Part shown: positions 1 through 64,000 of the stretch, in pieces | Numbering within the stretch: position 1 is the stretch's first letter | How the letters are laid out: every line of letters starts with the position of its first letter | Assembly (NCBI GenBank): GCA_024397955.1 | Contig: CP073744.1 | Span: forward strand, 1,116,001-1,180,000 | Source: a bacterium SCSIO 12696 | GTDB lineage: Bacteria; Pseudomonadota; Gammaproteobacteria; Pseudomonadales; Porticoccaceae | Length of the DNA: 64,000 nt | Reading direction: 5' to 3' | Program-made: the position numbers and the translations under genes | Notes under the pieces: model-generated | The model's input: the letters and a program-made list of their open reading frames with translations, nothing else | Databases searched by the model: none | What the model was told of the DNA's origin: nothing

Positions 1-651
1 GCTACCCAAGTTGATTTGTTGAACCTGTTGTTCAGATACTTGAGCGATTACCTTCAGCGGTGACACCTCCAGTATGTGGCCACAGACATCGCCGCGATTC
101 ATAAAATCGCCCTGTTCCACATCCCGAACTTCCACCACACCATCAAAAGGCGCGCGAATCGCGGTATTGCGCAAATCCAGCTGACGCCTTTGCAAATCTG
201 CTTGTGCTCGCTGCCGGGCACTGTTGGCCTCAGCGATAGCCAACTCTGATTGCAGCCCTTGTTGCTTGAGTTTATTGACTCCCTCAAAACGCAGCTGGGC
301 TTCCCGCAAAGCGGCCTTGGCTTCGTCCAGTCGCTGCTGACGATCTTCTACAGCCAGCTCACAAATAACGTCACCCTCAGCCACAGACTGGCCACGTTCA
401 GCGGGCACTGCAACAACGCGACCAGCCACTTCCGCCCGCAGGGAAACCTGGCGGTTGGGTTCAGTGCGTCCCCGTGCCTGAAACTGGCTGGCATAGGGCT
501 GTGCAGTAAAACGAGCTGCGGTCACCAATGTGCGTCGATTCTCGGTAGACTCCGCCTTCTCTTCCACCTTGGGCGCTTTCCAGATACCGCTGGCAAACCA
601 CAACAGCGTTACCACGAACACCACCACTGCAACCCGAACGTTTTTATTCAC
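1..651 (-). CDS. RND efflux periplasmic adaptor (HlyD/MFP family), partial
   Basis: N-terminal 217 residues of a membrane-fusion protein; the gene runs off the left edge. A signal/anchor helix (about residues 6-21, rich in Val/Leu) is followed by the first lipoyl half (EVAGRVV), an alpha-helical hairpin rich in Ala, Gln and Arg, and the returning lipoyl half with the motif APFDGVVE and GDFMNRGD. Such adaptors bridge an inner-membrane RND pump and an outer-membrane channel; the pump gene would lie beyond the left edge. Two in-frame GTG codons (654 and 651) follow an AGGGAG ribosome site; I use 651, and either is possible. An inverted repeat at 677-692 suggests control by the TetR protein encoded at 7271-7855. 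Confidence 0.85.
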   Translation of the reverse strand, partial: MNKNVRVAVVVFVVTLLWFASGIWKAPKVEEKAESTENRRTLVTAARFTAQPYASQFQARGRTEPNRQVSLRAEVAGRVVAVPAERGQSVAEGDVICELAVEDRQQRLDEAKAALREAQLRFEGVNKLKQQGLQSELAIAEANSARQRAQADLQRRQLDLRNTAIRAPFDGVVEVRDVEQGDFMNRGDVCGHILEVSPLKVIAQVSEQQVQQINLGS

Positions 652-676
652 CACAAACTCCCTGAAACACAAAAAA

Positions 677-692
677 GACCGGATAACCGGTC
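677..692. promoter_or_regulatory. Inverted repeat, putative TetR operator for efflux adaptor
   Basis: GACCGG-ATAA-CCGGTC lies 23 bp upstream of the adaptor start. Read on the minus strand the region contains ACGACCGGT, identical over nine bases to the left part of the palindrome at 7212-7223 and close to the one at 7892-7901. Control by the TetR regulator in this window is inferred from the shared motif. Confidence 0.55.
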
Positions 693-824
693 GTAATAGC
701 GCCATATTAAACCAACGGCCACTATTTCGGAATATGTGTTCTGGAATTAGTTACAGGGGATCGTAATGATATCTTTGCAGTTATATGAGTCTGTATACGG
801 CGCAAAGTTTACCCCAAACAGGCC

Positions 825-1493
825 TTATTCGAGCGCCAACTCCAAAGGCTTGTCCTGAGGCTTTAACGCGCCCAGTTCGTAGTTGAGATAGATCAGCCGC
901 TCAGCCAGCTTTTCGGCCTGCGCAGCCAGGCCGTGAAGTTGCTCAATCGAACCTTCACGCCCCATCACCGGGGTGTTGTTATAAGGCCGATTTGCCAGCT
1001 CACTGTCAGGAAATTTTTGCCGGTAGCAGTCGTTGCGCCAACGCAGTACATGCACTAACTGTTTGTAGAGATACAGCTTGGTGGCGATGTGAATGTCCTG
1101 GTGGTAATCCAGATCACCCAACTGTTCAAAGTCCACTGCAAGCACAATGGTGGTGCGCCCCTTTTGTGGCACACGCACGAAGTTGCCCCTGGGCTTTCGA
1201 GTTAGCTGGCCGATGTCGCCAAAGATTTCTCCCGCGTACAACTCCGTTAGTGGAATGCTTTCATCCCGTGACAGCACTTCCAACTCGCCGCGTACGACGA
1301 AATAAAGCCAGCGATCCAGGCCACCGGGGCTTAGCACCACATCGCCCGGCTCAAAAAACATCACTCTGGAGTGTTCCAGCAAGCGCTGGTACTGCTCCTC
1401 ATCATTTTCACGAATCTCACGGAACAGATGCAGCGAGGCAACACGCCTCTGTAATTCCCTGTCCTCAACATCGGATGCGTTAAAAATTTTCAT
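825..1493 (-). CDS. Cyclic nucleotide-binding domain protein
   Basis: About 222 residues. The central part (about residues 40-135) reads as a cNMP-binding beta-roll: FFEPGDVVLSPGG, then YFVVRGELEVLS and LYAGEIFGDIG, the usual order of a CRP-like sensor domain. The conserved phosphate-cassette arginine region (RKPRGNFVRV) is recognisable but diverged. No helix-turn-helix follows; instead the C-terminus is helical (AAQAEKLAERLIYLN), so this is probably not a DNA-binding CRP paralogue. The ATG at 1493 is preferred because GAGGAA sits just upstream; an in-frame upstream ATG at 1517 lacks this. Divergent from the TonB_C-domain gene at 1841. Confidence 0.75.
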   Translation of the reverse strand: MKIFNASDVEDRELQRRVASLHLFREIRENDEEQYQRLLEHSRVMFFEPGDVVLSPGGLDRWLYFVVRGELEVLSRDESIPLTELYAGEIFGDIGQLTRKPRGNFVRVPQKGRTTIVLAVDFEQLGDLDYHQDIHIATKLYLYKQLVHVLRWRNDCYRQKFPDSELANRPYNNTPVMGREGSIEQLHGLAAQAEKLAERLIYLNYELGALKPQDKPLELALE

Positions 1494-1690
1494 GGATTTC
1501 CTCAAATTTACCGGCACATCTCACGTGTACCTTAGTTCACCAGCAACTCACGACTGCAAAAAGCATCATTCTAAAGCATCGATCAAAAGCCCTGTGTGAC
1601 CCTGCTCATACTACACCGGCAACCGCGAACAATAACAGCCACAACCCCCCTAGGAGCTTTTGGCGCAAAACTCGCCATTCGACAAAAAAG

Positions 1691-1706
1691 TGTGAACAAA
1701 TTCACA
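1691..1706. promoter_or_regulatory. CRP-type binding site
   Basis: TGTGAACAAATTCACA is a perfect TGTGA-N6-TCACA palindrome, the core consensus of gammaproteobacterial CRP. It lies in the 347-bp divergent intergenic region, 135 bp upstream of the gene at 1841 and about 200 bp from the gene at 825-1493. The rest of this gap (1494-1840) is AT-rich near the 1841 start and holds no gene I can see. Confidence 0.65.
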
Positions 1707-1840
1707 AATTAACCATTCACTTATCGCCCCTCTGAGGGAGACAGCTCGACCATTAGCTGGATTATGGTAATTTAGTACCAAAAATAAAAACAACAAATAA
1801 TTCTTTTGAATTAAATAAAGAGTACTACAGGGTAGACAAC

Positions 1841-3025
1841 ATGAATCAAGCACGTCACTCACCACTCTTGGTTAGTATGGCCATCAGCCTGTTAATTGGT
1901 TTCACTGCCATACCCGCGCAAGCCAAGGATCTGGTATTAAATGGGGTGTCCAGCTATCGGGAGCTGGGCAATGATAAGTTCCTGGCGGCACTCTACCTGT
2001 CAGCACCTGGCAGCAATTACGAGCAGATCATTGCAGCACCCAGCAAGCGCATGGAAATGCGACTGACCAGCAGCTATTCGAAGCGCCGCTGGGTCAACTT
2101 ATGGATGCAGGGTATTGCCATCAGCAACAGCAGCCAACGCTTCTCCAATATGGCTGAGCCACTGGTTAACTTATTTAACCAGCAAAAAGGTGGCCTCGAG
2201 CCCGGTGATGTTGTCACTATCAGCCAAAGCGACAATGGCTCCAGCTACCAAATCAATGGCGTTACCCTCGCCTCAGGCCTGCCCTCCGAGTTGTTTGACC
2301 TGTTCGTGAATACCTGGGTTGGCAAGGCTCCACCCAGCAGCAGTTTTCGCGATGCCATTTTGGGCAAGGGCGATAATCTGGGCAACATGGAACAGCAATT
2401 GGCTACCATCACCCCTGCCTCTGGTCGTGTAACTGCAGTCGAAGCCTGGATAGCACCGCCGGAACCAGAAATTGACGAAGCACAACTCTTGGCAGAACAA
2501 AAAGCGGCTGAGGAAGCCGCCGCTAGAGCAGAGGCATTGGTAAAAGCGGAAGCCGACGCTGCCCAAAAAGCGGCTGAAGCCTCAATCCCCACCCAGGTTG
2601 CTTTGGTGAATGGCTTTATGCTCAATGATTTGGGGTACGACCCACACGCTATTACCTTGGCGGCAGCGGAGGCGTTGCAACAACAGGCTGAATCTCTTGC
2701 TGAAGATGCTTTTTCTGTAGAGTCCGCATTGGCGCTGAAGGACTATATTCGCACCACCAAAAAAGAGATACACGGGTCGCTGAAATACCCACCTCGTGCG
2801 TTGCGCCAGGGTTATGAGGGCCAAGTCAGGCTCAATATTGAGCTGGACCGCCAGGGCAACCTGGTCAAAGTGGAAGCCGCCGAAAAAAGCCGCCATAAAA
2901 CGCTGGACTCAGCCGCTATTCGAGCGGTGAAAAAAGCGGCTCCTTACGAACCCATTCCTGACGAAATCAGCGAAGAGGTTCTGAGCCTTTCGATTCCTTT
3001 TAAATTTACCCTTGTACAGAACTGA
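1841..3025 (+). CDS. Chalcone isomerase-like / TonB C-terminal domain protein
   Basis: 394 residues. A cleavable signal peptide (residues 1-28, ending AQA|KD) is followed by a chalcone-isomerase-like region (about 30-185; LNGVSSYRELGNDKFLAALYL, MRLTSSYSKRRW, INGVTL). An Ala/Glu/Lys-rich stretch (about 205-245) looks like a coiled coil or linker, and a TonB_C-like domain (about 305-392) shows YPPRALRQGYEGQVRLNIEL and later AIRAVKKAAPYEPIP. The TonB_C part normally contacts outer-membrane proteins, but here the usual N-terminal membrane anchor and proline-rich spacer of TonB are missing, so the protein is probably wholly periplasmic. Its role is unknown. The ATG follows an AGGGTAG-like site. 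Confidence 0.75.
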   Translation: MNQARHSPLLVSMAISLLIGFTAIPAQAKDLVLNGVSSYRELGNDKFLAALYLSAPGSNYEQIIAAPSKRMEMRLTSSYSKRRWVNLWMQGIAISNSSQRFSNMAEPLVNLFNQQKGGLEPGDVVTISQSDNGSSYQINGVTLASGLPSELFDLFVNTWVGKAPPSSSFRDAILGKGDNLGNMEQQLATITPASGRVTAVEAWIAPPEPEIDEAQLLAEQKAAEEAAARAEALVKAEADAAQKAAEASIPTQVALVNGFMLNDLGYDPHAITLAAAEALQQQAESLAEDAFSVESALALKDYIRTTKKEIHGSLKYPPRALRQGYEGQVRLNIELDRQGNLVKVEAAEKSRHKTLDSAAIRAVKKAAPYEPIPDEISEEVLSLSIPFKFTLVQN

Positions 3026-3105
3026 TACACCCTTCCCCGTCCTCGCTTAGGCGGGGGCGGTACGGTAATAACACCCCTTAAAAACCAAATCATTGCTAAC
3101 AATCT

Positions 3106-3122
3106 GGGGCTACAATAGCCCC
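3106..3122. promoter_or_regulatory. Hairpin abutting the selO start codon
   Basis: GGGGCTA-CAA-TAGCCCC is a perfect 7-bp stem with a 3-nt loop that ends one base before the ATG at 3123. It covers the only G-rich stretch that could act as a ribosome site, so it may limit translation. It lacks a T-tract and is not a typical terminator. Confidence 0.4.
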
Positions 3123-4583
3123 ATGAGTGTTTTCCCAAGCAAATGCATCCATCAGCCCATAGAGCAATTGGGCAGCCGCTTTTATTCTCCGGTCACCCCC
3201 AGCGGTTTGAGCGAGCCAGTATTGGTTCATACCTCGCCACCTGCTGCTGCACTGATTGGACTTGCCAACCAAGCTACCACTAGCGATGACTTTCTGACAC
3301 TCGCCAGCGGCAACGGCCATTTCGATGGCTATTCACCATTGGCTATGGTCTACAGCGGCCACCAGTTCGGCAGCTATGTGCCTCGCCTGGGGGATGGGCG
3401 AGCGATGACATTGGCTACCATTACTGGCCCCAACGGCGAATGGGATTTGCAACTGAAAGGCGCGGGCCAGACCCCCTACTCCCGTTTCGGCGACGGCCGC
3501 GCTGTGCTGCGCTCCACCATCCGCGAATACCTGTGTAGCGAAGCCATGCATGGCCTGAGCATTGCCACCACCCGTGGCCTATCCATCACCACCGGCAGCA
3601 ACAAAGTACAGCGGGAAACCGTCGAACCTGCAGCGGTACTGATCCGCCTGGCGCGCAGTAATATTCGCTTTGGCAGCTTTGAATACTTTCACTACAACGG
3701 TGAGCACCAACAGGTGAAACAGCTCGCCGATTTTGTCATAGAACGCCACTATCCAGATTGGCAAGATAGTGAAGACAAATATTATCGATTGTTCAAACGA
3801 GCGGTTGTCGCAACCGCTGAGCTTATTGCTCATTGGCAAGCAGTGGGTTTCGCCCACGGTGTTATGAACACAGACAATATGTCCATTCTCGGCGACACCC
3901 TGGACTATGGGCCGTTTGGCTTCCTGGACACTTATCAGCCAGATTTTATTTGCAATCACTCTGATGAAACCGGCCGCTACGCCTTTAACCGCCAACCGGG
4001 AATTGGTTTATGGAATTGCAACGCGTTAGCGCACGCCCTATCAAGCCTGGTGAAATCTGAGCAACTTAAACAGGCACTGCAGCACTACGAACCCACTTTT
4101 CTCGATACCTTCTTTGGCTTGATGAGCGGCAAGTTGGGTTTGGAAAACAAACAGCCGAGTGACGGCCAGTTAATAGACGATTTATTGCAGCTAATGGCAG
4201 ATAATCAAGTGGATTACACCGGGTTTTTCCGTCAACTTTGCGGATTTGGTGGCGACAGTGATAACCAGAAAATAGCCCAGCTATTTAACGACCCCGAGGA
4301 TTTTTTAACTTGGTCAAAACGTTATAAAGCTCGCTTACAGCAAGATTCAGTAGACCCGCAAAAGCGCCGCACCGCGATGCTGCGCAGCAACCCCAAATAT
4401 GTGTTGCGCAATTACTTGGCGGAAATAGCGATTCGACAGGCAGAGGATCGCAACGACTACTCGGAAATAGACGGTTTACTCAGGGTGCTTTCGGCGCCTT
4501 ACGAGGAGCACCCGGAATTAGAAAAGTACGCAGCCCCACCACCCGAATGGGCCAGCGGGATTAGCGTCAGCTGTTCTTCGTAG
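3123..4583 (+). CDS. selO: Protein adenylyltransferase SelO (YdiU family)
   Basis: 486 residues, the usual size for SelO. This pseudokinase-fold enzyme transfers AMP from ATP to hydroxyl side chains of proteins and is linked to redox stress. Visible family signatures are GHQFGSYVPRLGDGRA, LQLKGAGQTPYSRFGDGRAVLRSTIREYL, the metal/nucleotide-binding HGVMNTDNMSILG and DYGPFGFLD, and the C-terminal CSS that replaces the selenocysteine end of eukaryotic SelO. An in-frame TTG lies at 3093, but the ATG at 3123 matches the family N-terminus. The 3' end overlaps the convergent transporter gene by 17 bp. Confidence 0.93.
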   Translation: MSVFPSKCIHQPIEQLGSRFYSPVTPSGLSEPVLVHTSPPAAALIGLANQATTSDDFLTLASGNGHFDGYSPLAMVYSGHQFGSYVPRLGDGRAMTLATITGPNGEWDLQLKGAGQTPYSRFGDGRAVLRSTIREYLCSEAMHGLSIATTRGLSITTGSNKVQRETVEPAAVLIRLARSNIRFGSFEYFHYNGEHQQVKQLADFVIERHYPDWQDSEDKYYRLFKRAVVATAELIAHWQAVGFAHGVMNTDNMSILGDTLDYGPFGFLDTYQPDFICNHSDETGRYAFNRQPGIGLWNCNALAHALSSLVKSEQLKQALQHYEPTFLDTFFGLMSGKLGLENKQPSDGQLIDDLLQLMADNQVDYTGFFRQLCGFGGDSDNQKIAQLFNDPEDFLTWSKRYKARLQQDSVDPQKRRTAMLRSNPKYVLRNYLAEIAIRQAEDRNDYSEIDGLLRVLSAPYEEHPELEKYAAPPPEWASGISVSCSS

Positions 4584-5634
4584 CTTCAGGCAAGTTCTGA
4601 CTTTCCTCACCGGCACCCAGCATCAACCCAAGCCAACGGGTTGATTCGTTATTTTCCAGAGCGATTTTTACCATGATGGTCAATGGGATAGATAGCAACA
4701 TACCGACCATACCCAGTGCCCAGCCCCAGAACACCAATGACAAAAATACCACCAACGCTGACAGATTCAGGCCCTTACCCATCACCCGGGGCTCAATGCC
4801 ATTGCCAACAATAGTATTGATGGCGAGATAGCCCACTGCTGTCCACAACGCGGGTAGCGGCCCCAGTTGCACCAGTGCCAGCAAAGTCGGTGGCAAAGCT
4901 GCCAGAATAGAGCCCACTGTAGGCACAAAGTTGAGCAGAAACGCAAGCATCGCCCACATAACCGCGTAGTCCACACCTACAACCAACAACAGGATGTAAG
5001 CGAGCAAGCCGGTGCCCAGGCTGATCAGGGTTTTCAAACCCATGTAGTTGTTAACCACCTTGCTAAAGCGTTCCAAAGCTTCCAGTGCCGCGGTACTGCC
5101 ACCACGGGCATGCACCAATTTGGCGGCAAAACCCGCTTCCTCAGCTAGAATAAAGATCACCGTCAGCAAAATCATAAACGCGTTGGCCATCGTGTCGCTA
5201 AAGCCAGCCACGACATTGCCCGCCATTTTCATAGCCACACTGGGGTTAATCACTTCTTTCAACTGCTGGGGGTCGGCATTCACCCCCATACCCACCAGCC
5301 ACTCCACCAGCCCGGAAGACATCTCTTGGAGGCGCGCCTGATATTGGGGCAAGTCGTTATTGAAATCCCTTACAGCACCGCCGACAACGGCACCCACGGC
5401 AATACCTGCCAAAACCACAGAAAGGATGATTAATGAGATGGCAACGCCGGACGGCACTTTGCGTTCGCGAAGCCAACTGAGTAGCGGAGAGCACAGCATG
5501 GCGATAAATACAGAGAGCAGGAATGGTACCAGCAGGGATGCCGCCTGCTTCATCCCCGCAACCACAATCACAAAAGCCGCACCCAGCAGCAAAAAACGAG
5601 CAACCGGTGAAAACTGTTCGTTGTGCACACCCAT
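4567..5634 (-). CDS. AI-2E family transporter (PerM/YdiK-like)
   Basis: About 355 residues with roughly seven to eight hydrophobic segments in the pattern of the AI-2E/PerM family: an N-terminal hydrophobic pair, a soluble loop (FNNDLPQYQARLQEMSSGLVEWL), then the C-terminal membrane block with LLNFVPTVGSILAALPP and NTIVGNGIEPRVMGKGLNLS, both typical. Substrates of such proteins are mostly unknown; some export autoinducer-2 or act as Na+/H+ antiporters. The ATG at 5634 has GGGGA upstream and is preferred over a GTG at 5658. Convergent, overlapping selO by 17 bp. Confidence 0.88.
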   Translation of the reverse strand: MGVHNEQFSPVARFLLLGAAFVIVVAGMKQAASLLVPFLLSVFIAMLCSPLLSWLRERKVPSGVAISLIILSVVLAGIAVGAVVGGAVRDFNNDLPQYQARLQEMSSGLVEWLVGMGVNADPQQLKEVINPSVAMKMAGNVVAGFSDTMANAFMILLTVIFILAEEAGFAAKLVHARGGSTAALEALERFSKVVNNYMGLKTLISLGTGLLAYILLLVVGVDYAVMWAMLAFLLNFVPTVGSILAALPPTLLALVQLGPLPALWTAVGYLAINTIVGNGIEPRVMGKGLNLSALVVFLSLVFWGWALGMVGMLLSIPLTIMVKIALENNESTRWLGLMLGAGEESQNLPEATKNS

Positions 5635-5702
5635 GAATATCCCCAAAACCGCAATCACATTTTGGGTGCAGTGTAGACGAGTCGTTGAATTGCCAAAAGG
5701 CC

Positions 5703-6077
5703 TTATTCGCGAAGACTGTCGAGGATGGCCGCGATTTCTGCCAGGCCCTGCTCTGTGAATAACATGCCCGTACCGCCGATATATTCTGTTTCCGTCAATT
5801 CGGCACAGCGCTGGCGCACGGCTTCCAGCTTGGTGTCATGCTGAATAGGCACACCAATAAACACATCCCAATCACTATCAGTAGCGGTTCCGGCGATCAC
5901 CATCTGCAACAGGGTCACCACATTGCTGAGCTGAACCCGATAGACCGGGGTGCCCACGCGAACAAATACCCACAAGGTCACTGCAATAAACAACAGGGTG
6001 AATAGCAAGGTCAGCACATAGCCCACTGTGATTTGCCTCAAGCAAAACCAAGAGTGTAAACCACCAATGCATGACAC
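5703..6077 (-). CDS. Small membrane protein of unknown function
   Basis: At most 124 residues, starting from a GTG that directly abuts the lpxR-like stop codon, so the two genes are probably co-transcribed. One strong membrane helix (VLTLLFTLLFIAVTLWVF) is followed by a short soluble domain ending in an acidic helix (GLAEIAAILDSLRE). A second GTG at 6026, preceded by GAGG, would give a 107-residue protein starting just before the helix and is a credible alternative. I do not recognise the family. Confidence 0.6.
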   Translation of the reverse strand: MSCIGGLHSWFCLRQITVGYVLTLLFTLLFIAVTLWVFVRVGTPVYRVQLSNVVTLLQMVIAGTATDSDWDVFIGVPIQHDTKLEAVRQRCAELTETEYIGGTGMLFTEQGLAEIAAILDSLRE

Positions 6078-7175
6078 TTAAAAAGCTTTACTAAAGGTGA
6101 CGCCTCCCCACAACAGGTGACGATCGCCCAGGCCCTGTTTCAATTCCGATGATTGGCCGCGAACCATATAACTGATGCGATACCCCCCATCAAATGCCAG
6201 AGTGTATCCCGCCCAGGCTTCAACCAGGAGATGATTCACTTCACCACTGCTGTAACTGACTTCACTGTCGCGAAACTGGCCCTGCAACAGGGCGTTGTAA
6301 GCCCGGGCCTTTACTGCAGCGCCAAACCAAAAATAACGTTCTGCCTGGGTACTTACGGCTATTTCACTGCTCTGTTGGCCATAACTGGCCAAGTGGGGAT
6401 TAAAAGACCACCAGGGACTGTGAATCTCTCCCGCTCGCACATTAAAGCTCCAGGCCACTTCAGATAAATAGCCCACCGACCCTTGTACAGCGGTTTTGAC
6501 TTCCAGCCGGTCATTGTCCAGTTGCCAGTTATTCTGGCGCGATACTGCGTAGCGCGCGGTTAACTCGCCACCATCGGATATCTGGTTATTCCAACCATTG
6601 GCTTCATCACCACCCAATAAGTCATGAAGCTGGTTTTGTACGCTGCCCACCAACGGCAAACCCAACACACCCAGGGTCAGGCTGCTGTCCCAGGCAACTT
6701 CATTGTCGGCATCAATTTGCTGACGAACGCTGCTGAGATAAACCAGGCTACTGTAAGGCCGCTCGCCCTCAATAGGCTCAGCGGTTGTAATGTCTTCCGG
6801 AGTAAACGCAAACACACCGGTTTCCAGGGTAACCCGCTCCAGCCCACTATCAGCCCGATTGCTGACGCCAAATCCACGATCCAGCCAGTTCAACGCTCGA
6901 TAAGGCGAGTACCACTTACTTCGTGCCCCAGCGCCAGATAACACCAAATTAAAGCCATAGGTGTAATCACGATCGTTGGTGCCGGGAACCAAGATGTCGT
7001 TATCGAAAGAAATCGCCCACTTGCTCCAGGTAGGTTCTTGGCTAGCACTATCGCCAGCTGCCTGTACAGGTGTATCGGTAATGTAGGTGTTGGGAGAGTT
7101 GGCCGCCTCAGCACTGGCGACTGTGGGTAAGACAAAAAACGAGGAAAACAACAGGCACTGCAGTGAACTTCTCAT
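6078..7175 (-). CDS. LpxR-like outer-membrane lipid A deacylase family (DUF2219)
   Basis: 365 residues with a signal peptide (VLPTVASAEA). The mature part looks like an outer-membrane beta-barrel. Family marks are WAISFDNDILVPGTNDRDYTYGF near residue 55 (the ND pair equals catalytic Asn-Asp of LpxR), ERPYSSLVYLS, and QLHDLLG followed by GWNNQ (candidate catalytic His and GW-Q motif). LpxR removes the 3'-linked acyloxyacyl chain from lipid A; whether this member does so is inferred. It lies downstream of tetR on the same strand, with a perfect 12-bp palindrome in its promoter region. Confidence 0.8.
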   Translation of the reverse strand: MRSSLQCLLFSSFFVLPTVASAEAANSPNTYITDTPVQAAGDSASQEPTWSKWAISFDNDILVPGTNDRDYTYGFNLVLSGAGARSKWYSPYRALNWLDRGFGVSNRADSGLERVTLETGVFAFTPEDITTAEPIEGERPYSSLVYLSSVRQQIDADNEVAWDSSLTLGVLGLPLVGSVQNQLHDLLGGDEANGWNNQISDGGELTARYAVSRQNNWQLDNDRLEVKTAVQGSVGYLSEVAWSFNVRAGEIHSPWWSFNPHLASYGQQSSEIAVSTQAERYFWFGAAVKARAYNALLQGQFRDSEVSYSSGEVNHLLVEAWAGYTLAFDGGYRISYMVRGQSSELKQGLGDRHLLWGGVTFSKAF

Positions 7176-7211
7176 GGTCGCTTATCCAGTTGTAGACAAT
7201 TATTTCAATAT

Positions 7212-7223
7212 ACGACCGGTCGT
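7212..7223. promoter_or_regulatory. Palindrome ACGACCGGTCGT, putative TetR operator
   Basis: Perfect 12-bp palindrome in the 95-bp gap between tetR and the lpxR-like gene, 37 bp upstream of the lpxR-like start. It shares its GACCGGTC centre with the site before tetR (7892-7901) and its half-site with the repeat before the efflux adaptor (677-692). Confidence 0.6.
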
Positions 7224-7270
7224 CTTATTTTTAGTTCAAAGAAAAACCTTCAAGTTGTCCTCATCAAACC

Positions 7271-7855
7271 TTAAGGCTGCAATAAGCGGGGATAGGTGCC
7301 CAGAAAAATATCCATGGGCTGACTGTTTTTGGTGGCTTTCATACGCACTAATGCGCCCTGCCAGGCGTTGAATACGAATTCCGCCAGCAATTCAGTATCT
7401 GCGTTCTCAGGCAAATCACCACGTTCCTTGGCCTCTTCCATCACCGTAGCCAACTGGCGAGTGTTGGTTTGCAGCACTTCTCTAACCGCGAGGCGAATGG
7501 CTTCACTGCTGTCAGCCATTTCCTGGCAAATATTGCCGAGGAAGCAGCCTATGCGGAAGTCGTTATCACATACTTCCTGAACATGGTGCACAAAGTAGTT
7601 ACGCAAGCGACTCAACGGTGGCTGCTGCCGGTCACCCAGAATTTTGCTGTTAATCTGCTGGTCTTCAGCAGCCGCGCTTTGCAAAGCCTCTACGGCAAAG
7701 ACTTCTTTGCTGTCAAAATAGTTGTAGAAAGACCCTTTGGGAACCCCAGCGGCGTCAACAATATCCCGTACACTGGTGCCATTAAAGCCCTGGCTCTTCA
7801 TCACCGCCATACCGGCGGCCAGAATATGGTCTTTTTTCGACGCTCGCTTGCTCAT
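7271..7855 (-). CDS. TetR/AcrR family transcriptional regulator
   Basis: 194 residues from the ATG at 7855, which has GAGAAG upstream; the open frame continues to 7933 without a ribosome site. The N-terminal TetR helix-turn-helix is clear: ILAAGMAVMKSQGFNGTSVRDIVDAAGVPKGSFYNYF, residues about 10-50 (read as adjoining motifs). The C-terminal ligand domain contains GCFLGNICQEMAD, seen in AcuR/NemR-like regulators of electrophile or efflux responses. Palindromes before this gene and before the next gene downstream suggest autoregulation and control of the lpxR-like gene and the efflux operon. Confidence 0.9.
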   Translation of the reverse strand: MSKRASKKDHILAAGMAVMKSQGFNGTSVRDIVDAAGVPKGSFYNYFDSKEVFAVEALQSAAAEDQQINSKILGDRQQPPLSRLRNYFVHHVQEVCDNDFRIGCFLGNICQEMADSSEAIRLAVREVLQTNTRQLATVMEEAKERGDLPENADTELLAEFVFNAWQGALVRMKATKNSQPMDIFLGTYPRLLQP

Positions 7856-7891
7856 CAATGCTTCTCGGTGCCCTTGTACTCTAAGAATATG

Positions 7892-7901
7892 TGACCGGTC
7901 A
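7892..7901. promoter_or_regulatory. Palindrome TGACCGGTCA, putative TetR auto-operator
   Basis: Perfect 10-bp palindrome 37 bp upstream of the tetR start, in the gap after the MOSC gene. Same GACCGGTC centre, and the same 37-bp distance to the start codon, as the site before the lpxR-like gene. Confidence 0.6.
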
Positions 7902-7925
7902 TCTCCAATGTCAAGAGCTCTGATG

Positions 7926-8432
7926 TCAAGCAATATGCTCTTTCAGCAGCACCACTGAGTCACCAACTGCGATTTCACCACTGGTCACTACCCGAGCACA
8001 GAGCCCGCCGTGGCCAAACATAGCGGCAAAGCCTCCCGGGCCCAACGCTTCTTCCATACGGCTGCAAGGGTGGCAATGCGCGGTACCCTCAAATTCGGCA
8101 TCGCCAATTCGAAAACGGCGGTGGCGCAACACCAATAGATTAATACCCGATACCACCATATTGCGTCGCAGTAGCTGTGCTGGAATGGGGTCACGCCCTA
8201 ATATGGAGGCCATTGCCTGAATGTGTTCCTGGGCAATCAAGGTCACCTGGCGACCAGAACCCGGTGTTTTCAGGCAGCGATGATCCCCTTGCAAGCCCAA
8301 GTCCTGCAAGGCAGTAACACGCTCAACCACGGTCATTTCAGCTCGCCGTTGTGGTCGCAGGCCGATCCAACGCAAAGTGCCTGGCTGAACCGCTTCGCTG
8401 TAGCGCAGCAATAAACCGTGAGGGTTTGCCAT
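7926..8432 (-). CDS. MOSC domain-containing protein
   Basis: 168 residues. The MOSC fold is indicated by GLQGDHR near residue 48, GRQVTLIAQEHI, the R-N-x-V motif in LLRRNMVVSGINL, the FEGTAHCHPCSRME stretch with the conserved Cys, and GARV-type LCARVVTSGEIAVGDSV near the end. MOSC proteins handle molybdenum cofactor or sulfur transfer, or reduce hydroxylated substrates. The ATG at 8432 has GGAT upstream; a TTG four codons earlier is less likely. Upstream of tetR on the same strand. Confidence 0.85.
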   Translation of the reverse strand: MANPHGLLLRYSEAVQPGTLRWIGLRPQRRAEMTVVERVTALQDLGLQGDHRCLKTPGSGRQVTLIAQEHIQAMASILGRDPIPAQLLRRNMVVSGINLLVLRHRRFRIGDAEFEGTAHCHPCSRMEEALGPGGFAAMFGHGGLCARVVTSGEIAVGDSVVLLKEHIA

Positions 8433-8512
8433 AATAATATCCAATTAAAACACTGGAACTTCCGCACCGCTGTGCAGCCCAAGTCCCATCGTAAATTTAG
8501 AGGTAATAGACC

Positions 8513-8950
8513 ATGAAAATAAAGGTTTTGTTTCTGTCACTACTATTAGTGGCACCATTTAGCCACGCAGTGGAAGAAATCAATACCGGTTTTTGGGGCA
8601 ATACTGCCATCAAAGGCTATGACCCCGTGGCTTACTTTACCGAGAACCGCGCGGTGAAAGGCAGCAAAAAATTCCAGCATCAATGGAAAGGGGCTAACTG
8701 GCGCTTTAGCAATGAACAAAACCGAGATCTGTTTGCTGCCAACCCAGATAAATACGCCCCTCAGTACGGCGGTTACTGTGCCTACGCCGTGGCAAAAAAC
8801 GATACCGCTGGCATCGACCCTGACCAATTTACAATCCTCGATGGCAAACTGTATCTCAACTACAACAAATCCATTAATGACAAATGGTTAAAAGATCGCG
8901 ACAATTTCATTGAAGAGGCCGATAAACACTGGCCGGGATTGATCGACTAA
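8513..8950 (+). CDS. YHS domain-containing secreted protein
   Basis: 145 residues with a signal peptide (LLLVAPFSHA|VEE). The YHS core is visible as AIKGYDPVAYFTENRAVKGS, then FSNEQNRDLFAANPDKYAPQYGGYCAYAVA, a pattern linked to metal (copper or heme-related) binding. Exported, probably periplasmic. First of three same-strand genes with short gaps. Confidence 0.88.
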   Translation: MKIKVLFLSLLLVAPFSHAVEEINTGFWGNTAIKGYDPVAYFTENRAVKGSKKFQHQWKGANWRFSNEQNRDLFAANPDKYAPQYGGYCAYAVAKNDTAGIDPDQFTILDGKLYLNYNKSINDKWLKDRDNFIEEADKHWPGLID

Positions 8951-8987
8951 TACTACTGAAAAATAAGCCCCACAAAGAGTCCACTGC

Positions 8988-9383
8988 GTGATAAACCGGC
9001 TACCTACTTCACTGCGCCTTCTGCTGCCCGCCTTAGCCGCCTTTCTCGGCTACGGCGGCTGGACACTTTACGTCAACAGCGACGGCGACCCCATGTCAGC
9101 AATGAGCTACGCGCTTTGCTACGGCGGCTACAGTTTTGTAATGACACTGGTCACCAGCGGTCTGCTGGAAATTTTGTACCGGCGTTTTTACTCTTATCCC
9201 AAAGGGGGTCTGTTTGCAGCAGCCATCACTTGTCTGCTGCTCTACGCAGGGGCCTGGGGTATCAACTACGCTGCGGGCACCCCTAATATTTTACTGACTA
9301 TTCTTCCGGGGGCTGCCTTTAGTACGTTGTTTGTCGTCTCTTATGTCGCCGGCCTCGCCAAAATTACCCGTGCCCGTGGCTAA
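8988..9383 (+). CDS. Small integral membrane protein, unknown function
   Basis: 131 residues from a GTG start, with AAAGAG about eleven bases upstream. Four hydrophobic segments are apparent (about residues 8-26, 41-62, 75-93, 100-124). No family recognised. The last codons overlap the start of the next gene, so the two are translationally coupled. Confidence 0.6.
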   Translation: MINRLPTSLRLLLPALAAFLGYGGWTLYVNSDGDPMSAMSYALCYGGYSFVMTLVTSGLLEILYRRFYSYPKGGLFAAAITCLLLYAGAWGINYAAGTPNILLTILPGAAFSTLFVVSYVAGLAKITRARG

Positions 9384-10212
9384 GAGTCGTCTGCTATTGA
9401 TTGTTGCCTTACTACTGCTGGTTGGCGGCTGTACCACTAAAATTGCTTACAACTACGCGCATTGGTGGGCCAACTGGGCGGTGGATGATTACATCGACCT
9501 CGATCAGGATCAGAAAGCATTTTTTAAAAAGGAATTTCGCCAACTGCACCGCTGGCATCGCCAGACCCAACTGCCCCTCTATGTGGATTTTCTGCAGCGT
9601 TTAAGAACCGAGCTGTCAGAACCGGAAATCACTCCAGAGTTAATTCACCAGCAAGCCTTGGCAACGCAGCAGCTGATGGAAAACAGCAAGCAGCGGGCCA
9701 ATACCCCACTGGCAGAATTGCTGGTTTCACTGTCTTCAGAGCAATCAGATAAGCTCCTTGTCACCCTGAAAAAAGAAACTCAAAAGTATCTTAAAAAGAA
9801 TACCTTCAAGAGCGATAAGAAACGCTTTAAAGCCCGGCAGAAGTCCATGGAACGGTTTACCAAAAAATGGCTTGGCCCGCTTTCAAAACAACAGAAGCAA
9901 CGAATTAGCAGCTGGGTGACAGACGTCAGACCTATGGCAGAGCTGGACGCCAACCAACAGACCCTCTGGCAGGAAAAATTTGCCGTTGCCTTAGCCAGCG
10001 GCCAACAAAGTGACATCAAACAATTTCTGGATGATTATTTACTGGACGATGAAAGCCTGTGGACACCGGAGTATCGCCAACACACGGAACACAACCGAAA
10101 GATTACCCGGGAATTGTTGGCGGATTTGCTCAACAGCCGCAGTGACAAACAGAAGCGTCATCTGGATAAGAAATTAAAGCGTTTGATAAAAGATTTTCAG
10201 GAATTGCAGTAG
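9376..10212 (+). CDS. DUF6279-type lipoprotein
   Basis: About 278 residues. A short lipoprotein signal with lipobox LVGGC precedes a helical, Lys/Gln-rich body starting YNYAHWWANWAVDDYIDLDQDQ, the characteristic opening of DUF6279 lipoproteins. Function unknown; envelope-attached. Start choice is uncertain: GTG at 9376 or 9370, or ATG at 9343, all in frame; 9376 gives the most ordinary signal peptide (AKSRLLLIV). Overlaps the previous gene by 8 bp. Confidence 0.8.
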   Translation: MAKSRLLLIVALLLLVGGCTTKIAYNYAHWWANWAVDDYIDLDQDQKAFFKKEFRQLHRWHRQTQLPLYVDFLQRLRTELSEPEITPELIHQQALATQQLMENSKQRANTPLAELLVSLSSEQSDKLLVTLKKETQKYLKKNTFKSDKKRFKARQKSMERFTKKWLGPLSKQQKQRISSWVTDVRPMAELDANQQTLWQEKFAVALASGQQSDIKQFLDDYLLDDESLWTPEYRQHTEHNRKITRELLADLLNSRSDKQKRHLDKKLKRLIKDFQELQ

Positions 10213-10297
10213 TACAAAGACGATAAACACAGTAACAAAATATGAAGAGTTAATCGTTCGGCACATGGATGTGCCGACGCCGATACAATCGGCGCGA

Positions 10298-10347
10298 GCC
10301 CAATAAAATCAAGAGGTTCCACGCAACATCGCCAGATTTTATTGGGC
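10298..10347. repeat. 13-bp perfect inverted repeat in intergenic gap
   Basis: GCCCAATAAAATC (10298-10310) is repeated as its exact reverse complement at 10335-10347 around a 24-nt loop. Two smaller hairpins precede it (10260-10275, GGCACA/TGTGCC; 10278-10294, CGCCGAT/ATCGGCG). All three sit in the 176-bp gap between two converging genes (DUF6279 gene and HIT gene), so a bidirectional terminator or a small repeat element is possible. Confidence 0.5.
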
Positions 10348-10388
10348 GACAATTATTTATGTGAGGGATCACATAAGTAATTGCCAGG

Positions 10389-10823
10389 TTAAGAGTCAGC
10401 GACAACAAAGTCGGTATCCGCCAAGCCTTCACGAACCAAAGCCAAACGCTCAGCCAACTCATCGGTATCGTAGGCCACCGCAGGAATAGCACCCCAAACC
10501 GGAGCGGGCCAACAAGGATCGCCTTGATAGCGAACAATATGATGAAAGTGCAATTGCGGCACCATATTGCCAATAGTGGCCAAATTAAGCTTATCCGCTT
10601 CCAGCACCCTTTCTAACAGCGATGACAACTGGCAGGATTCCACCATCAGCTGCTGCCGGTCTGCCTCATCCAACTGATGAATTTCAGTGAGATCCGCCCG
10701 CTGTGGTACCAGAATAAACCACGGGTAATTGGCGTCTTTGTGCAACAGTAGCAGCGATAGCGGGAAGCGCCCCACCACAATAGTGTCTTTCTGCAATTGC
10801 CGATGTAATCTAAATGCTGCCAT
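10389..10823 (-). CDS. HIT family protein
   Basis: 144 residues. The histidine-triad motif appears as [10 protein letters not shown] near residue 91, a His-x-His-His variant typical of the proteobacterial HIT subgroup with PCWPAPVWG following. These proteins hydrolyse nucleotide phosphoramidates or dinucleotide substrates. The N-terminal [24 protein letters not shown] also fits the subgroup. Divergent from proS; start codons are 71 bp apart. ATG at 10823 chosen; a GTG lies one codon upstream. Confidence 0.85.
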
Positions 10824-10893
10824 CACTGTACCCCCATCAGTCAGATACGTAGAATACGCCTTTTTTACGACAAGTTTTAGGACAAATCATAGA

Positions 10894-12630
10894 ATGCGCG
10901 CCACCCGTTTCCTGATCGCTACCCAAAAAGAAAGCCCCGCCGACGCCGAGATTATTAGTCACAAATTGATGTTGCGCGCCGGCATGACCCGCAAGCTGGC
11001 TTCTGGCCTGTACAACTGGCTGCCCCTGGGCCTGCGGGTGCTGCGCAAAGTGGAAAATATTGTACGTGAAGAAATGGATCGCGCCGGCGCTCAAGAGCTG
11101 CTGATGCCAGTGGTTCAGCCCGCCGAACTGTGGCAAGAATCTGGCCGTTGGCAGCAGTACGGGCCGGAGCTACTGCGCATCAATGACCGCCACCAGCGGG
11201 ATTTCTGCCTGGGCCCCACTCACGAGGAAGTCATTACCGACCTGATTCGCCACGAGATTCACAGCTACAAACAGCTGCCGGCCAACTTTTACCAAATCCA
11301 GACCAAATTTCGCGACGAGATTCGCCCTCGGTTTGGCATTATGCGCGCCCGCGAATTTCTAATGAAAGATGCCTATTCGTTCCACACCTCTCAGGAGTCA
11401 CTGCAAGGCACCTATGACGACATGCACCGCGCCTACTGCGCGATCTTCGAGCGCTTAGGTTTGGACTACCGCCCAGTACTGGCAGATACCGGCTCTATCG
11501 GCGGCAGCTTTTCCCATGAATTTCATGTGCTGGCCCAGTCCGGTGAAGACGCCATCGCCTTTAGCAGCGGCAGCGATTACGCGGCCAATGTAGAAAAAGC
11601 GGAAGCATTGGCGCCGCAAGGCGAACGCCCAGCCCCCACTCAAGAGTTAGAAAAAGTGCACACTCCGGGTGCTTATACCATCAGCGCGGTGAGTGAACTC
11701 CTTGGCAAGGAACAACAGCAAAGTATCAAAACCCTGATTGTTTTGGGTGAAGAAGACGATAGCGATGAAGACCGCAACCAGCCTCTGGTGGCATTGGTGC
11801 TGCGAGGTGACCACGAACTCAACGAATTGAAAGCGGAGAAATTGTCCGGGGTTGCCGCGCCATTGACCTTTGCTCCAGAAGAGCGCATCAAAGCCGAATT
11901 GGGCTGTAGCGTAGGCTCGCTGGGGCCGGTTAAATTGGCGATTAACACCATCGTTGACCGGGATGCCGCGCAACTGGCGGACTTTGTCTGTGGTGCCAAC
12001 GAAGACGACTATCACCTCACTGGCGTCAACTGGGAAAGAGACTGCTCCATCGGCGATGTCGCCGATATTCGCAATGTAGTGGCTGGCGATGCCAGCCCCG
12101 ACGGCAACGGTGTGCTGGAAATCAAGCGAGGCATTGAGGTTGGCCATATTTTCCAGTTGGGCAGCAAATACTCCGAAGCCATGAACGCCAAAGTGCTGGA
12201 TGAAAACGGCAAGGAAAAAGTCATGACCATGGGTTGCTACGGCATTGGCGTCAGCCGCATCGTCGCCTCTGCCATTGAGCAAAACCACGACGACAATGGC
12301 ATTATCTGGCCGGACGCATTAGCTCCGTTCCAGATTGCTCTGGTGCCCATCAACATGAATAAATCGGACACGGTAAAAGAAACCTGCGAAAAACTGTACG
12401 CTGATCTCAGTGCCGCCGGCTACGACGTGTTATTTATGGATGAACCCAAAGCGCGCCTCGGTGCCATGCTCGCGGATACCGAACTGATGGGCCTGCCCCA
12501 CCGCTTGGTAGTCGGTGATCGCGGCCTGAAGAATGGCACTGTGGAATACAAAAACCGTCGCGCTGAAAACAGCGAAGATATCGCCTTGGGCGAGGTTTTA
12601 GAATTTATCAACAACAATGTGGCCAAGTAA
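10894..12630 (+). CDS. proS: Proline--tRNA ligase
   Basis: 578 residues, matching bacterial-type ProRS. It charges tRNA-Pro and edits Ala-tRNA-Pro. The N-terminus reads [19 protein letters not shown]; class II motif 2 is visible in [25 protein letters not shown] and motif 3 in [16 protein letters not shown]. The long insert between them (about residues 225-410) is the editing domain, with a C-terminal anticodon-binding domain after IALVPIN. The open frame extends upstream to 10729, but the family start is at 10894. Overlaps the next gene by 14 bp. Confidence 0.97.
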
Positions 12631-13192
12631 AAAACAACATTCACTATCACTGTTTCTACTGGCCTGCTCGCTGTGGGCAGGCCTTGCGGTTGCCAATCAA
12701 CCGCCGGAACAGGAGCTGGTAGACCTGCTGCGCCAAGCCGCCGCAGACAGTACCGGGTTTGAAGACAAATACGACGCCCACGTGTGGCTGGCAAGCAAAA
12801 ACGGTCCGTTAAAGCGATTTATCAAAGACGAAAAAAAGCGTCTGGAGTTGTTGAAAAAAATTCACCGAGAGGCAAATCGCGCCGGAGTTCACGCCGAAAT
12901 TGTATTGGCGGTTATCGAGATTGAGAGCGGCTTTGATCGCTACGCGATTTCCCATGCCGGTGCTCGGGGTATGATGCAAGTGATGCCTTTTTGGAAAAAA
13001 GAAATTGGCCGGGAAGACGACAATCTATTCAATGCCGATACCAACCTGCGCTATGGTTGTACCATTCTCAAGTACTACCTGGACAAGGAAGACGGCCGCG
13101 TCGCCGAAGCCCTCGCTCGCTATAACGGCAGCTACGGCACGTATAAATACGCGGGCAAAGTATTGGACGCGTGGTCGCGGTACTGGAAGTAA
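12617..13192 (+). CDS. Lytic transglycosylase, SLT domain
   Basis: 191 residues with a signal peptide (WAGLAVA). The SLT core is clear: [29 protein letters not shown], where the Glu of IEIESGF is the catalytic acid, followed by [14 protein letters not shown] and [11 protein letters not shown]. It cleaves the MurNAc-GlcNAc bond of peptidoglycan in the periplasm. Starts inside the 3' end of proS. Confidence 0.92.
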
Positions 13193-13226
13193 CGAGCAGG
13201 AAATAAAAGACTGGAAAAAAGGAATA

Positions 13227-13259
13227 TAGCCCGGGCAACACTCAGTGGAACCCAGGCTA
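13227..13259. repeat. REP-like hairpin / possible terminator
   Basis: TAGCCCGGG ... ACCCAGGCTA forms an imperfect hairpin in the gap between the converging transglycosylase and VOC genes. Its TAGCCyGG ends resemble those of the larger element at 21025-21107. Confidence 0.45.
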
Positions 13260-13273
13260 CCTGTTAAAGCGGC

Positions 13274-13639
13274 TTACTCAACCTCGTGGCAAACCACTTC
13301 TATATTGTGCCCGTCCGGGCCAATCACAAAGGCACTGTAGTAACTGGGGTGGTAATTCTCGCGAATATCCGGGCTGCCGTTATCCAGGCCGCCAGCAGCC
13401 AGTGCAGCCTCGTAAAACCCATTTACCTGGGAACGGGTTTCAGCGCGAAAGCTGATGCTCATCGGCCGCTGGGAGAGATCTTGCTGGCCAAACCAGATTT
13501 CTGGTTTTCCCTCCGCACCGTAACCGGCCCAACCTTCTACTTCCATCACCAGAGCGATACCCAACGGCTCCAAAGCCTGGCTAAAAAATGCCTTGGTGTT
13601 GTCCAGATCGGTCACTGTCAGGCTGATATGGTCAATCAT
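13274..13639 (-). CDS. VOC family protein (glyoxalase/dioxygenase fold)
   Basis: 121 residues. The beta-alpha-beta-beta-beta halves are visible: MIDHISLTVTDLDNTKAFF at the start, IWFGQ, then NYHPSYYSAFVIGPDGHNIEVVCHE at the end, where His and the terminal Glu are candidate metal ligands. Substrate unknown. The ATG at 13639 fits the family; the frame runs on to 13738 but into the neighbouring repeat element. Confidence 0.85.
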   Translation of the reverse strand: MIDHISLTVTDLDNTKAFFSQALEPLGIALVMEVEGWAGYGAEGKPEIWFGQQDLSQRPMSISFRAETRSQVNGFYEAALAAGGLDNGSPDIRENYHPSYYSAFVIGPDGHNIEVVCHEVE

Positions 13640-13680
13640 ACTATTACCCTTACTGTCTTCATTTGTTATAGGTTTTGAAC

Positions 13681-13949
13681 TAGGGTCTGTTGACGCTCCA
13701 TATCCACCTCTGCTGAGAGCGATTTTTGCGCTCAACAAGGCGTAAAGAGTGCCGTGTAGTCATTCTACATCAGCGATTTACAACGCAGTGGAGAGCAAAA
13801 ATAGCCTCAGCCCTACGGGTTGGGGCTGAAAAGGCGCCCCTCGTTGTTGCTCGTCGCTCATTTGGAATGACCAAACCACACTCCTCGCGCCTAGATGGAC
13901 ACCTTTTCAGCCTCCAACAGTGGCGGATATGGAGCGTCAACAGACCCTA
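13681..13949. mobile_element. MITE-like element with 25-bp terminal inverted repeats
   Basis: Positions 13681-13705 (TAGGGTCTGTTGACGCTCCA and on) are the exact reverse complement of 13925-13949, and the match continues imperfectly inward. Counting the outer TA as target duplication, the termini begin GGGTCTGTTGACG, as expected for a Tc1/IS630-type insertion into TA. Inside, nested inverted repeats (AGCGATTTTTGC against GAGAGCAAAAAT; GGGGCTGAAAAGG against CCTTTTCAGCC) suggest strong folding. At 269 bp it holds no transposase; non-autonomous mobility is inferred. Confidence 0.7.
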
Positions 13950-13967
13950 AATGTAACAACCAATGAA

Positions 13968-16781
13968 TCAAATATCGAGCACCACTTGCGACCCTTTTGA
14001 GGATTTTTCGGTCACTTCTTTTCGGCCAATACGCGCTTCCGAAACACCAAGGGCAATCAGCTGGGCAACCACCGCCTGAGCGCGTTCAGAAGCCAATGCC
14101 AACAGGGCTTGGGTATCAACGGCCTGGCGCTCAACCAGCTCGTTATAAAGTTCGCTGGAAGGGCGTTCCGCCACCGGGCGATCACTCAACAACTGCCGGT
14201 ACAACCTGACCACACCAGCCTCCCAAGACTCATCGCGATCATCGAGAGATTGCTGAGCAACTCCCGCTTCCAGCAACCGGTTGTCCAGCTGTTGCTGCTG
14301 CAAATACTGGGTGTCTCTGCCTTCATCGTACTGCCCGGCAATCGTCAATTTGAGCCCTGGCCGTTTTGCCAAAGCCTCTGCCAGCATTTGCACTTTGCCT
14401 TGGGACAGTTCGCTCAACGCTACCGCACCCGGTGCAAAGGGAATGCGTTGCAAGTCGTCTTGGCTACCCACCAGGCTACCCAACAATTTAAAGGGAGAAG
14501 CCACGGTTTTGATGATTAGATTCTGAAAAGCTGACCACACCACAGAACTGAGGGTAAACGACGGATCACTGAGGTCGCCGCTCACCGGCACACTCATGGA
14601 GATCACTCCATTGACGTCTTTTAGCAGAGTAATCGCAGCCCCTAATGGCAGGCTGACGGCATCGGGGCTATCGACCTTTTGCCCCAGGGAGAGCTGCTCA
14701 ATACGCACCTTGTTTCTGCCTTTGAGGCGATTGTCCTCAACCTGATAGGTCAGGTTGAGTTGCAATTGCCCCTGGTCGATGGCACGGCCCACGTAAGTAC
14801 CGCTATAAGCACTGAGGCTAGGCATCTCCAGGGCGTCAAATTCAAACGCCAGATCGAGATTGATCCCCGGTTCCGTCGGCCCCAGTGTGCCGCTAAGAGC
14901 AATGGGAGCGTACTCATCCACCAACCCTTTAATATCTACTTTGGCAGGCTGGTCGCCGCGGGAATCAAAACTGGTGATGGTGCCAGAGAGCTGATCCAGC
15001 CGTGTCGCGAACGGCGACACCAGGCTGGCGTCGGAGAACGCAATCTGGGTGCGATCGAGAATCACCTCTTTTACGACCAGTGACCAGGGCTCACCGTCTG
15101 TCTCTGCTTTATCGCTTGAGGCTTGCGGCTGATCCTCACTGGCCAAAAAGCGCTGCACATTACTGCTGCCCTCGCCATCAATGGCGACTTCAGCAGCGAG
15201 CTGACCCAACGTCACTTTATCGATGGAAGCCTGCTGTCGAGCAATGCCAATGTCGATGCCTTCCATGGAAAACTGTTGCCAACCCACCAGCTGGCCACCA
15301 TCGGCAACCACGGACAACTCATTCACCTGACTGCGGCCGGCCATCGAAGACAACTGGCCATCAAAGTTCAACTGAAACTCCGCATCCAGATTACCGCTGG
15401 CAATCTCGCCGTTTACCCGGTTGGCCAATATCGGGTTGATGCTCGGCAGCGGCAACCGCAAACCCACCTGTAACTGGCCACTAAGGGATTGAGGAGCCAA
15501 CGCTCCAGCCACAGACAGGCTACCCTCGCCGTTCAAGGTGCTGCTCAGCTGCAAGTTCATAGCGCCCTGCTCTGGCCAACTGATATTTTCAACCGTTAGC
15601 GACAAATCTTGTAAGCCCACAGACTCTTCACCCAAGGTTTCCGCGCGCCAAAATAACTGACCATCGACCATGGCGAAGCGATTGATGGTCAACTGCCAGG
15701 GAGCCGCATCGGCGTCTTGCTGAAGTTCGGGTTCGGGCTCTGGGCTGCCACCCTGTGACGGGCCAGCAAACAACTCAACCAATGGCAGTGTTGTGGTGCC
15801 CTCCTCGACCCGGTGGCCACTTTCCAACTCGAAATCCTGCCACTGGATATCGCCAATGGCCGCTGTACGATTTTTACTATTGGCAGAAACACCACTAACA
15901 GACAGGCGTTGCCAAGCCACCGTATTGGGTAAATCCGGGTCTGGATTTAACGGCTCAATATCCATATCCGCCAGTTCCACACTGCTGTTTGCCAGCTCAA
16001 ACTGAAAGCCCTTCTGCCAACCCAGCCGATAGTCGAGAACGCTACTAAGTGCGCCTTCTTTTAGGCGGAATGCCAACTGCGGCGACAACAACTCCCACAG
16101 TGGCCGTAAGTTGAGGTCGTCGATTTGCAAACGACCACTGGCTTGCTGAGTATGCAAAGACAGTTCACCGGCAATAGCAATGGAGCCACCACCGCGGCTA
16201 TCCAGTGAAAGCTGATAGCTGGAAGCGGCTTCGCCGCCCACAGAAAAGCCACTGCTTCTCAATTCAAGGTCGTTCAGTTGATGGCGAAATGGTCGCTCCC
16301 GACTCAAGTCGCTGTGGGCCAAACGTTTGGCGGTGATGTCGATATTGGCAATATGCACTGCTGGTGCAGGGCCAGCGGGCTCTGTGGTTTCAGTGGCAGG
16401 CAGGCTGTCGCGATAGCGCAAAACATCTGCAAAGCTGTAAGCACCATCGGATAGCAGCCGCAAATGGCCTTGCAACCCCTGTAGCGACAGCGCATCAAAA
16501 CGGTAGCCGGAACGAAACAAGGTACCCAACAGGGAAAAGTCCACTGCCAGTTCATCAAACCCCAATAACAACTCACCGTCCGGGTCCTGAATTGCCAATT
16601 CTTCCAACCCCAGCTCCAGGGTCAGAGGGTTAAACCAGCTACCCCCCAGTTGCAGCTCGCGGCCGGTTTCCTGTAAGTGGATTTTCTTTAATTGCCAATT
16701 GAGCAGCGGCGGCAAGGCCAACGTAGCCAACAGCAAATAGGCGAGAGCAATATAGAGAAAAATGCGGAAGGCTTTGCGCAC
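13968..16781 (-). CDS. DUF748 (AsmA/YdbH-like) family protein
   Basis: 937 residues from a GTG. An N-terminal membrane anchor (IFLYIALAYLLLATLALPPLLNW) is followed by a very long beta-rich periplasmic region with the DUF748 opening LGGSWFNPLTLELGLEELAIQDPDG, repeated LQLSSTLNGEGSLSVAG-type strands, and a C-terminal segment (VQMLAEALAKRPGLKLTIAGQYDEGRD) that resembles the tail of this family. Such AsmA-like proteins are thought to bridge inner and outer membranes for lipid traffic. Preceded by a 124-bp gap carrying the secF terminator. Confidence 0.82.
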   Translation of the reverse strand: MRKAFRIFLYIALAYLLLATLALPPLLNWQLKKIHLQETGRELQLGGSWFNPLTLELGLEELAIQDPDGELLLGFDELAVDFSLLGTLFRSGYRFDALSLQGLQGHLRLLSDGAYSFADVLRYRDSLPATETTEPAGPAPAVHIANIDITAKRLAHSDLSRERPFRHQLNDLELRSSGFSVGGEAASSYQLSLDSRGGGSIAIAGELSLHTQQASGRLQIDDLNLRPLWELLSPQLAFRLKEGALSSVLDYRLGWQKGFQFELANSSVELADMDIEPLNPDPDLPNTVAWQRLSVSGVSANSKNRTAAIGDIQWQDFELESGHRVEEGTTTLPLVELFAGPSQGGSPEPEPELQQDADAAPWQLTINRFAMVDGQLFWRAETLGEESVGLQDLSLTVENISWPEQGAMNLQLSSTLNGEGSLSVAGALAPQSLSGQLQVGLRLPLPSINPILANRVNGEIASGNLDAEFQLNFDGQLSSMAGRSQVNELSVVADGGQLVGWQQFSMEGIDIGIARQQASIDKVTLGQLAAEVAIDGEGSSNVQRFLASEDQPQASSDKAETDGEPWSLVVKEVILDRTQIAFSDASLVSPFATRLDQLSGTITSFDSRGDQPAKVDIKGLVDEYAPIALSGTLGPTEPGINLDLAFEFDALEMPSLSAYSGTYVGRAIDQGQLQLNLTYQVEDNRLKGRNKVRIEQLSLGQKVDSPDAVSLPLGAAITLLKDVNGVISMSVPVSGDLSDPSFTLSSVVWSAFQNLIIKTVASPFKLLGSLVGSQDDLQRIPFAPGAVALSELSQGKVQMLAEALAKRPGLKLTIAGQYDEGRDTQYLQQQQLDNRLLEAGVAQQSLDDRDESWEAGVVRLYRQLLSDRPVAERPSSELYNELVERQAVDTQALLALASERAQAVVAQLIALGVSEARIGRKEVTEKSSKGSQVVLDI

Positions 16782-16854
16782 GAGACGGCCCTTTTTACTG
16801 GAGAAGTAAGGGCGCTAATCATAGCATTGAAAAGTGGGGTGACTATGAGCCTGT

Positions 16855-16896
16855 AAAAATCCGTCATCGCGAATACAACATGGCTCGCGATGACGG
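16855..16896 (-). terminator. Rho-independent terminator after secDF
   Basis: A perfect 12-bp stem (CCGTCATCGCGA at 16861-16872 against 16885-16896) with a 12-nt loop is followed on the minus strand by ATTTTTAC. It ends the secD-secF transcript. Confidence 0.85.
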
Positions 16897-16905
16897 TAAT
16901 TGTTG

Positions 16906-17883
16906 CTACGGCAGGTCATCCACCAGTTCACCCTCTTTCTGCGAGGGCATCAGGTCTTCGCGGTCGATGTGCATGGCCAGCAGGATATTGGCGGCCACAT
17001 AAATAGATGAGTAGGTACCCACCAGTACACCGACCATCAGGGCGATGGAGAAATTGTGAATCATCTCGCCGCCCACAAAGAACAGGGCTGCCAACACCAG
17101 CAAGGTGGTTAAGGAGGTAATTAAAGTACGGCCCAATGTCTGGGTAAGGGACTCATTAATCACATCCACCGGCGACGCTTTGCGCAGCAGGCGAAAGTTC
17201 TCACGAATCCGGTCAGAGACCACAATGGTGTCATTCAGCGAGTAACCAATCACCGCCAGTACCGCGGCCAATACTGTGAGGTCAAACTCCAGCTTAAAGA
17301 CGGAGAAAAAGCCCAGCACAATCACCACATCGTGAATCAAGGCGGCCACTGCACCCAGAGAGAATTTAAACTGGAAGCGAATCGCCACGTAGATCATCAC
17401 AATGGCCAGTGCCGCCAGCATGCCAATGCCACCGTCGTCGCGCAGTTCTTCACCAATGACCGAACCGATGACCTGAAATTGTTTGATTTCCAGTTGATCA
17501 CCATCGGCACGCAGAGTTTCTTCCACGTAATCATTCACGGTTTTGGGCTTTTCCGTCACCGGGTCGATGGGCAGCGCCGCCGCATTTTCCTGCATGCGGA
17601 TAATCACTTCGGTTTCCGAGCCGTAATACTGAACCACCGGGCTAAAGCCAGCATCGCTCAGCTGGCCGCGAATTTTCTCCAGGTCGGCGGTTTGCTCATA
17701 ACCCACTTCCACCTGTACACCACCGGTAAAGTCCAAACCGGCCTGGATGCCATTGATGGTCAGCGACACAATAGAGCCAATAACCAGCAGCAACGATAAC
17801 AGGGTCGCCTTGCGGCGCTGGCCCATAAAGTTAATCACTTTGTCCAGGCGCGGGGCGTTTTCTTGTTCGTGTTGTTCACTCAT
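16906..17883 (-). CDS. secF: Protein translocase subunit SecF
   Basis: 325 residues. With SecD it uses proton motive force to complete protein translocation through SecYEG. The first helix is followed by the periplasmic signature GLDFTGGVQVEVGYE; the membrane block contains DVVIVLGFFSVF, VIGYSLNDTIVVSDRIRENFR and LTTLLVLAALFFVGG, all typical of the RND-like SecF fold. AAGGTG precedes the ATG; 10 bp separate it from secD. Confidence 0.96.
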   Translation of the reverse strand: MSEQHEQENAPRLDKVINFMGQRRKATLLSLLLVIGSIVSLTINGIQAGLDFTGGVQVEVGYEQTADLEKIRGQLSDAGFSPVVQYYGSETEVIIRMQENAAALPIDPVTEKPKTVNDYVEETLRADGDQLEIKQFQVIGSVIGEELRDDGGIGMLAALAIVMIYVAIRFQFKFSLGAVAALIHDVVIVLGFFSVFKLEFDLTVLAAVLAVIGYSLNDTIVVSDRIRENFRLLRKASPVDVINESLTQTLGRTLITSLTTLLVLAALFFVGGEMIHNFSIALMVGVLVGTYSSIYVAANILLAMHIDREDLMPSQKEGELVDDLP

Positions 17884-17893
17884 CGGAACACCT

Positions 17894-19750
17894 TTAAATA
17901 AAGAGTTTTTTCACTTTCGGGCGGCTGCCGTAAATCAGGTTTACCAAGGCACGAGTGCCCATAATGGAGGTAAACATGGAGGTAACAATGCCGATAGACA
18001 AAGTAACCGCAAAGCCTTTCACCGGGCCGGAGCCAATCAGGAACAGGATCAGCGCCACAATCAAGGTGGTGATGTTGGCATCAAAAATGGACACAAAAGC
18101 GCGGTCGTAGCCTGCAGAAATCGCCTGTTGCGGCGACAGCCCGTTTTTCAGTTCCTCTTTGATGCGCGAGAAAATCAGCACATTGGCATCCACCGCCATG
18201 CCCACAGTGAGCACGATACCGGCAATACCGGGCAAGGTCAGAATGGCACCAAACAATGACATGGCGGCTACCAGAATCACCAGGTTCATGGCCAGTGCGA
18301 TATTGGCCACAATGCCAAACACCTTGTAGAACACCAGCATAAACAACAGTACCAATGCCAAGCCCAGCTGTACCGAGGTCACCCCCAGTTTGATGTTCTC
18401 GGCACCGAGTGACGGGCCAATAGTGCGACTTTCTACAATTACCATGGGCGCTGCCAAAGCACCGGCGCGCAACAGCAATGCCAACTCACGGGCTTCCTGC
18501 AAACTATCGAGACCAGTAATCTGGAAGCTCTTGCCAAACACCCCGCGAATAACAGCCTTGCTGATGATTTCTTTGGTTTCGGTGGTTTCGATAACGTCGA
18601 TTTCGTTACCGTCCGCATCCCGACTCTTTACAATTTTGGAATTTTGTTCCACAAACAGGATGGCCATGGGGTGGCCAACATTCTTGAGGGTGGTCGCCCC
18701 CATCGCCGCACCACCTTCGGTATTGAGGCGAATACTGACCATGGGGCCACCGTTTTCATCGAGGCCTGAAGTCGCATCAATCACCGCTTCACCGGTGGTG
18801 ATTGGGCTGCGTTCCAGAGTGGCATTGCGGCCGGGCTCACTTTTGAAAGGGTAAGTCTGGCCACTGCCGCGAGCTTCGAGACGGAATTCCAGAGTAGCGG
18901 TTTTGTTGATAATGCGCTGGGCTTCGGCGGTGTCCTGAATACCGGGCAGCTGCACCATAATGCGATCTTTACCCTGGCGCTGAACAATGGGTTCCGACAC
19001 CCCCAGCTCGTTGACTCGCTTGCGCAGGGATTGCAGGTTCTGCTTTACCCAGCTGTCGACGCGCTCTTTCACCCAGCTGTCACTGGCTTGCAAACGCAGC
19101 AGGTATAAACCATCCTGCTCTTCTTCCACCCGGTTCTCCGGGAACGCAAATGCGCGAAATTCGCTGGAACGCACCAGCTGTTTGAGTTTACTGCGAGTTT
19201 CTTCATCGCGACTGGTGGCGGTGATGCTCTCGGGGCTATCCATGGTGATACGCACACCGCGAATCTGCTCCTCACGCAGCTTTTCCTTGAGGCTGGAAAT
19301 CTGGGTTTCTACCTCTTGTTGCAGGCGGTCACTGGTGTCCACTTGCAGCAAGAAATGAATACCACCGCTCAAGTCCAAACCCAATTTCATCGGTTCGCCA
19401 CCGAGGTTGGCCAACCACTCCGGCGTGTTGGAGGCGCGGTTCAGTGCAGCGATGTACTCATCGCCCAAGGCGTTCTTAATCACATCCCTGGCCGCCAGCT
19501 GCTCATCGTCCTGTTGCAGGCGCAATAGCACATTGCGCTCGTTGACCTCACCGCCCAGAGTGGTAATACCGGCATCGCTCAAAGCGGCTTCAGCACGATC
19601 CAGGATCGACTGATCCATGGTCATATTGCTTTTCTGGCCGGATATCTGAATCGCCGGGTCTGGCGGGTAAAGATTGGGCAGGGAGTAAAGAATACCGAGT
19701 CCGGCAATCACCAGGATCAGCAAGTACTTCCAAAATGGGTAGCGGTTCAT
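17894..19750 (-). CDS. secD: Protein translocase subunit SecD
   Basis: 618 residues. Signatures: MNRYPFWKYLLILVIAGLG start, LGLDLSGGIHFLLQVD (P1 domain), GKDRIMVQLPGIQD, and the C-terminal membrane block with MAVDANVLIFSRIKEEL and FDANITTLIVALILF. AGGAAGAAAA precedes the ATG at 19750; the open frame continues upstream to 19801 without a ribosome site. Lies between tgt and secF; the usual yajC gene is missing from the 95-bp gap before it. Confidence 0.96.
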   Translation of the reverse strand: MNRYPFWKYLLILVIAGLGILYSLPNLYPPDPAIQISGQKSNMTMDQSILDRAEAALSDAGITTLGGEVNERNVLLRLQQDDEQLAARDVIKNALGDEYIAALNRASNTPEWLANLGGEPMKLGLDLSGGIHFLLQVDTSDRLQQEVETQISSLKEKLREEQIRGVRITMDSPESITATSRDEETRSKLKQLVRSSEFRAFAFPENRVEEEQDGLYLLRLQASDSWVKERVDSWVKQNLQSLRKRVNELGVSEPIVQRQGKDRIMVQLPGIQDTAEAQRIINKTATLEFRLEARGSGQTYPFKSEPGRNATLERSPITTGEAVIDATSGLDENGGPMVSIRLNTEGGAAMGATTLKNVGHPMAILFVEQNSKIVKSRDADGNEIDVIETTETKEIISKAVIRGVFGKSFQITGLDSLQEARELALLLRAGALAAPMVIVESRTIGPSLGAENIKLGVTSVQLGLALVLLFMLVFYKVFGIVANIALAMNLVILVAAMSLFGAILTLPGIAGIVLTVGMAVDANVLIFSRIKEELKNGLSPQQAISAGYDRAFVSIFDANITTLIVALILFLIGSGPVKGFAVTLSIGIVTSMFTSIMGTRALVNLIYGSRPKVKKLFI

Positions 19751-19774
19751 TTTTCTTCCTGTGTAAAAGCCAGT

Positions 19775-19792
19775 TGCCATGTGCACATGGCA
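19775..19792. promoter_or_regulatory. 18-bp perfect palindrome between tgt and secD
   Basis: TGCCATGTGCACATGGCA is its own reverse complement. It sits 24 bp upstream of the secD start, in the gap where yajC would be expected. It may be a protein-binding site or an mRNA processing/attenuation hairpin. Confidence 0.5.
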
Positions 19793-19845
19793 CGATGACA
19801 ACGGGCCTTAAAGACAAAGCGCCGAATTATAGTGCAAGGTGCGGG

Positions 19846-21107
<1,262 letters not shown>

Positions 21108-21109
21108 CT

Positions 21110-22180
21110 CTATATATCTTCTTTTGGCGCATCCGGGTTACGGGTAATCAACATCGCATCCCCATAACTAAAAAACCGATATTGTTGTGCCACCGCCTGT
21201 TGATAGGCATTCATGGTATGGCGATACCCGGCAAACGCGCTGACCAGCATAATCAAGGTGGATTCCGGTAAGTGGAAATTGGTCAGCAGTGCGTCTACTA
21301 CCCGGTACTCATACCCTGGATAGATAAAAATATCGGTATCGCCACTGTAGGGCTCAATGGCACCGCTGGAGGGCTCAATGGCACCGCTGGCCGCGGCTGA
21401 CTCCAGGCAGCGGACACTGGTGGTGCCCACTGCAATCACTCTGCCACCCCGAGCCTTGGTATCGTGCACTTGCTGGCACACCTGCGCCGTCACCTCGACG
21501 ACTTCCGCGTGCATATGATGGTCGGCAATATTATCCGCCCGCACCGGCTGGAAAGTGCCCGCCCCTACATGCAGGGTCACAAACGCCAGCTCAACCCCTT
21601 TGGCTTTGAGCTGCTGCAGTAATTCATCATCAAAGTGCAGCCCCGCCGTGGGTGCCGCGACCGCACCGGGGGTTTGCGCATACACAGTCTGGTAGCGCTC
21701 GCGATCGTCATGGGTATCGTCACGGTCGATATAGGGCGGCAGTGGCATATGGCCAATACTTTCCAGCACCTCAAGGGCGCTACTGTCACCAGTGAACTCC
21801 AATTCAAACAGCTCACCCTGACGGCCCAACATCTGCGCACTGGCATCACCATCAAACAACAACCGCGTACCTGGCTTTGGAGATTTGCTGGCGCGCACAT
21901 GGGCCAGCAAACGGCGGTCGTCCAGCAGACGCTCCACCAGTACCTCTACCTTGCCACCACTCTCTTTATGGCCAAACAATCGTGCCGGAATCACTTTGGT
22001 GTTGTTAAACACCAGCAAGTCACCGGGGTTTAGCTGATCCACAATATCTGGGAACTGCCGGTGGGCCAATTCTCCGCTAACACCATCCAGGCACAACAGG
22101 CGGCTACCGCGTCTTTCGGCAGCGGGCTGACGGGCAATTAGCTCATCCGGCAAGTGGTAGTGAAACTGATCTCGGCGCAT
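21110..22180 (-). CDS. queA: tRNA preQ1(34) S-adenosylmethionine ribosyltransferase-isomerase
   Basis: 356 residues. Uses the ribosyl part of SAM to make epoxyqueuosine in tRNA. Motifs: [75 protein letters not shown], and [16 protein letters not shown] 21-bp tandem duplication (21350-21370 and 21371-21391, one mismatch) adds an extra SSGAIEP unit just before that last motif. The ATG at 22180 matches the family; the longer frame would run into the tRNA-Leu gene. Confidence 0.95.
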
Positions 22181-22277
22181 GGTACCGTCAGGTTGTAAAA
22201 AGGGCCGCAAGGGTAGCGGAAAGTGGCAATTTTTTCCATTGACGACACAAGTGCCGCTGCTATAATCCCCCGCCTGT

Positions 22278-22364
22278 GCCAGAGTGGTGAAATTGGTAGA
22301 CACGACGGATTCAAAATCCGTTGCCTTCACGGGCGTGCCGGTTCAAGTCCGGCCTCTGGTACCA
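22278..22364 (+). tRNA. tRNA-Leu (CAA anticodon)
   Basis: 87-nt class II tRNA. Acceptor GCCAGAG pairs with CTCTGGT (one G-U pair) and the CCA end is encoded. D-arm has GGTAGAC; anticodon stem ACGGA/TCCGT encloses loop TTCAAAA, giving CAA; a long variable arm (TTGCCTTCACGGGC) and T-loop GTTCAAGTC follow. Divergent from queA. Confidence 0.96.
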
Positions 22365-22399
22365 CACATACGTCCAGCAACATCGAAGGACATACGAAG

Positions 22400-22444
22400 A
22401 AGACCCAGATATCAAAAACTTAACGATATTTGGGTCTTTTTTTT
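22400..22444 (+). terminator. Rho-independent terminator of tRNA-Leu
   Basis: AAGACCCAGATATC and GATATTTGGGTCTT form a 14-bp stem with one mismatch and an 11-nt loop, followed by a run of eight or more T. It lies 36 bp after the tRNA. Confidence 0.9.
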
Positions 22445-22481
22445 ATGCCATGAATTCTTTGATATGCAAAAGGATGACTTT

Positions 22482-23033
22482 TTAATCCGCAGCATGATAT
22501 TGCTTAACGTAAGTTTCAAAAGCCTCCCAAGCAAAGGATAAATCTGCAACTTGCCCGTCTTCGCTGACACCATCGGCAAGAAATTGAACCCACCCATCCT
22601 CAGCCTCGAACTCTATAGACAGTGAGCGGCGCGACAGGGGGGCACCGATCTCATTGACTTTTGACGTTTCAAAAAACAGCACTTCAATACCGGCAACTAG
22701 TTTGGTTTTAACACCCCAGTCTGGTGCCCAAGTTGCAAACTCGCTGCTTTGCCTCTTAATGTGCAGCGTAACCTCACGAATTTCTTGGGGCTCTTTTTGC
22801 AAACTGCCCAGGCTGGTTTGAACACAATCGTCCGGAAACCAATAAGATGGATCCCCATCTGTTGCGTACATCAGCCCAAATGAGCGTGCACAGATAGAAA
22901 AGGCCGATGGCAGACTTAAAACCATAGGCTCTGTCGGGTGAACCATGACACGCTTTTTTGTTGCTTGGTACATACCGAAACAAATAACCCCTATCACAGA
23001 CGCCAAAAGAAGATATTTTTTATGCTTTTTCAT
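22482..23033 (-). CDS. Membrane-anchored hypothetical protein
   Basis: 183 residues. A short basic start (MKKHKK) and one membrane helix (YLLLASVIGVICFGMYQA) are followed by a soluble, probably periplasmic domain with two Cys residues (SICARSFG and PDDCVQ) and an acidic C-terminus. AAGG lies upstream of the ATG. I do not recognise the family. No operon partner; converges on the tRNA terminator. Confidence 0.65.
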   Translation of the reverse strand: MKKHKKYLLLASVIGVICFGMYQATKKRVMVHPTEPMVLSLPSAFSICARSFGLMYATDGDPSYWFPDDCVQTSLGSLQKEPQEIREVTLHIKRQSSEFATWAPDWGVKTKLVAGIEVLFFETSKVNEIGAPLSRRSLSIEFEAEDGWVQFLADGVSEDGQVADLSFAWEAFETYVKQYHAAD

Positions 23034-23148
23034 GGAGGCCTTTATATTCCCAGTTTATCGTCGTGGACATTAGCAATGTTCTCGCAAGCGACGGTAAAGC
23101 ATAGGCTCAAATATCGTTACCCACAAAGCACTTTTCTTTTGACCCTCA

Positions 23149-23167
23149 AATGATATAAAGTATCATT
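23149..23167. promoter_or_regulatory. Zur-like operator before the COG0523 gene
   Basis: AATGATA-N5-TATCATT, with core TGATATAAAGTATCA, lies about 90 bp upstream of the GTPase start. The 15-bp core matches the one at 25934-25948 in 13 positions, and both resemble the AT-rich TGTTATA/TATAACA Zur box of gammaproteobacteria. The rest of the gap 23034-23258 shows no gene. Confidence 0.55.
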
Positions 23168-23258
23168 CACTGTTAAGCACACTGTTTTACCTCTCGAACA
23201 AGACCTACCTCAATACTCGGCAACACTTGTAGCAACAAGGCTACTTAAGACTTTATCG

Positions 23259-24293
23259 ATGAACAGCCCCACACAAAGAATCACTGTCGTTCCCACCAAC
23301 ATCATTACTGGTTTTTTGGGCGTTGGAAAAACGTCAGCCATCATGCATCTGTTGAAGTCAAAACCAGACAATGAGCGCTGGGCAGTGTTGGTCAATGAAT
23401 TTGGCGAAATAGGCGTTGATGGCAGCCTGTTTGAAGGCAAGCACAGTGAAGATCAAGAGGTGTATATCCGTGAGGTTCCTGGTGGCTGCATGTGCTGTAC
23501 GGCGGGTCTGCCGATGCAGATTGCTCTCAACCAATTGCTCACCCGTGCAAAGCCACATCGTTTATTGATTGAACCCACCGGGCTTGGTCACCCTCTCGAA
23601 GTACTGGAAGCGTTAACCGCAGACCATTACCAGGATGTTCTTGCGATTCAAAAAATCATCACTCTGGTTGATGCGCGCAAACTAAATGATTCACGCTATA
23701 CAGAGCACGCCACATTCAATCAACAAATTGCCATCGCCAACGTTATTGTGGGCAACAAACAAGATTTGTATCAGCCTGGGGATGAAGCGCAACTGAGAGC
23801 CTATGCCAAATCGACAGCGGCAAAAGGTGTGGAAATTATTTTCACGGAACAGGGCAAATTGTCCACCGATGTGCTGGATGGACTTATCCCTGTTTCCACA
23901 AAAGCTGGTCACCAACATCAACACCTTAAAGAACTCAGTAGCAGCACCCCAAGCGAGGACATCATACCCAGCGATGGGTTTATTAAGGCCGTCAATCAAG
24001 GAGAAGGTTTTCACAGTGTCGGTTGGCGTTTTGACCCTGCAAAAACTTTTTGTCGAGACAAGTTGGTTTTGTTTTTAAGCGGCATCGTTGCCGAAAGAGT
24101 AAAAGCCGTGTTTATCACCGAGAGTGGTGTGTACGGTTACAACCTGACCAACGATGCACTGACCGAAATTGAACTGAATGACTGCTTGGAAAGTCGCATC
24201 GAAATTATTGCCAGTGAGATTTCTGAGCAATGGGAAGAGCAGCTATTTGCCTGTATCGATGATTCGCAGGCACTTTCAGGTTCTGTCGTCTAG
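23259..24293 (+). CDS. COG0523 GTP-binding metallochaperone (CobW/YjiA/ZNG-like)
   Basis: 344 residues. G3E-family GTPase: Walker A GFLGVGKTSA (about residue 18), Walker B region LVNEFGEIGVDG, the metal-binding GGCMCCTAG (Cys-x-Cys-Cys), LLIEPTGLGHP, and GNKQDL as the guanine-specificity motif. The C-terminal CobW domain ends in FRDKLVLFLSG-type sequence. These proteins pass zinc (or another metal) to client enzymes at the cost of GTP. Next to a His-rich protein, a DUF1826 gene and two Zur-like sites, so a zinc-starvation role is likely. Confidence 0.9.
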   Translation: MNSPTQRITVVPTNIITGFLGVGKTSAIMHLLKSKPDNERWAVLVNEFGEIGVDGSLFEGKHSEDQEVYIREVPGGCMCCTAGLPMQIALNQLLTRAKPHRLLIEPTGLGHPLEVLEALTADHYQDVLAIQKIITLVDARKLNDSRYTEHATFNQQIAIANVIVGNKQDLYQPGDEAQLRAYAKSTAAKGVEIIFTEQGKLSTDVLDGLIPVSTKAGHQHQHLKELSSSTPSEDIIPSDGFIKAVNQGEGFHSVGWRFDPAKTFCRDKLVLFLSGIVAERVKAVFITESGVYGYNLTNDALTEIELNDCLESRIEIIASEISEQWEEQLFACIDDSQALSGSVV

Positions 24294-24334
24294 AATAAAT
24301 AGGGAGCGTTCCAAAATACTCAGGAGGAATGGTT

Positions 24335-24676
24335 ATGCCCTGTTCGAAAACGTCCTCACACCCAAAACACACCCACGGCCCAGATTGCGGCCACACTGCC
24401 ATTCGCCACGGTGACCACACTGACTATCTTCACGATGGCCACCTGCACTACCCTCACGAAGACCACTACGACGAACACACCATCGAAGTCAGCGCAACTA
24501 ATCCTGACAAGTGTGCTCCTGTGCACACCTGCGGTGACCATGTCCACGGCCCCGGTTGCGGTCATGAGGCAATTCCACACGGCGACCACATGGATTACAT
24601 TGTCGATGGCCGCTTACACCATGTGCACAATGGGCATTGCGATGATCACGGGCCAGTAGAAGTGTTACGCAATTAA
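24335..24676 (+). CDS. Histidine-rich metal-binding protein
   Basis: 113 residues with about 27 His, plus Cys and Asp clusters. Two tandem copies of a unit THGPDCGHTAIRHGDHTDYLHDGHLHYPHEDH (first about residues 12-45, second about 68-102 as VHGPGCGHEAIPHGDHMDYIVDGRLHH) suggest internal duplication. Probably a cytoplasmic zinc buffer or store feeding the GTPase encoded 41 bp upstream. ATG at 24335 is chosen because AGGAGG lies seven bases upstream; the ATG at 24329 touches that site. Confidence 0.85.
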   Translation: MPCSKTSSHPKHTHGPDCGHTAIRHGDHTDYLHDGHLHYPHEDHYDEHTIEVSATNPDKCAPVHTCGDHVHGPGCGHEAIPHGDHMDYIVDGRLHHVHNGHCDDHGPVEVLRN

Positions 24677-24724
24677 TTCCCGAACTGATCATCCATGTAA
24701 TCAGGGATGAATAAAACTCTGAAT

Positions 24725-25096
24725 TTACTGTGATTCAGGCATTCTTGATGAATGATGCTCCACAATCATCCAGCGCTTACCGTTCCATCGATACACAAAA
24801 CTGAACCGTGCCTGCGCAGTGGTAGCATTATTAAAGGTAAAGGTATAAACACCGGAATGGATGGCAATTTGACCAAACGTTCGCACATTCGATTCGTCAA
24901 TTTTGCCTTTAGGGCCCATTTTAAGAAAATCCACAAAGTAATCCTGAATTTCTTTGTGATTGTGGCGCACCTTATCGGAAATAGTTGGGAGTAAAATAGC
25001 CTCAGCGTCATAAAAAGGGACTACTTTTTCCGGGTTGCCAGTTTGTAGCGCACTATTCCACTCATCAAACAGCAAAACAATTTCATTGTCACCCAT
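24725..25096 (-). CDS. SnoaL/NTF2-like protein (CaMKII-association or DUF4440 type)
   Basis: 123 residues with the cone-shaped NTF2 pattern: LFDEWNSALQTGNPEKVVPFYDAEAILLPTISD, then IQDYFVDFLKMGPKG, and FSFVYRWNGKRWMIVEHHSSRMPES at the end. These small domains act as ligand-binding or association modules; the ligand is unknown. Downstream of DUF1826 on the same strand (74-bp gap), so possibly in the same zinc-linked unit. Confidence 0.82.
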   Translation of the reverse strand: MGDNEIVLLFDEWNSALQTGNPEKVVPFYDAEAILLPTISDKVRHNHKEIQDYFVDFLKMGPKGKIDESNVRTFGQIAIHSGVYTFTFNNATTAQARFSFVYRWNGKRWMIVEHHSSRMPESQ

Positions 25097-25170
25097 GCAC
25101 GACCCCCAGGTTTTATTTTAGTGTTTTCTTATTTTTCTGTTAGCGCTTAAAAAGCAGTCCGGGCAGGTGA

Positions 25171-25848
25171 TCAGCCGATAAAGTCCAGCGTTAACAACAG
25201 TCGCCGTTGTTCGGATTTAATAGCGGGCGAACGGTGCACCAGGCCCGCATTTTCATTGCCTTCCCAAAGCTCACCTTTAAGTAAGGCGACGCTCCCTTGA
25301 TTAAGCTGCTGGATATCGGTTGCCCGGTCGAACAACCCAGACTCTTCATCCGGTTTTCCCTGACTGCCAGCGCCTAACTTACTGCGATCCACAAAGTGGT
25401 GAGGAAGCCACTGAGTGGCGACACCCCTATAGGTGGTTACCAAACGGCAAGGCACTCGGTCTACGTGAAAGCGCGGGCACATAGCGCGATCAAGGGCAGT
25501 CAATCTCACCCCAGCCCGTTTGAGGTCAAACAGGCAGCAAAACATATCAACCAGTTGCGCGATATCTTCGCTGAGCGCCAGCGCCACCTCCGTGGCACCC
25601 AATGCCTCACTGACTGCTGCACAAGCACTTTGCGGCGCCACAGTTAGCGACGCTTGCAGGTTCGGATACTTTTCAAGAATGCAGTCAGCGGCTTGGGCCA
25701 GCTCATCGATAGCACCACGTTGCCAGATGACCATATTGGCATCGCTCTGATAAATATCAGCCAGCACTGTTGGCTCAACGCCCTCAATAGCACGGCGTGT
25801 CGCTACAACTGGAGCTGGGTCATTGTGTTGAATGGCAAGTGCGCTCAT
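25171..25848 (-). CDS. DUF1826 family protein
   Basis: 225 residues. Recognisable DUF1826 features are an N-terminal IYQSDANMVIWQR, a central LVDMFCCLFDLKRAGVRLTALDRAMCPRFHVDRVPCRLVTTYRGVATQWLP block with Cys, His and Asp that could bind a metal, and LLKGELWEGNENAGLVHRSPA near the end. Genes of this family often sit beside COG0523 GTPases. A strong Zur-like palindrome lies about 80 bp upstream. AGAGAA precedes the ATG. Confidence 0.85.
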   Translation of the reverse strand: MSALAIQHNDPAPVVATRRAIEGVEPTVLADIYQSDANMVIWQRGAIDELAQAADCILEKYPNLQASLTVAPQSACAAVSEALGATEVALALSEDIAQLVDMFCCLFDLKRAGVRLTALDRAMCPRFHVDRVPCRLVTTYRGVATQWLPHHFVDRSKLGAGSQGKPDEESGLFDRATDIQQLNQGSVALLKGELWEGNENAGLVHRSPAIKSEQRRLLLTLDFIG

Positions 25849-25928
25849 AAACGTTCTCTAAAAAGCGAAACAAACTTAGAAGTAAATAGGAAAGAGCCTG
25901 AAGAGCAGGATCTCAACTCACATAAGAG

Positions 25929-25953
25929 AATTATGATATAACATATCATAATT
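25929..25953. promoter_or_regulatory. Zur-like operator before DUF1826 gene
   Basis: Perfect inverted repeat with 11-bp arms and a 3-nt centre; core TGATATAACATATCA at 25934-25948. Its layout (long AT-rich arms) matches Fur-family Zur sites. The rest of 25954-26133 has a run of nine C and small hairpins but no gene. Confidence 0.7.
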
Positions 25954-26133
25954 GCGATAAAGACGATTGGCGTTTACCCCGAAAGGCCCACCAGACACCC
26001 CCCCCCAGATTGAGGGGCCGTGTTGTGGAATAGGTTTGTAAGTAGAGGCTGTATGTAGGCCGCTACAGCTGGGAATTACCGAGGGATCACCGGAGTTTTA
26101 GAGTATCCGCATCAAGGAAGGAAACGACAGCGC

Positions 26134-28170
26134 TCAGCCGCCAATCTTCCCTCCTCCATGCTTCGTAATCACCACCACCGATGGCCGAGGCGGGTTTGTG
26201 GGGTCGAAATCAGGCCAACGAGTGCCGGGGTTGCTGTAAGTGGCGCCAGGCGTATCCCCGGGGTGCTGCACTGCCACAAAAAAAGTTTCCCCATCCGGCG
26301 TAAAACAGGGCCCACAAGCTTCCGCACCTCTTGGGCAACCAAAAAAGTGACGTGTTAACGCCCGCTGCTCTCCCGTGGTTTCGCAAGCCCAGACGCCGTC
26401 ATGCACTGGCGCTTTGGCGCCTTCAGCGCTCAGGTTTTTGGGGAAGCCGTCGGTACTTACCCACATCCGCCCGGTTGGGTCAAAAGCAACGTTATCTGGG
26501 TTGGCAAACCAACCATCCTGGCTTACTTTGTGGTGGTAGCGGCCACGTTTTGAGCTGTCTGGGTGATCAGGGTCACCGGCGAGCAAAAACAGTTCCCACT
26601 GAAAGTGATTTGCCAAGTGATCCCGGCTGCCATCAATTCCCGGGGGCAGAATCTCTACAATTTGCCCCCAGCGATTGTCCGCGCGAGGGTTGGCCGGATC
26701 GGTATTTTCCAACGTGCGCGCACTGTTGTTGGTCAGCATGGCGTAGGTGCGCCCGGTCACCGGGTCGGTTTCAATATCTTCTGGGCGATCCATGGGGGTT
26801 GCCCCCAACAAGCGTGCCAGAAAACGGGCTTCAATCAGCGCCTCGCCCTGATCCTGGAGTTTGGTAAAGGCGGGAGACGCCCAGCCACTTTCCTGCAATT
26901 CAATTTTGATCCACTCGCCAACCCCATTGGGGTGAAATTTGGCGGCATACAACTCCCCTTCCGCCAACAAATCCAGGTTTGCCTGACGGTTGTTTTTGTC
27001 GTATTTGCCGGTGGAAACAAATTTAAAAATGCACTGATTTTTACCATCATCGCCCGAGTAAGCCACCACCGGCTTACCGTGTTCCGCGACGATAGTGGCA
27101 CCTTCATGGCTAAAACGCCCCAGGGCGGTGCGCTTTTTGGGCATGGAATTGGGGTCGTAAGGATCCAGCTCCACCATCCAGCCAAAGCGGTTAAATTCTC
27201 TGGGCTCTTTTTCGATATTAAAACGATCGTGGTAATCCGCCCAACGGTAAAATGCCCGCTCACCTTTTATCTCTGGCACCTGGTTGGCCCGCTCTTCATC
27301 GGTAAGATCCGGGTCGTTGTTCACCACTTGGTAGTAGCCAGCGCCAAAGGTACCGTAATTGCGTCGCTCCCCTGGTGCCAGGCTGTCGGCGACCACCTGA
27401 TCACCATCGAAGTAGCTCTGAAAGTTTTCTTCGGCAATCAAGATGGTGCCCCAAGGGGTAACACCCCCGGCGCAGTTGCCTAAAGTGCCATAGACCTTTC
27501 TCCCGGTGGGGTCGGCACTGGTTTGCAAACGCCGGTGGCCTGCAGCAGGGCCAGTCATTTCCATCTCGGTATGGGCGCTAATGCGACGGTTGTAGGGGCT
27601 GTCTTTAACTACCTGCCACTGGCCATCTACCTTTTTGATTTCGATGACAGAGTGGCCGTGGGCGGCCATTTCAATATCCACTTGCTCACGGCTGGCATGA
27701 CGTTGGGTATCGCCTTTTTTAACACCGGGAAACATCAGGTGAGAAGAGGTGTACTCGTGGTTCACACACAGCAAACCGTGGTCACTGTTATTGGAACCCA
27801 GGGGCAGCGGCTGAAAACCGATAAAATCGTTGTTGTAGCCAAACTGCCGTAGCTGGCTGTCCGCATCCCGTATGCCACCGCTGAAGTTATCGGGAGCGTC
27901 GGCAAAAATCGGTTCGCCCCAGCGAATCAGTACATCGGCACTGTAGCCCTCTGCTACATGGTGAGTAGCATCGTAGCCGTGAGGCAACTCTTTAAACGCC
28001 AATGCCTCGCTTTTATTGCCATTACTACTGCCACAGCCACTAAGACCCAGTGTTACCGAGCTGCCGGCTACTGCAGCCGTAGTACTAGCAAGGCTTTTTA
28101 ATGCACTGCGACGGGACAGGCGGCGATTGAGTACCGAATCAAAGGTATCGGAAAGTTGTTTATCACTCAT
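26134..28170 (-). CDS. PhoX family alkaline phosphatase (DUF839), Tat-exported
   Basis: 678 residues. The twin-arginine signal is RRLSRRSALKSLASTTAAVAG; a Cys at SGCGSS could be a lipobox. Body motifs typical of PhoX are RWGEPIFADAPDNF, GLLCVNHEYTSSHLMFPG, GTLGNCAGGVTPWGTILIAEENFQSYF, GRFSHEGATIV, AMLTNNSARTLENTDPANPRADNRWGQIVEI and DNVAFDPTGRMWVSTDG. PhoX is a calcium/iron phosphomonoesterase that releases phosphate from organic esters in the periplasm or outside. No clear Pho box was found upstream. Confidence 0.9.
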   Translation of the reverse strand: MSDKQLSDTFDSVLNRRLSRRSALKSLASTTAAVAGSSVTLGLSGCGSSNGNKSEALAFKELPHGYDATHHVAEGYSADVLIRWGEPIFADAPDNFSGGIRDADSQLRQFGYNNDFIGFQPLPLGSNNSDHGLLCVNHEYTSSHLMFPGVKKGDTQRHASREQVDIEMAAHGHSVIEIKKVDGQWQVVKDSPYNRRISAHTEMEMTGPAAGHRRLQTSADPTGRKVYGTLGNCAGGVTPWGTILIAEENFQSYFDGDQVVADSLAPGERRNYGTFGAGYYQVVNNDPDLTDEERANQVPEIKGERAFYRWADYHDRFNIEKEPREFNRFGWMVELDPYDPNSMPKKRTALGRFSHEGATIVAEHGKPVVAYSGDDGKNQCIFKFVSTGKYDKNNRQANLDLLAEGELYAAKFHPNGVGEWIKIELQESGWASPAFTKLQDQGEALIEARFLARLLGATPMDRPEDIETDPVTGRTYAMLTNNSARTLENTDPANPRADNRWGQIVEILPPGIDGSRDHLANHFQWELFLLAGDPDHPDSSKRGRYHHKVSQDGWFANPDNVAFDPTGRMWVSTDGFPKNLSAEGAKAPVHDGVWACETTGEQRALTRHFFGCPRGAEACGPCFTPDGETFFVAVQHPGDTPGATYSNPGTRWPDFDPTNPPRPSVVVITKHGGGKIGG

Positions 28171-28312
28171 GGTGGCTCACAGAAAATTTAGCCAAACAAA
28201 AACTATCTATTTAAAAAATAATCTTTTTGTTACACACAGACAAAGAAAAATTTTCACAGATTTTTCCGACTTCGAAAAATTCGTGATGATAACAACGGCG
28301 AATATACAACTA

Positions 28313-29665
28313 CTATTTTTTTATTAAATTTCCACCCGAGCACATATAACCAACTACTTCATCACCATTCATAATGCATGATCCGTTATCGATCTTGCAC
28401 ATACCACTAGATGGGCAAAAGCCAAAATTCGGATAAGTACGAAAGTCGCCAGGGTGAACCAGATTATAATTGTAGCCCTTGTCACTGTAATAGGTTCGAA
28501 TGAAATACGGTTTATTCTCTCCCGGACCATATTCACTATTATATTCAACACCTTGATCATCTAAATGAATTATTTGATTCCACGGGTCTACACCATCAGA
28601 TTCATTCCTGCCTGGACAGTCATAAGAACCAGAAAATGAACTCCACAATCCCCACAATCTGTCACTTCCAGAATCAGCTAAAGAAGGGAGCGGTGAAAAT
28701 ATCATCTGATTGGCTTTCGCTAAGTTACCAACTGTAGGGCATTCATCATAGCTCTGGCTAACAAAATTCGCATGGATTGCAGGCTTTGGATTACTGGAAT
28801 CCATAGTAGAGTTAAAGAATTTGTTAAAAGAAATTTCGTTATCGTCACTGGAGTCTCTCAACTTAATTGCCGTTCCAGAAAACTTATAAAAGCTGTTTCC
28901 TAAAATTCTGTTAGAACTTGACGACTTCGATATATAGATTGAATGCAGTCCCTCGACACCTGTTGAATTTTCAATCAGATGAAAATCATTTCCTATTATT
29001 AAATTATTTGAGCTAGAACTGACACCTAAAGCAGCATAAGCGCTACCACTGCATGAATATTTATTGCCAATACGAACAAATCTATTAGCAACGATTTCAT
29101 GATAACCGCTACCCAGCAACCGAATTGGGTTTTTCATATAATGAAACTCCAACCCTCTTACTACAACTTTAGGAAAAGCCGGAAGAGGAATGACATTTCC
29201 ATCACTTGAAGGTAACGCCTCTGCACCATCTATGCTAATGAATAGCCTACACTGAGAGCCATCCGAATCTAAAGGGGAGGTCCTGCCATCGAATATTGCC
29301 CGGGCAAACGGTTGACTGGAAAAATAATGAGTTTGAATAACGAGTGTCTTGCGCCCAGGGTTTGTCAATCCGGCAATAAAATCACTATCAATAACAGAAG
29401 ATTCCCCTTCGTTGCCAACATAATATATCCCAGGGCGCACTAATATTCTTACAGTATCGACATTTTGAAATTCAGACTTGGCTAGTTCAAAAGCGCGCTT
29501 TAGCGTTCTAACTGCATCATATTTATAGTGAGTCCCAGCATTAAGATCATTTCCATCTACACGCATATATAGATCAGTCGACGATGAGGCCAAAACATTA
29601 GATACAAAAGAGAATAGAAAAAATCTCAGAAAAATAGAAACACTTTTAATTCCCTGTTTTTTCAT
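28313..29665 (-). CDS. Secreted right-handed parallel beta-helix protein
   Basis: 450 residues with a signal peptide (FFLFSFVSNVLA). Repeated short strands ending in N-x-I/F units (NLIIGNDFHLIEN, NRILGNSFYKFSG, NEISFNKFFNST) show a parallel beta-helix such as in polysaccharide lyases and surface proteins; an N-terminal DUF1565-like segment (YMRVDGNDLNAGTHYKYDAVRTLKRAFELAK) precedes it. No catalytic residues can be assigned. The gene is clearly more AT-rich than its neighbours and stands alone, suggesting acquisition by transfer. Confidence 0.75.
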   Translation of the reverse strand: MKKQGIKSVSIFLRFFLFSFVSNVLASSSTDLYMRVDGNDLNAGTHYKYDAVRTLKRAFELAKSEFQNVDTVRILVRPGIYYVGNEGESSVIDSDFIAGLTNPGRKTLVIQTHYFSSQPFARAIFDGRTSPLDSDGSQCRLFISIDGAEALPSSDGNVIPLPAFPKVVVRGLEFHYMKNPIRLLGSGYHEIVANRFVRIGNKYSCSGSAYAALGVSSSSNNLIIGNDFHLIENSTGVEGLHSIYISKSSSSNRILGNSFYKFSGTAIKLRDSSDDNEISFNKFFNSTMDSSNPKPAIHANFVSQSYDECPTVGNLAKANQMIFSPLPSLADSGSDRLWGLWSSFSGSYDCPGRNESDGVDPWNQIIHLDDQGVEYNSEYGPGENKPYFIRTYYSDKGYNYNLVHPGDFRTYPNFGFCPSSGMCKIDNGSCIMNGDEVVGYMCSGGNLIKK

Positions 29666-29835
29666 CTTAAACGTTCCTTATTTTTAAGAAATACATTGAT
29701 TTTATTATGCTGTACAAGAAGTTAGCATCAAGCTCGACATTCAGGCAAGGCGAATTAGACAAACACAGAAAATCAATTTTTATCAACAATAGCTTCTTTT
29801 AGGCGCAATGCTTTCACAGAATGATGACATCTGGA

Positions 29836-30795
29836 TTACACCTGATTGCGCAGCGCCAAATCATCTGGGTAGGGCTGTAAATAACGCTGGGAGCGAATGT
29901 AATCACAACCGTACTGCTCAATATGGTGACGCAGCAAAGTGATGGGTGCCACCAGTGGCACTTGGCCCCGGCGATAGTTATTGACCACATCGGCGATGTC
30001 CTGACGTAAGGGACCAGGTACGGATTTTTTCAGGTAGCCAAGTATGTGTAACAGCGTATTGGCGTGGCCTTTGCGCCGGGCCGGTTTGGCAAGGGCGTCA
30101 AACAACATCTGTGCATAGCGTTCAATCATGTCCTGCAAAGGCAATTCACTACCACGAGCCAGCATGCGGCCAATATCCCGGTAAGCACTGTAGCTGTGCG
30201 CCATCACCAAATACTTGTAACGGCTGTGGAACTGCAACAAGTTATGGTAGCTGGGGTCGCTGCGCACTTGATGGCGAAAGTCACTGTGTGTGTACACTCG
30301 CAGGATAAAATTTTCCCGCAGTTGAGCATCGTTCAAACGCCCCTCTTCTTCCAGTGGCAACAGCGGCCACTGAGCTTGCACCGCCTTGGTAAACAACCCC
30401 GCACTTTTCTGTTCGTTGGGGTGCCCATTACCCTGATACACCTTGATGCGCCCCAAACCACAGCTGGGAGAGTTTTTCATCAGCACATAGCCATCGAGCT
30501 CTGCCATCGTTGGCAATTGGCTTTGGAAGCCGGCAATCAGTTTGGGGGCCAGGTTCTCTGAACCATCAGATAACTGTAATTCCGGATTTTTGGGATCACC
30601 CACCAAACGCATGGTGGGCCTGGGAGTCCCAAAGCCAGCAGCGACTTCCGGGCAAAACGGTTTGAATTGGAAATAATCGTTGAGAGTATGCAGGCAAAGT
30701 TTGGATTGGCTGTGACCACCGTTGTAACGCACTGGCTGCCCGACCAAGCAGGCACTGACACCGACGAGTATGGGGTTTAATTGCTCAGTGTTCAC
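29836..30795 (-). CDS. DUF523 and DUF1722 domain protein (YbgA-like)
   Basis: 319 residues. N-terminal DUF523 (about 8-150): ILVGVSACLVGQPVRYNGGHS, PFCPEVAAGFGTPRPTMRL, YVLMKNSPSCGLGRIKVY, with several conserved Cys. C-terminal DUF1722 (about 185-300): LLQFHSRYKYLVMAHS, YAQMLFDALAKPARRKGHANTLLHILGYLKK. Function is not established. The GTG at 30795 has GGAGA upstream. Ten bases after hemH, so co-transcribed with it. Confidence 0.9.
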   Translation of the reverse strand: MNTEQLNPILVGVSACLVGQPVRYNGGHSQSKLCLHTLNDYFQFKPFCPEVAAGFGTPRPTMRLVGDPKNPELQLSDGSENLAPKLIAGFQSQLPTMAELDGYVLMKNSPSCGLGRIKVYQGNGHPNEQKSAGLFTKAVQAQWPLLPLEEEGRLNDAQLRENFILRVYTHSDFRHQVRSDPSYHNLLQFHSRYKYLVMAHSYSAYRDIGRMLARGSELPLQDMIERYAQMLFDALAKPARRKGHANTLLHILGYLKKSVPGPLRQDIADVVNNYRRGQVPLVAPITLLRHHIEQYGCDYIRSQRYLQPYPDDLALRNQV

Positions 30796-30805
30796 AGCAG
30801 CTCTC

Positions 30806-31822
30806 CTATAAACGCTCCTCAATCAACCGGGCCATCATTTCGATATGCCCCGGTGAGTCGTTGAGGCAGGGAATGTATTGGAATTGTTTGCCACCAGCCG
30901 TGATAAATGCGTGAAAATTCTCGCCTTCTATCTCCTCCAGGGTTTCCAGGCAGTCCGAAGAAAAACCCGGGCAGATCACCGCCACATCAGTGATCCCCTG
31001 CTCCGGCAAAGACTCCAAGGTTTTATCAGTATAGGGCTGTAGCCAAGGGGCTTTGCCAAACCGGGATTGGAAAGTGGTCAATATTTGCGACTCGTCATAG
31101 CCCAGCCGTTCACGCACCAGCCGGGTGGTCTGTAGGCAAAAGCAATAGTACGGATCACCCTGTTCCAAATAACGCTGCGGAGTGCCGTGATAGGAAAACA
31201 CCAGCCGCTGGGGCATGCCATGCTCTTGCACATGGGCTTGTATCGACTGGCACAGGGCATCGATGTAGGCCTCATGGCTGTGATAACCACCAATAAAGTG
31301 AAAGTCTGGCACCCAGCGGTAGCGACTTAGCTGGCGGCTCACTTCATCAAAGGTTGAGCCCGTGGTACTGCCACTGTATTGGGGGTAAAGAGGCAATACC
31401 ACCAGGCGGCGCACATTGTGTTTGGCCAATTCCGCAAGAGCCGAAGCAACAGAGGGGTTGCCGTAACGCATCCCCAACACCACCTTCACCCGATTTTCAC
31501 CACAGCGCTCGTTTAATGACGCCTGCAAGGCGTCGGCTTGGCGTTTGGAGATATCCAGCAGAGGCGAACCCGCCTCTGTCCATATCTGCTGGTAGAGTTT
31601 GGCGGATGAACGCGGCCGCAGCGGCAAAATAAACAGATTGAGGATAAGCCACCACAGCAAGCGGGGAATTTCCACCACTCTTGGGTCACTCAGAAACTGC
31701 TTCAGGTAGCGACGCAACGCGCCAGAAGTGGGTGCATCTGGCGTTCCCAAGTTATTCAGCAGTACGCCCACCGGCGGCTCTGGAAGATCGTGTGGCGGTG
31801 TAGTTTGACCCTTAAAGCCCAT
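30806..31822 (-). CDS. hemH: Ferrochelatase
   Basis: 338 residues. Inserts Fe2+ into protoporphyrin IX in the last step of heme synthesis. Signatures: GVLLNNLGTPDAPTSGALRRYLKQFLSDPRVVEIPRLLW, VVLGMRYGNPSV, VVLPLYPQYSGSTTGS, the active-site His in LVFSYHGTPQRYLEQGDPYYCFC, TFQSRFGKAPWLQPYTDKTLE and VICPGFSSDCLETLEEI. Divergent from nhaA. Confidence 0.96.
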   Translation of the reverse strand: MGFKGQTTPPHDLPEPPVGVLLNNLGTPDAPTSGALRRYLKQFLSDPRVVEIPRLLWWLILNLFILPLRPRSSAKLYQQIWTEAGSPLLDISKRQADALQASLNERCGENRVKVVLGMRYGNPSVASALAELAKHNVRRLVVLPLYPQYSGSTTGSTFDEVSRQLSRYRWVPDFHFIGGYHSHEAYIDALCQSIQAHVQEHGMPQRLVFSYHGTPQRYLEQGDPYYCFCLQTTRLVRERLGYDESQILTTFQSRFGKAPWLQPYTDKTLESLPEQGITDVAVICPGFSSDCLETLEEIEGENFHAFITAGGKQFQYIPCLNDSPGHIEMMARLIEERL

Positions 31823-31950
31823 GACTTACCTCATTAGCGTGCTCAGGCACGCAGAGTAACCGCTTCGCCACAGAGTGCAAGTTATGTTGACCTCATAGCT
31901 ATTTTTTGTGTTTGATAGACGCCCATTTGAATTTCCCGTTCGGAGAATTT

Positions 31951-33375
31951 ATGGAAGATCACCAGATTGTCGATGCCAAACCCCGCAAAGGCCGGGTGTA
32001 CAACGCCCCATGGGAACAAGCCTTCGAGCGGGTTTTAACGCCATTCGAAGAGTTTATTCATCGCCAAACCACCAGTGGTGTATTGCTGATGATTTGCGCT
32101 GTTCTGGCGTTGGTTATCGCTAATACCGATTGGTTTGTACCCTACAGCCAGCTACTGGCCACCAAAACCGGCATTGCCTTCGGTGATGGCGGCATGAAAA
32201 TGAGCGTTCATCACTGGGTGAACGACGGCCTCATGGCGTTCTTCTTTTTCCACGTAGGCCTGGAGCTGAAACGTGGCTTTTTGGTCGGCGAGCTATCCAG
32301 TGTCAGGCAAGCCACCCTACCGGTTTTGGCTGCCATTGGCGGCATGGTATTTCCCGCCTTGGTCTATGTGTCCCTAAACCCTGAAGGCCCAGGCCTGGAC
32401 GGCTGGGGCATTCCCATGGCCACCGACATCGCCTTTGCGGTGGGCACCTGTGCGCTGCTTGGCGGGCGAGTACCAAAAAGCCTGATCGCCTTTTTGGTGG
32501 CTCTGGCCATTGTCGATGACTTGGGCGCTATTGCCGTTATCGCGCTGTTCTACACCGAAGACATCAATCAAATGGCACTGCTGCTCTCCCTGGCCTGCGT
32601 TGCACTGCTTTGGTTCCTCAACTGGTGGGGCATTCGCCGTCCGCTGCCCTACCTGGTGGTGGGTGCAGCTTTGTGGATACAACTGCACGAGGCGGGTGTA
32701 CACGCCACCCTGGCCGGAGTAATTACCGCGTTTGCAGTACCTGCCAAGCCGAAATACAACCCCGCGGCATTTAGCTCTCAGGTAAAAGATCTGATTCGTC
32801 GCTTTGATGGCAGTTATCGTCCGGGCGAAAATACGCTTCGCAACGAGCATATGCGTGCCTATGTACGCGCTTTGGGCGATGGGGCTCGGCTGGCTGAGGC
32901 GCCGCTGCAACGCATCGAAACCTCACTGCACTTGCCGGTGACTTACATTGTGATCCCGATTTTTGCGCTGGCTAACGCGGGTATTCCGTTGGCTGGATTC
33001 GCCGGTGAAACCGAAATCTTTAACAACATCACTCTCGGGGTTGCCCTCGGCCTGCTGGTCGGCAAGCTAATCGGTATTGCCGGTGCCACTTGGGTGGGTT
33101 GGAAACTGGGATTGGGTGAACTACCCAGTGGCTGTAACTTCCTGCATATTGTGGGAATCGGCTTCTTGGGGGGTATTGGTTTTACCATGTCGATATTCAT
33201 TGCCGAACTGGCATTTGAGGGCGCCGCTGGCGACCTGGTATTGGCCAAAGCCGGGGTAATTATTGCCTCACTGATTGCAGGTATTGCCGGGTTTATTTGC
33301 CTGGCAAAAGCGTCTCCCAAAAAAGACCACTCTGAAACCGAAGACCAAGCCGAGCAGACTACTGAGGCGTCATAA
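31951..33375 (+). CDS. nhaA: Na+/H+ antiporter NhaA
   Basis: 474 residues, with extra N- and C-terminal tails compared with E. coli NhaA (about 388). Exchanges H+ for Na+ across the inner membrane. Marks: MAFFFFHVGLELKRGFLVGELS, the substrate-binding aspartate pair in IAFLVALAIVDDLGAIAVIALFYT, PMATDIAFAVGTCALLG, and FLGGIGFTMSIFIAEL. GGAGAA precedes the ATG at 31951. The 128-bp leader before it contains no motif I can name. The 3' end overlaps the convergent peptidase gene by 17 bp. Confidence 0.95.
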   Translation: MEDHQIVDAKPRKGRVYNAPWEQAFERVLTPFEEFIHRQTTSGVLLMICAVLALVIANTDWFVPYSQLLATKTGIAFGDGGMKMSVHHWVNDGLMAFFFFHVGLELKRGFLVGELSSVRQATLPVLAAIGGMVFPALVYVSLNPEGPGLDGWGIPMATDIAFAVGTCALLGGRVPKSLIAFLVALAIVDDLGAIAVIALFYTEDINQMALLLSLACVALLWFLNWWGIRRPLPYLVVGAALWIQLHEAGVHATLAGVITAFAVPAKPKYNPAAFSSQVKDLIRRFDGSYRPGENTLRNEHMRAYVRALGDGARLAEAPLQRIETSLHLPVTYIVIPIFALANAGIPLAGFAGETEIFNNITLGVALGLLVGKLIGIAGATWVGWKLGLGELPSGCNFLHIVGIGFLGGIGFTMSIFIAELAFEGAAGDLVLAKAGVIIASLIAGIAGFICLAKASPKKDHSETEDQAEQTTEAS

Positions 33376-34282
33376 TACCCCTTCGTAACCGGGCACCGGA
33401 TTCGTTAAAGCGTAACCGTGTGCCCTTTTCTTCAATACCTAACTGCGCACTGGCCACTGCGATATCCGGCACTGTTTTGCTGGATATCGCGACCTGATAA
33501 TGGCTCCAGAACACATCGCCACCCACCTGCCGATCCAACTCACGAATCAAAGCGCGCGTACTCCAATGCCGGCGTTTTTCCATACAACAACTGCGAAATC
33601 GTTCTAACGCTTGATCCAGAGAGCTGGGGTTATCCGGCCGGGTTCGCAATGCCACGTCCACCGACAGAAAATACGCCGCACCGCTCCAATAAACCCGCAT
33701 ATAGCTGCCGGTACGCCACATCAGCGGGCTCACCCGTCTTAAACTCAAATGCGCCATGCTGCTATCGGCGCGGCCTCGGCGAAACCCCGCGTACAGTTTT
33801 TTCCAGGCACGCTCGGGGCTGTGGGTGCCAGCTCGTGCCATCAATACATTCTGGTAATAACTGGCTAGCCCTTCGGAAAACCAGATACCACGTCCACCCG
33901 GATAGGGCAGAAACAAGTGGCTGAATTCGTGCACTGCGGTCCAATCTGCTTTAAAGCGAGACAGGGGAAAACGAGGATCAATGTGGAATGTCACCCGCGG
34001 TATTCGGCTGCGAGTCACCTGGCCCCAAGGTACCGGCTCCCAGCTGCGGTGAGCAAAGCTGATGTGTACAGAAAACGCCTCAACAGGCAAACGTCCATAA
34101 AGGGCTACGGCAGATTCGGCGGCGTGGTGAATCCAACGTTCGATCTTTTGCCGTTGAGCTTGGGTAGCGCTATCCGGCATCGCGATGGTGATCGTACTGC
34201 CCGCCACAGACAGCGTAGAATCATCTACCGCACTCACCCATCCCGTCCACAACACCAAATAGAGCCACAACGAAAGTCGCAT
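33359..34282 (-). CDS. M61-like gluzincin metallopeptidase, secreted
   Basis: 307 residues with a signal peptide (LVLWTGWVSA). A zinc site HEFSHLFLPYPGG (HExxH near residue 118) is followed by the Glu-containing third-ligand helix WFSEGLASYYQNVLMAR, the layout of peptidase family MA (M1/M61). Probable periplasmic or secreted zinc peptidase with unknown substrate. Convergent with nhaA. Confidence 0.78.
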   Translation of the reverse strand: MRLSLWLYLVLWTGWVSAVDDSTLSVAGSTITIAMPDSATQAQRQKIERWIHHAAESAVALYGRLPVEAFSVHISFAHRSWEPVPWGQVTRSRIPRVTFHIDPRFPLSRFKADWTAVHEFSHLFLPYPGGRGIWFSEGLASYYQNVLMARAGTHSPERAWKKLYAGFRRGRADSSMAHLSLRRVSPLMWRTGSYMRVYWSGAAYFLSVDVALRTRPDNPSSLDQALERFRSCCMEKRRHWSTRALIRELDRQVGGDVFWSHYQVAISSKTVPDIAVASAQLGIEEKGTRLRFNESGARLRRGIMTPQ

Positions 34283-34342
34283 ACCACCTCCAAAGAAATT
34301 TAGAAGTAAGCGATAGCCATTGGTTCCGAACGTAACCCCGAT

Positions 34343-34759
34343 TCAGTAGCTGATGGCTGTTTCAGTATCCGTAATTGGCGTCAGTTCCAGTGCACCTTCT
34401 GGGGGATGATCACCGAAATAGAGATTGCCCTCAGCGTCCCGCCAACGGTAAATCGGGTTACTGGTTTGCGGCGTAATTTGCATATCCAGCTCCATAACCT
34501 GAAAGCTCTCTGCCGACTTCTGCTGAAGGCTCTCCGCCGACTCCTGAAGCGTGTCTGACGCATCATCAGCCAACTGGCTGGTCTTGACCTTAATCGACTC
34601 GATAGCCTCAGACACCTTTTTTGATGCCTGAGCAAACCACTGACTGGAGTTGATATTGGGTGCCGGCATTTGTCCAGTACGAAGATAAGTTGCGTAGAGG
34701 AATAGACCAAATAAGATAACGGCTAACATTATTCCCTTAACAAATAGGCGTTTTTTCAT
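34343..34759 (-). CDS. DUF4124 domain protein
   Basis: 138 residues. One N-terminal membrane helix (GIMLAVILFGLFLYATYL), a helical middle region rich in Ser, Gln and Glu, and a C-terminal DUF4124 motif YRWRDAEGNLYFGDHPPEGA, as found in many proteobacterial envelope proteins. It starts 42 bp after the last attC-like site but has no attC downstream, so I take it as the resident chromosomal gene flanking the cassette array. Confidence 0.75.
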   Translation of the reverse strand: MKKRLFVKGIMLAVILFGLFLYATYLRTGQMPAPNINSSQWFAQASKKVSEAIESIKVKTSQLADDASDTLQESAESLQQKSAESFQVMELDMQITPQTSNPIYRWRDAEGNLYFGDHPPEGALELTPITDTETAISY

Positions 34760-34800
34760 AGTTTTTGTTATTCAGGTTAATGATTATCAAAATTGGGGAA

Positions 34801-34880
34801 ATTTAACGCCCAGCTAAAAGGCGCACCGATAGGTGCATCTAGCGGAACAAAGTGGGCATTTTTGATGCTGCTTGCTAAAT
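34801..34880 (-). other. attC-like site of cassette 7
   Basis: On the minus strand it opens with TTTAGCAAGCAG (diverged R'' core, ATTTAGC) and closes with TGGGC-GTTAAAT. The middle carries GATGCACC/GGTGCG and outer TGCCCA/TGGGC pairings. It starts 3 bp past the stop codon of the PH-domain gene. Confidence 0.6.
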
Positions 34881-34883
34881 TTT

Positions 34884-35279
34884 TCAATACCCAATTACTG
34901 CTCGGAATCTTACTTTATCATTTGGAGACACCATAATTACCTTTCCATGACCATATTTAATCTCGAGGCGGTCCAGTGAGAGCGCCGGACTTGATATAGA
35001 ACTTCGGGTGTCATTTACCGAAGAAATCGAAGTAATCGGTATTATCCATGAGAAAGGGCCACTGAAAACTTTTAATTCGTCGTTTGAAACAACATATTTG
35101 GTAGACAGCAATAACCAAACTGGCAACCCAGCGCCTCCTATTACAACAGATAGCGCTAAAGCATAACTTATTAGTTGACCTTGTAGCGCAGTTATATAGG
35201 CCGCCGCCAAGCAAACCAAAATTGTTCCAACTAAAACCACTAGTAGCCAAGCATCAATCTTGGATTTGAAAATTTCCAT
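34884..35279 (-). CDS. Cassette gene: PH-domain (YyaB-like) membrane protein
   Basis: 131 residues. Two membrane helices (about 12-31 and 38-58) are followed by a small bacterial PH-like domain: WLLLSTKYVVSNDELKVFSGPFSWIIPITSISSV, then SPALSLDRLEIKYGHGKVIMVSPND, a pattern typical of the YyaB-like PH family. Role unknown. The gene starts 20 bp after the core site of the preceding attC and ends at attC 7, so it is cassette-borne. Confidence 0.8.
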   Translation of the reverse strand: MEIFKSKIDAWLLVVLVGTILVCLAAAYITALQGQLISYALALSVVIGGAGLPVWLLLSTKYVVSNDELKVFSGPFSWIIPITSISSVNDTRSSISSPALSLDRLEIKYGHGKVIMVSPNDKVRFRAVIGY

Positions 35280-35298
35280 GGCCTTTTTACCCCCTGAA

Positions 35299-35380
35299 AT
35301 TTAACGTCCTACGCACGGACAGCAAAGCTGCGTAGCGGTTTGACGTCCGAACTGCGATAGAAGCATTGTGCTGCAACCTC
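35299..35380 (-). other. attC-like site of cassette 6 (degenerate)
   Basis: The downstream core reads GGAC-GTTAAAT on the minus strand and the palindrome includes CTACGCAG ... GCGTAG. The upstream core is not clear (TTGCAGC). It directly follows the gene's stop codon. Confidence 0.45.
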
Positions 35381-35749
35381 TCAACTCTTTGGACACTTAA
35401 AATATTTAACATTTGGATAAGTCTGTTTGTTAAATAGTACTTGCTCATCGCTTGAAAGCTCAAATGTATCAGTATCTAGCCAAGTAGAGCCTTCACTTGA
35501 TGAAAGCGATATAAAAGCCACCGTATTTTGATATACGTATATCAATTTTATATCACCATAACCTTCCCACCCCTTTTTCTGGGATTCGGTTATTTCGAAA
35601 TAACTTTCAGTGATTTTTCCGCAATTTTTCTTATCCTGAGCCCAAACTCCTTGAAATCTTTCAGGAACCCTCTTTAGCTCACCAGCAGATAAGCTTAGTG
35701 AAAAGGTTATTGATAAAGCTAGGATTAAAAAGTGTTTAGTATTTTTCAT
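35381..35749 (-). CDS. Cassette gene: secreted hypothetical protein
   Basis: 122 residues with a signal peptide (FLILALSITFSLSLSA|GE). The mature part begins LKRVPERFQGVWAQDKKNCGK and has two further motifs, FELSSDEQVLF and VKYFKCPKS, with a Cys pair likely to form a disulfide. No family recognised; the W-A-x-D-x-x-x-C opening resembles small exported proteins found elsewhere. The ATG at 35749 lies 3 bp after the attC core site, a common cassette arrangement. Confidence 0.72.
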   Translation of the reverse strand: MKNTKHFLILALSITFSLSLSAGELKRVPERFQGVWAQDKKNCGKITESYFEITESQKKGWEGYGDIKLIYVYQNTVAFISLSSSEGSTWLDTDTFELSSDEQVLFNKQTYPNVKYFKCPKS

Positions 35750-35751
35750 AG

Positions 35752-35835
35752 AGTTAACGCCCTTATTTGGGGTGGACTGAGAAATGCGAACGCCACCCCG
35801 GCCCCGCAAAGGCGACCAAAATAAGCTTGTTATGT
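35752..35835 (-). other. attC site of cassette 5
   Basis: Minus strand: ACATAAC-AAGCTTATTT ... AAATAAGGGC-GTTAACT. Outer arms CTTATTT/AAATAAG and inner arms GGGGTGG/CCACCCC pair, 84 bp in all. The stop codon of the decayed cassette gene lies within the upstream core. Confidence 0.82.
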
Positions 35836-36166
35836 GCACATAAGCTTAGCATTTGCATCACTTCCAATTAACTTTCCGTTAACAAAAATATGGCAACCCC
35901 AAAAGAAGCCTGGCCACTTACTCCAAAACTTTATTTCTACCTCATAGTCAGTTCCATTCAGGGACTTAAAACAGAACAATTGCCTACAGTATTGTCTTGA
36001 ATACAGCTTCTAATGCTTTTATTGATATCGGAAACCATTTCTCAATTTCTTGCCAGAGCTCCCCTAGAGCGAAACTTAAAATCCCATTGGTTGGTAAATT
36101 CTATTGTTATCCTGTCTTACTGAGCTATCCATATTTTTCTAGGTATTTAGCAGCTCCTTTATACAC
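35830..36166 (-). pseudogene. Decayed cassette gene
   Basis: No single frame is open, but fragments in successive frames read like one protein: VYKGAAKYLEKYG from 36166, DSSVRQDNNRIYQPMGF in another frame, and a long 3' fragment RQLFCFKSLNGTDYEVEIKF, then WSKWPGFFWGCHIFVNGKLI and GSDANAKLMCT, stopping at 35830 inside the attC site. At least two frameshifts or stops must separate them. A fully separate short gene for the 3' fragment is the alternative. Confidence 0.55.
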
Positions 36167-36256
36167 AACACCTTGTTAAGGGGCGGCGCACGAAGTGTGA
36201 CGTCCCGCGGAGGCTGCGCTTTTGTAGCCGGAGTAAATTTGAGTAACTTCTTATGC
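36163..36256 (-). other. attC-like site of cassette 4
   Basis: Minus strand: GCATAAG-AAGTTACT ... CGCCGCCCCTTAACAAGGT-GTTGTGT, 94 bp, with an inner hairpin around CACACTTCGTG. The CCCTTAACAAGG stretch is typical of attC ends, while the two core sites each carry one or two changes. Confidence 0.62.
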
Positions 36257-36265
36257 ATCTGTTGT

Positions 36266-36574
36266 TTAAAAAACACCCCAAACTACCCCGACAACGACAA
36301 ACATTAAGCCGATAAAGAAAAATAATTGAATACGTGATATTTGAAGCAGCAACGAATTGAGCTTCAGGTCGCCGGATGAATAGTCAGTAGCAAAGGTGCG
36401 CAACCTTTGTAAACGAGCAAGCAGGTGAATTTTTTTATTGCTTAACCCCCAATAGTTAGCAAGTTCAGGAAAGTCCGCATTTAGCAGGCGGTTTAGAGCG
36501 ATAAGTTTGATAGTTGATACAGCACCTGCTGCGCACATCAAACATACCCCTACAACGATTAAAGTATCTTTCAT
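36266..36574 (-). CDS. Cassette gene: small membrane protein
   Basis: 102 residues with two hydrophobic segments, at the N-terminus (LIVVGVCLMCAAGAVSTIKLIAL) and the C-terminus (IQLFFFIGLMFVVVGVVWGVF), around a basic soluble loop. The ATG lies 20 bp after the core of attC 3. Unknown function. Confidence 0.68.
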   Translation of the reverse strand: MKDTLIVVGVCLMCAAGAVSTIKLIALNRLLNADFPELANYWGLSNKKIHLLARLQRLRTFATDYSSGDLKLNSLLLQISRIQLFFFIGLMFVVVGVVWGVF

Positions 36575-36593
36575 CTCATTCTTCTAGTGTTAT

Positions 36594-36665
36594 GCATAAC
36601 GCCTTGCTCACCGAAAAATTACGAGCGTAGCGAGTAATTTATCCGCCTGCAGCAACTTGTTATGG
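36594..36665 (-). other. attC site of cassette 3
   Basis: Minus strand: CCATAAC-AAGTTGCT ... GAGCAAGGC-GTTATGC, 72 bp. TTGCT/AGCAA and AAATTAC/GTAATTT pair. The stop codon of the upstream gene (36660-36662) is inside the first core site. The best-preserved site together with 35752-35835. Confidence 0.85.
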
Positions 36666-37355
36666 GTTTTCACGCTGAGCCTTCTGCTCTGCAAACCGTT
36701 TTTCCATTTCTTCTCTTTCCACCTTTCGGTCTTCGCTGGAGTACACGTCTGTTTTTACACGCTTGAAACCGCTTACGATATAGCCGATGTCCTTTTGCAT
36801 TTTTTCTATGCTCTGGGCGATGGCATACAAACTTGGCTTACCTAGTTGATAGCGGCCTTTAAGTTCACTCATATCCAGTACTATTTCTTCGGTATACTTT
36901 TTCCCCGTCGCACTTTTGTAACTAAGCTTGAAAGACAAAATTGAAGATGATTTTCCTTCGAAATCTTCTGTCGTTTGGGTATAGGTAGAGTAGATATTCT
37001 GGCCTGGTCCAAAATGACGAAGGCCTGTTCTAAAGAAGTTAGACTCGGTAAACTCACCAAGAAGCTTCTCTGCTGACTCTCCGCCCTCTATAACAGCTGG
37101 CTCAAATTGCAGATCACTAGCGGGACCGAATCCAATGTTTTGGATATTTAGACGAATTATATGAACAGCAAACTCAAAGCTGTCGATTGTGATATGTATT
37201 TTTGGCTCCGTTTGTACTTCCCTCATTTTTCTAGTTTCGGAAACGAGAAGCCCAGTGAGGATTGCATAGACGACGGTAGAGAGCGTAACAACAGCAGTAA
37301 ATATTACTATCAATGCTTCTGAATTCTGTTTAAGAAAGCTTAATATCTCAGTCAA
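36660..37355 (-). CDS. Cassette gene: membrane-anchored hypothetical protein
   Basis: 231 residues from a TTG start with AGGAG seven bases upstream. One N-terminal membrane helix (ALIVIFTAVVTLSTVVYAILTGLLV), then a soluble domain with beta-rich middle (KIHITIDSFEFAVHIIRLNIQNIGFGPASDL) and a charged C-terminal helix (VEREEMEKRFAEQKAQ). Similar single-pass proteins are frequent in accessory DNA; no function can be assigned. Confidence 0.7.
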   Translation of the reverse strand: MTEILSFLKQNSEALIVIFTAVVTLSTVVYAILTGLLVSETRKMREVQTEPKIHITIDSFEFAVHIIRLNIQNIGFGPASDLQFEPAVIEGGESAEKLLGEFTESNFFRTGLRHFGPGQNIYSTYTQTTEDFEGKSSSILSFKLSYKSATGKKYTEEIVLDMSELKGRYQLGKPSLYAIAQSIEKMQKDIGYIVSGFKRVKTDVYSSEDRKVEREEMEKRFAEQKAQRENP

Positions 37356-37366
37356 CTAATAACTCC

Positions 37367-37430
37367 TTTTAACTCATAATACCCCGCGCAGCCTCTTAGG
37401 AGCGGAGTGAATTTGACCGGCTTGTTATGT
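37367..37430 (-). other. attC-like site of cassette 2 (degenerate)
   Basis: Minus strand begins well with ACATAAC-AAGCCGGTCAAATT and has CTCCGCTCC/GAGG-type pairing, but the closing core is poor (GTTAAAA or GTATTATG). 64 bp if GTTAAAA is the core. Confidence 0.5.
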
Positions 37431-37730
37431 GTTTGGGTAGAATACAAGACAGCTACCGTCCTTAAGCGCACCTTCGTAAAAATCACTAAAGCCCTTATGA
37501 AGATCAGAGTTCAAGACTTCAACTTTTAAGCCATTACCTTTTAAGCCGTTAACACCTTCAAACCCGAAGTTACTAATTTCCTTTGTAGCAGCCTCGAAAT
37601 CGACAGCTTCTTTTGCTTGTCGAAGAAAAAGTAAACCGTCGTGATTAGCTCCTTTCTCTGGAGAGTCCCAGTTGTATGCTGACTTTCCCGAGTAAGTACC
37701 ATTAAAACCGTAGAGATATACTTTTTCCAT
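37425..37730 (-). CDS. Cassette gene: hypothetical protein
   Basis: 101 residues, soluble, no signal peptide, acidic. Visible stretches are YLYGFNGTYSGKSAYNWDSP, FLRQAKEAVDFEAATKEI and LKDGSCLVFYPNT. No family recognised. The ATG is 7 bp after the core of attC 1; the stop codon falls inside the first core of attC 2. Confidence 0.68.
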   Translation of the reverse strand: MEKVYLYGFNGTYSGKSAYNWDSPEKGANHDGLLFLRQAKEAVDFEAATKEISNFGFEGVNGLKGNGLKVEVLNSDLHKGFSDFYEGALKDGSCLVFYPNT

Positions 37731-37737
37731 TACTTAC

Positions 37738-37796
37738 ACATAACGCCTAAAGCAGCGGGCGACGCTTGCGGCGTCCGCTGCCTTTACTGGTTAAGT
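37738..37796 (-). other. attC site of cassette 1
   Basis: 59 bp. Minus strand: ACTTAAC (exact RYYYAAC) ... AAAGGCAGCGGACGC, loop, GCGTCGCCCGCTGCTTT, then GTTATGT. The arms pair almost completely, giving the classic 59-base-element fold. Confidence 0.85.
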
Positions 37797-38091
37797 GGCT
37801 ACTCTCTTCATACGCTAAGAAATAGTACAAAACTGAAGCAATTGGTGGCATAAACGCTATTGCAAAGAACCACAACCACTTTTTGTTTGAAATTGTATTG
37901 AATAGCATTCCAAAAGTAACAATAAATAAGGGAGCTACAATAGCTACTAGTGCAAAAACAAATAGAGTTTTTGTAATAACACTTTCAAAGTTATCAATAC
38001 CAACCCCCCATTCTGTCGTGATGGTTAGATTGACTAAAAGACAAACAACCATAAAAACAGTTGAATGAATTGCACAATATTTTTGAATCAT
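37747..38091 (-). CDS. Cassette gene: small membrane protein running into its attC
   Basis: 114 residues from the ATG at 38091, 7 bp after a core site GTTAAGT (38098-38104) that marks the first cassette boundary. Three hydrophobic segments (about 10-25, 40-62, 74-92). The frame has no stop before the attC, so the last 17 residues (SHLTSKGSGRRKRRPLL), basic and unlike the rest, are encoded by the recombination site itself. Function unknown. Confidence 0.62.
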   Translation of the reverse strand: MIQKYCAIHSTVFMVVCLLVNLTITTEWGVGIDNFESVITKTLFVFALVAIVAPLFIVTFGMLFNTISNKKWLWFFAIAFMPPIASVLYYFLAYEESSHLTSKGSGRRKRRPLL

Positions 38092-38158
38092 AGTTCCACT
38101 TAACAGCTTTATTATGACGCATGGCCAGATGTAGGCATTCCCATATCTGACCATATCA

Positions 38159-40792
38159 CTATCCTAAAAACACAATGCGTTCTCCATCCAACTCGACCCG
38201 CACTGTATCTCCCGGCGCAAAGCGCCCGGCTAGAATTTCCTGAGCCAAAGGGTTTTCCAGCAGCTTCTGAATCGCGCGTTTTAGCGGCCTTGCGCCATAA
38301 ACTGGATCAAAGCCTGCCTCTACTAATTGTTCCATTACAGCGTCGCTGATTTCCAAGCCCAGCTCTCGCTCTGCAAGGCGTTTGCGCAGGCCCGCCAGCT
38401 GGATATCAGCAATGCCTTTGATTTGCTCTTTACCCAGGGGATGGAATACCACCGCTTCGTCGATGCGGTTGATAAATTCCGGACGGAAGTGCATACCGAC
38501 AACTTCCATCACTTTTTCGCGGATCACTTCCTGTCTGTTCTCGTTTTCTATTGAATCGTCGAGCTCTAGCTCGCCATCAAAGCTGACCGTATCGTAGGAG
38601 CGATCGTTAACCAGGTTCTGGATCACATCAGAGCCCAGGTTAGAGGTCATCACCACTACGGTATTGCGGAAGTCCACGGTGCGGCCCTGGCCGTCGGTCA
38701 ATCTACCATCTTCCAGCACTTGCAGCAGAATATTGAACACATCCGCGTGGGCTTTTTCCACTTCGTCAAGCAGCAAAACCGAGTAGGGTTTACGGCGCAC
38801 CGCTTCGGTGAGGTAACCGCCCTCTTCGTAACCCACGTAGCCGGGAGGGGCACCGATCAGGCGAGCTACGGAGTGTTTTTCCATAAACTCTGACATATCG
38901 ATACGTACCATGGCTTCTTCGGTATCGAACAAAAACTCCGCCAGAGATTTACAAAGTTCGGTTTTACCGACACCGGTTGGCCCCAAAAACAGGAAGGAGC
39001 CGTTGGGGCGGTTAGGATCAGAAAGACCAGCGCGGGAGCGACGCACGGCGTTTGATACCGCCACCACTGCTTCGCTTTGGCCAACGACACGCTGGTGCAA
39101 AAAGTCTTCCATGCGCAGCAGTTTGTCCCGCTCCCCTTCCAGCATTTTGGCGACGGGAATGCCGGTCCATTTGGAAACCACTTCGGCGATTTCTTCGTCG
39201 GTGACCTTATTGCGCAGTAACTGTTTTTCCTCGGTCTCTGCTTGTGAGGCAGCACTCAGTTGTTTTTCCAGTTCGGGAATTTTACCGTACTGCAACTCAG
39301 ACATTTTCGCCAAATCGCCAGCGCGGTGGGCGGCATCCAGCTCCAAGCGCGCCTGTTCCAGATCACTTTTGATTTGCGTGGCGCCCTGTACCGAGGCTTT
39401 TTCCGCTTTCCAGATTTCTTCCAGGTCGGCGTACTCTTTTTCCACCTCGGCAATATCAGTGTTTAATTTTTCCAAGCGCTTTTGCGCCGCTTCGTCATCG
39501 TCTTTTTTTACCGCTTCCCGTTCGATCTTGAGTTGAATCAAACGACGGTCAAGGCGATCCATGGATTCCGGTTTGGAGTCGATTTCCATACGGATACGAC
39601 TCGCCGCCTCGTCGATCAGGTCGATGGCTTTGTCCGGCAGTTGTCGGTCGGTGATATAGCGCTGCGATAGCTTGGCTGCGGCCACCAGAGCAGAGTCGTT
39701 AATCTCCACCCCATGATGCACTTCGTAGCGCTCTTTCAGGCCACGCAAAATAGCGATAGTGTCTTCTTCGCTCGGTTCATCCACCAATACCTTTTGAAAG
39801 CGGCGCTCAAGGGCGGCATCTTTCTCAATAAATTGGCGGTACTCATCCAAGGTGGTAGCACCCACACAGTGCAGCTCGCCGCGAGCCAGAGCGGGCTTGA
39901 GCATATTACCCGCATCCATAGCGCCTTCGGCTTTACCGGCACCTACCATGGTGTGCAGTTCATCGATAAACAAGATAATGCGGCCTTCCTGTTTCGACAG
40001 TTCATTGAGCACTGCCTTCAGGCGCTCTTCAAAGTCACCACGGAATTTCGCTCCCGCCAACAGTGCGCCCAAATCCAGGGATAGGATGCGCTTGTCTTTT
40101 AGGCCTTCCGGTACTTCGCCATTGATGATACGCAAGGCCATGCCTTCGGCGATGGCGGTTTTACCCACACCGGGTTCGCCAATCAGTACCGGGTTATTTT
40201 TGGTGCGCCGTTGCAATACCTGGATGGTGCGGCGGATTTCTTCATCGCGACCAATTACCGGGTCCAGCTTGCCCTGTTCGGCACGCTCGGTGAGGTCGAT
40301 AGTGTACTTATCCAGCGCATGACGATTGCCTTCCGCTTCCGGGTTGTTCACGTTTTCACCTCCGCGCACATCTGCTATCGCCTGCTGCAGTTGTTGTTTG
40401 TTGCCGTAGTGATTCAGTGCCTTGCTAACGTCAGAGCGATCGTCAAAGGCCGCCAGCAACACCGTTTCACTGGCAATATATTGGTCGCCCTGCTGCTGGG
40501 CAAGTTTGTCCGCCAGGTTAAACCAGCGGCCCAAGTCCGCGGACAGGCCCACTTCACCGGTAGGACTTTGTATACGCGCGACCCGTTCCAGCTGTTGTTC
40601 AAGGTCTGCTTGCAAGCCTGCCAAATCAAAACCCGCCTTGGCCAGTAACGGACGCACTGCCCCACCCTGCTGATTAAGCAAGGCCAACAGCAGGTGTACC
40701 GGTTCGATGGCATTGTTATCACGCCCTACTGCCAGTGATTGAGCATCGGCCAGAGCCGCTTGCAGGGAATTGGTAAATTTGTCGATGCGCAT
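38159..40792 (-). CDS. clpB: ATP-dependent chaperone ClpB
   Basis: 877 residues. Hexameric Hsp100 disaggregase that works with DnaK. N-domain from [18 protein letters not shown]; first ATPase [13 protein letters not shown] and [15 protein letters not shown]; long coiled-coil M-domain (about 410-525, [18 protein letters not shown]); second ATPase [14 protein letters not shown] and [15 protein letters not shown]; end [16 protein letters not shown]. The ATG at 40792 fits the family start; the frame opens at 40840. Preceded by a sigma-32 promoter. Confidence 0.97.
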
Positions 40793-40825
40793 GGAATTGC
40801 CCCAAAAATCTATCTTATGAATGAG

Positions 40826-40854
40826 AGATAGGGGCGGCAATGGGGGTTTTCAAG
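40826..40854 (-). promoter_or_regulatory. Sigma-32 heat-shock promoter of clpB
   Basis: Minus strand: CTTGAAA (40854-40848), 13-bp spacer, CCCCTATCT (40834-40826), matching the CTTGAAA-N13-15-CCCCATnT consensus with one substitution. It lies 34 bp upstream of the clpB ATG. Confidence 0.88.
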
Positions 40855-40907
40855 AAAGGACGATGGTTAGTGTGATTTGCAATGATGTATATCTACGCTG
40901 GGAGGTA

Positions 40908-41001
40908 TCGGGTATTGCCTACTGTGACACGCCGTAAATACATCCATGTAGGCTCGTCGCCAGCATCCATGCTGGCGGCGGTCACAATAGGCAACACCCG
41001 A
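40908..41001. repeat. 94-bp palindromic intergenic element
   Basis: Outer arms 40908-40928 and 40981-41001 pair in 19 of 21 positions (TCGGGT-TTGCCTA-TGTGAC). An inner perfect hairpin CGCCAGCAT-CC-ATGCTGGCG lies at 40958-40977. It sits between the diverging clpB promoter and the 3' end of the BNR gene and looks like a dispersed repeat; transcription termination is possible. Confidence 0.6.
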
Positions 41002-41013
41002 GACTTCAAACAA

Positions 41014-44000
41014 CTACGGCAATTTCTGCCCAGTCACATAAGGCGCACCTGCCGCTTTCAGTTTTTCCTCCACAGCAGGAATGGCCACCTCAACGATACG
41101 ACGCAGCTTTTCACTTTCTTCCGTCAGCTGTCGTTGCGCCCAGGCCAAACTTTCCTTATGAGTCGGCGTTGGCCCATAGGAGGAGAACGCCGTGCCATTT
41201 TCCGCTACAGAAATCAGATTTTGAATGGTCTTGACATTGGACAGGTATACCTCCGCTTTTGACTGATCACCGTTCAGGTGGTGGTTAATCTCCAATAGCT
41301 GACTGCGCAGCTGGTGCAATTCCTCATCCAAACCACCCGGCTCAACGCTGGATTGTTGGATCGCCAGTTGCAGCATAGCCACTTTATCCGTAGCCGCTTT
41401 CAAGCCCTGGTAAACCGCACCGGCATCCCGCTTGGCCTGAATGATCTGCTTCCAAAATCCGACGGTGGCCTCCATCGGCGAACCCGGTAAAGCACCTTGG
41501 TTCATTTTCTCCACAGTAAATTGTTGCGGGCCTTGCAATACCGTTACCTGACCGTTTATCTCTTTTGACAAGGTGACGCTGTACTCGCCGGGAGCTGCCA
41601 TAAATCGTGATTTGATGTAGCGATTATCCGCCACTGGTTCCGGGCTGGTAATCACATTGGCCTCTGGCAGCGCCAAATCCCAGGCGACTCGGTTAACGCC
41701 TTTTTTATTGCTGCCCTCAACCCGGCGAACAACGTTGTTGTCACTGTCTTTTACCGTCAGCCAGATTTTAGGCGGCTGCTCGCGGCGCTCGGCTTCCACC
41801 GCCTGCCAACCGGGAAAAGCGATGTTCTTACCGGCTTCTTTTAAGGGTTTTTCTTTTGCCTGACGGCGCTCTTTGGCGCTTTTCACCTTGTCGTTCAAAT
41901 AGTAGGTAAACACCGCACCAAAGGGCGGGTTGGGCGCCGCATAATAGCTGTGCCCTTGAGAGCCTTTGAATTCAAAACGATCCACCGGCCCCTTTTCCAC
42001 ATACCACCAGGCTTTGCGGGTCGGGAACAGTTGCGCTTCATTTTTAAGACTGGCTTCAGAAATATCTCGCAGCGCACTGTAATCATCCAGCACAAAAAAG
42101 CCGCGGCCAAAGCTGGCCAATACCAAGTCGTTTTCCCGGCGCTGAATGCCAATATCACGGAAGGCGATGGTGGGTAACCCGCCGTTCAATTCCAGCCATT
42201 TTTTGCCGCCGTCCACGGTAAAGAACACGCCAAATTCGGTGGCGGCAAACAGCAATTCCGGTTTGACATGGTCTTGCACCAAACGCCACACCAGATGTTT
42301 ATCCGGAAGCGTTGAGCTAATGGATTTCCAGCTTTTGCCCCGGTTGGTACTTTTCAGCAGGTACGGCTTGTAGTCGCCAAATTTGTGATTATCCAAGGCG
42401 ATGTAAACCGTGCTGGCATCGAACAGGTCGGCGCGAATGTCGTTGATAAAAGCACTGTCCGGCACACCAGGCAAGCTGCCTACTTTGGTGCTGCGCCAGT
42501 TGTTGCCACCGTCTTCACTCACTTGAATCAGACCATCGTCGGTACCTGCATACAGCAGCCCTTCCTGTAATGGCGATTCCGCCAACGAGGTAATGGTGCT
42601 GTACTCAGACATCGCCCACATATCCCAGGCAGCATCCCAGCCAGGCTGGCCATCCATAATCGGCTGTTCAATGCGCTCCAGATTTTTGGTCAGGTCGCCG
42701 GAAATAGGCGTCCAGCTGTCGCCACGATCTTCACTGCGCCATACCCGTTGAGAAGCGTAGTAAAGGCGGCTGGGCTTATGAGGGCTCACCAGAATGGGCG
42801 CATCCCAGTTAAAGCGCTCTTCTGGCTCACCAGGCTTGGGCTGTGGCTGGATATACACCAGCTCGCCAGTGGTGCGATCAATGCGCATCAAATTACCCTG
42901 CTGCCACTCGCCGTACATAATGTTCGGGTTACCCGGCTCGGTAGCGGGTTGGTGGCCGTCGGCAAACAGCACCATTTCCCAATCGGCGTTGCGAATGCCG
43001 TTGGCGTTGTCGGTGCGCGACGGCCCACCTTGGGTGCCATTATCCTGGGTGCCGCCGTAGATGTTGTAAAACGGCTCGCTGTCATCCAGTGCCAATTTGT
43101 AGTACTGGGTCACCGGCAGGTTATCGATAAAACGCCAGTGCTCGCCGTTGTCAAAACTCTCATAAATACCACCGTCGGAGCCTACCATCATGTAGTCTTT
43201 ATCATCCGGCAGAAACGCCATGGCGTGGTTGTCCGAGTGTTTAAACTCTTCCTTCATGGGGGCGAAGGTTTTGCCGCCATCGTTGGACTGCAACATACGG
43301 TTGTTGGCGAGGAATATCTGGTCGAAATTGTGTGGGCTGGCGTACAGTTCCTGATAGTAGTGCGGGCCGGTAGCGCCAGCTACAGCGTCGGACATTTTGG
43401 TCCAGCTGGCACCGCGGTCACTGCTGCGATAGACACCACCGGTGCGACGATCCAGCTCAATGGCGGCGTAGAGCACATCCGGGTCGATGGGTGATATGGC
43501 CAAACCAATCTTGCCCATATCCGACTCTGGTAAACCAGTAGATAGCTCTTCCCAATTCTCACCGCCATCTTCACTGCGATACAACGCGGTGCCAGGGCCA
43601 CCATCCACCAGCGCCGCCACGGTGCGGTGACGTTGCCAGGTTGCTGCATACAGACGATCCGGATTGCGCGGGTCAATCACCAGATCCGTAGCACCAATCC
43701 ACTTTTTATCGCCAAGAACCTGCTTCCAGGTGTCGCCACCATCGGTGGTTTTAAACAAACCTCGATCGCCGCCCTTTGACCACAGCGGCCCCTGCGCAGC
43801 CACCCAAACTGTATTGGGGTCAGTGGGGTGAACAATGATTTCGGAGATATGTTCGGAATTCTCCAGCCCCTTGTTCTCCCAATTCTGGCCGCCATCCGTG
43901 CTCAAATAGATACCATCACCAAAACTCACATGGCGACCACTGACATTTTCCCCGGTGCCTACCCAAACTCTGGCGGAGTTGCTTGGGTCAATCACCACCG

Positions 44001-44301
44001 CGCCGATGGAATACACCGGCTGCTTGTCGAATACCGGCGTCCAAGTGGTGCCCGCATTGGTGGTTTTCCACACACCGCCAGAGCCCACACCCACAAACCA
44101 GGTGTTGCGATTGTTGGGGTCGATGGCGATATCGGCAATACGACCGGACATAAACGCGGGGCCTATATTGCGAAATTCCAGGCCGTTAAAGGTTTCTGAG
44201 TTCATCGGGCCGTCTTTATCAGCGGCAGTCACTTCGTGGGGAAAGAGCGTAAAAGCACTGATTAACAGCGCACAAACAAGAAACTGGCTGATGGTATTCA
44301 T
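41014..44301 (-). CDS. Secreted BNR/VPS10-like beta-propeller protein
   Basis: 1095 residues with a signal peptide (LLISAFTLFPHEVTA). Many Asp-box/BNR repeats are visible: GVWKTTNAGTTW, LSTDGGQNW, LFKTTDGGDTW, LYRSEDGGENW, VYRSSDRGASW, VWRSEDRGDSW, LLKSTNRGKSW and FFTVDGGKKW, giving a large sortilin-like propeller over about 30-750. The C-terminal third (after FVLDDYSALRDI) has a FlgD-Ig-like stretch (NKKGVNRVAWDLALPE) and a helical end. Often annotated as glycosyl hydrolase, but no catalytic residues are evident. Confidence 0.85.
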   Translation of the reverse strand: MNTISQFLVCALLISAFTLFPHEVTAADKDGPMNSETFNGLEFRNIGPAFMSGRIADIAIDPNNRNTWFVGVGSGGVWKTTNAGTTWTPVFDKQPVYSIGAVVIDPSNSARVWVGTGENVSGRHVSFGDGIYLSTDGGQNWENKGLENSEHISEIIVHPTDPNTVWVAAQGPLWSKGGDRGLFKTTDGGDTWKQVLGDKKWIGATDLVIDPRNPDRLYAATWQRHRTVAALVDGGPGTALYRSEDGGENWEELSTGLPESDMGKIGLAISPIDPDVLYAAIELDRRTGGVYRSSDRGASWTKMSDAVAGATGPHYYQELYASPHNFDQIFLANNRMLQSNDGGKTFAPMKEEFKHSDNHAMAFLPDDKDYMMVGSDGGIYESFDNGEHWRFIDNLPVTQYYKLALDDSEPFYNIYGGTQDNGTQGGPSRTDNANGIRNADWEMVLFADGHQPATEPGNPNIMYGEWQQGNLMRIDRTTGELVYIQPQPKPGEPEERFNWDAPILVSPHKPSRLYYASQRVWRSEDRGDSWTPISGDLTKNLERIEQPIMDGQPGWDAAWDMWAMSEYSTITSLAESPLQEGLLYAGTDDGLIQVSEDGGNNWRSTKVGSLPGVPDSAFINDIRADLFDASTVYIALDNHKFGDYKPYLLKSTNRGKSWKSISSTLPDKHLVWRLVQDHVKPELLFAATEFGVFFTVDGGKKWLELNGGLPTIAFRDIGIQRRENDLVLASFGRGFFVLDDYSALRDISEASLKNEAQLFPTRKAWWYVEKGPVDRFEFKGSQGHSYYAAPNPPFGAVFTYYLNDKVKSAKERRQAKEKPLKEAGKNIAFPGWQAVEAERREQPPKIWLTVKDSDNNVVRRVEGSNKKGVNRVAWDLALPEANVITSPEPVADNRYIKSRFMAAPGEYSVTLSKEINGQVTVLQGPQQFTVEKMNQGALPGSPMEATVGFWKQIIQAKRDAGAVYQGLKAATDKVAMLQLAIQQSSVEPGGLDEELHQLRSQLLEINHHLNGDQSKAEVYLSNVKTIQNLISVAENGTAFSSYGPTPTHKESLAWAQRQLTEESEKLRRIVEVAIPAVEEKLKAAGAPYVTGQKLP

Positions 44302-44578
44302 TCGATAACTCCGATGCTGGAACGGGTGGAAATGAAATTTAGTATTACTGTGACGAAAAGTCTGTCGCTGACCTCAATCAATACCGTTCTCTGGGGTTTA
44401 CACCACCGCCATACCGCCATTTACTTTACAGCCCATACCCAACTGGGGTTAGATAGGTGGCGTTGGAGTGCCCGGAAGATCGCTTTATTAAGGAACAAGT
44501 TAGGATCGGCCGGCTCAAGCAGTACTGACAAATAACCAATAAATAGCAGTATCACCAACTTATCTTCCGGGGGTATCC

Positions 44579-46561
44579 ATGTTTGACAACCCTGCCCTGC
44601 TTCCACCCCTGCTCGGGGTTGTGGGCCTGATCGTTGCCTTTTTTATCTACCGAATTGTTGTGCGTTACCCGGAAGGGGAAGCCAACATCAAAAAAATTGC
44701 CGACCAGATTCATATAGGCGCCATGGTGTTTATGCGTCGTGAATACAGCATGTTGGCGATTTTCGCCGCCGTCCTGCTGGTGCTGATCTACTTCTCTGAT
44801 TTGGGCGGTGGCACTGCCCTGGCATTCCTTGTGGGTGCATTGAGTTCTGCCATTGCTGGCTGGCTGGGTATGTTCTCCGCTACCAAGGCCAATGTGCGCA
44901 CAGCCACAGCGGCCAATACCAAAGGGCCTGCGGCGGCACTTTCAGTAGCCTTTTTCGGCGGTTCTATTATGGGACTGTGTGTGGCCTCTCTTGGCCTTGT
45001 TGGTCTCGGCTCCCTGTACTACTACTTCGGTGGCGACCCCCACACCGCTCATACCCTGCATGGCTTTGGTATGGGTGCCTCGGTGGTAGCGCTGTTCTCC
45101 CGTGTGGGCGGCGGCATTTTCACCAAGAGCGCCGACGTGGGTGCAGACTTGGTGGGAAAAATTGAAGCTGGTATTCCCGAAGACGACCCCCGCAACCCCG
45201 GCGTAATCGCTGACAACGTGGGTGACAATGTGGGTGATGTGGCTGGTATGGGCTCGGACATTTTTGAATCCTACTGCGGCTCTATGATCGCTTCCATTGC
45301 CATCGCCGCCACCGTCAACAGCAGCGAACTGATGTTCCTGCCACTGGCGCTGGCCTCGATCGGTTTGGTGTCATCGGTACTGGGCATCTTCCTGGTACGT
45401 TTGCGTTCCAACTCAGCGCCCAGCGCGGCGCTACGCACCGGTACCTTCGCCGCACCCATCATCTTTGTTATCGCCGCCTGGTTCCTGATGGACGCTATGG
45501 GTATTGAAACCAATGTTTGGTATGCGGTACTTAGCGGCGCTGTTGGTGGCATTTTGATCGGCCTGGTAACCGAGTACTACACCGGCGGCGGCCCGGTTCG
45601 CAAAATTGCCCGCTCCGGGGAAACTGGCCCGGCCACCATTATGATTACCGGCCTGGCGGTGGGCATGCAGTCGGTAGTACTGCCGATTCTGTTTATCGGC
45701 GCCATTATTTACATTTCTACCGATCAGGCTGGCTTGTACGGTGTGGGCATCGCCGCTGTGGGTATGCTGTCCACTGTGGGTATTACCATGGCCATCGATG
45801 CCTACGGCCCAGTGGCGGATAACGCCGGCGGCATTGCCGAAATGGGTGGTATGGGTGAAGAGACCCGTGAAATTACCGATTCACTGGATGAGTTGGGCAA
45901 TACCACTGCCGCTATCGGTAAAGGATTTGCCATCGGCGCCGCCGCACTGGCAGCCCTGGCCATTATTGCAGCCTTTATCGAAACCGTGCAGATAAACGTA
46001 CCGGACTTCTCTCTGGAGCTGTCTAACCCGCTGGTGCTGGTGGGCATGTTTATCGGTGGTTGTATCCCCTTCCTGATTGCTTCCATCACTATGACCGCTG
46101 TGGGCGACGCGGCTTTCGATATGATCCGCGAAATCCGCCGCCAGTTTAAAGAGATCACCGGTCTGCTGGAGGGCAAAGCAGAGCCTGATACTGCACGCTG
46201 TGTGGATATCGCCACTACCGCTGCACTCAAGCGCATGTTGCTGCCCGGCGCTATTGCCGTCGCCGCCCCGCCACTAGTGGGTTTTGGTTTAGGCGCAGAA
46301 GCACTTGGTGGCTTATTAGGCGGTGGTCTGCTGGGCTGTGTATTGCTGGCTCTAATGATGGCCAACGCCGGTGGTGCTTGGGACAACGCCAAAAAGTACG
46401 TGGAAAAAGGCAACCTGGGCGGTAAAGGCTCCGATGTTCACTCCGCCGCTGTGGTGGGTGATACCGTAGGCGACCCGTTCAAGGACACCTCCGGGCCTTC
46501 TATGAACATTCTTATCAATGTAATGGCGATTGTTAGTTTGGTAATTGCGCCGCTGCTGTAA
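44579..46561 (+). CDS. hppA: K+-dependent ion-pumping membrane pyrophosphatase
   Basis: 660 residues, about 16 membrane helices. Hydrolyses pyrophosphate and pumps H+ or Na+. The catalytic loop [20 protein letters not shown] and [20 protein letters not shown] is complete, as are [18 protein letters not shown] and the C-terminal [36 protein letters not shown] carries Ala where K+-independent enzymes have Lys, marking the K+-dependent class. The pumped ion is not decided by what I can see; many K+-dependent members move Na+, which would fit the NhaA-containing marine setting. The 277-bp gap before it is shared with the divergent BNR gene. Confidence 0.95.
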
Positions 46562-46584
46562 CCCAGAAAATTTAAAGCAAAAAT

Positions 46585-46614
46585 AACAGGGGCAGCTAAC
46601 CGGCTGCTCCTGTT
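46585..46614. terminator. Hairpin after hppA
   Basis: AACAGGGGCAGC and GCTGCTCCTGTT pair in 11 of 12 positions with a 6-nt loop, 24 bp past the hppA stop. Only a weak T-rich tail follows (TGTTGTTGC). Confidence 0.6.
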
Positions 46615-46709
46615 GTTGCAATTGAATAATTCATATCTTCACCGGTTAAATCCAACTCGCACGCTCATCCTGGCAACTCATATCTTTTATGTAACCGGGT
46701 AGGTCTCGT

Positions 46710-46748
46710 AAAGTTTTTTCAAACACTCAGTGTTTGGCAAAAAACTTT
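46710..46748. terminator. Strong hairpin in the hppA-muramidase operon gap
   Basis: AAAGTTTTTTCAAACACT pairs with AGTGTTTGGCAAAAAACTTT, almost continuous, with A and T runs that could end transcription in either direction. The rest of 46622-47018 has no convincing gene; a CATATCTT...ACCGG motif occurs twice (around 46632 and 46679). Confidence 0.55.
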
Positions 46749-47018
46749 TCACCTTTCACGTGCTCACACTACTCTCAGACTTTTCGAGTTTAAAACTTGA
46801 ATTCCCGCTCATGGGGGTCTAAAACTATTAGTAAACTCACTCAATACATGGAAGTAACCCATGATACGTTACTCTCGCCTGCCCCATTCTCACCACAGAA
46901 AAAAATCAAATTTATCAGCCAGCTCGTCTCAAGGGGTGGTTTTTTTCATATTACTATTACCATCAAGCACAAACTCGGATAACAACTAATTATCCCAAGG
47001 ACTATACGGGAGCAAACA

Positions 47019-48074
47019 ATGTCAGAAAGTATATCGGGCAAACGTTTTGTAACAGGGATTATCACAGCAGCAATAAGCTTGATTGTCATCTATGTTACCG
47101 CTCATGTGTTTATTCCCATGCAGGCTAAAATCACTGACGACTCTGCCTATATTAACGAGCACGGGGAACTCGTCCTATCCGATCCTTATGTTATCTACTG
47201 GGTTGTCGGAGAAGATAAAGCTAATATCATTCTAGATCGAATGAAAGCCGCAAGCGCTGATATTCGTCGCTTACTAACTCGCCGAAATAACCATAAGAAG
47301 TCCCTTATGAGTGAATGGGAATCAGCATTTGGCGACGAGGCCGTACTGCTGAATTCTCCGGATGACACGCTCAAACAGGCAGACCAGACGGGAGACTGGC
47401 AAGCGGCCACACTAACGGCAGAAAAGCTTGCCACTTCTTACCGAACAGCGGGTAACGCCACCTTGCGTGAAAACGCAAACAGACTAGCTGACACCTATCG
47501 TACTCTATCGCGCTTGAAAACCAGGCAGCAGCAAGACTTCAGAAGCCTGAAGCCATCTCAACTTGAGAGCTTTTTTTGGACTACTCCAACAGGAACCATA
47601 CTTGAAGTTTTCTGTTTCGCCCTATTCGGAGTACTAACCAATTTATTAAAAAATTCAGCAGAGTACTTACGGCGCGGCGAGTTTCGTTCATCCGAACGAT
47701 GGATTGCTTACACCAAACTTGTATACGGGCCAATCGTTGCTGTAATGCTCGTACTGGCGATTATCATGGGTTTCTTCGATTTGGGCGACTATGAAACCCG
47801 CGCCAACACCTTGCCTATTCTTGGTTTTATTCTGGGGTATATGACCCGCAAGGCGGTCAATCTACTTGATCGCCTTGGAAATCGAATCTTGGGTCAGGCA
47901 AGTGATTCTGTTGACTCTGGCCCCAAACAAATTGCAGAGAAACGCAGGCGATACATCGCACGTTATGCAGATCTACTGCGCCCCGCCTCTTTAGTTGAAA
48001 TGAAAGCCAACCTCAAAGAACTGGCGCACATGCATGTTAAAGCAGAAGTGCTTGCTCGAAAGGAGGATAAGTAA
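47019..48074 (+). CDS. Four-helix inner-membrane protein of muramidase operon
   Basis: 351 residues. One helix at the N-terminus (FVTGIITAAISLIVIYVTAHVFI), an extracytoplasmic region of about 150 residues with helical content (residues 33-185), then three helices (about 189-210, 232-253, 261-277) and a basic cytoplasmic tail (KRRRYIARYADLLRPA). No family recognised. GGGAG precedes the ATG. First gene of a tight four-gene operon; the next gene's ATG overlaps its stop by one base. Confidence 0.75.
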   Translation: MSESISGKRFVTGIITAAISLIVIYVTAHVFIPMQAKITDDSAYINEHGELVLSDPYVIYWVVGEDKANIILDRMKAASADIRRLLTRRNNHKKSLMSEWESAFGDEAVLLNSPDDTLKQADQTGDWQAATLTAEKLATSYRTAGNATLRENANRLADTYRTLSRLKTRQQQDFRSLKPSQLESFFWTTPTGTILEVFCFALFGVLTNLLKNSAEYLRRGEFRSSERWIAYTKLVYGPIVAVMLVLAIIMGFFDLGDYETRANTLPILGFILGYMTRKAVNLLDRLGNRILGQASDSVDSGPKQIAEKRRRYIARYADLLRPASLVEMKANLKELAHMHVKAEVLARKEDK

Positions 48075-49105
48075 TGCACTGTTTTAAGGCTCTATGGCCC
48101 ATATTCTTTATAATTCTGACCGGGTGTGCAACGTCCAACGCAGTCAAAGACCTTGGTGCTTCACTGGCCGATTCCAACGAAAAAATGTCAATGGCTCATT
48201 TGGAAACACTATCTGCATATCAAACTTCTCTTGAAAACTTTAAAACAGAAATAAGCACTTTAAAAAACACAGCAATACATCTTTCCGCCGCACTGAATCA
48301 AGCTCGAATGCATCAGGCCAATTCTATTCGGAATGAGTTAGTCATTCGATCTCTCGATAAATATGACACCCGAGTTCTCGAATTTCTCAACAAAAAATTA
48401 CCCGAAAGTGCCGAGGATCTGTTTTGGGAAAAGGTTTACGCGAAAAGAGATTCAGCAAAGGCCAACGAAGCCGGTGCCAGGGTGTTATTAAAAGCAGACC
48501 CGACAGATGTAGCCCAGCAAGTAGCGTATCGACAGTTTGGCATACAGTCCGAGCATGTTCTTCGAATAGCATTTGAGAATGAGTCAAAACGCCACACCAC
48601 CCTACTAGAACAATTTCAAGAGTCACGTGAAAAACTGCGCCTAGATTCACTTGAACTTTTAACGAGCAAAGTCAAGCACACATCACCCGATGTATCGGCC
48701 ATTACTGCCGAAGCCCAAAAATCCATTGATGAAATACAGCGAATCATCGATAGAATTATTCAGGCAAAAGCTGATATCGAAGCTGGCTATGCTGCGCAAA
48801 GTAAAGCTTTAGAGCAAATCAATCGGTATCTGGAAAAACCTGATGCATACAAGTTATTCGTCACTGGCATCCGGGATAAACTAGTAGAACTGGTCAGCGC
48901 CCTGGGAGATAAATTCAGCAATAAAGTCAGCAGTTATACAAACCAAGTAATTTCCAAGATCAATAGTAATTCTGATGCACTTATTTCGAGCACTAACGAC
49001 AAAATAAACCAGCTCGTAAATACAGCTGCAGAAAACTTCGAAAAAGCCGCGATAGACCAACTAAAAGCGGCTTCAAAAAAAGTCACCCAAAAACCCTCTC
49101 AATAA
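48074..49105 (+). CDS. Coiled-coil lipoprotein of muramidase operon
   Basis: 343 residues. Lipoprotein signal with lipobox ILTGC (Cys 18). Almost the whole mature part is predicted helical, with heptad-like stretches (AHLETLSAYQTSLENFKTEISTLK; EAQKSIDEIQRIIDRIIQAKADIEAG; KINQLVNTAAENFEKAAIDQLKAAS). Likely a periplasmic rod or tether anchored in a membrane by lipid. AGGAGG lies upstream of the start inside the previous gene, so translation is coupled. Family unknown. Confidence 0.75.
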   Translation: MHCFKALWPIFFIILTGCATSNAVKDLGASLADSNEKMSMAHLETLSAYQTSLENFKTEISTLKNTAIHLSAALNQARMHQANSIRNELVIRSLDKYDTRVLEFLNKKLPESAEDLFWEKVYAKRDSAKANEAGARVLLKADPTDVAQQVAYRQFGIQSEHVLRIAFENESKRHTTLLEQFQESREKLRLDSLELLTSKVKHTSPDVSAITAEAQKSIDEIQRIIDRIIQAKADIEAGYAAQSKALEQINRYLEKPDAYKLFVTGIRDKLVELVSALGDKFSNKVSSYTNQVISKINSNSDALISSTNDKINQLVNTAAENFEKAAIDQLKAASKKVTQKPSQ

Positions 49106-49117
49106 AGGAGAATCATT

Positions 49118-49546
49118 ATGCCACGACGTGTATTTGAAGATCCTGACATAGACCCTGCTCTAATCGCAGAAGCGCAGGCCGTTGTTGACGAAGCTTCTCG
49201 CTCATTGGACCAATGGATCGATAAAAACTTCGCGCGAATTGAAGCAGATATCAAGTCCGACCTTGATTCAATGACCAAAGATGCAGCTCAACAGATCAAG
49301 ACGGCTCAGGAAAAGGATGCACGTATCAATGAGCAACTTATTAATTCTTTTAAGCGGTTGCAATCAGCTGCCCAAGAGCTAAGCCCACTTGATGCGGACC
49401 AAAAAACGGTTATCGACAAGATAACTCAACTCACCGAAGAAGTTTCAAGTGAGCTGGCTGCCCGCACAGAGCGCTGGCACGGTTTGGGTGGGAACGTGGT
49501 TGAAGTCGCCAAAAGCGCTATCACCAAGGCGATCGGTATCAGTTAA
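49118..49546 (+). CDS. Small helical protein of muramidase operon
   Basis: 142 residues, no signal peptide, almost entirely helical and acidic (AQAVVDEASRSLDQWIDKNFARIEADIKSDLDSM ... KITQLTEEVSSELAARTERW, read in separate heptads). Ends with an amphipathic VVEVAKSAITKAIGI helix that could touch membrane. Strong AAAGGAG site 13 bp after the lipoprotein gene. Unknown family; possibly a partner of the coiled-coil lipoprotein. Confidence 0.72.
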   Translation: MPRRVFEDPDIDPALIAEAQAVVDEASRSLDQWIDKNFARIEADIKSDLDSMTKDAAQQIKTAQEKDARINEQLINSFKRLQSAAQELSPLDADQKTVIDKITQLTEEVSSELAARTERWHGLGGNVVEVAKSAITKAIGIS

Positions 49547-49560
49547 TACGAGATAGCATC

Positions 49561-50484
49561 ATGCTCAAACATGAAGATGGGTTCCCCCACAAAAATCCAA
49601 GCGTTAATCATGAAGTTAAACACCTCCAGCGGCTATTGCGGTTAATTTTTGACAAACCAATCGCCATAGACGGTCTATTCGGCCGTAAAACAGAAAAGAT
49701 GATTTTTGATGTTCAACAACATGGTCAGTTACAAAAAACCGGCATTGTGGACGACGCTACTTGGCGAGTTATTGAATCTACGGCACTATCAGCCCACGCA
49801 GCAGAACCAACCGATGCGAAGCTTTCTGCAAGCCAAAGGTCACAGACGACATCTAATCTCAATGATGACCGTGGCAAGCTCAATCTCGAAAAGTCGGCCA
49901 TTGACCATAACCAAATCGACGGTTTTCGTGGCTCTCTTGAGCGTATTCATAGGTGGGAAGGCCATGCGGGAAAAGCCTACTGGCCCGGAGGAAATTCAGG
50001 GGTCACATTAGACCCCGGATATGATTTAGGCCAGCAACCATTTGACAGAACCCTGCATCTCTACAGAGACATTCTTGATAGAACCCAACTCAGAGCGGCA
50101 GAAGACGCTACTGGCTTAAGGGGGCAGCAAGCCAAGCGGCAGCTGCGCCACAGCTCTGAACTCGTCTCTATTCGCGTAAGCAGGTCCCAAGCATTATCAA
50201 TATTTCCCATTTTGATCTCCCCCTACTGGCTTGCTATCACGCAACGGTTTCCAGCATTAACAAATACCGCCACACCGCCTGAAGTACAAACCGCTTTGCT
50301 GTCGCTGGCATTCAACCGTGGGCCATCAAATCTCGGGCTTGTTGTTCTCAAACCGCATATTCAAATCGAGGACTGGTTATCCTGCAGCCGGGAAATTAGC
50401 GCCATGCAACAAGACCACCAACTGCGTGGCATCCGTCAGCGAAGACGGGAAGAGGCTGAGTTGATCAAAGATGCTCTTTCCTAA
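49561..50484 (+). CDS. Muramidase: peptidoglycan-binding domain plus pesticin-like lysozyme domain
   Basis: 307 residues. N-terminal PG_binding_1 domain (about 14-72): HEVKHLQRLLRLIF, IDGLFGRKTEKMIFDVQ, GIVDDATW. Linker, then a T4-lysozyme/pesticin-like domain (about 118-305): IHRWEGHAGKAYWPGG with candidate catalytic Glu, NSGVTLDPGYDLGQ with the Thr and Asp positions used by pesticin, ALLSLAFNRG, and RGIRQRRREEAELIKDAL. No signal peptide is visible, so release would need another route (holin-like, lysis or a secretion system). Last gene of the operon. Confidence 0.82.
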   Translation: MLKHEDGFPHKNPSVNHEVKHLQRLLRLIFDKPIAIDGLFGRKTEKMIFDVQQHGQLQKTGIVDDATWRVIESTALSAHAAEPTDAKLSASQRSQTTSNLNDDRGKLNLEKSAIDHNQIDGFRGSLERIHRWEGHAGKAYWPGGNSGVTLDPGYDLGQQPFDRTLHLYRDILDRTQLRAAEDATGLRGQQAKRQLRHSSELVSIRVSRSQALSIFPILISPYWLAITQRFPALTNTATPPEVQTALLSLAFNRGPSNLGLVVLKPHIQIEDWLSCSREISAMQQDHQLRGIRQRRREEAELIKDALS

Positions 50485-50896
50485 GCGCCATCGCACCGAA
50501 CCCCTGTTTTAAAATAATAACGTCAATGTAGGTTTTCGTTACTCTTTTCCAATCAGTGACTCTCGGGTCACTTATCGTCACAAAGTCTTTGTGGCGTTTA
50601 AAGTCAACTCATCCATTTCTCAGCGTTTTAAGTAACTGGTTCTCAAGTTCTAAACCCAAACCGCCGACTAATAACTATGGACGGTTGCTTTACCGGGATT
50701 ACAGGGCTTTCGAGAATTAACAACAGAAAATCAGGAGGGCATTTTTACAAAGGTTAGCCATTAACATATAGCCCATTTTTGGCCCCATTGCCCAACAAGA
50801 CAAATCGTCACTTTACGTTAAGAATAGTACTAAAACAGAAAAGCACGGGAGTATATAGCCACCAGCAGGGTCAGAAATGGTACAGAGGAGAGACTC
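50485..50896. other. 412-bp intergenic region before prkA
   Basis: No gene seen. It holds a 6-bp hairpin AGTGAC-TCTCGG-GTCACT (50555-50572) and a tight inverted repeat CACAAAG-T-CTTTGTG (50579-50593), which may end the muramidase operon or bind a regulator. GAGGAGAG lies before the prkA ATG. A sigma-54 promoter, known for yeaGH in E. coli, was looked for and not found with correct spacing. Confidence 0.4.
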
Positions 50897-52819
50897 ATGA
50901 CTATTTTCAACCATTATCAACAGCGCTACGAAGCCACGCAAATGGAGGAATACAGCATTCAGGAGTATCTGGAGCTGTGTAAAAGTGATCCTTCAACCTA
51001 TGCCACCGCCGCCGAGCGAATGCTCTTGGCTATCGGCGACCCGAAAATGGTGGACACCTCCAAAGACCCCCGATTAAGTCGCATATTTTCCAACAAAATC
51101 ATCAAACGCTACCCGGTGTTTGATGATTTTTTTGGTATGGAGGAGTGCATTGAGAGCATCGTGAGCTTCTTCCGCCACGCCGCTCAGGGTTTGGAGGAGA
51201 AAAAGCAGATTCTCTACCTATTGGGCCCGGTGGGTGGCGGTAAGTCTTCACTGGCTGAAAAACTGAAGTCCCTGATGGAAAAGCAACCCATTTACGCCCT
51301 TAAAGGCTCACCAGTATTTGAGTCTCCACTGGGGTTGTTCCAGGCCGGCGAAGACGGCGCCATTCTTGAAGAAGAATACGGTATTCCCAAGCGCTATCTG
51401 AGTACAGTGATGTCCCCCTGGGCGGTAAAACGGCTGCATGAATACGGCGGCGATATCAGCCAGTTTAGAGTGGTCAAACTGACACCATCCATTCTCGATC
51501 AAACGGCTATTTCCAAAACCGAGCCAGGCGATGAAAACAACCAGGATATCTCCTCTCTGGTGGGCAAGGTGGATATTCGCAAACTGGAGGAATACCCGCA
51601 AAACGACCCGGACGCCTACAGTTTCTCCGGCGGTATGTGCACCGCCAACCAGGGGTTGATGGAGTTTGTGGAGATGTTTAAAGCGCCCATTAAGGTGCTG
51701 CACCCCCTGCTGACCGCTACCCAGGAAGGCAACTACAACGGTACCGAAGCCATCGGCGCCATCCCCTTTGAAGGCGTAGTGCTGGCACACTCCAACGAAT
51801 CCGAGTGGCAAACCTTCAAGAACAACAAGAACAACGAGGCCTTTATCGATCGGGTGTATATCGTCAAGGTGCCCTACTGCCTGCGCGTTACCGAAGAAAT
51901 TAAGATTTACGAAAAACTGCTGCAAAACAGCTCCCTGTCTACCGCCCCTTGCGCACCGGACACTCTGGATATGCTGGCGCAGTTTACGGTACTGTCGCGG
52001 CTGAAAGAGCCGGAAAATTCCAGCGTTTATTCCAAAATGCGTATCTACGACGGCGAAAGCCTGAAAGATCGCGACCCCAAAGCCAAGTCCATTCAAGAAT
52101 ACCGCGACAATGCCGGTGTGGACGAAGGCATGAACGGACTGTCTACCCGCTTCGCGTTTAAAACCCTGTCGAAAGTGTTTAATTTCGATTCCACGGAAGT
52201 GGCCGCCAACCCGGTACATCTGCTGTATGTGTTGGAAAACCAGATTGAACAGGAGCAGTTCCCCAGTGAAATTCACGACCGCTACCTGAACTTTATTAAA
52301 GAATTCCTGGCCCACAATTACATCGAGTTTATCGGCAAGGAAATTCAGACGGCTTATCTGGAATCCTACTCCGAGTACGGCCAAAACCTGTTTGATCGTT
52401 ACGTTACCTACGCGGATTTCTGGATTCAGGATCAAGAGTACCGTGACCCGGAAACTGGAGAAATTCTTGACCGCGCCTCTCTCAACGACGAACTGGAAAA
52501 AATCGAAAAACCGGCAGGCATCAGCAACCCGAAAGACTTCCGCAGTGAAATTGTCAACTTTGTACTGCGCGCCCGGGCCAACAACCAAGGCAAAAACCCT
52601 GCCTGGACCAGCTACGAAAAATTGCGTTCAGTGATTGAGAAGAAAATGTTTGCCAGCACCGAAGACCTGCTGCCGGTTATCTCCTTCAACGCCAAAGCAA
52701 GCGCCGAAGACCAGCAGAAACACCAGGACTTTGTGCAGAGGATGGTGGAACGTGGCTATACAGAGAAACAGGTTCGGTTGTTATCGGAGTGGTATTTGCG
52801 GGTGAGGAAGTCTCAGTAG
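50897..52819 (+). CDS. prkA: PrkA-type serine protein kinase (YeaG)
   Basis: 640 residues. AAA+-like N-terminal part with Walker A LLGPVGGGKSSLAEKL (about residue 108) and a C-terminal PrkA kinase domain. Start MTIFNHYQQRYEATQMEEYSIQEYL matches the family. In E. coli YeaG with YeaH governs survival in nitrogen starvation and stationary phase. First gene of a prkA-yeaH-spoVR cluster. Confidence 0.95.
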   Translation: MTIFNHYQQRYEATQMEEYSIQEYLELCKSDPSTYATAAERMLLAIGDPKMVDTSKDPRLSRIFSNKIIKRYPVFDDFFGMEECIESIVSFFRHAAQGLEEKKQILYLLGPVGGGKSSLAEKLKSLMEKQPIYALKGSPVFESPLGLFQAGEDGAILEEEYGIPKRYLSTVMSPWAVKRLHEYGGDISQFRVVKLTPSILDQTAISKTEPGDENNQDISSLVGKVDIRKLEEYPQNDPDAYSFSGGMCTANQGLMEFVEMFKAPIKVLHPLLTATQEGNYNGTEAIGAIPFEGVVLAHSNESEWQTFKNNKNNEAFIDRVYIVKVPYCLRVTEEIKIYEKLLQNSSLSTAPCAPDTLDMLAQFTVLSRLKEPENSSVYSKMRIYDGESLKDRDPKAKSIQEYRDNAGVDEGMNGLSTRFAFKTLSKVFNFDSTEVAANPVHLLYVLENQIEQEQFPSEIHDRYLNFIKEFLAHNYIEFIGKEIQTAYLESYSEYGQNLFDRYVTYADFWIQDQEYRDPETGEILDRASLNDELEKIEKPAGISNPKDFRSEIVNFVLRARANNQGKNPAWTSYEKLRSVIEKKMFASTEDLLPVISFNAKASAEDQQKHQDFVQRMVERGYTEKQVRLLSEWYLRVRKSQ

Positions 52820-52874
52820 TTTCAGGAACTGAAAAAACGGTTTCCTCAAAGCAACCCACTGGAGCTCTGCTCAA

Positions 52875-54158
52875 ATGACCAACTACTTTATCGACCGCCG
52901 CAAAAATGCCAAAAACAAAAGTGCTGTTAATCGACAGCGATTTTTGCGCCGTCATCGAGCCCAGATAAAGGAAGCAGTGGCGGAGCGTTTGCGCAAACGC
53001 GGCATTACCGATATTGAAGGTGGCGAAAAAATTGGCATTTCCGGAAAGGACTTAACTGAGCCAGTTTTTCAGCACGGCAGCGGTGGCCGTAACACCCATG
53101 TACTGCCTGGCAACAAAGAGTTTGTGCGCGGCGACCAATTGCCCCGCCCGGAAGGCGGCGGTGGCCAGGGCGCTGGTGAAGGCAAAGCCAGCAATCAGGG
53201 CGAAGGCATGGACGAGTTCGTGTTTGAAATCAGCCAGCAGGAATTTCTGGACTTTCTGTTTGAAGATATGGCCCTGCCCAACCTCACCAAACGGCAACTG
53301 GCGGGCAACGAGGAATTTAAACGGGTGCGTGCTGGTTTCGCCAATCAAGGCACCCCCAACAACATCGACGTATTGCGTTCCATGCGCGGCGCCAGTGCCC
53401 GCCGCCTGGCCATGACCATGGGTAAACGCCGACAGCTGCGTCAGGCGGAAGCGGAACTAAAAACCCTACTCACTACTCAGGACGACAGTTTCAAAGATCG
53501 CATTGCTGAACTGGAAGAAAAAATTGCCGGTCTGAAACGCCGTATCGACGCGGTGCCGTTTCTGGACGATATTGACATTCGCTACCGTCGCCACCGCAAG
53601 GAACCGGTGCCAGTGTCCAAGGCAGTCATGTTTTGTCTGATGGATGTGTCCGGTTCCATGGATCAAAAAACCAAAGACCTGGCAAAGCGATTTTTTATCC
53701 TTTTGTATTTATTCCTGTCACGCAATTACGACAAAACCGAAGTGGTATTTATTCGCCACCACACCACCGCCAAGGAAGTGGACGAAGAAGAATTTTTCTA
53801 CTCACGGGAAACCGGCGGCACCGTGGTATCCAGCGCCCTGGATTTGATGAAAACCATTGTCGAAGCCCGCTACCCGGTGAACGAATGGAATATTTACGGT
53901 GCCCAGGCCTCCGACGGCGATAACTGGCCAGAAGACTGCGGCCGCTGCATCGACGTGCTGAGCAACGACATCCTACCCCTGGTGCAGTATTACTCCTACG
54001 TGGAAATCTCCAGCCGCGGCCCAAAACCGCTTTGGGAGTCCTACCAACAAGTACTGCAAAGCAACCCTCAAGCCTTTGCCATGCAACACATCACCGGGCC
54101 AGAGGATATTTATCCGGTGTTCAGGGAGTTGTTTGGCAAACCGTTGGAGGTGGCATGA
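52875..54158 (+). CDS. yeaH: YeaH/YhbH family protein (DUF444)
   Basis: 427 residues. Opens with [26 protein letters not shown], then a Gly-rich basic linker ([16 protein letters not shown]), and a von Willebrand A-like domain with the metal-site motif MDVSGSMDQ (about residue 255) and [12 protein letters not shown]. Works with PrkA. Its stop overlaps the next start by four bases. Confidence 0.95.
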
Positions 54159-55669
54159 GCAAACCCATCTCCACCACCTCCGAATGGACGTTCGAACTGC
54201 TGCAGGAATACGACGACGCCATTGCCGCCATCGCCGACAGCTATCGGTTAAGCACCTACCCCAACCAAATTGAAGTGATCAACTCCGAGCAAATGCTGGA
54301 TGCCTACGCCTCTTCTGGCATGCCCATCAACTATCATCACTGGTCGTTCGGCAAGCACTTTATCAGCATGGAGAACAGCTATAAGCGCGGCCATATGGGG
54401 CTGGCCTACGAAATTGTCATTAACTCCGATCCCTGCATCGCCTATTTGATGGAAGAAAATTCCATGTGCATGCAAGCGCTGGTGATCGCCCACGCCAGTT
54501 ACGGCCACAATTCATTTTTTAAAAATAACTATTTATTTAAGACCTGGACCGACGCCAGCTCGATCATTGACTACCTGTTGTTTGCGCGAAACTTTATCGC
54601 TCAATGCGAAGAACGCCACGGCGTGGACGAAGTGGAATCTCTGCTGGACGCCTGCCACGCCCTGATGAACTACGGTGTCGACCGCTACAAGCGGCCATAC
54701 CCGCTGTCTATTCAGGAAGAGCAGACACGACAGCAGGAACGAGAAGCCCACCTGCAACAGCAGGTCAACGAATTGTGGAAAACCATTCCTGTTAAAGAAG
54801 CGGAAGAAACCACCCGGGCACACCCGGTTTTTCCATCAGAACCTCAAGAAAATCTGTTGTATTTTATTGAGAAAAGTGCGCCTTTATTGGAACCCTGGCA
54901 ACGGGAGGTAGTGCGCATTGTTCGCAAAGTGGCCCAATACCTTTACCCGCAACGGCAAACCAAGGTAATGAACGAAGGCTGGGCGTGCTTCTGGCATTTC
55001 ACCATTGTTAATGATTTGTACAAACAGGGCCTGGTGAACGATGGTTTTATGGTGGAATTCTTACAGCACCACACCAACGTCATCTACCAGCCGGAATACG
55101 ACTCCCCCTACTACAGCGGCATCAACCCCTACACCCTGGGTTTTGCGATGATGCAGGATATTCGCCGCATCTGCGAAAGTCCCACCGAAGAAGACCGCGA
55201 ATGGTTTCCGGATATTGCCGGTAGCGACTGGCTTACCACCCTGCATTTTTCCATGGAAAATTTTAAGGACGACAGTTTTATTCTGCAGTTCTTGTCACCC
55301 AAAGTGATCCGTGATTTAAAACTGTTCACCATTGTCGATGACGATCAGCAAGATCATTTGGAAGTGGGCGCCATTCACGACGAACAGGGTTATAAACAGA
55401 TTCGCCAAGACCTCGCCGCCAGCTACAACCTGGGCAATATCGAACCTAATATTCAGATAAGCGAAGTGGATGTACGCGGCGACCGCTCTTTAACCCTGCA
55501 ACACTGCCAATACAACAATCGCCCGCTGGGAGACACCACCGAATCAGTCATGCGCTACCTTCACCAGCTGTGGAAATTCGATATCAAGCTGGAATCCATT
55601 GTCGATGATGAGGTGGTGCAAACTCTCCACTACCCACCACGTCGCCAGGAAAAACCCACCGAGGAGTAA
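54155..55669 (+). CDS. spoVR: SpoVR family protein (YcgB-like)
   Basis: 504 residues. Family marks: [78 protein letters not shown] and [14 protein letters not shown]. The His/Glu-rich helices resemble a metal- or substrate-binding core; the biochemical role is not established. ATG at 54155 with GGAGG upstream; a longer frame to 54032 lies inside yeaH. Confidence 0.94.
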
Positions 55670-55804
55670 CCGCAAAAAGGTTGTTTCCGCTTTTTTGTCA
55701 AAAAATTGCCAAAAAACATTCACATTTCCCGAAAACCCAATACACTGTGGCATACAACAATAAAAACAGGGTGTAAATACCCTTAGAGGCTGGGAGACCA
55801 TAAT

Positions 55805-57595
55805 TTGAAACCCACCGATACCAAAAACCCGGAGTATTTTCACCGGGTCGTCGATTGCCAATACGCCTGCCCGGCGCATACGCCAGTTCCTGAATACATT
55901 CGCCTGATTGCCCGTGGCCGCTACAGCGATGCTTATATGCTCAACTGGGAGTCCAATGTGTTTCCCGGTGTACTGGGACGCACCTGTGATCGCCCCTGCG
56001 AACCCGCCTGCCGCCGCGGCCGGGTGGAGGAACAGCCAGTGGCCATCTGCCGTCTGAAGCGTGTGGCGGCGGATTTTAAAGACGACATCAAAGATAGGCT
56101 ACCAGACATCGCCCCTGCCAACGGCAAAAAAATTGCCCTGATTGGTGCTGGCCCGGCCTCATTGACTGTGGCACGCGATTTGGCACCACTGGGTTACCGC
56201 ATCGATATTTACGATCAGCAAAAGCTGGGCGGTGGCTTTATGCGCAGCCAGATTCCCTCGTTCCGATTACCTGAAGAGGTGCTTAACGAAGAGGTGAATT
56301 ACATTCTCGATATGGGCATTGCCACCCACTTCGATACCTATATCAGCAGCCTGAAATACATTCTCGACAAAAATTACAACGCAGTGTTTGTAGGCTCCGG
56401 CGCGCCTCGTGGCCGGGACTTGGCAAAACTACCGGGCAGGCAAGAAGCAGACGCCAACATCCATATCGGCATCGAATGGCTGGCCAACGTGGCCTTTGAG
56501 CACACCGCCAAAATAGGCAAAAACGTACTGGTTCTGGGCGGAGGCAACACCGCCATGGACTGCTGCCGCACCGCTCGCCGCCTGGGCGGCAGCGATGTAA
56601 AAGTTGTAGTACGCAGCCCCGCCAGTGAAATGAAAGCCTCCCCTTGGGAAATTGAAGACGCCCAGCACGAAGATATTCCCTTCTACGATTGCCATGTGCC
56701 ACTGGAGTTTATTACTGAAAACGGCAAACTGGTGGGCATGCACTTCGACAAGGTAGTGGCGGAATACGACGAAGATGGCCGCCGCCAATTAAAATCCGCC
56801 GGCGAGCCACCAGTATTTTTCCCCTGCGACGATGTGCTACTGGCCATTGGTCAGGAGAATGCCTTCCCCTGGATTGAGCGAGATATCGGCATCGACTTTG
56901 GCAAATGGGATATGCCGGTGGTGGACGAAGTCACCTTCCAATCCAGCAACCCCAAAGTCTTCTTCGGCGGCGACGCTGCCTTTGGCCCCGCCAATATCAT
57001 TACCGCCGTAGCCCATGGTCACCAGGCCGCCGTATCCATCGACCTGTTTTGCAGCGGCCAATCGGTGACACAACGCCCGACTCCCGGCACCAATCTGGTC
57101 AGCCAGAAAATGGGCGTCCACGAATGGGTGTACGACAACCAAATTGAAAACAGCGAACGTCAGATCGTTCCTCTGGCAGACAAAGCCTGCGCCCTGAAGG
57201 ACCGAAAGCTGGAAGTGGAACTGGGCTTTAACCTGCAAACCGCGCTGGAAGAAGCGGAGCGCTGCCTGAACTGCGACGTACAAACCGTATTTACCGAAAG
57301 CGCCTGCATCGAATGCGACGCCTGCGCCGACATCTGCCCCACCAGCTGCATCAACTTTACCGCCAACAGCGACGAAAGCGATTTGCGCAGCCGCCTGAAC
57401 GCACCGGCCACCAACCTGGAACAGGATTTAATGGTGTCCGATTTACTAAAAACCGAACGAGTGATGGTGAAAGACGAAAACGTCTGCCTGCACTGTGGGT
57501 TATGTGCAGAACGCTGTCCGACAGGGGCCTGGGATATGCAGAAGTTTGATTACTCCGTTACCCAGGCTGGGCAATCAGCGGGGGGCTCCCAATGA
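55805..57595 (+). CDS. GltD-like FAD/NAD(P) iron-sulfur oxidoreductase subunit
   Basis: 596 residues from a TTG start with GGGAG eight bases upstream. N-terminal cysteine-rich helical domain (CQYACPAHTPVPEYI, TCDRPCEPACRRG) as in glutamate synthase small subunit, FAD motif ALIGAGPASLTVARDLAPLGY, NAD(P) motif LVLGGGNTAMDCCRTARRLGG, and a C-terminal ferredoxin-like part with two 4Fe-4S sets (CIECDACADICPTSC and CLHCGLCAERCPTGA). Probably passes electrons between the KorAB-type enzyme encoded next and NAD(P), replacing a free ferredoxin. Overlaps the next gene by four bases. Confidence 0.88.
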   Translation: MKPTDTKNPEYFHRVVDCQYACPAHTPVPEYIRLIARGRYSDAYMLNWESNVFPGVLGRTCDRPCEPACRRGRVEEQPVAICRLKRVAADFKDDIKDRLPDIAPANGKKIALIGAGPASLTVARDLAPLGYRIDIYDQQKLGGGFMRSQIPSFRLPEEVLNEEVNYILDMGIATHFDTYISSLKYILDKNYNAVFVGSGAPRGRDLAKLPGRQEADANIHIGIEWLANVAFEHTAKIGKNVLVLGGGNTAMDCCRTARRLGGSDVKVVVRSPASEMKASPWEIEDAQHEDIPFYDCHVPLEFITENGKLVGMHFDKVVAEYDEDGRRQLKSAGEPPVFFPCDDVLLAIGQENAFPWIERDIGIDFGKWDMPVVDEVTFQSSNPKVFFGGDAAFGPANIITAVAHGHQAAVSIDLFCSGQSVTQRPTPGTNLVSQKMGVHEWVYDNQIENSERQIVPLADKACALKDRKLEVELGFNLQTALEEAERCLNCDVQTVFTESACIECDACADICPTSCINFTANSDESDLRSRLNAPATNLEQDLMVSDLLKTERVMVKDENVCLHCGLCAERCPTGAWDMQKFDYSVTQAGQSAGGSQ

Positions 57596-59475
57596 GCAAA
57601 AAATCAATCAGCTCCCTCAACGATTTTGTTATACGGTTTGCCAATGTCAACGGTACCGGCTCAGCCAGCGCCAATGGCCTGTTTGCCAAAGCGCTGTTTC
57701 GCATGGGGCTTCCCATCAGCCCGAAAAATATTTTCCCCTCCAATATTCAAGGGCTGCCCACCTGGTACGAAGTACGGGTTTCTGAAAAAGGCTATCTGGG
57801 CCGTCGTGGCGGCGTGGATATTTCCGTGGCTATGAACCCACAAAGCCTGAAGCAGGATATCGACTGCCTGCAAGCGGGTGGCTATTTGATTTACGACAGT
57901 ACCAAACCACTGGATATACGAGTGCAGCGAGACGATGTTCACTACCTGGGCATTCCTCTCACGGAAATGTGTCAGCGGGAATACGACGATCCGCGCAAAC
58001 GGCAACTGTTCAAAAATGTGATTTATGTGGGTGCCTTGGCGGCGCTGTTGGATATGAATTTCAGTGTACTCACCGGGCTCGTAGCCGACACATTCAAGGG
58101 AAAGGAAAAACTGGTGCTACCCAATATTCACGCTTTGGAAATGGGCTACCAGTACGCTCAGGAGCACTTTCAGTGCCCCTTGGGTATTCGTGTGGAGCGC
58201 CGCGATCTGACCGCCGAAAAAATTATGATGAGCGGCAACGACGCCCTCGGTTTGGGTGCCGTTTATGGCGGTGCCACCGTGGTAGGCTGGTACCCCATCA
58301 CCCCATCCACCTCAGCGGTGGAGGCGTTTGAAAAATACGCCAATAAATTTCGTATTTGCGAACAAACCGGCTGCAAAAAATTCGCCCTGATTCAGGCGGA
58401 AGATGAACTAGCCGCTATCGGCATTGTGATTGGCGCCGCCTGGAACGGAGCCCGCTCCTTTACCGCCACTTCCGGCCCCGGTGTGTCGTTGATGTCTGAA
58501 TTTCTTGGCCTGGCGTATTTTGCCGAAGTGCCAACAGTTCTGTTCGATATTCAACGCACCGGCCCCTCTACGGGCATGCCCACCCGCACTCAGCAATCAG
58601 ATATTCTTGCCGCCGCCTACGCCTCCCATGGAGACACAAAACACGTGTTGTTATTCCCGGCGACGCCGAAAGAGTGCTTTGAGATGAGCGCCCTGAGCTT
58701 TGACCTGGCGGATCGCTTACAGACACCCATTATTCTGCTCAGTGATCTGGATTTGGGAATGAATGATGTAATGTCGGACCCTCTGGAGTGGGACGACAAT
58801 CGTCAGTACGACCGCGGCAAGGTTCTCAGCCGAAAGGATCTGGAACGCATGGATACACCTTTTGGTCGCTACCGGGATGTGGACGACGATGGCATTTGCT
58901 ATCGCACCTACCCAGGCAGTCACCCACAAAAAGGCGCGTACTTTACCCGTGGCAGTTCCCACAACCGGGACGCTGCCTATACGGAAAAATCCGAAGACTA
59001 TGTGGACAGCATGGAGCGCCTGCTGAAAAAGTGGCACACCGCCAAATCTCTGGTGCCAGCACCACAGCGCTATGGCAACCCCAGTACCGATAAAAGTACA
59101 GATATTGGCATGCTGTTTTTTGGCACCACCACCGACGCGGCCCTGGAAGCCCAGAACATCCTGTCGGAAGAAGGCATTTATATAAACGCCCTGCGGGTGC
59201 GTGCCTTTCCCTTTAACGATGACGTAGAAGCCTTTCTCTCCGAACACCAACAGGTATTTGTGATCGAGCAAAATCGGGACGGCCAACTGCGTACCCTGCT
59301 AATGAACGAATGTTCAGCGGACCCATCCCGCTTGATCCCTTTAACGCTTTACGATGGCATGCCGGTGTGCGCTCAAGATATCAGCCGGGAAATTCGCAAA
59401 GCCCTGAAGATAGATAATGTCACGCCGCTGCGCGCCCAAACCGGGGGAGACTTACTTTCAGGAGATCAGCAATGA
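57592..59475 (+). CDS. 2-oxoacid:acceptor oxidoreductase, alpha subunit with fused gamma domain
   Basis: 627 residues. N-terminal gamma (catalytic) domain about 10-190: NGTGSASANGLFAKALFRMGLP and EKGYLGRRGGVDISVAMNPQ. Alpha (pyrimidine-binding) domain from about 210: GNDALGLGAVYGGATVVGWYPITPSTSAVEAFEKY and FTATSGPGVSLMSEFLGLAYFAEVPTVLFDIQRTGPSTGMPTRTQQSD. The overall plan is that of 2-oxoglutarate (KorA-type) or branched-chain 2-oxoacid oxidoreductases. Substrate not determined. ATGA overlaps on both sides show strict translational coupling. Confidence 0.92.
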   Translation: MSKKSISSLNDFVIRFANVNGTGSASANGLFAKALFRMGLPISPKNIFPSNIQGLPTWYEVRVSEKGYLGRRGGVDISVAMNPQSLKQDIDCLQAGGYLIYDSTKPLDIRVQRDDVHYLGIPLTEMCQREYDDPRKRQLFKNVIYVGALAALLDMNFSVLTGLVADTFKGKEKLVLPNIHALEMGYQYAQEHFQCPLGIRVERRDLTAEKIMMSGNDALGLGAVYGGATVVGWYPITPSTSAVEAFEKYANKFRICEQTGCKKFALIQAEDELAAIGIVIGAAWNGARSFTATSGPGVSLMSEFLGLAYFAEVPTVLFDIQRTGPSTGMPTRTQQSDILAAAYASHGDTKHVLLFPATPKECFEMSALSFDLADRLQTPIILLSDLDLGMNDVMSDPLEWDDNRQYDRGKVLSRKDLERMDTPFGRYRDVDDDGICYRTYPGSHPQKGAYFTRGSSHNRDAAYTEKSEDYVDSMERLLKKWHTAKSLVPAPQRYGNPSTDKSTDIGMLFFGTTTDAALEAQNILSEEGIYINALRVRAFPFNDDVEAFLSEHQQVFVIEQNRDGQLRTLLMNECSADPSRLIPLTLYDGMPVCAQDISREIRKALKIDNVTPLRAQTGGDLLSGDQQ

Positions 59476-60524
59476 CCTATCACCGCCCCAGTTTCCGCCA
59501 CCCAGATTTGCCCACCAATGAACTGGGCCATACCCGCCAATATTACGAGGGAGCGCTATCCACCTTGTGTGCCGGCTGCGGCCACGACTCGGTGAGCGCG
59601 GCCATTGTGCAAGCCTGCTTTGAGCTTGCTATTGAACCCCATCATGTGGCCAAACTGTCCGGTATTGGCTGCTCCTCAAAAACCCCAGCCTACTTTCTCA
59701 ACCAGGCACACGGCTTTAACTCGGTACACGGTCGTATGCCATCGGTGGCCACCGGTGCCAATGCTGCCAATCGGCAAATGGCCTATATCGGTATTTCCGG
59801 CGACGGCGACAGCGCTTCCATCGGCTTTGGCCAGTTTTCTCACGTGGTACGTCGCAACCTGAATATGCTGTATCTGGTGGAAAACAACGGCTGCTACGGC
59901 CTCACCAAAGGCCAGGATTCAGCTACTGCGGATGTAGGCTCCGCCGGCAAACGGGGTATCGCCACCGCCTTTGAGCCTATTGACCTCTGTGCCCAGGCAC
60001 TGCAACTGGGTGCCACCTTTGTGGCGCGCAGCTTTTCCGGTGACAAACAACAGCTGGTGCCCTTACTAAAAGCCGCCATCACTCACAAAGGGTTTGCCTT
60101 TATTGATGTGATCTCCCCCTGCGTGACTTTTAACAACACCACCAACTCCACCAAAAGCTACGACCATATGCGCGAACATATTCGCCAAGCCGATGTGGTC
60201 GACTTTGTACCCGCAGAAAAAGAAATCACACTGGAATACGCCCCCGGCACGACACGGGAATTGGAATTACACGACGGCTCAGTGATTCATCTCACCAAGG
60301 CCCAAAGCGACCTGGATACCTCCGACCCTCACGCGGCACTCAATGCTATCCACGACCACAAGGTGCGCGGCGAAGTACTTACCGGGTTGCTGTACCTGGA
60401 CACGAACCTGCGTGACTTCCACCGGGTCATCAATACCATGCCATCGCCACTGCGGGACTTGCATGAAAAAGACCTGTGCCCGGGCAACGCTGCATTAGCC
60501 GATATCAATAGCAGTTTGCGATAA
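59472..60524 (+). CDS. 2-oxoacid:acceptor oxidoreductase, beta (TPP) subunit
   Basis: 350 residues. KorB/PorB type: LCAGCGHDSVSAAIVQACFE, LSGIGCSSKTPAYFL, the TPP-binding GISGDGDSASIGFGQFSHVVRRNLNMLYLVENNGCYGLTKGQ (read in adjoining parts), and GFAFIDVISPCVTFNN. It decarboxylates a 2-oxoacid and makes the acyl-CoA with the alpha subunit. Last gene of the three-gene unit. Confidence 0.93.
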   Translation: MTYHRPSFRHPDLPTNELGHTRQYYEGALSTLCAGCGHDSVSAAIVQACFELAIEPHHVAKLSGIGCSSKTPAYFLNQAHGFNSVHGRMPSVATGANAANRQMAYIGISGDGDSASIGFGQFSHVVRRNLNMLYLVENNGCYGLTKGQDSATADVGSAGKRGIATAFEPIDLCAQALQLGATFVARSFSGDKQQLVPLLKAAITHKGFAFIDVISPCVTFNNTTNSTKSYDHMREHIRQADVVDFVPAEKEITLEYAPGTTRELELHDGSVIHLTKAQSDLDTSDPHAALNAIHDHKVRGEVLTGLLYLDTNLRDFHRVINTMPSPLRDLHEKDLCPGNAALADINSSLR

Positions 60525-60584
60525 CGCACTCACACTGCTTGCAGCCAGTAGCCCGCCGCCCGCAGCTTCTTTACAATCCCCCCC

Positions 60585-61814
60585 ATGGAAATCTATCTGG
60601 TGGGCGGCGCAGTACGCGATTCATTACTCGACTATCCCGTTGTTGAACGGGATTGGGTGGTAGTGGGCGCCACCCCTCAACAGATGGAAAGCCAGGGCTA
60701 CAAAGCCGTAGGCGCTGACTTCCCGGTGTTCCTGCACCCGGAAACCGGCGAAGAATATGCGCTGGCTCGTACAGAACGCAAAACTGCTCCCGGCTATAAA
60801 GGCTTTCAATTCCACGCCGCAGAGGACGTCACTCTGGAGCAGGATTTGCTGCGCCGCGATTTGACCATTAACGCTATTGCTCAAGATGAGCAGGGAAATC
60901 TGTTCGACCCCTATAACGGCCGCGCTGACTTGGATAAACGGGTTTTGCGTCATGTCTCCTCGGCGTTTGCGGAAGACCCGCTGCGGGTACTGCGGGTAGC
61001 CCGTTTTGCCGCCCGCTACCACCACCTGGGGTTTACCATAGCGCCGGAAACAATGGCGTTGATGTCGCAGCTGGCAACCAGCGGCGAACTGAACGCACTG
61101 ACCCCTGAACGGGTTTGGAAAGAAACCGAGCGCGCGCTCGGTGAGCGATCACCCCAACTCTTTATCGATGTATTGCGCCAATGCGGCGCTCTTAAAATTC
61201 TGTTCCCGGAAGTGGATGCACTCTTTGGCGTTCCTCAGCGGGCTGATTACCACCCGGAAGTGGACTCCGGCATACACACGATCATGTCACTGCAACAATC
61301 TGCCCTGCTCAGCGACGATACCGCTGTGCGCTTTGCGGTACTAGTGCATGACTTGGGTAAGGCCATCACCCCCAGCGATATTCTCCCCCGCCATATCGGT
61401 CACGAAGAACGGGGGGTGCCGCTGGTCAAAGCGCTATCCGAGCGCCTGAAGGTGCCCAATCGCTTTTACGTGCTGGCGAAAAAAGTCACGCGCTACCATC
61501 TGTTGTGCCACAAAGCGCAAACCCTGCGCCCGACAACCATTTTGAAGTTACTCAAAGGGCTTGACGCTTTTCGCCAACCGGATCAGTTAGAGCTATTTTT
61601 ATTGGCTTGCACCGCAGACGCTCGCGGCCGCACCGGTTTTGAAAATACCGAGTACTCCTCCGCGAATTGGTTACGGAGAATTCATCGGGAACTGCAAATG
61701 GTCAGTGCCAAAGAATTTGTCGAGCAAGGTAAAAAAGGCGCGGAGATTGCTGAAGCGATGGATAGAAAAAAACTGGATATTATCGCTGAATACAAGAAAA
61801 ATGTAGTTCAATAA
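60585..61814 (+). CDS. cca: Multifunctional CCA-adding tRNA nucleotidyltransferase
   Basis: 409 residues, very close to E. coli Cca along its length. Motifs: [25 protein letters not shown] with the catalytic Asp region, [60 protein letters not shown], and an HD domain ([14 protein letters not shown]). Adds or repairs the tRNA 3' CCA and has phosphatase/phosphodiesterase activity in this class. Confidence 0.97.
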
Positions 61815-61877
61815 ATACCCACTTGCCTATTTTGATCTATTGACAATATCGGCATACCTAACAACACGGAGTTTGTT

Positions 61878-62633
61878 ATGAAACGCATTTTATTTTTGCT
61901 TATCTTTTTATATGCGCAGACCTCGATTTCAACAGAGTTGAAAGGAACACCTGAAGAACTTAAAAGATATTTTTATCCAAATAAAGTTACTGTGACATTA
62001 CATGGTTATGCGGAGAGAGTCGTACAATCAGACACTGCAACTGTTTCCATCATTGTATCCACAGAAGCAAAAGAAATGCGCGGAGCGTTGGCTGAAAACA
62101 GCCGCATCAGACAACAAGTTATTGCCACCCTGGTAAATTCAGGAATTGCCAAAAACGACATTCAAACTGCTTCATTCTCAACTTCTCCAGAAATTGGTTA
62201 CTTTTCAAAGCGCCCTACAAGCTACAACAGTGTCAACAAAATTAATGTTGCAGTCACTACTGAGCAACAGTTTTCAGCTGTAGCTTCTCTGGTCGACGAA
62301 TTTAAAAGCGTCTCGTTAGGCGAAATAAAGTACAAACACAGCAAAAAGAAGGAGCTAAACCGAGAACTAGTTTCTGAAGCCTTGGCAGACGTCATCGCTA
62401 AGAAGGTAATCTACGAAGAACAACTTGGCATAAAGCTGAAGGTTTATGACATCGGCTCACTGACAAATAGAAACAGATATGAAAGCGACGGTATTGACGA
62501 AGAGATTGTTGTTACTGGGTTACGCCGATCCAGCTATTCTCAAAAATCATCGACACCTGAGCCCCTATCATTCGGCGAACTTAATTATTCAACACACAGA
62601 TCAGTGACATTTGAAATTATTGAAAGCGACTAA
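61878..62633 (+). CDS. SIMPL domain (DUF541) periplasmic protein
   Basis: 251 residues with a signal peptide (LLIFLYAQTSIS). SIMPL marks: VTLHGYAERVVQSDTATVSIIVST, NSGIAKNDIQTASFSTSPEIGY, and INVAVTTEQQFSAVASLVDE, then EALADVIAKKVIYEEQLGIKL. YggE-like proteins of this group are linked to oxidative stress or membrane integrity. More AT-rich than cca and folK, and placed between them, where it is usually absent; possibly inserted. CGGAG lies before the ATG. Confidence 0.82.
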   Translation: MKRILFLLIFLYAQTSISTELKGTPEELKRYFYPNKVTVTLHGYAERVVQSDTATVSIIVSTEAKEMRGALAENSRIRQQVIATLVNSGIAKNDIQTASFSTSPEIGYFSKRPTSYNSVNKINVAVTTEQQFSAVASLVDEFKSVSLGEIKYKHSKKKELNRELVSEALADVIAKKVIYEEQLGIKLKVYDIGSLTNRNRYESDGIDEEIVVTGLRRSSYSQKSSTPEPLSFGELNYSTHRSVTFEIIESD

Positions 62634-62645
62634 TTCCAACTAAAC

Positions 62646-63125
62646 TTAGCGAAACTCAACCGGCCACAATTTCTGTGGCCGATCGTATTCCCACCAAAGC
62701 TGCCGATAGGTTTTTCCGACCTCAGGGTGGGTTAATTCCGGGGCTAAATCAGAGAGTGGCTTTAACACATAAGCATTGGTCAGAATTTCCGGCCTTGGCA
62801 ACTCCACGCCACTAACCGTACCGCTCACATCGCCATACAACAGAATATCCACATCTAGGGTGTGACAAGGGTTTTCAGTATCCCGACAACGCCCCTGCCG
62901 CTGCTCCAGTTGCCGCAGCGCACGATACAACTCAACGAGCGGTTGATCCGTTTGAATGGCCACCACTAGGTTGTAAAAGCGTTTACACTCAACACCCACT
63001 GGGTCGGTTTCATAGATTGGAGAACACTGCAAACTGTCGTAACACTGCTCAAGCCATTGCAAGGCCGCGCGAATGTTATGACTGCGACTTTGATTACTGC
63101 CAATACCCAGGTAAGCGGTAATCAC
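62646..63125 (-). CDS. folK: Hydroxymethyldihydropterin pyrophosphokinase
   Basis: 159 residues from a GTG that overlaps the folB stop by four bases. Transfers pyrophosphate to 6-hydroxymethyl-dihydropterin in folate synthesis. Motifs: YLGIGSNQSRSHNIRAALQWL, SPIYETDPVGV, FYNLVVAIQT, and the signature HTLDVDILLYGD. Confidence 0.95.
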   Translation of the reverse strand: MITAYLGIGSNQSRSHNIRAALQWLEQCYDSLQCSPIYETDPVGVECKRFYNLVVAIQTDQPLVELYRALRQLEQRQGRCRDTENPCHTLDVDILLYGDVSGTVSGVELPRPEILTNAYVLKPLSDLAPELTHPEVGKTYRQLWWEYDRPQKLWPVEFR

Positions 63126-63481
63126 TGTGGTTTACTGCCTCGCTCAATCAGCACACCCACATCGCGAGCGGCGGCAACGGCACCGGGTTTACCCAAGCGC
63201 AGTTTTACCCAAGGCACAGAAAATTCATTGAGGATAATTTGGCAAACCTGTTCTGCCATGGTTTCCAGAAGCTGAAATTCGCTGGTAGACACGAATTCAA
63301 TCAAGCGATCAGATACCGCTTTGTAGTTAAGCGTGTGCTGAATATCGTCGGTGGCTGCAGCCTGGGCGATATCCCAGGCCATTTCCAAATTCAGCACCAC
63401 GGTCTGCTGCACTTGCCGCTCCCAGTCGTAAATGCCAATTACGGTATCGATGCGCAAATCACTGATATAGACCCTATCCAT
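63122..63481 (-). CDS. folB: Dihydroneopterin aldolase
   Basis: 119 residues. Forms 6-hydroxymethyl-dihydropterin, the FolK substrate. Motifs: [62 protein letters not shown] and [22 protein letters not shown]. Start overlaps the tsaD stop by 8 bp. Confidence 0.95.
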
Positions 63482-64000
63482 TTACAGTATCCACCTGTAG
63501 ACCACCAGCAATCCCGTCCAACTCATCCAGCGGCCAGCGTGGGCGGGCACTGACTGCCAAGCCTTCATTGTGCCCTGCTAGCAGTCGCTGGCAACCGGCG
63601 TAGGCGATCATGGCGCCATTGTCGGTACAGAATTCATGGCGGGCATAGAACACCTTACCACCCACTTTGGCCAGCGACTGTTCCAGTTTTTCCCGCAGGC
63701 GGGTATTGGCAGAAACACCACCGGCAATCACCAACGTTTTATGGCCAGTTTGTTCGAGAGCGCGACGGCATTTAATAGACAGAGTGTCCACCACTGCCTC
63801 TTGAAAAGCGCAGGCGATGTCGGCCATGGTTTGATCATCTGGCAGAACATCGTCGCCACGGTGTTGCGCCACTATATTGAGGGTATAAGTCTTCAGGCCG
63901 GAAAAACTGAAATCCAACCCAGGACGATCAGTCATGGGCCGGGGAAAACGAAAGCGCGTTGGATCACCCTGTTCCGCCAAACGAGCGATATGCGGGCCGC
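63474..64000 (-). CDS. tsaD: tRNA N6-adenosine threonylcarbamoyltransferase, partial
   Basis: C-terminal 175 residues or so; the 5' part is beyond the right edge. Makes t6A37 in ANN-decoding tRNAs with TsaB/TsaE. Visible: [74 protein letters not shown] and the metal/ATP loop [13 protein letters not shown]. First in the tsaD-folB-folK unit. Confidence 0.95.

Follow-up and report, generated by a model that had tools for sequence, protein, structure and literature searches.

The 64-kb stretch of DNA analysed here (the window) contains, between clpB and a gene for a DUF4124 protein, a row of small genes alternating with palindromic sites, and it raises two questions: what kind of element this is, and how it came to stand beside clpB. 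The first has a plain answer. The row is a seven-cassette CALIN, an already known kind of element, because two or more attC sites lie in a row in the same orientation with no adjacent integrase; an earlier note had called it so, and the reading is upheld by attC sites found with a covariance model, by the chained ends of the cassettes and by the lack of an adjacent intI. As to the features of a complete integron, an intI and an attI at the head, neither was found on the clpB side. The note's statement that there is no integrase holds beside the array but not for the genome, where the genome-wide search that it had proposed found a full-length intI once, at C1:61139-62077 (402 bits, the only match above cut-off), 1.09 Mb from the array. 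Together with an attI and 30 attC sites this gene forms a complete integron at C1:61.1-77.5 kb (the resident integron), adjoining what we take to be purL.

The attC sites and cassettes beside clpB

An attC covariance model, R1, was trained on 25 sites of the resident integron, all of them beyond the window (C1:62.8-77.5 kb), and run on both strands of the full 64 kb with filters off. It returned ten rows, six of them array sites on the - strand, and matches up to E = 4 were confined to the array. Three array sites scored below E 1e-4 and four below 0.02, so that the two attC sites which the earlier note had expected such a model to find at the least were recovered. Of the remaining four rows, two are the two strands of an AT palindrome within the array (35404-35435; E 2 and 8.4), and the last two lie elsewhere in the window (E 4.7 and 5.8). 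Across the genome, with 150 of 640 candidates scored, R1 gave 45 matches with E no higher than 5, of which 30 belong to the resident integron (the 25 training sites among them) and 15 to five satellite arrays, that at clpB included; none lies elsewhere. The model is tuned to the genus: of 14 family genomes tried, 3 were without a match at E 0.05, and one of these (G003) has an intI above cut-off. A first pattern scan, with 7 and 6 window matches per strand, many of them due to chance, was superseded by R1, and Rfam at gathering scores reported nothing but a tRNA.

All the features lie on the - strand, downstream of clpB (38159..40840, Pfam ClpB domains). The cassette 1 gene (37747..38091, 114 aa) is an open reading frame for which Pfam gave nothing above cut-off, and hydrophobic segments were seen by eye in its product; the gene runs at the 3' end into the intact attC1 (37738..37796; 43.1 bits, E 6e-8), which forms R and L stems when its bottom strand is folded (z -2.8). 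The cassette 2 gene (37425..37730, 101 aa), recognised by its family relatives, is followed by the short and decayed attC2 (37374..37430; 10.3 bits, E 4.7; also placed by the chain rule described below), in which the R' core is ATT instead of GTT, and a part of which is 84% alike over 44 bp to a site of satellite A. The cassette 3 gene (36660..37355, 231 aa, TTG start), supported by relatives and a structure model, precedes the intact attC3 (36594..36665; 31.6 bits, E 3e-5), with a full R stem in its fold (z -1.9). Cassette 4 carries an open reading frame (36266..36574, 102 aa) without a family match in Pfam, PADLOC and other family searches, and ends in the decayed attC4 (36163..36256; 17.0 bits, E 0.11; chain rule), whose R'' ends in AAG. 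Cassette 5 (35836..36162) has stops in all three frames of the cassette strand and thus no intact reading frame; its attC5 (35752..35835; 65.5 bits, E 2e-13) is intact and the nearest to the resident type (78% alike to one resident site over 83 bp), and forms R and L stems, yet with a z of only -1.1. The cassette 6 gene (35381..35749, 122 aa) encodes a protein that by eye is likely secreted. The site after it, attC6 (35299..35386), has kept GTT and has a decayed R'' (GAG for AAC); it was missed by R1 in the window scan and was placed by eye from its likeness to the resident site C1:64461 and by the chain rule, which was in view when its 5' limit was fixed. The cassette 7 gene (34884..35279, 131 aa) encodes a bacterial PH domain (PF06713, 73.7 bits), and attC7 (34801..34880; 21.0 bits, E 0.012; chain rule), with AGC for AAC in a decayed R'', ends the array before the DUF4124 gene (34343..34759; PF13511, 22.1 bits against a cut-off of 22).

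Three sites are thus intact and four decayed. The seven small same-strand genes of the earlier note are seven cassettes with six intact reading frames; its AAC and GTT cores are both present in 3/7 sites, as against 29 of 30 listed resident sites, a list biased to canonical ones; and of its 59-94 bp for the palindromes the upper figure stands, the range being 57-94 bp. GC content is 40.7% in the array against 51.1% in the window. With damage in four of its seven sites, and with one cassette that lacks an intact gene, the array is, to judge from its sequence, largely fossil now.

Under the chain rule, the R'' box of each attC should be complementary to the 5' end of the cassette to which that attC belongs. 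The seven links offer 28 variable positions, of which 26 pair, and 2 of 5040 orderings do as well, the true order included. Since the R'' of attC6 had been set with the rule in view, the test was repeated without that site: 22 of 24 positions pair, and 2 of 720 orderings equal this.

Conservation like that of ordinary chromosome, which the earlier note had held to speak against a CALIN, is not seen, as both sister genomes lack attC at this place. Between clpB and the DUF4124 gene of G002 (L022) none is significant (best E 1.4 in 19 kb), and the interval holds 1.17 kb of other genes; a candidate attC remnant there (8.2 bits, E 4.5) was rejected as not significant. G001 (L041) has another gene after clpB and no attC with an E of 2 or lower. 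The four damaged sites, and folding that is clearly better than shuffles in sites 1 and 3 only, might suggest a plain gene cluster whose gaps are palindromic by chance, but this reading is refuted by R1 E-values down to 2e-13, by the chain rule and by these sister genomes, and we give it next to no probability.

Cargo of the cassettes

The suggestion that the array stores defence, toxin or stress functions found no support: none of the six intact proteins matches a PADLOC defence family (E 0.01), and the PH domain is the one Pfam match above cut-off. TIR and Mrr-type genes are present in other satellites of the genome. Apart from itself, the cassette 2 protein has three relatives at 71-76% identity, of which two carry the name Microbulbifer; among 390 genomes sampled from the order, this one alone has it. 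The cassette 3 protein has 214 relatives with up to 96% identity, and members of its 231-aa family are also named in Shewanella, Aeromonas, Vibrio and Halomonas; a search for relatives near attC sites gave no match in plasmids and 0/16 stretches in viral contigs. Its predicted structure is a long N-terminal helix followed by beta strands (pLDDT 80, pTM 0.53). The best solved chain by sequence is a designed coiled coil (E 9e-6), and the best Foldseek match, an adaptin-type GAE domain (E 1.1e-3), was discarded as not usable at a TM of 0.27.

The search for the same cassettes elsewhere, also suggested by the earlier note, yielded a copy of cassette 6 in satellite E (C1:2782790-2783184, 88% DNA identity over 395 bp, with a different attC); no other cassette has a copy among the loci compared. 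The pair is old (dS 0.41, dN/dS 0.15), and hence no recent copying is seen. No terminator-like site was found from 38091 to 38159, in a scan that overall did no better than shuffles (7 vs 7.7); because the genes lie on the clpB strand with no such signal between, the array may be transcribed by read-through from clpB.

The head of the array and its origin

By the chain rule the head junction falls at 38104: GTTAAGT (38098..38104, - strand) pairs at 7/7 positions with the R'' box of attC1, and cassette 1 begins after its G, which lies 55 bp past the clpB stop. Likeness to G002 ends 28 bp before the junction. The head resembles neither of the genus's two known attI types (P 0.34 and 0.61), while in satellites A, C and D the same test recovers the type expected there (0/500 shuffles each). 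The junction has one feature expected of an array founded at attG, a GTT in chromosomal DNA without an attI of these two types; insertion at attG requires such a GTT. Insertions of this kind, with cassettes at chromosomal sites lacking attI, were reportedly described by Loot et al. (2024).

Our preferred account, to which we give an even chance, is that an integron integrase acted in trans at a site other than attI, setting cassettes next to clpB, and that the array is now decaying. The integrase, resident or a lost predecessor, would have inserted the first cassette at the chromosomal, attG-type GTT after clpB, and further cassettes would have been added by recombination at the founding site or at the attC of the first cassette. 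In favour are the attC sites found by an independent model, the chain rule, the head junction with no attI, the full-length intI in the genome, the sister genomes without attC and the cassette 6 copy in satellite E. Against it count the want of a clean empty site, given the other genes in G002 and the likeness to G002 that ends short of the junction, the several insertions that seven cassettes need, the age of the cassette 6 pair, a head 8-mer that could be an attI remnant (see below), and the attI relics heading eight other orphan arrays in the three genomes (A, C, D, four of G001 and one of G002), which point to integrase loss.

A remnant of a complete integron from which intI and attI were deleted is a close rival, which we rate as possible at somewhat under an even chance. 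Loss of the integrase is also what satellites A, C and D seem to have undergone. A 28-aa start of intI survives in L044 of G001, and satellite D matches G002 DNA to about 100 bp into the G002 intI ORF, although no intI piece was detected in D by tblastn. The decay of the attC sites fits an old remnant, and the eight head bases AGCTGTTA equal the core of 3/7 attI type II copies and could be a remnant of that type, although such an 8-mer is hardly rare (the window has 2 copies, where 1.95 are expected). Yet neither intI nor attI sequence stands at the head, and the deletion must have ended within 28 bp of the first junction with the exact GTTAAGT kept.

Arrival of the cassettes as a block, whether by ordinary rearrangement or by transfer of part of an array, without any integrase having acted at clpB, might be entertained, since gene order differs between the sister genomes and satellite flanks map to several places; we consider it quite improbable, as the head junction is a recombination point and only cassette 6 has a copy among the loci compared.

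Returning to insertion in trans, two integrase/attI types occupy the same locus in sister species (integrases 49% identical), and relic attI heads three satellites while the clpB array and one other show none; in satellite E no 5' end matching the first cassette was found, and the attI test there used a guessed stretch. We tentatively propose, at somewhat less than an even chance, that the genus sheds arrays as integron platforms turn over, leaving orphans headed by attI relics of either type beside attI-less arrays founded de novo at attG-type sites, that at clpB included. If so, orphan arrays would have two origins, distinguishable by their heads.

The array among known systems

The resident integron and the clpB array share the same attC family, and only the former has intI and attI. 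Like attG insertions, the array begins at a GTT without attI, with the difference that the putative insertion here would concern an array of seven cassettes. It is a candidate natural example of an orphan array with no sign of a former integrase, and its relatives help to ask whether orphan arrays arise by integrase loss or by new insertion; integrase loss or translocation is named as the current paradigm in a review (PMC11389934). The attI relics, which sort arrays into those once adjoined by an integrase and those with no sign of one, were found because sister species were compared; IntegronFinder 2.0 misses attI outside class 1 (PMC9024848). Its survey counted 2961 CALIN and 2760 complete integrons, about equally common (PMC9024848), and an average of almost 6 attC per CALIN has been reported. 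In Xanthomonas (PMC12444791), CALINs likewise occupy several sites on the chromosome other than the canonical locus, there ilvD, but their positions are relatively conserved across species, whereas the five satellites here have no attC at the matching G002 flanks. From known CALINs the clpB array differs in nothing essential; it is a partly decayed one, with an integrase elsewhere in its genome.

Layout and end pairing of the window array

Between clpB (38159-40840, minus strand) and a DUF4124 gene (34343-34759, minus strand), the array at 34801-38104 comprises seven cassettes on the minus strand, each followed by an attC site; the seven small same-strand genes counted in the earlier note reduce to six that are intact, with one cassette lacking an intact gene. 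To avoid circularity, the sites were scored with R1, a covariance model built from 25 attC sites of the array resident in the same genome (28 had been listed by pattern and 3 left out). When the whole window was scanned with filters off, the top five R1 rows all lay on the minus strand at sites that the note had proposed, three of them beyond doubt and the others at E-values of 0.012 and 0.11. In the same scan the sixth site was at chance level (E 4.7), the seventh was not picked up, and just two matches fell outside the array (E 4.7 and 5.8).

A chain rule that is independent of R1 states that whatever follows a GTT cut in a true array is the start of the next cassette, and that these bases complement the R'' box of the attC which that cassette carries. 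Across the 29 links of the resident array all 7 positions pair in 23, six in 5 and five in 1, and the observed total at the variable positions was reached by none of 10,000 shuffles. The seven links of the window array, including its head, pair at 7, 7, 5, 6, 6, 5 and 6 positions; 26 of 28 variable positions are paired, a count reached by two of the 5040 orderings (one being the true order). The R'' box of attC6 was placed with this rule in view, and when it is omitted 22 of 24 variable positions still pair (equalled in 2 of 720 orderings). By the same rule the head of the array falls at GTTAAGT at 38104, 55 bp beyond the clpB stop.

Site decay and cargo

Both cores are retained in three of the seven window sites; the GTT of R' is gone from attC2, and the R'' boxes of attC4, attC6 and attC7 are damaged. 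Folding of the recombining strand agrees with this core state: attC1, 3 and 5 form the R and L stems, attC2 retains the outer stem, and the canonical stem is lacking in attC4, 6 and 7. Only attC1 (z -2.8) and attC3 (z -1.9) clearly stand out from shuffles, attC5 reaching z -1.1. In the resident array both cores are present in 29 of 30 sites, on a list derived mainly from a canonical-site scan, from which at least one decayed-looking attC near 75.28 kb is absent.

The defence cargo that had been expected finds no support in this array: a PADLOC search at E 0.01 gave no match for any of its six proteins. Cassette 3 (36660-37355) encodes a 231-aa protein of a widespread family that has, for this member, no Pfam match, matches phrog_11802 (E 7.5e-19) and has 214 relatives at up to 96% identity; among the 120 listed, most of them without a name, are Shewanella, Aeromonas, Vibrio, Halomonas, Aliivibrio, Achromobacter and Agrobacterium, a patchy distribution that would be consistent with a travelling cassette gene. 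Cassette 6 recurs in another orphan array, satellite E (88% DNA identity, a different attC, dN/dS 0.15), and has five further relatives; cassette 7 encodes a bacterial PH domain. As the array shares the strand of clpB, with no terminator-like signal between them, read-through from clpB is possible. Elsewhere in the genome, satellites C, D and A carry genes for a TIR protein (L019:4377-4835), a TIR-TM protein (L020:8546-9379) and an Mrr-type nuclease (L018:7287-8051), respectively, which are likely to be defence genes.

Integrases, orphan arrays and attI relics in the genus

The reported lack of an integrase holds beside the window array and fails for the genome, in which a full-length intI lies at C1:61139-62077 (402 bits; cut-off 265), followed by attI and 30 attC matches up to 77.5 kb. 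Genome-wide, R1 at E up to 5 gave 45 matches, namely these 30 and 15 in five satellites: A (C1:920.7-923.3 kb, 5), B, the window array (2), C (C1:1533.3-1533.9 kb, 2), D (C1:1927.4-1929.7 kb, 3) and E (C1:2782.7-2784.2 kb, 3). The scan covered 150 of 640 candidates, and the good window site attC3 escaped it, so that weaker sites may be absent.

In the sister genome G002 a complete integron occupies the place of the resident one, with 5.1 kb shared at 87% identity, including a gene that we take from its sequence to be purL. Cassette DNA is partly common to both (91% over 429 bp, 83% over 410 bp), but the integrases (L009:11055-12182 and L023:5467-6441) are only 49% identical and their attI types differ; hence the integrase-attI unit seems to have been exchanged in place at a fixed locus.

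Our genome also holds arrays bearing the attI type of the G002 integrase. The head of satellite C (L019 5232-5390) is related to the resident attI (type I), and those of A (L018 8062-8210) and D (L020 9377-9647) to the G002 attI (type II), all without intI; the match in D runs on for about 100 bp inside the G002 intI ORF, though tblastn found no intI piece there. The two sister genomes have relics too: those of type I, without intI, are near 411 kb in G001 and on G002 contigs C53 (two) and C14, and those of type II near 492, 1368 and 2089 kb in G001 and on G002 C13. Eight relics, including those of A, C and D, head an array with attC matches, while R1 at E up to 2 gave no attC in the stretches fetched around the C13 and C14 relics and the second one on C53. 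In G001 no gene reaches the integrase cut-off, yet six attC places are present; near one of its arrays is a short remnant resembling intI (L045:7943-8089; 41% over 49 aa), perhaps of a third integrase type.

Origin of the window array

The head of the window array resembles neither attI type (P 0.34 and 0.61), whereas the identical test recovered the expected type in satellites A, C and D, none of 500 shuffles doing as well. Satellite E likewise shows no attI likeness over a guessed head stretch. Just upstream of this satellite, at L021 ~6167-6245 (C1:2782167-2782245), lies a dispersed ~75-bp repeat for which G001 and G002 give more than 30 matches.

Conservation of genes and gaps in order, as in ordinary chromosome, was not seen: the best R1 match at the G002 clpB locus (19 kb) has E 1.4, and a Fic/Doc-family gene, together with a small gene judged by eye to be lipoprotein-like, lies in the gap between clpB and DUF4124 there. 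In G001 the gene after clpB differs. At E up to 2, R1 detected no attC in the G002 stretches matching A, C, D and E (L036, L037, L039) or in the G001 stretches matching A, B, C and E (L051, L041, L038, L040). Given the lack of significant attC in the matching G002 stretches, the five satellites are not seen at those places, though the relatives do not show clean empty sites there. At the place of satellite E, G002 has GTTAA beside the matching gene end, which is suggestive only.

The head junction, the missing attI and the fact that the array is not seen in the sister genomes all fit a founding event in which an integron integrase would have inserted cassettes beside clpB in trans, at a non-attI site, and we give this reading an even chance of being correct. 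The array might instead be the remnant of an integron that lost both intI and attI, an alternative that is nearly as probable, is favoured by the eight orphan arrays in the genus that begin with an attI relic, and has to reckon with a head unlike either attI type. Among the titles listed in our limited search of open-licence literature none was on attI-headed orphan arrays, which is not proof of absence. As for founding in trans, the insertion of cassettes at non-attI sites is possible for integron integrases, as cited in PMC12444791, PMC12901181 and PMC11389934, where Loot et al. 2024 is referred to; PMC9024848 was drawn on as well.
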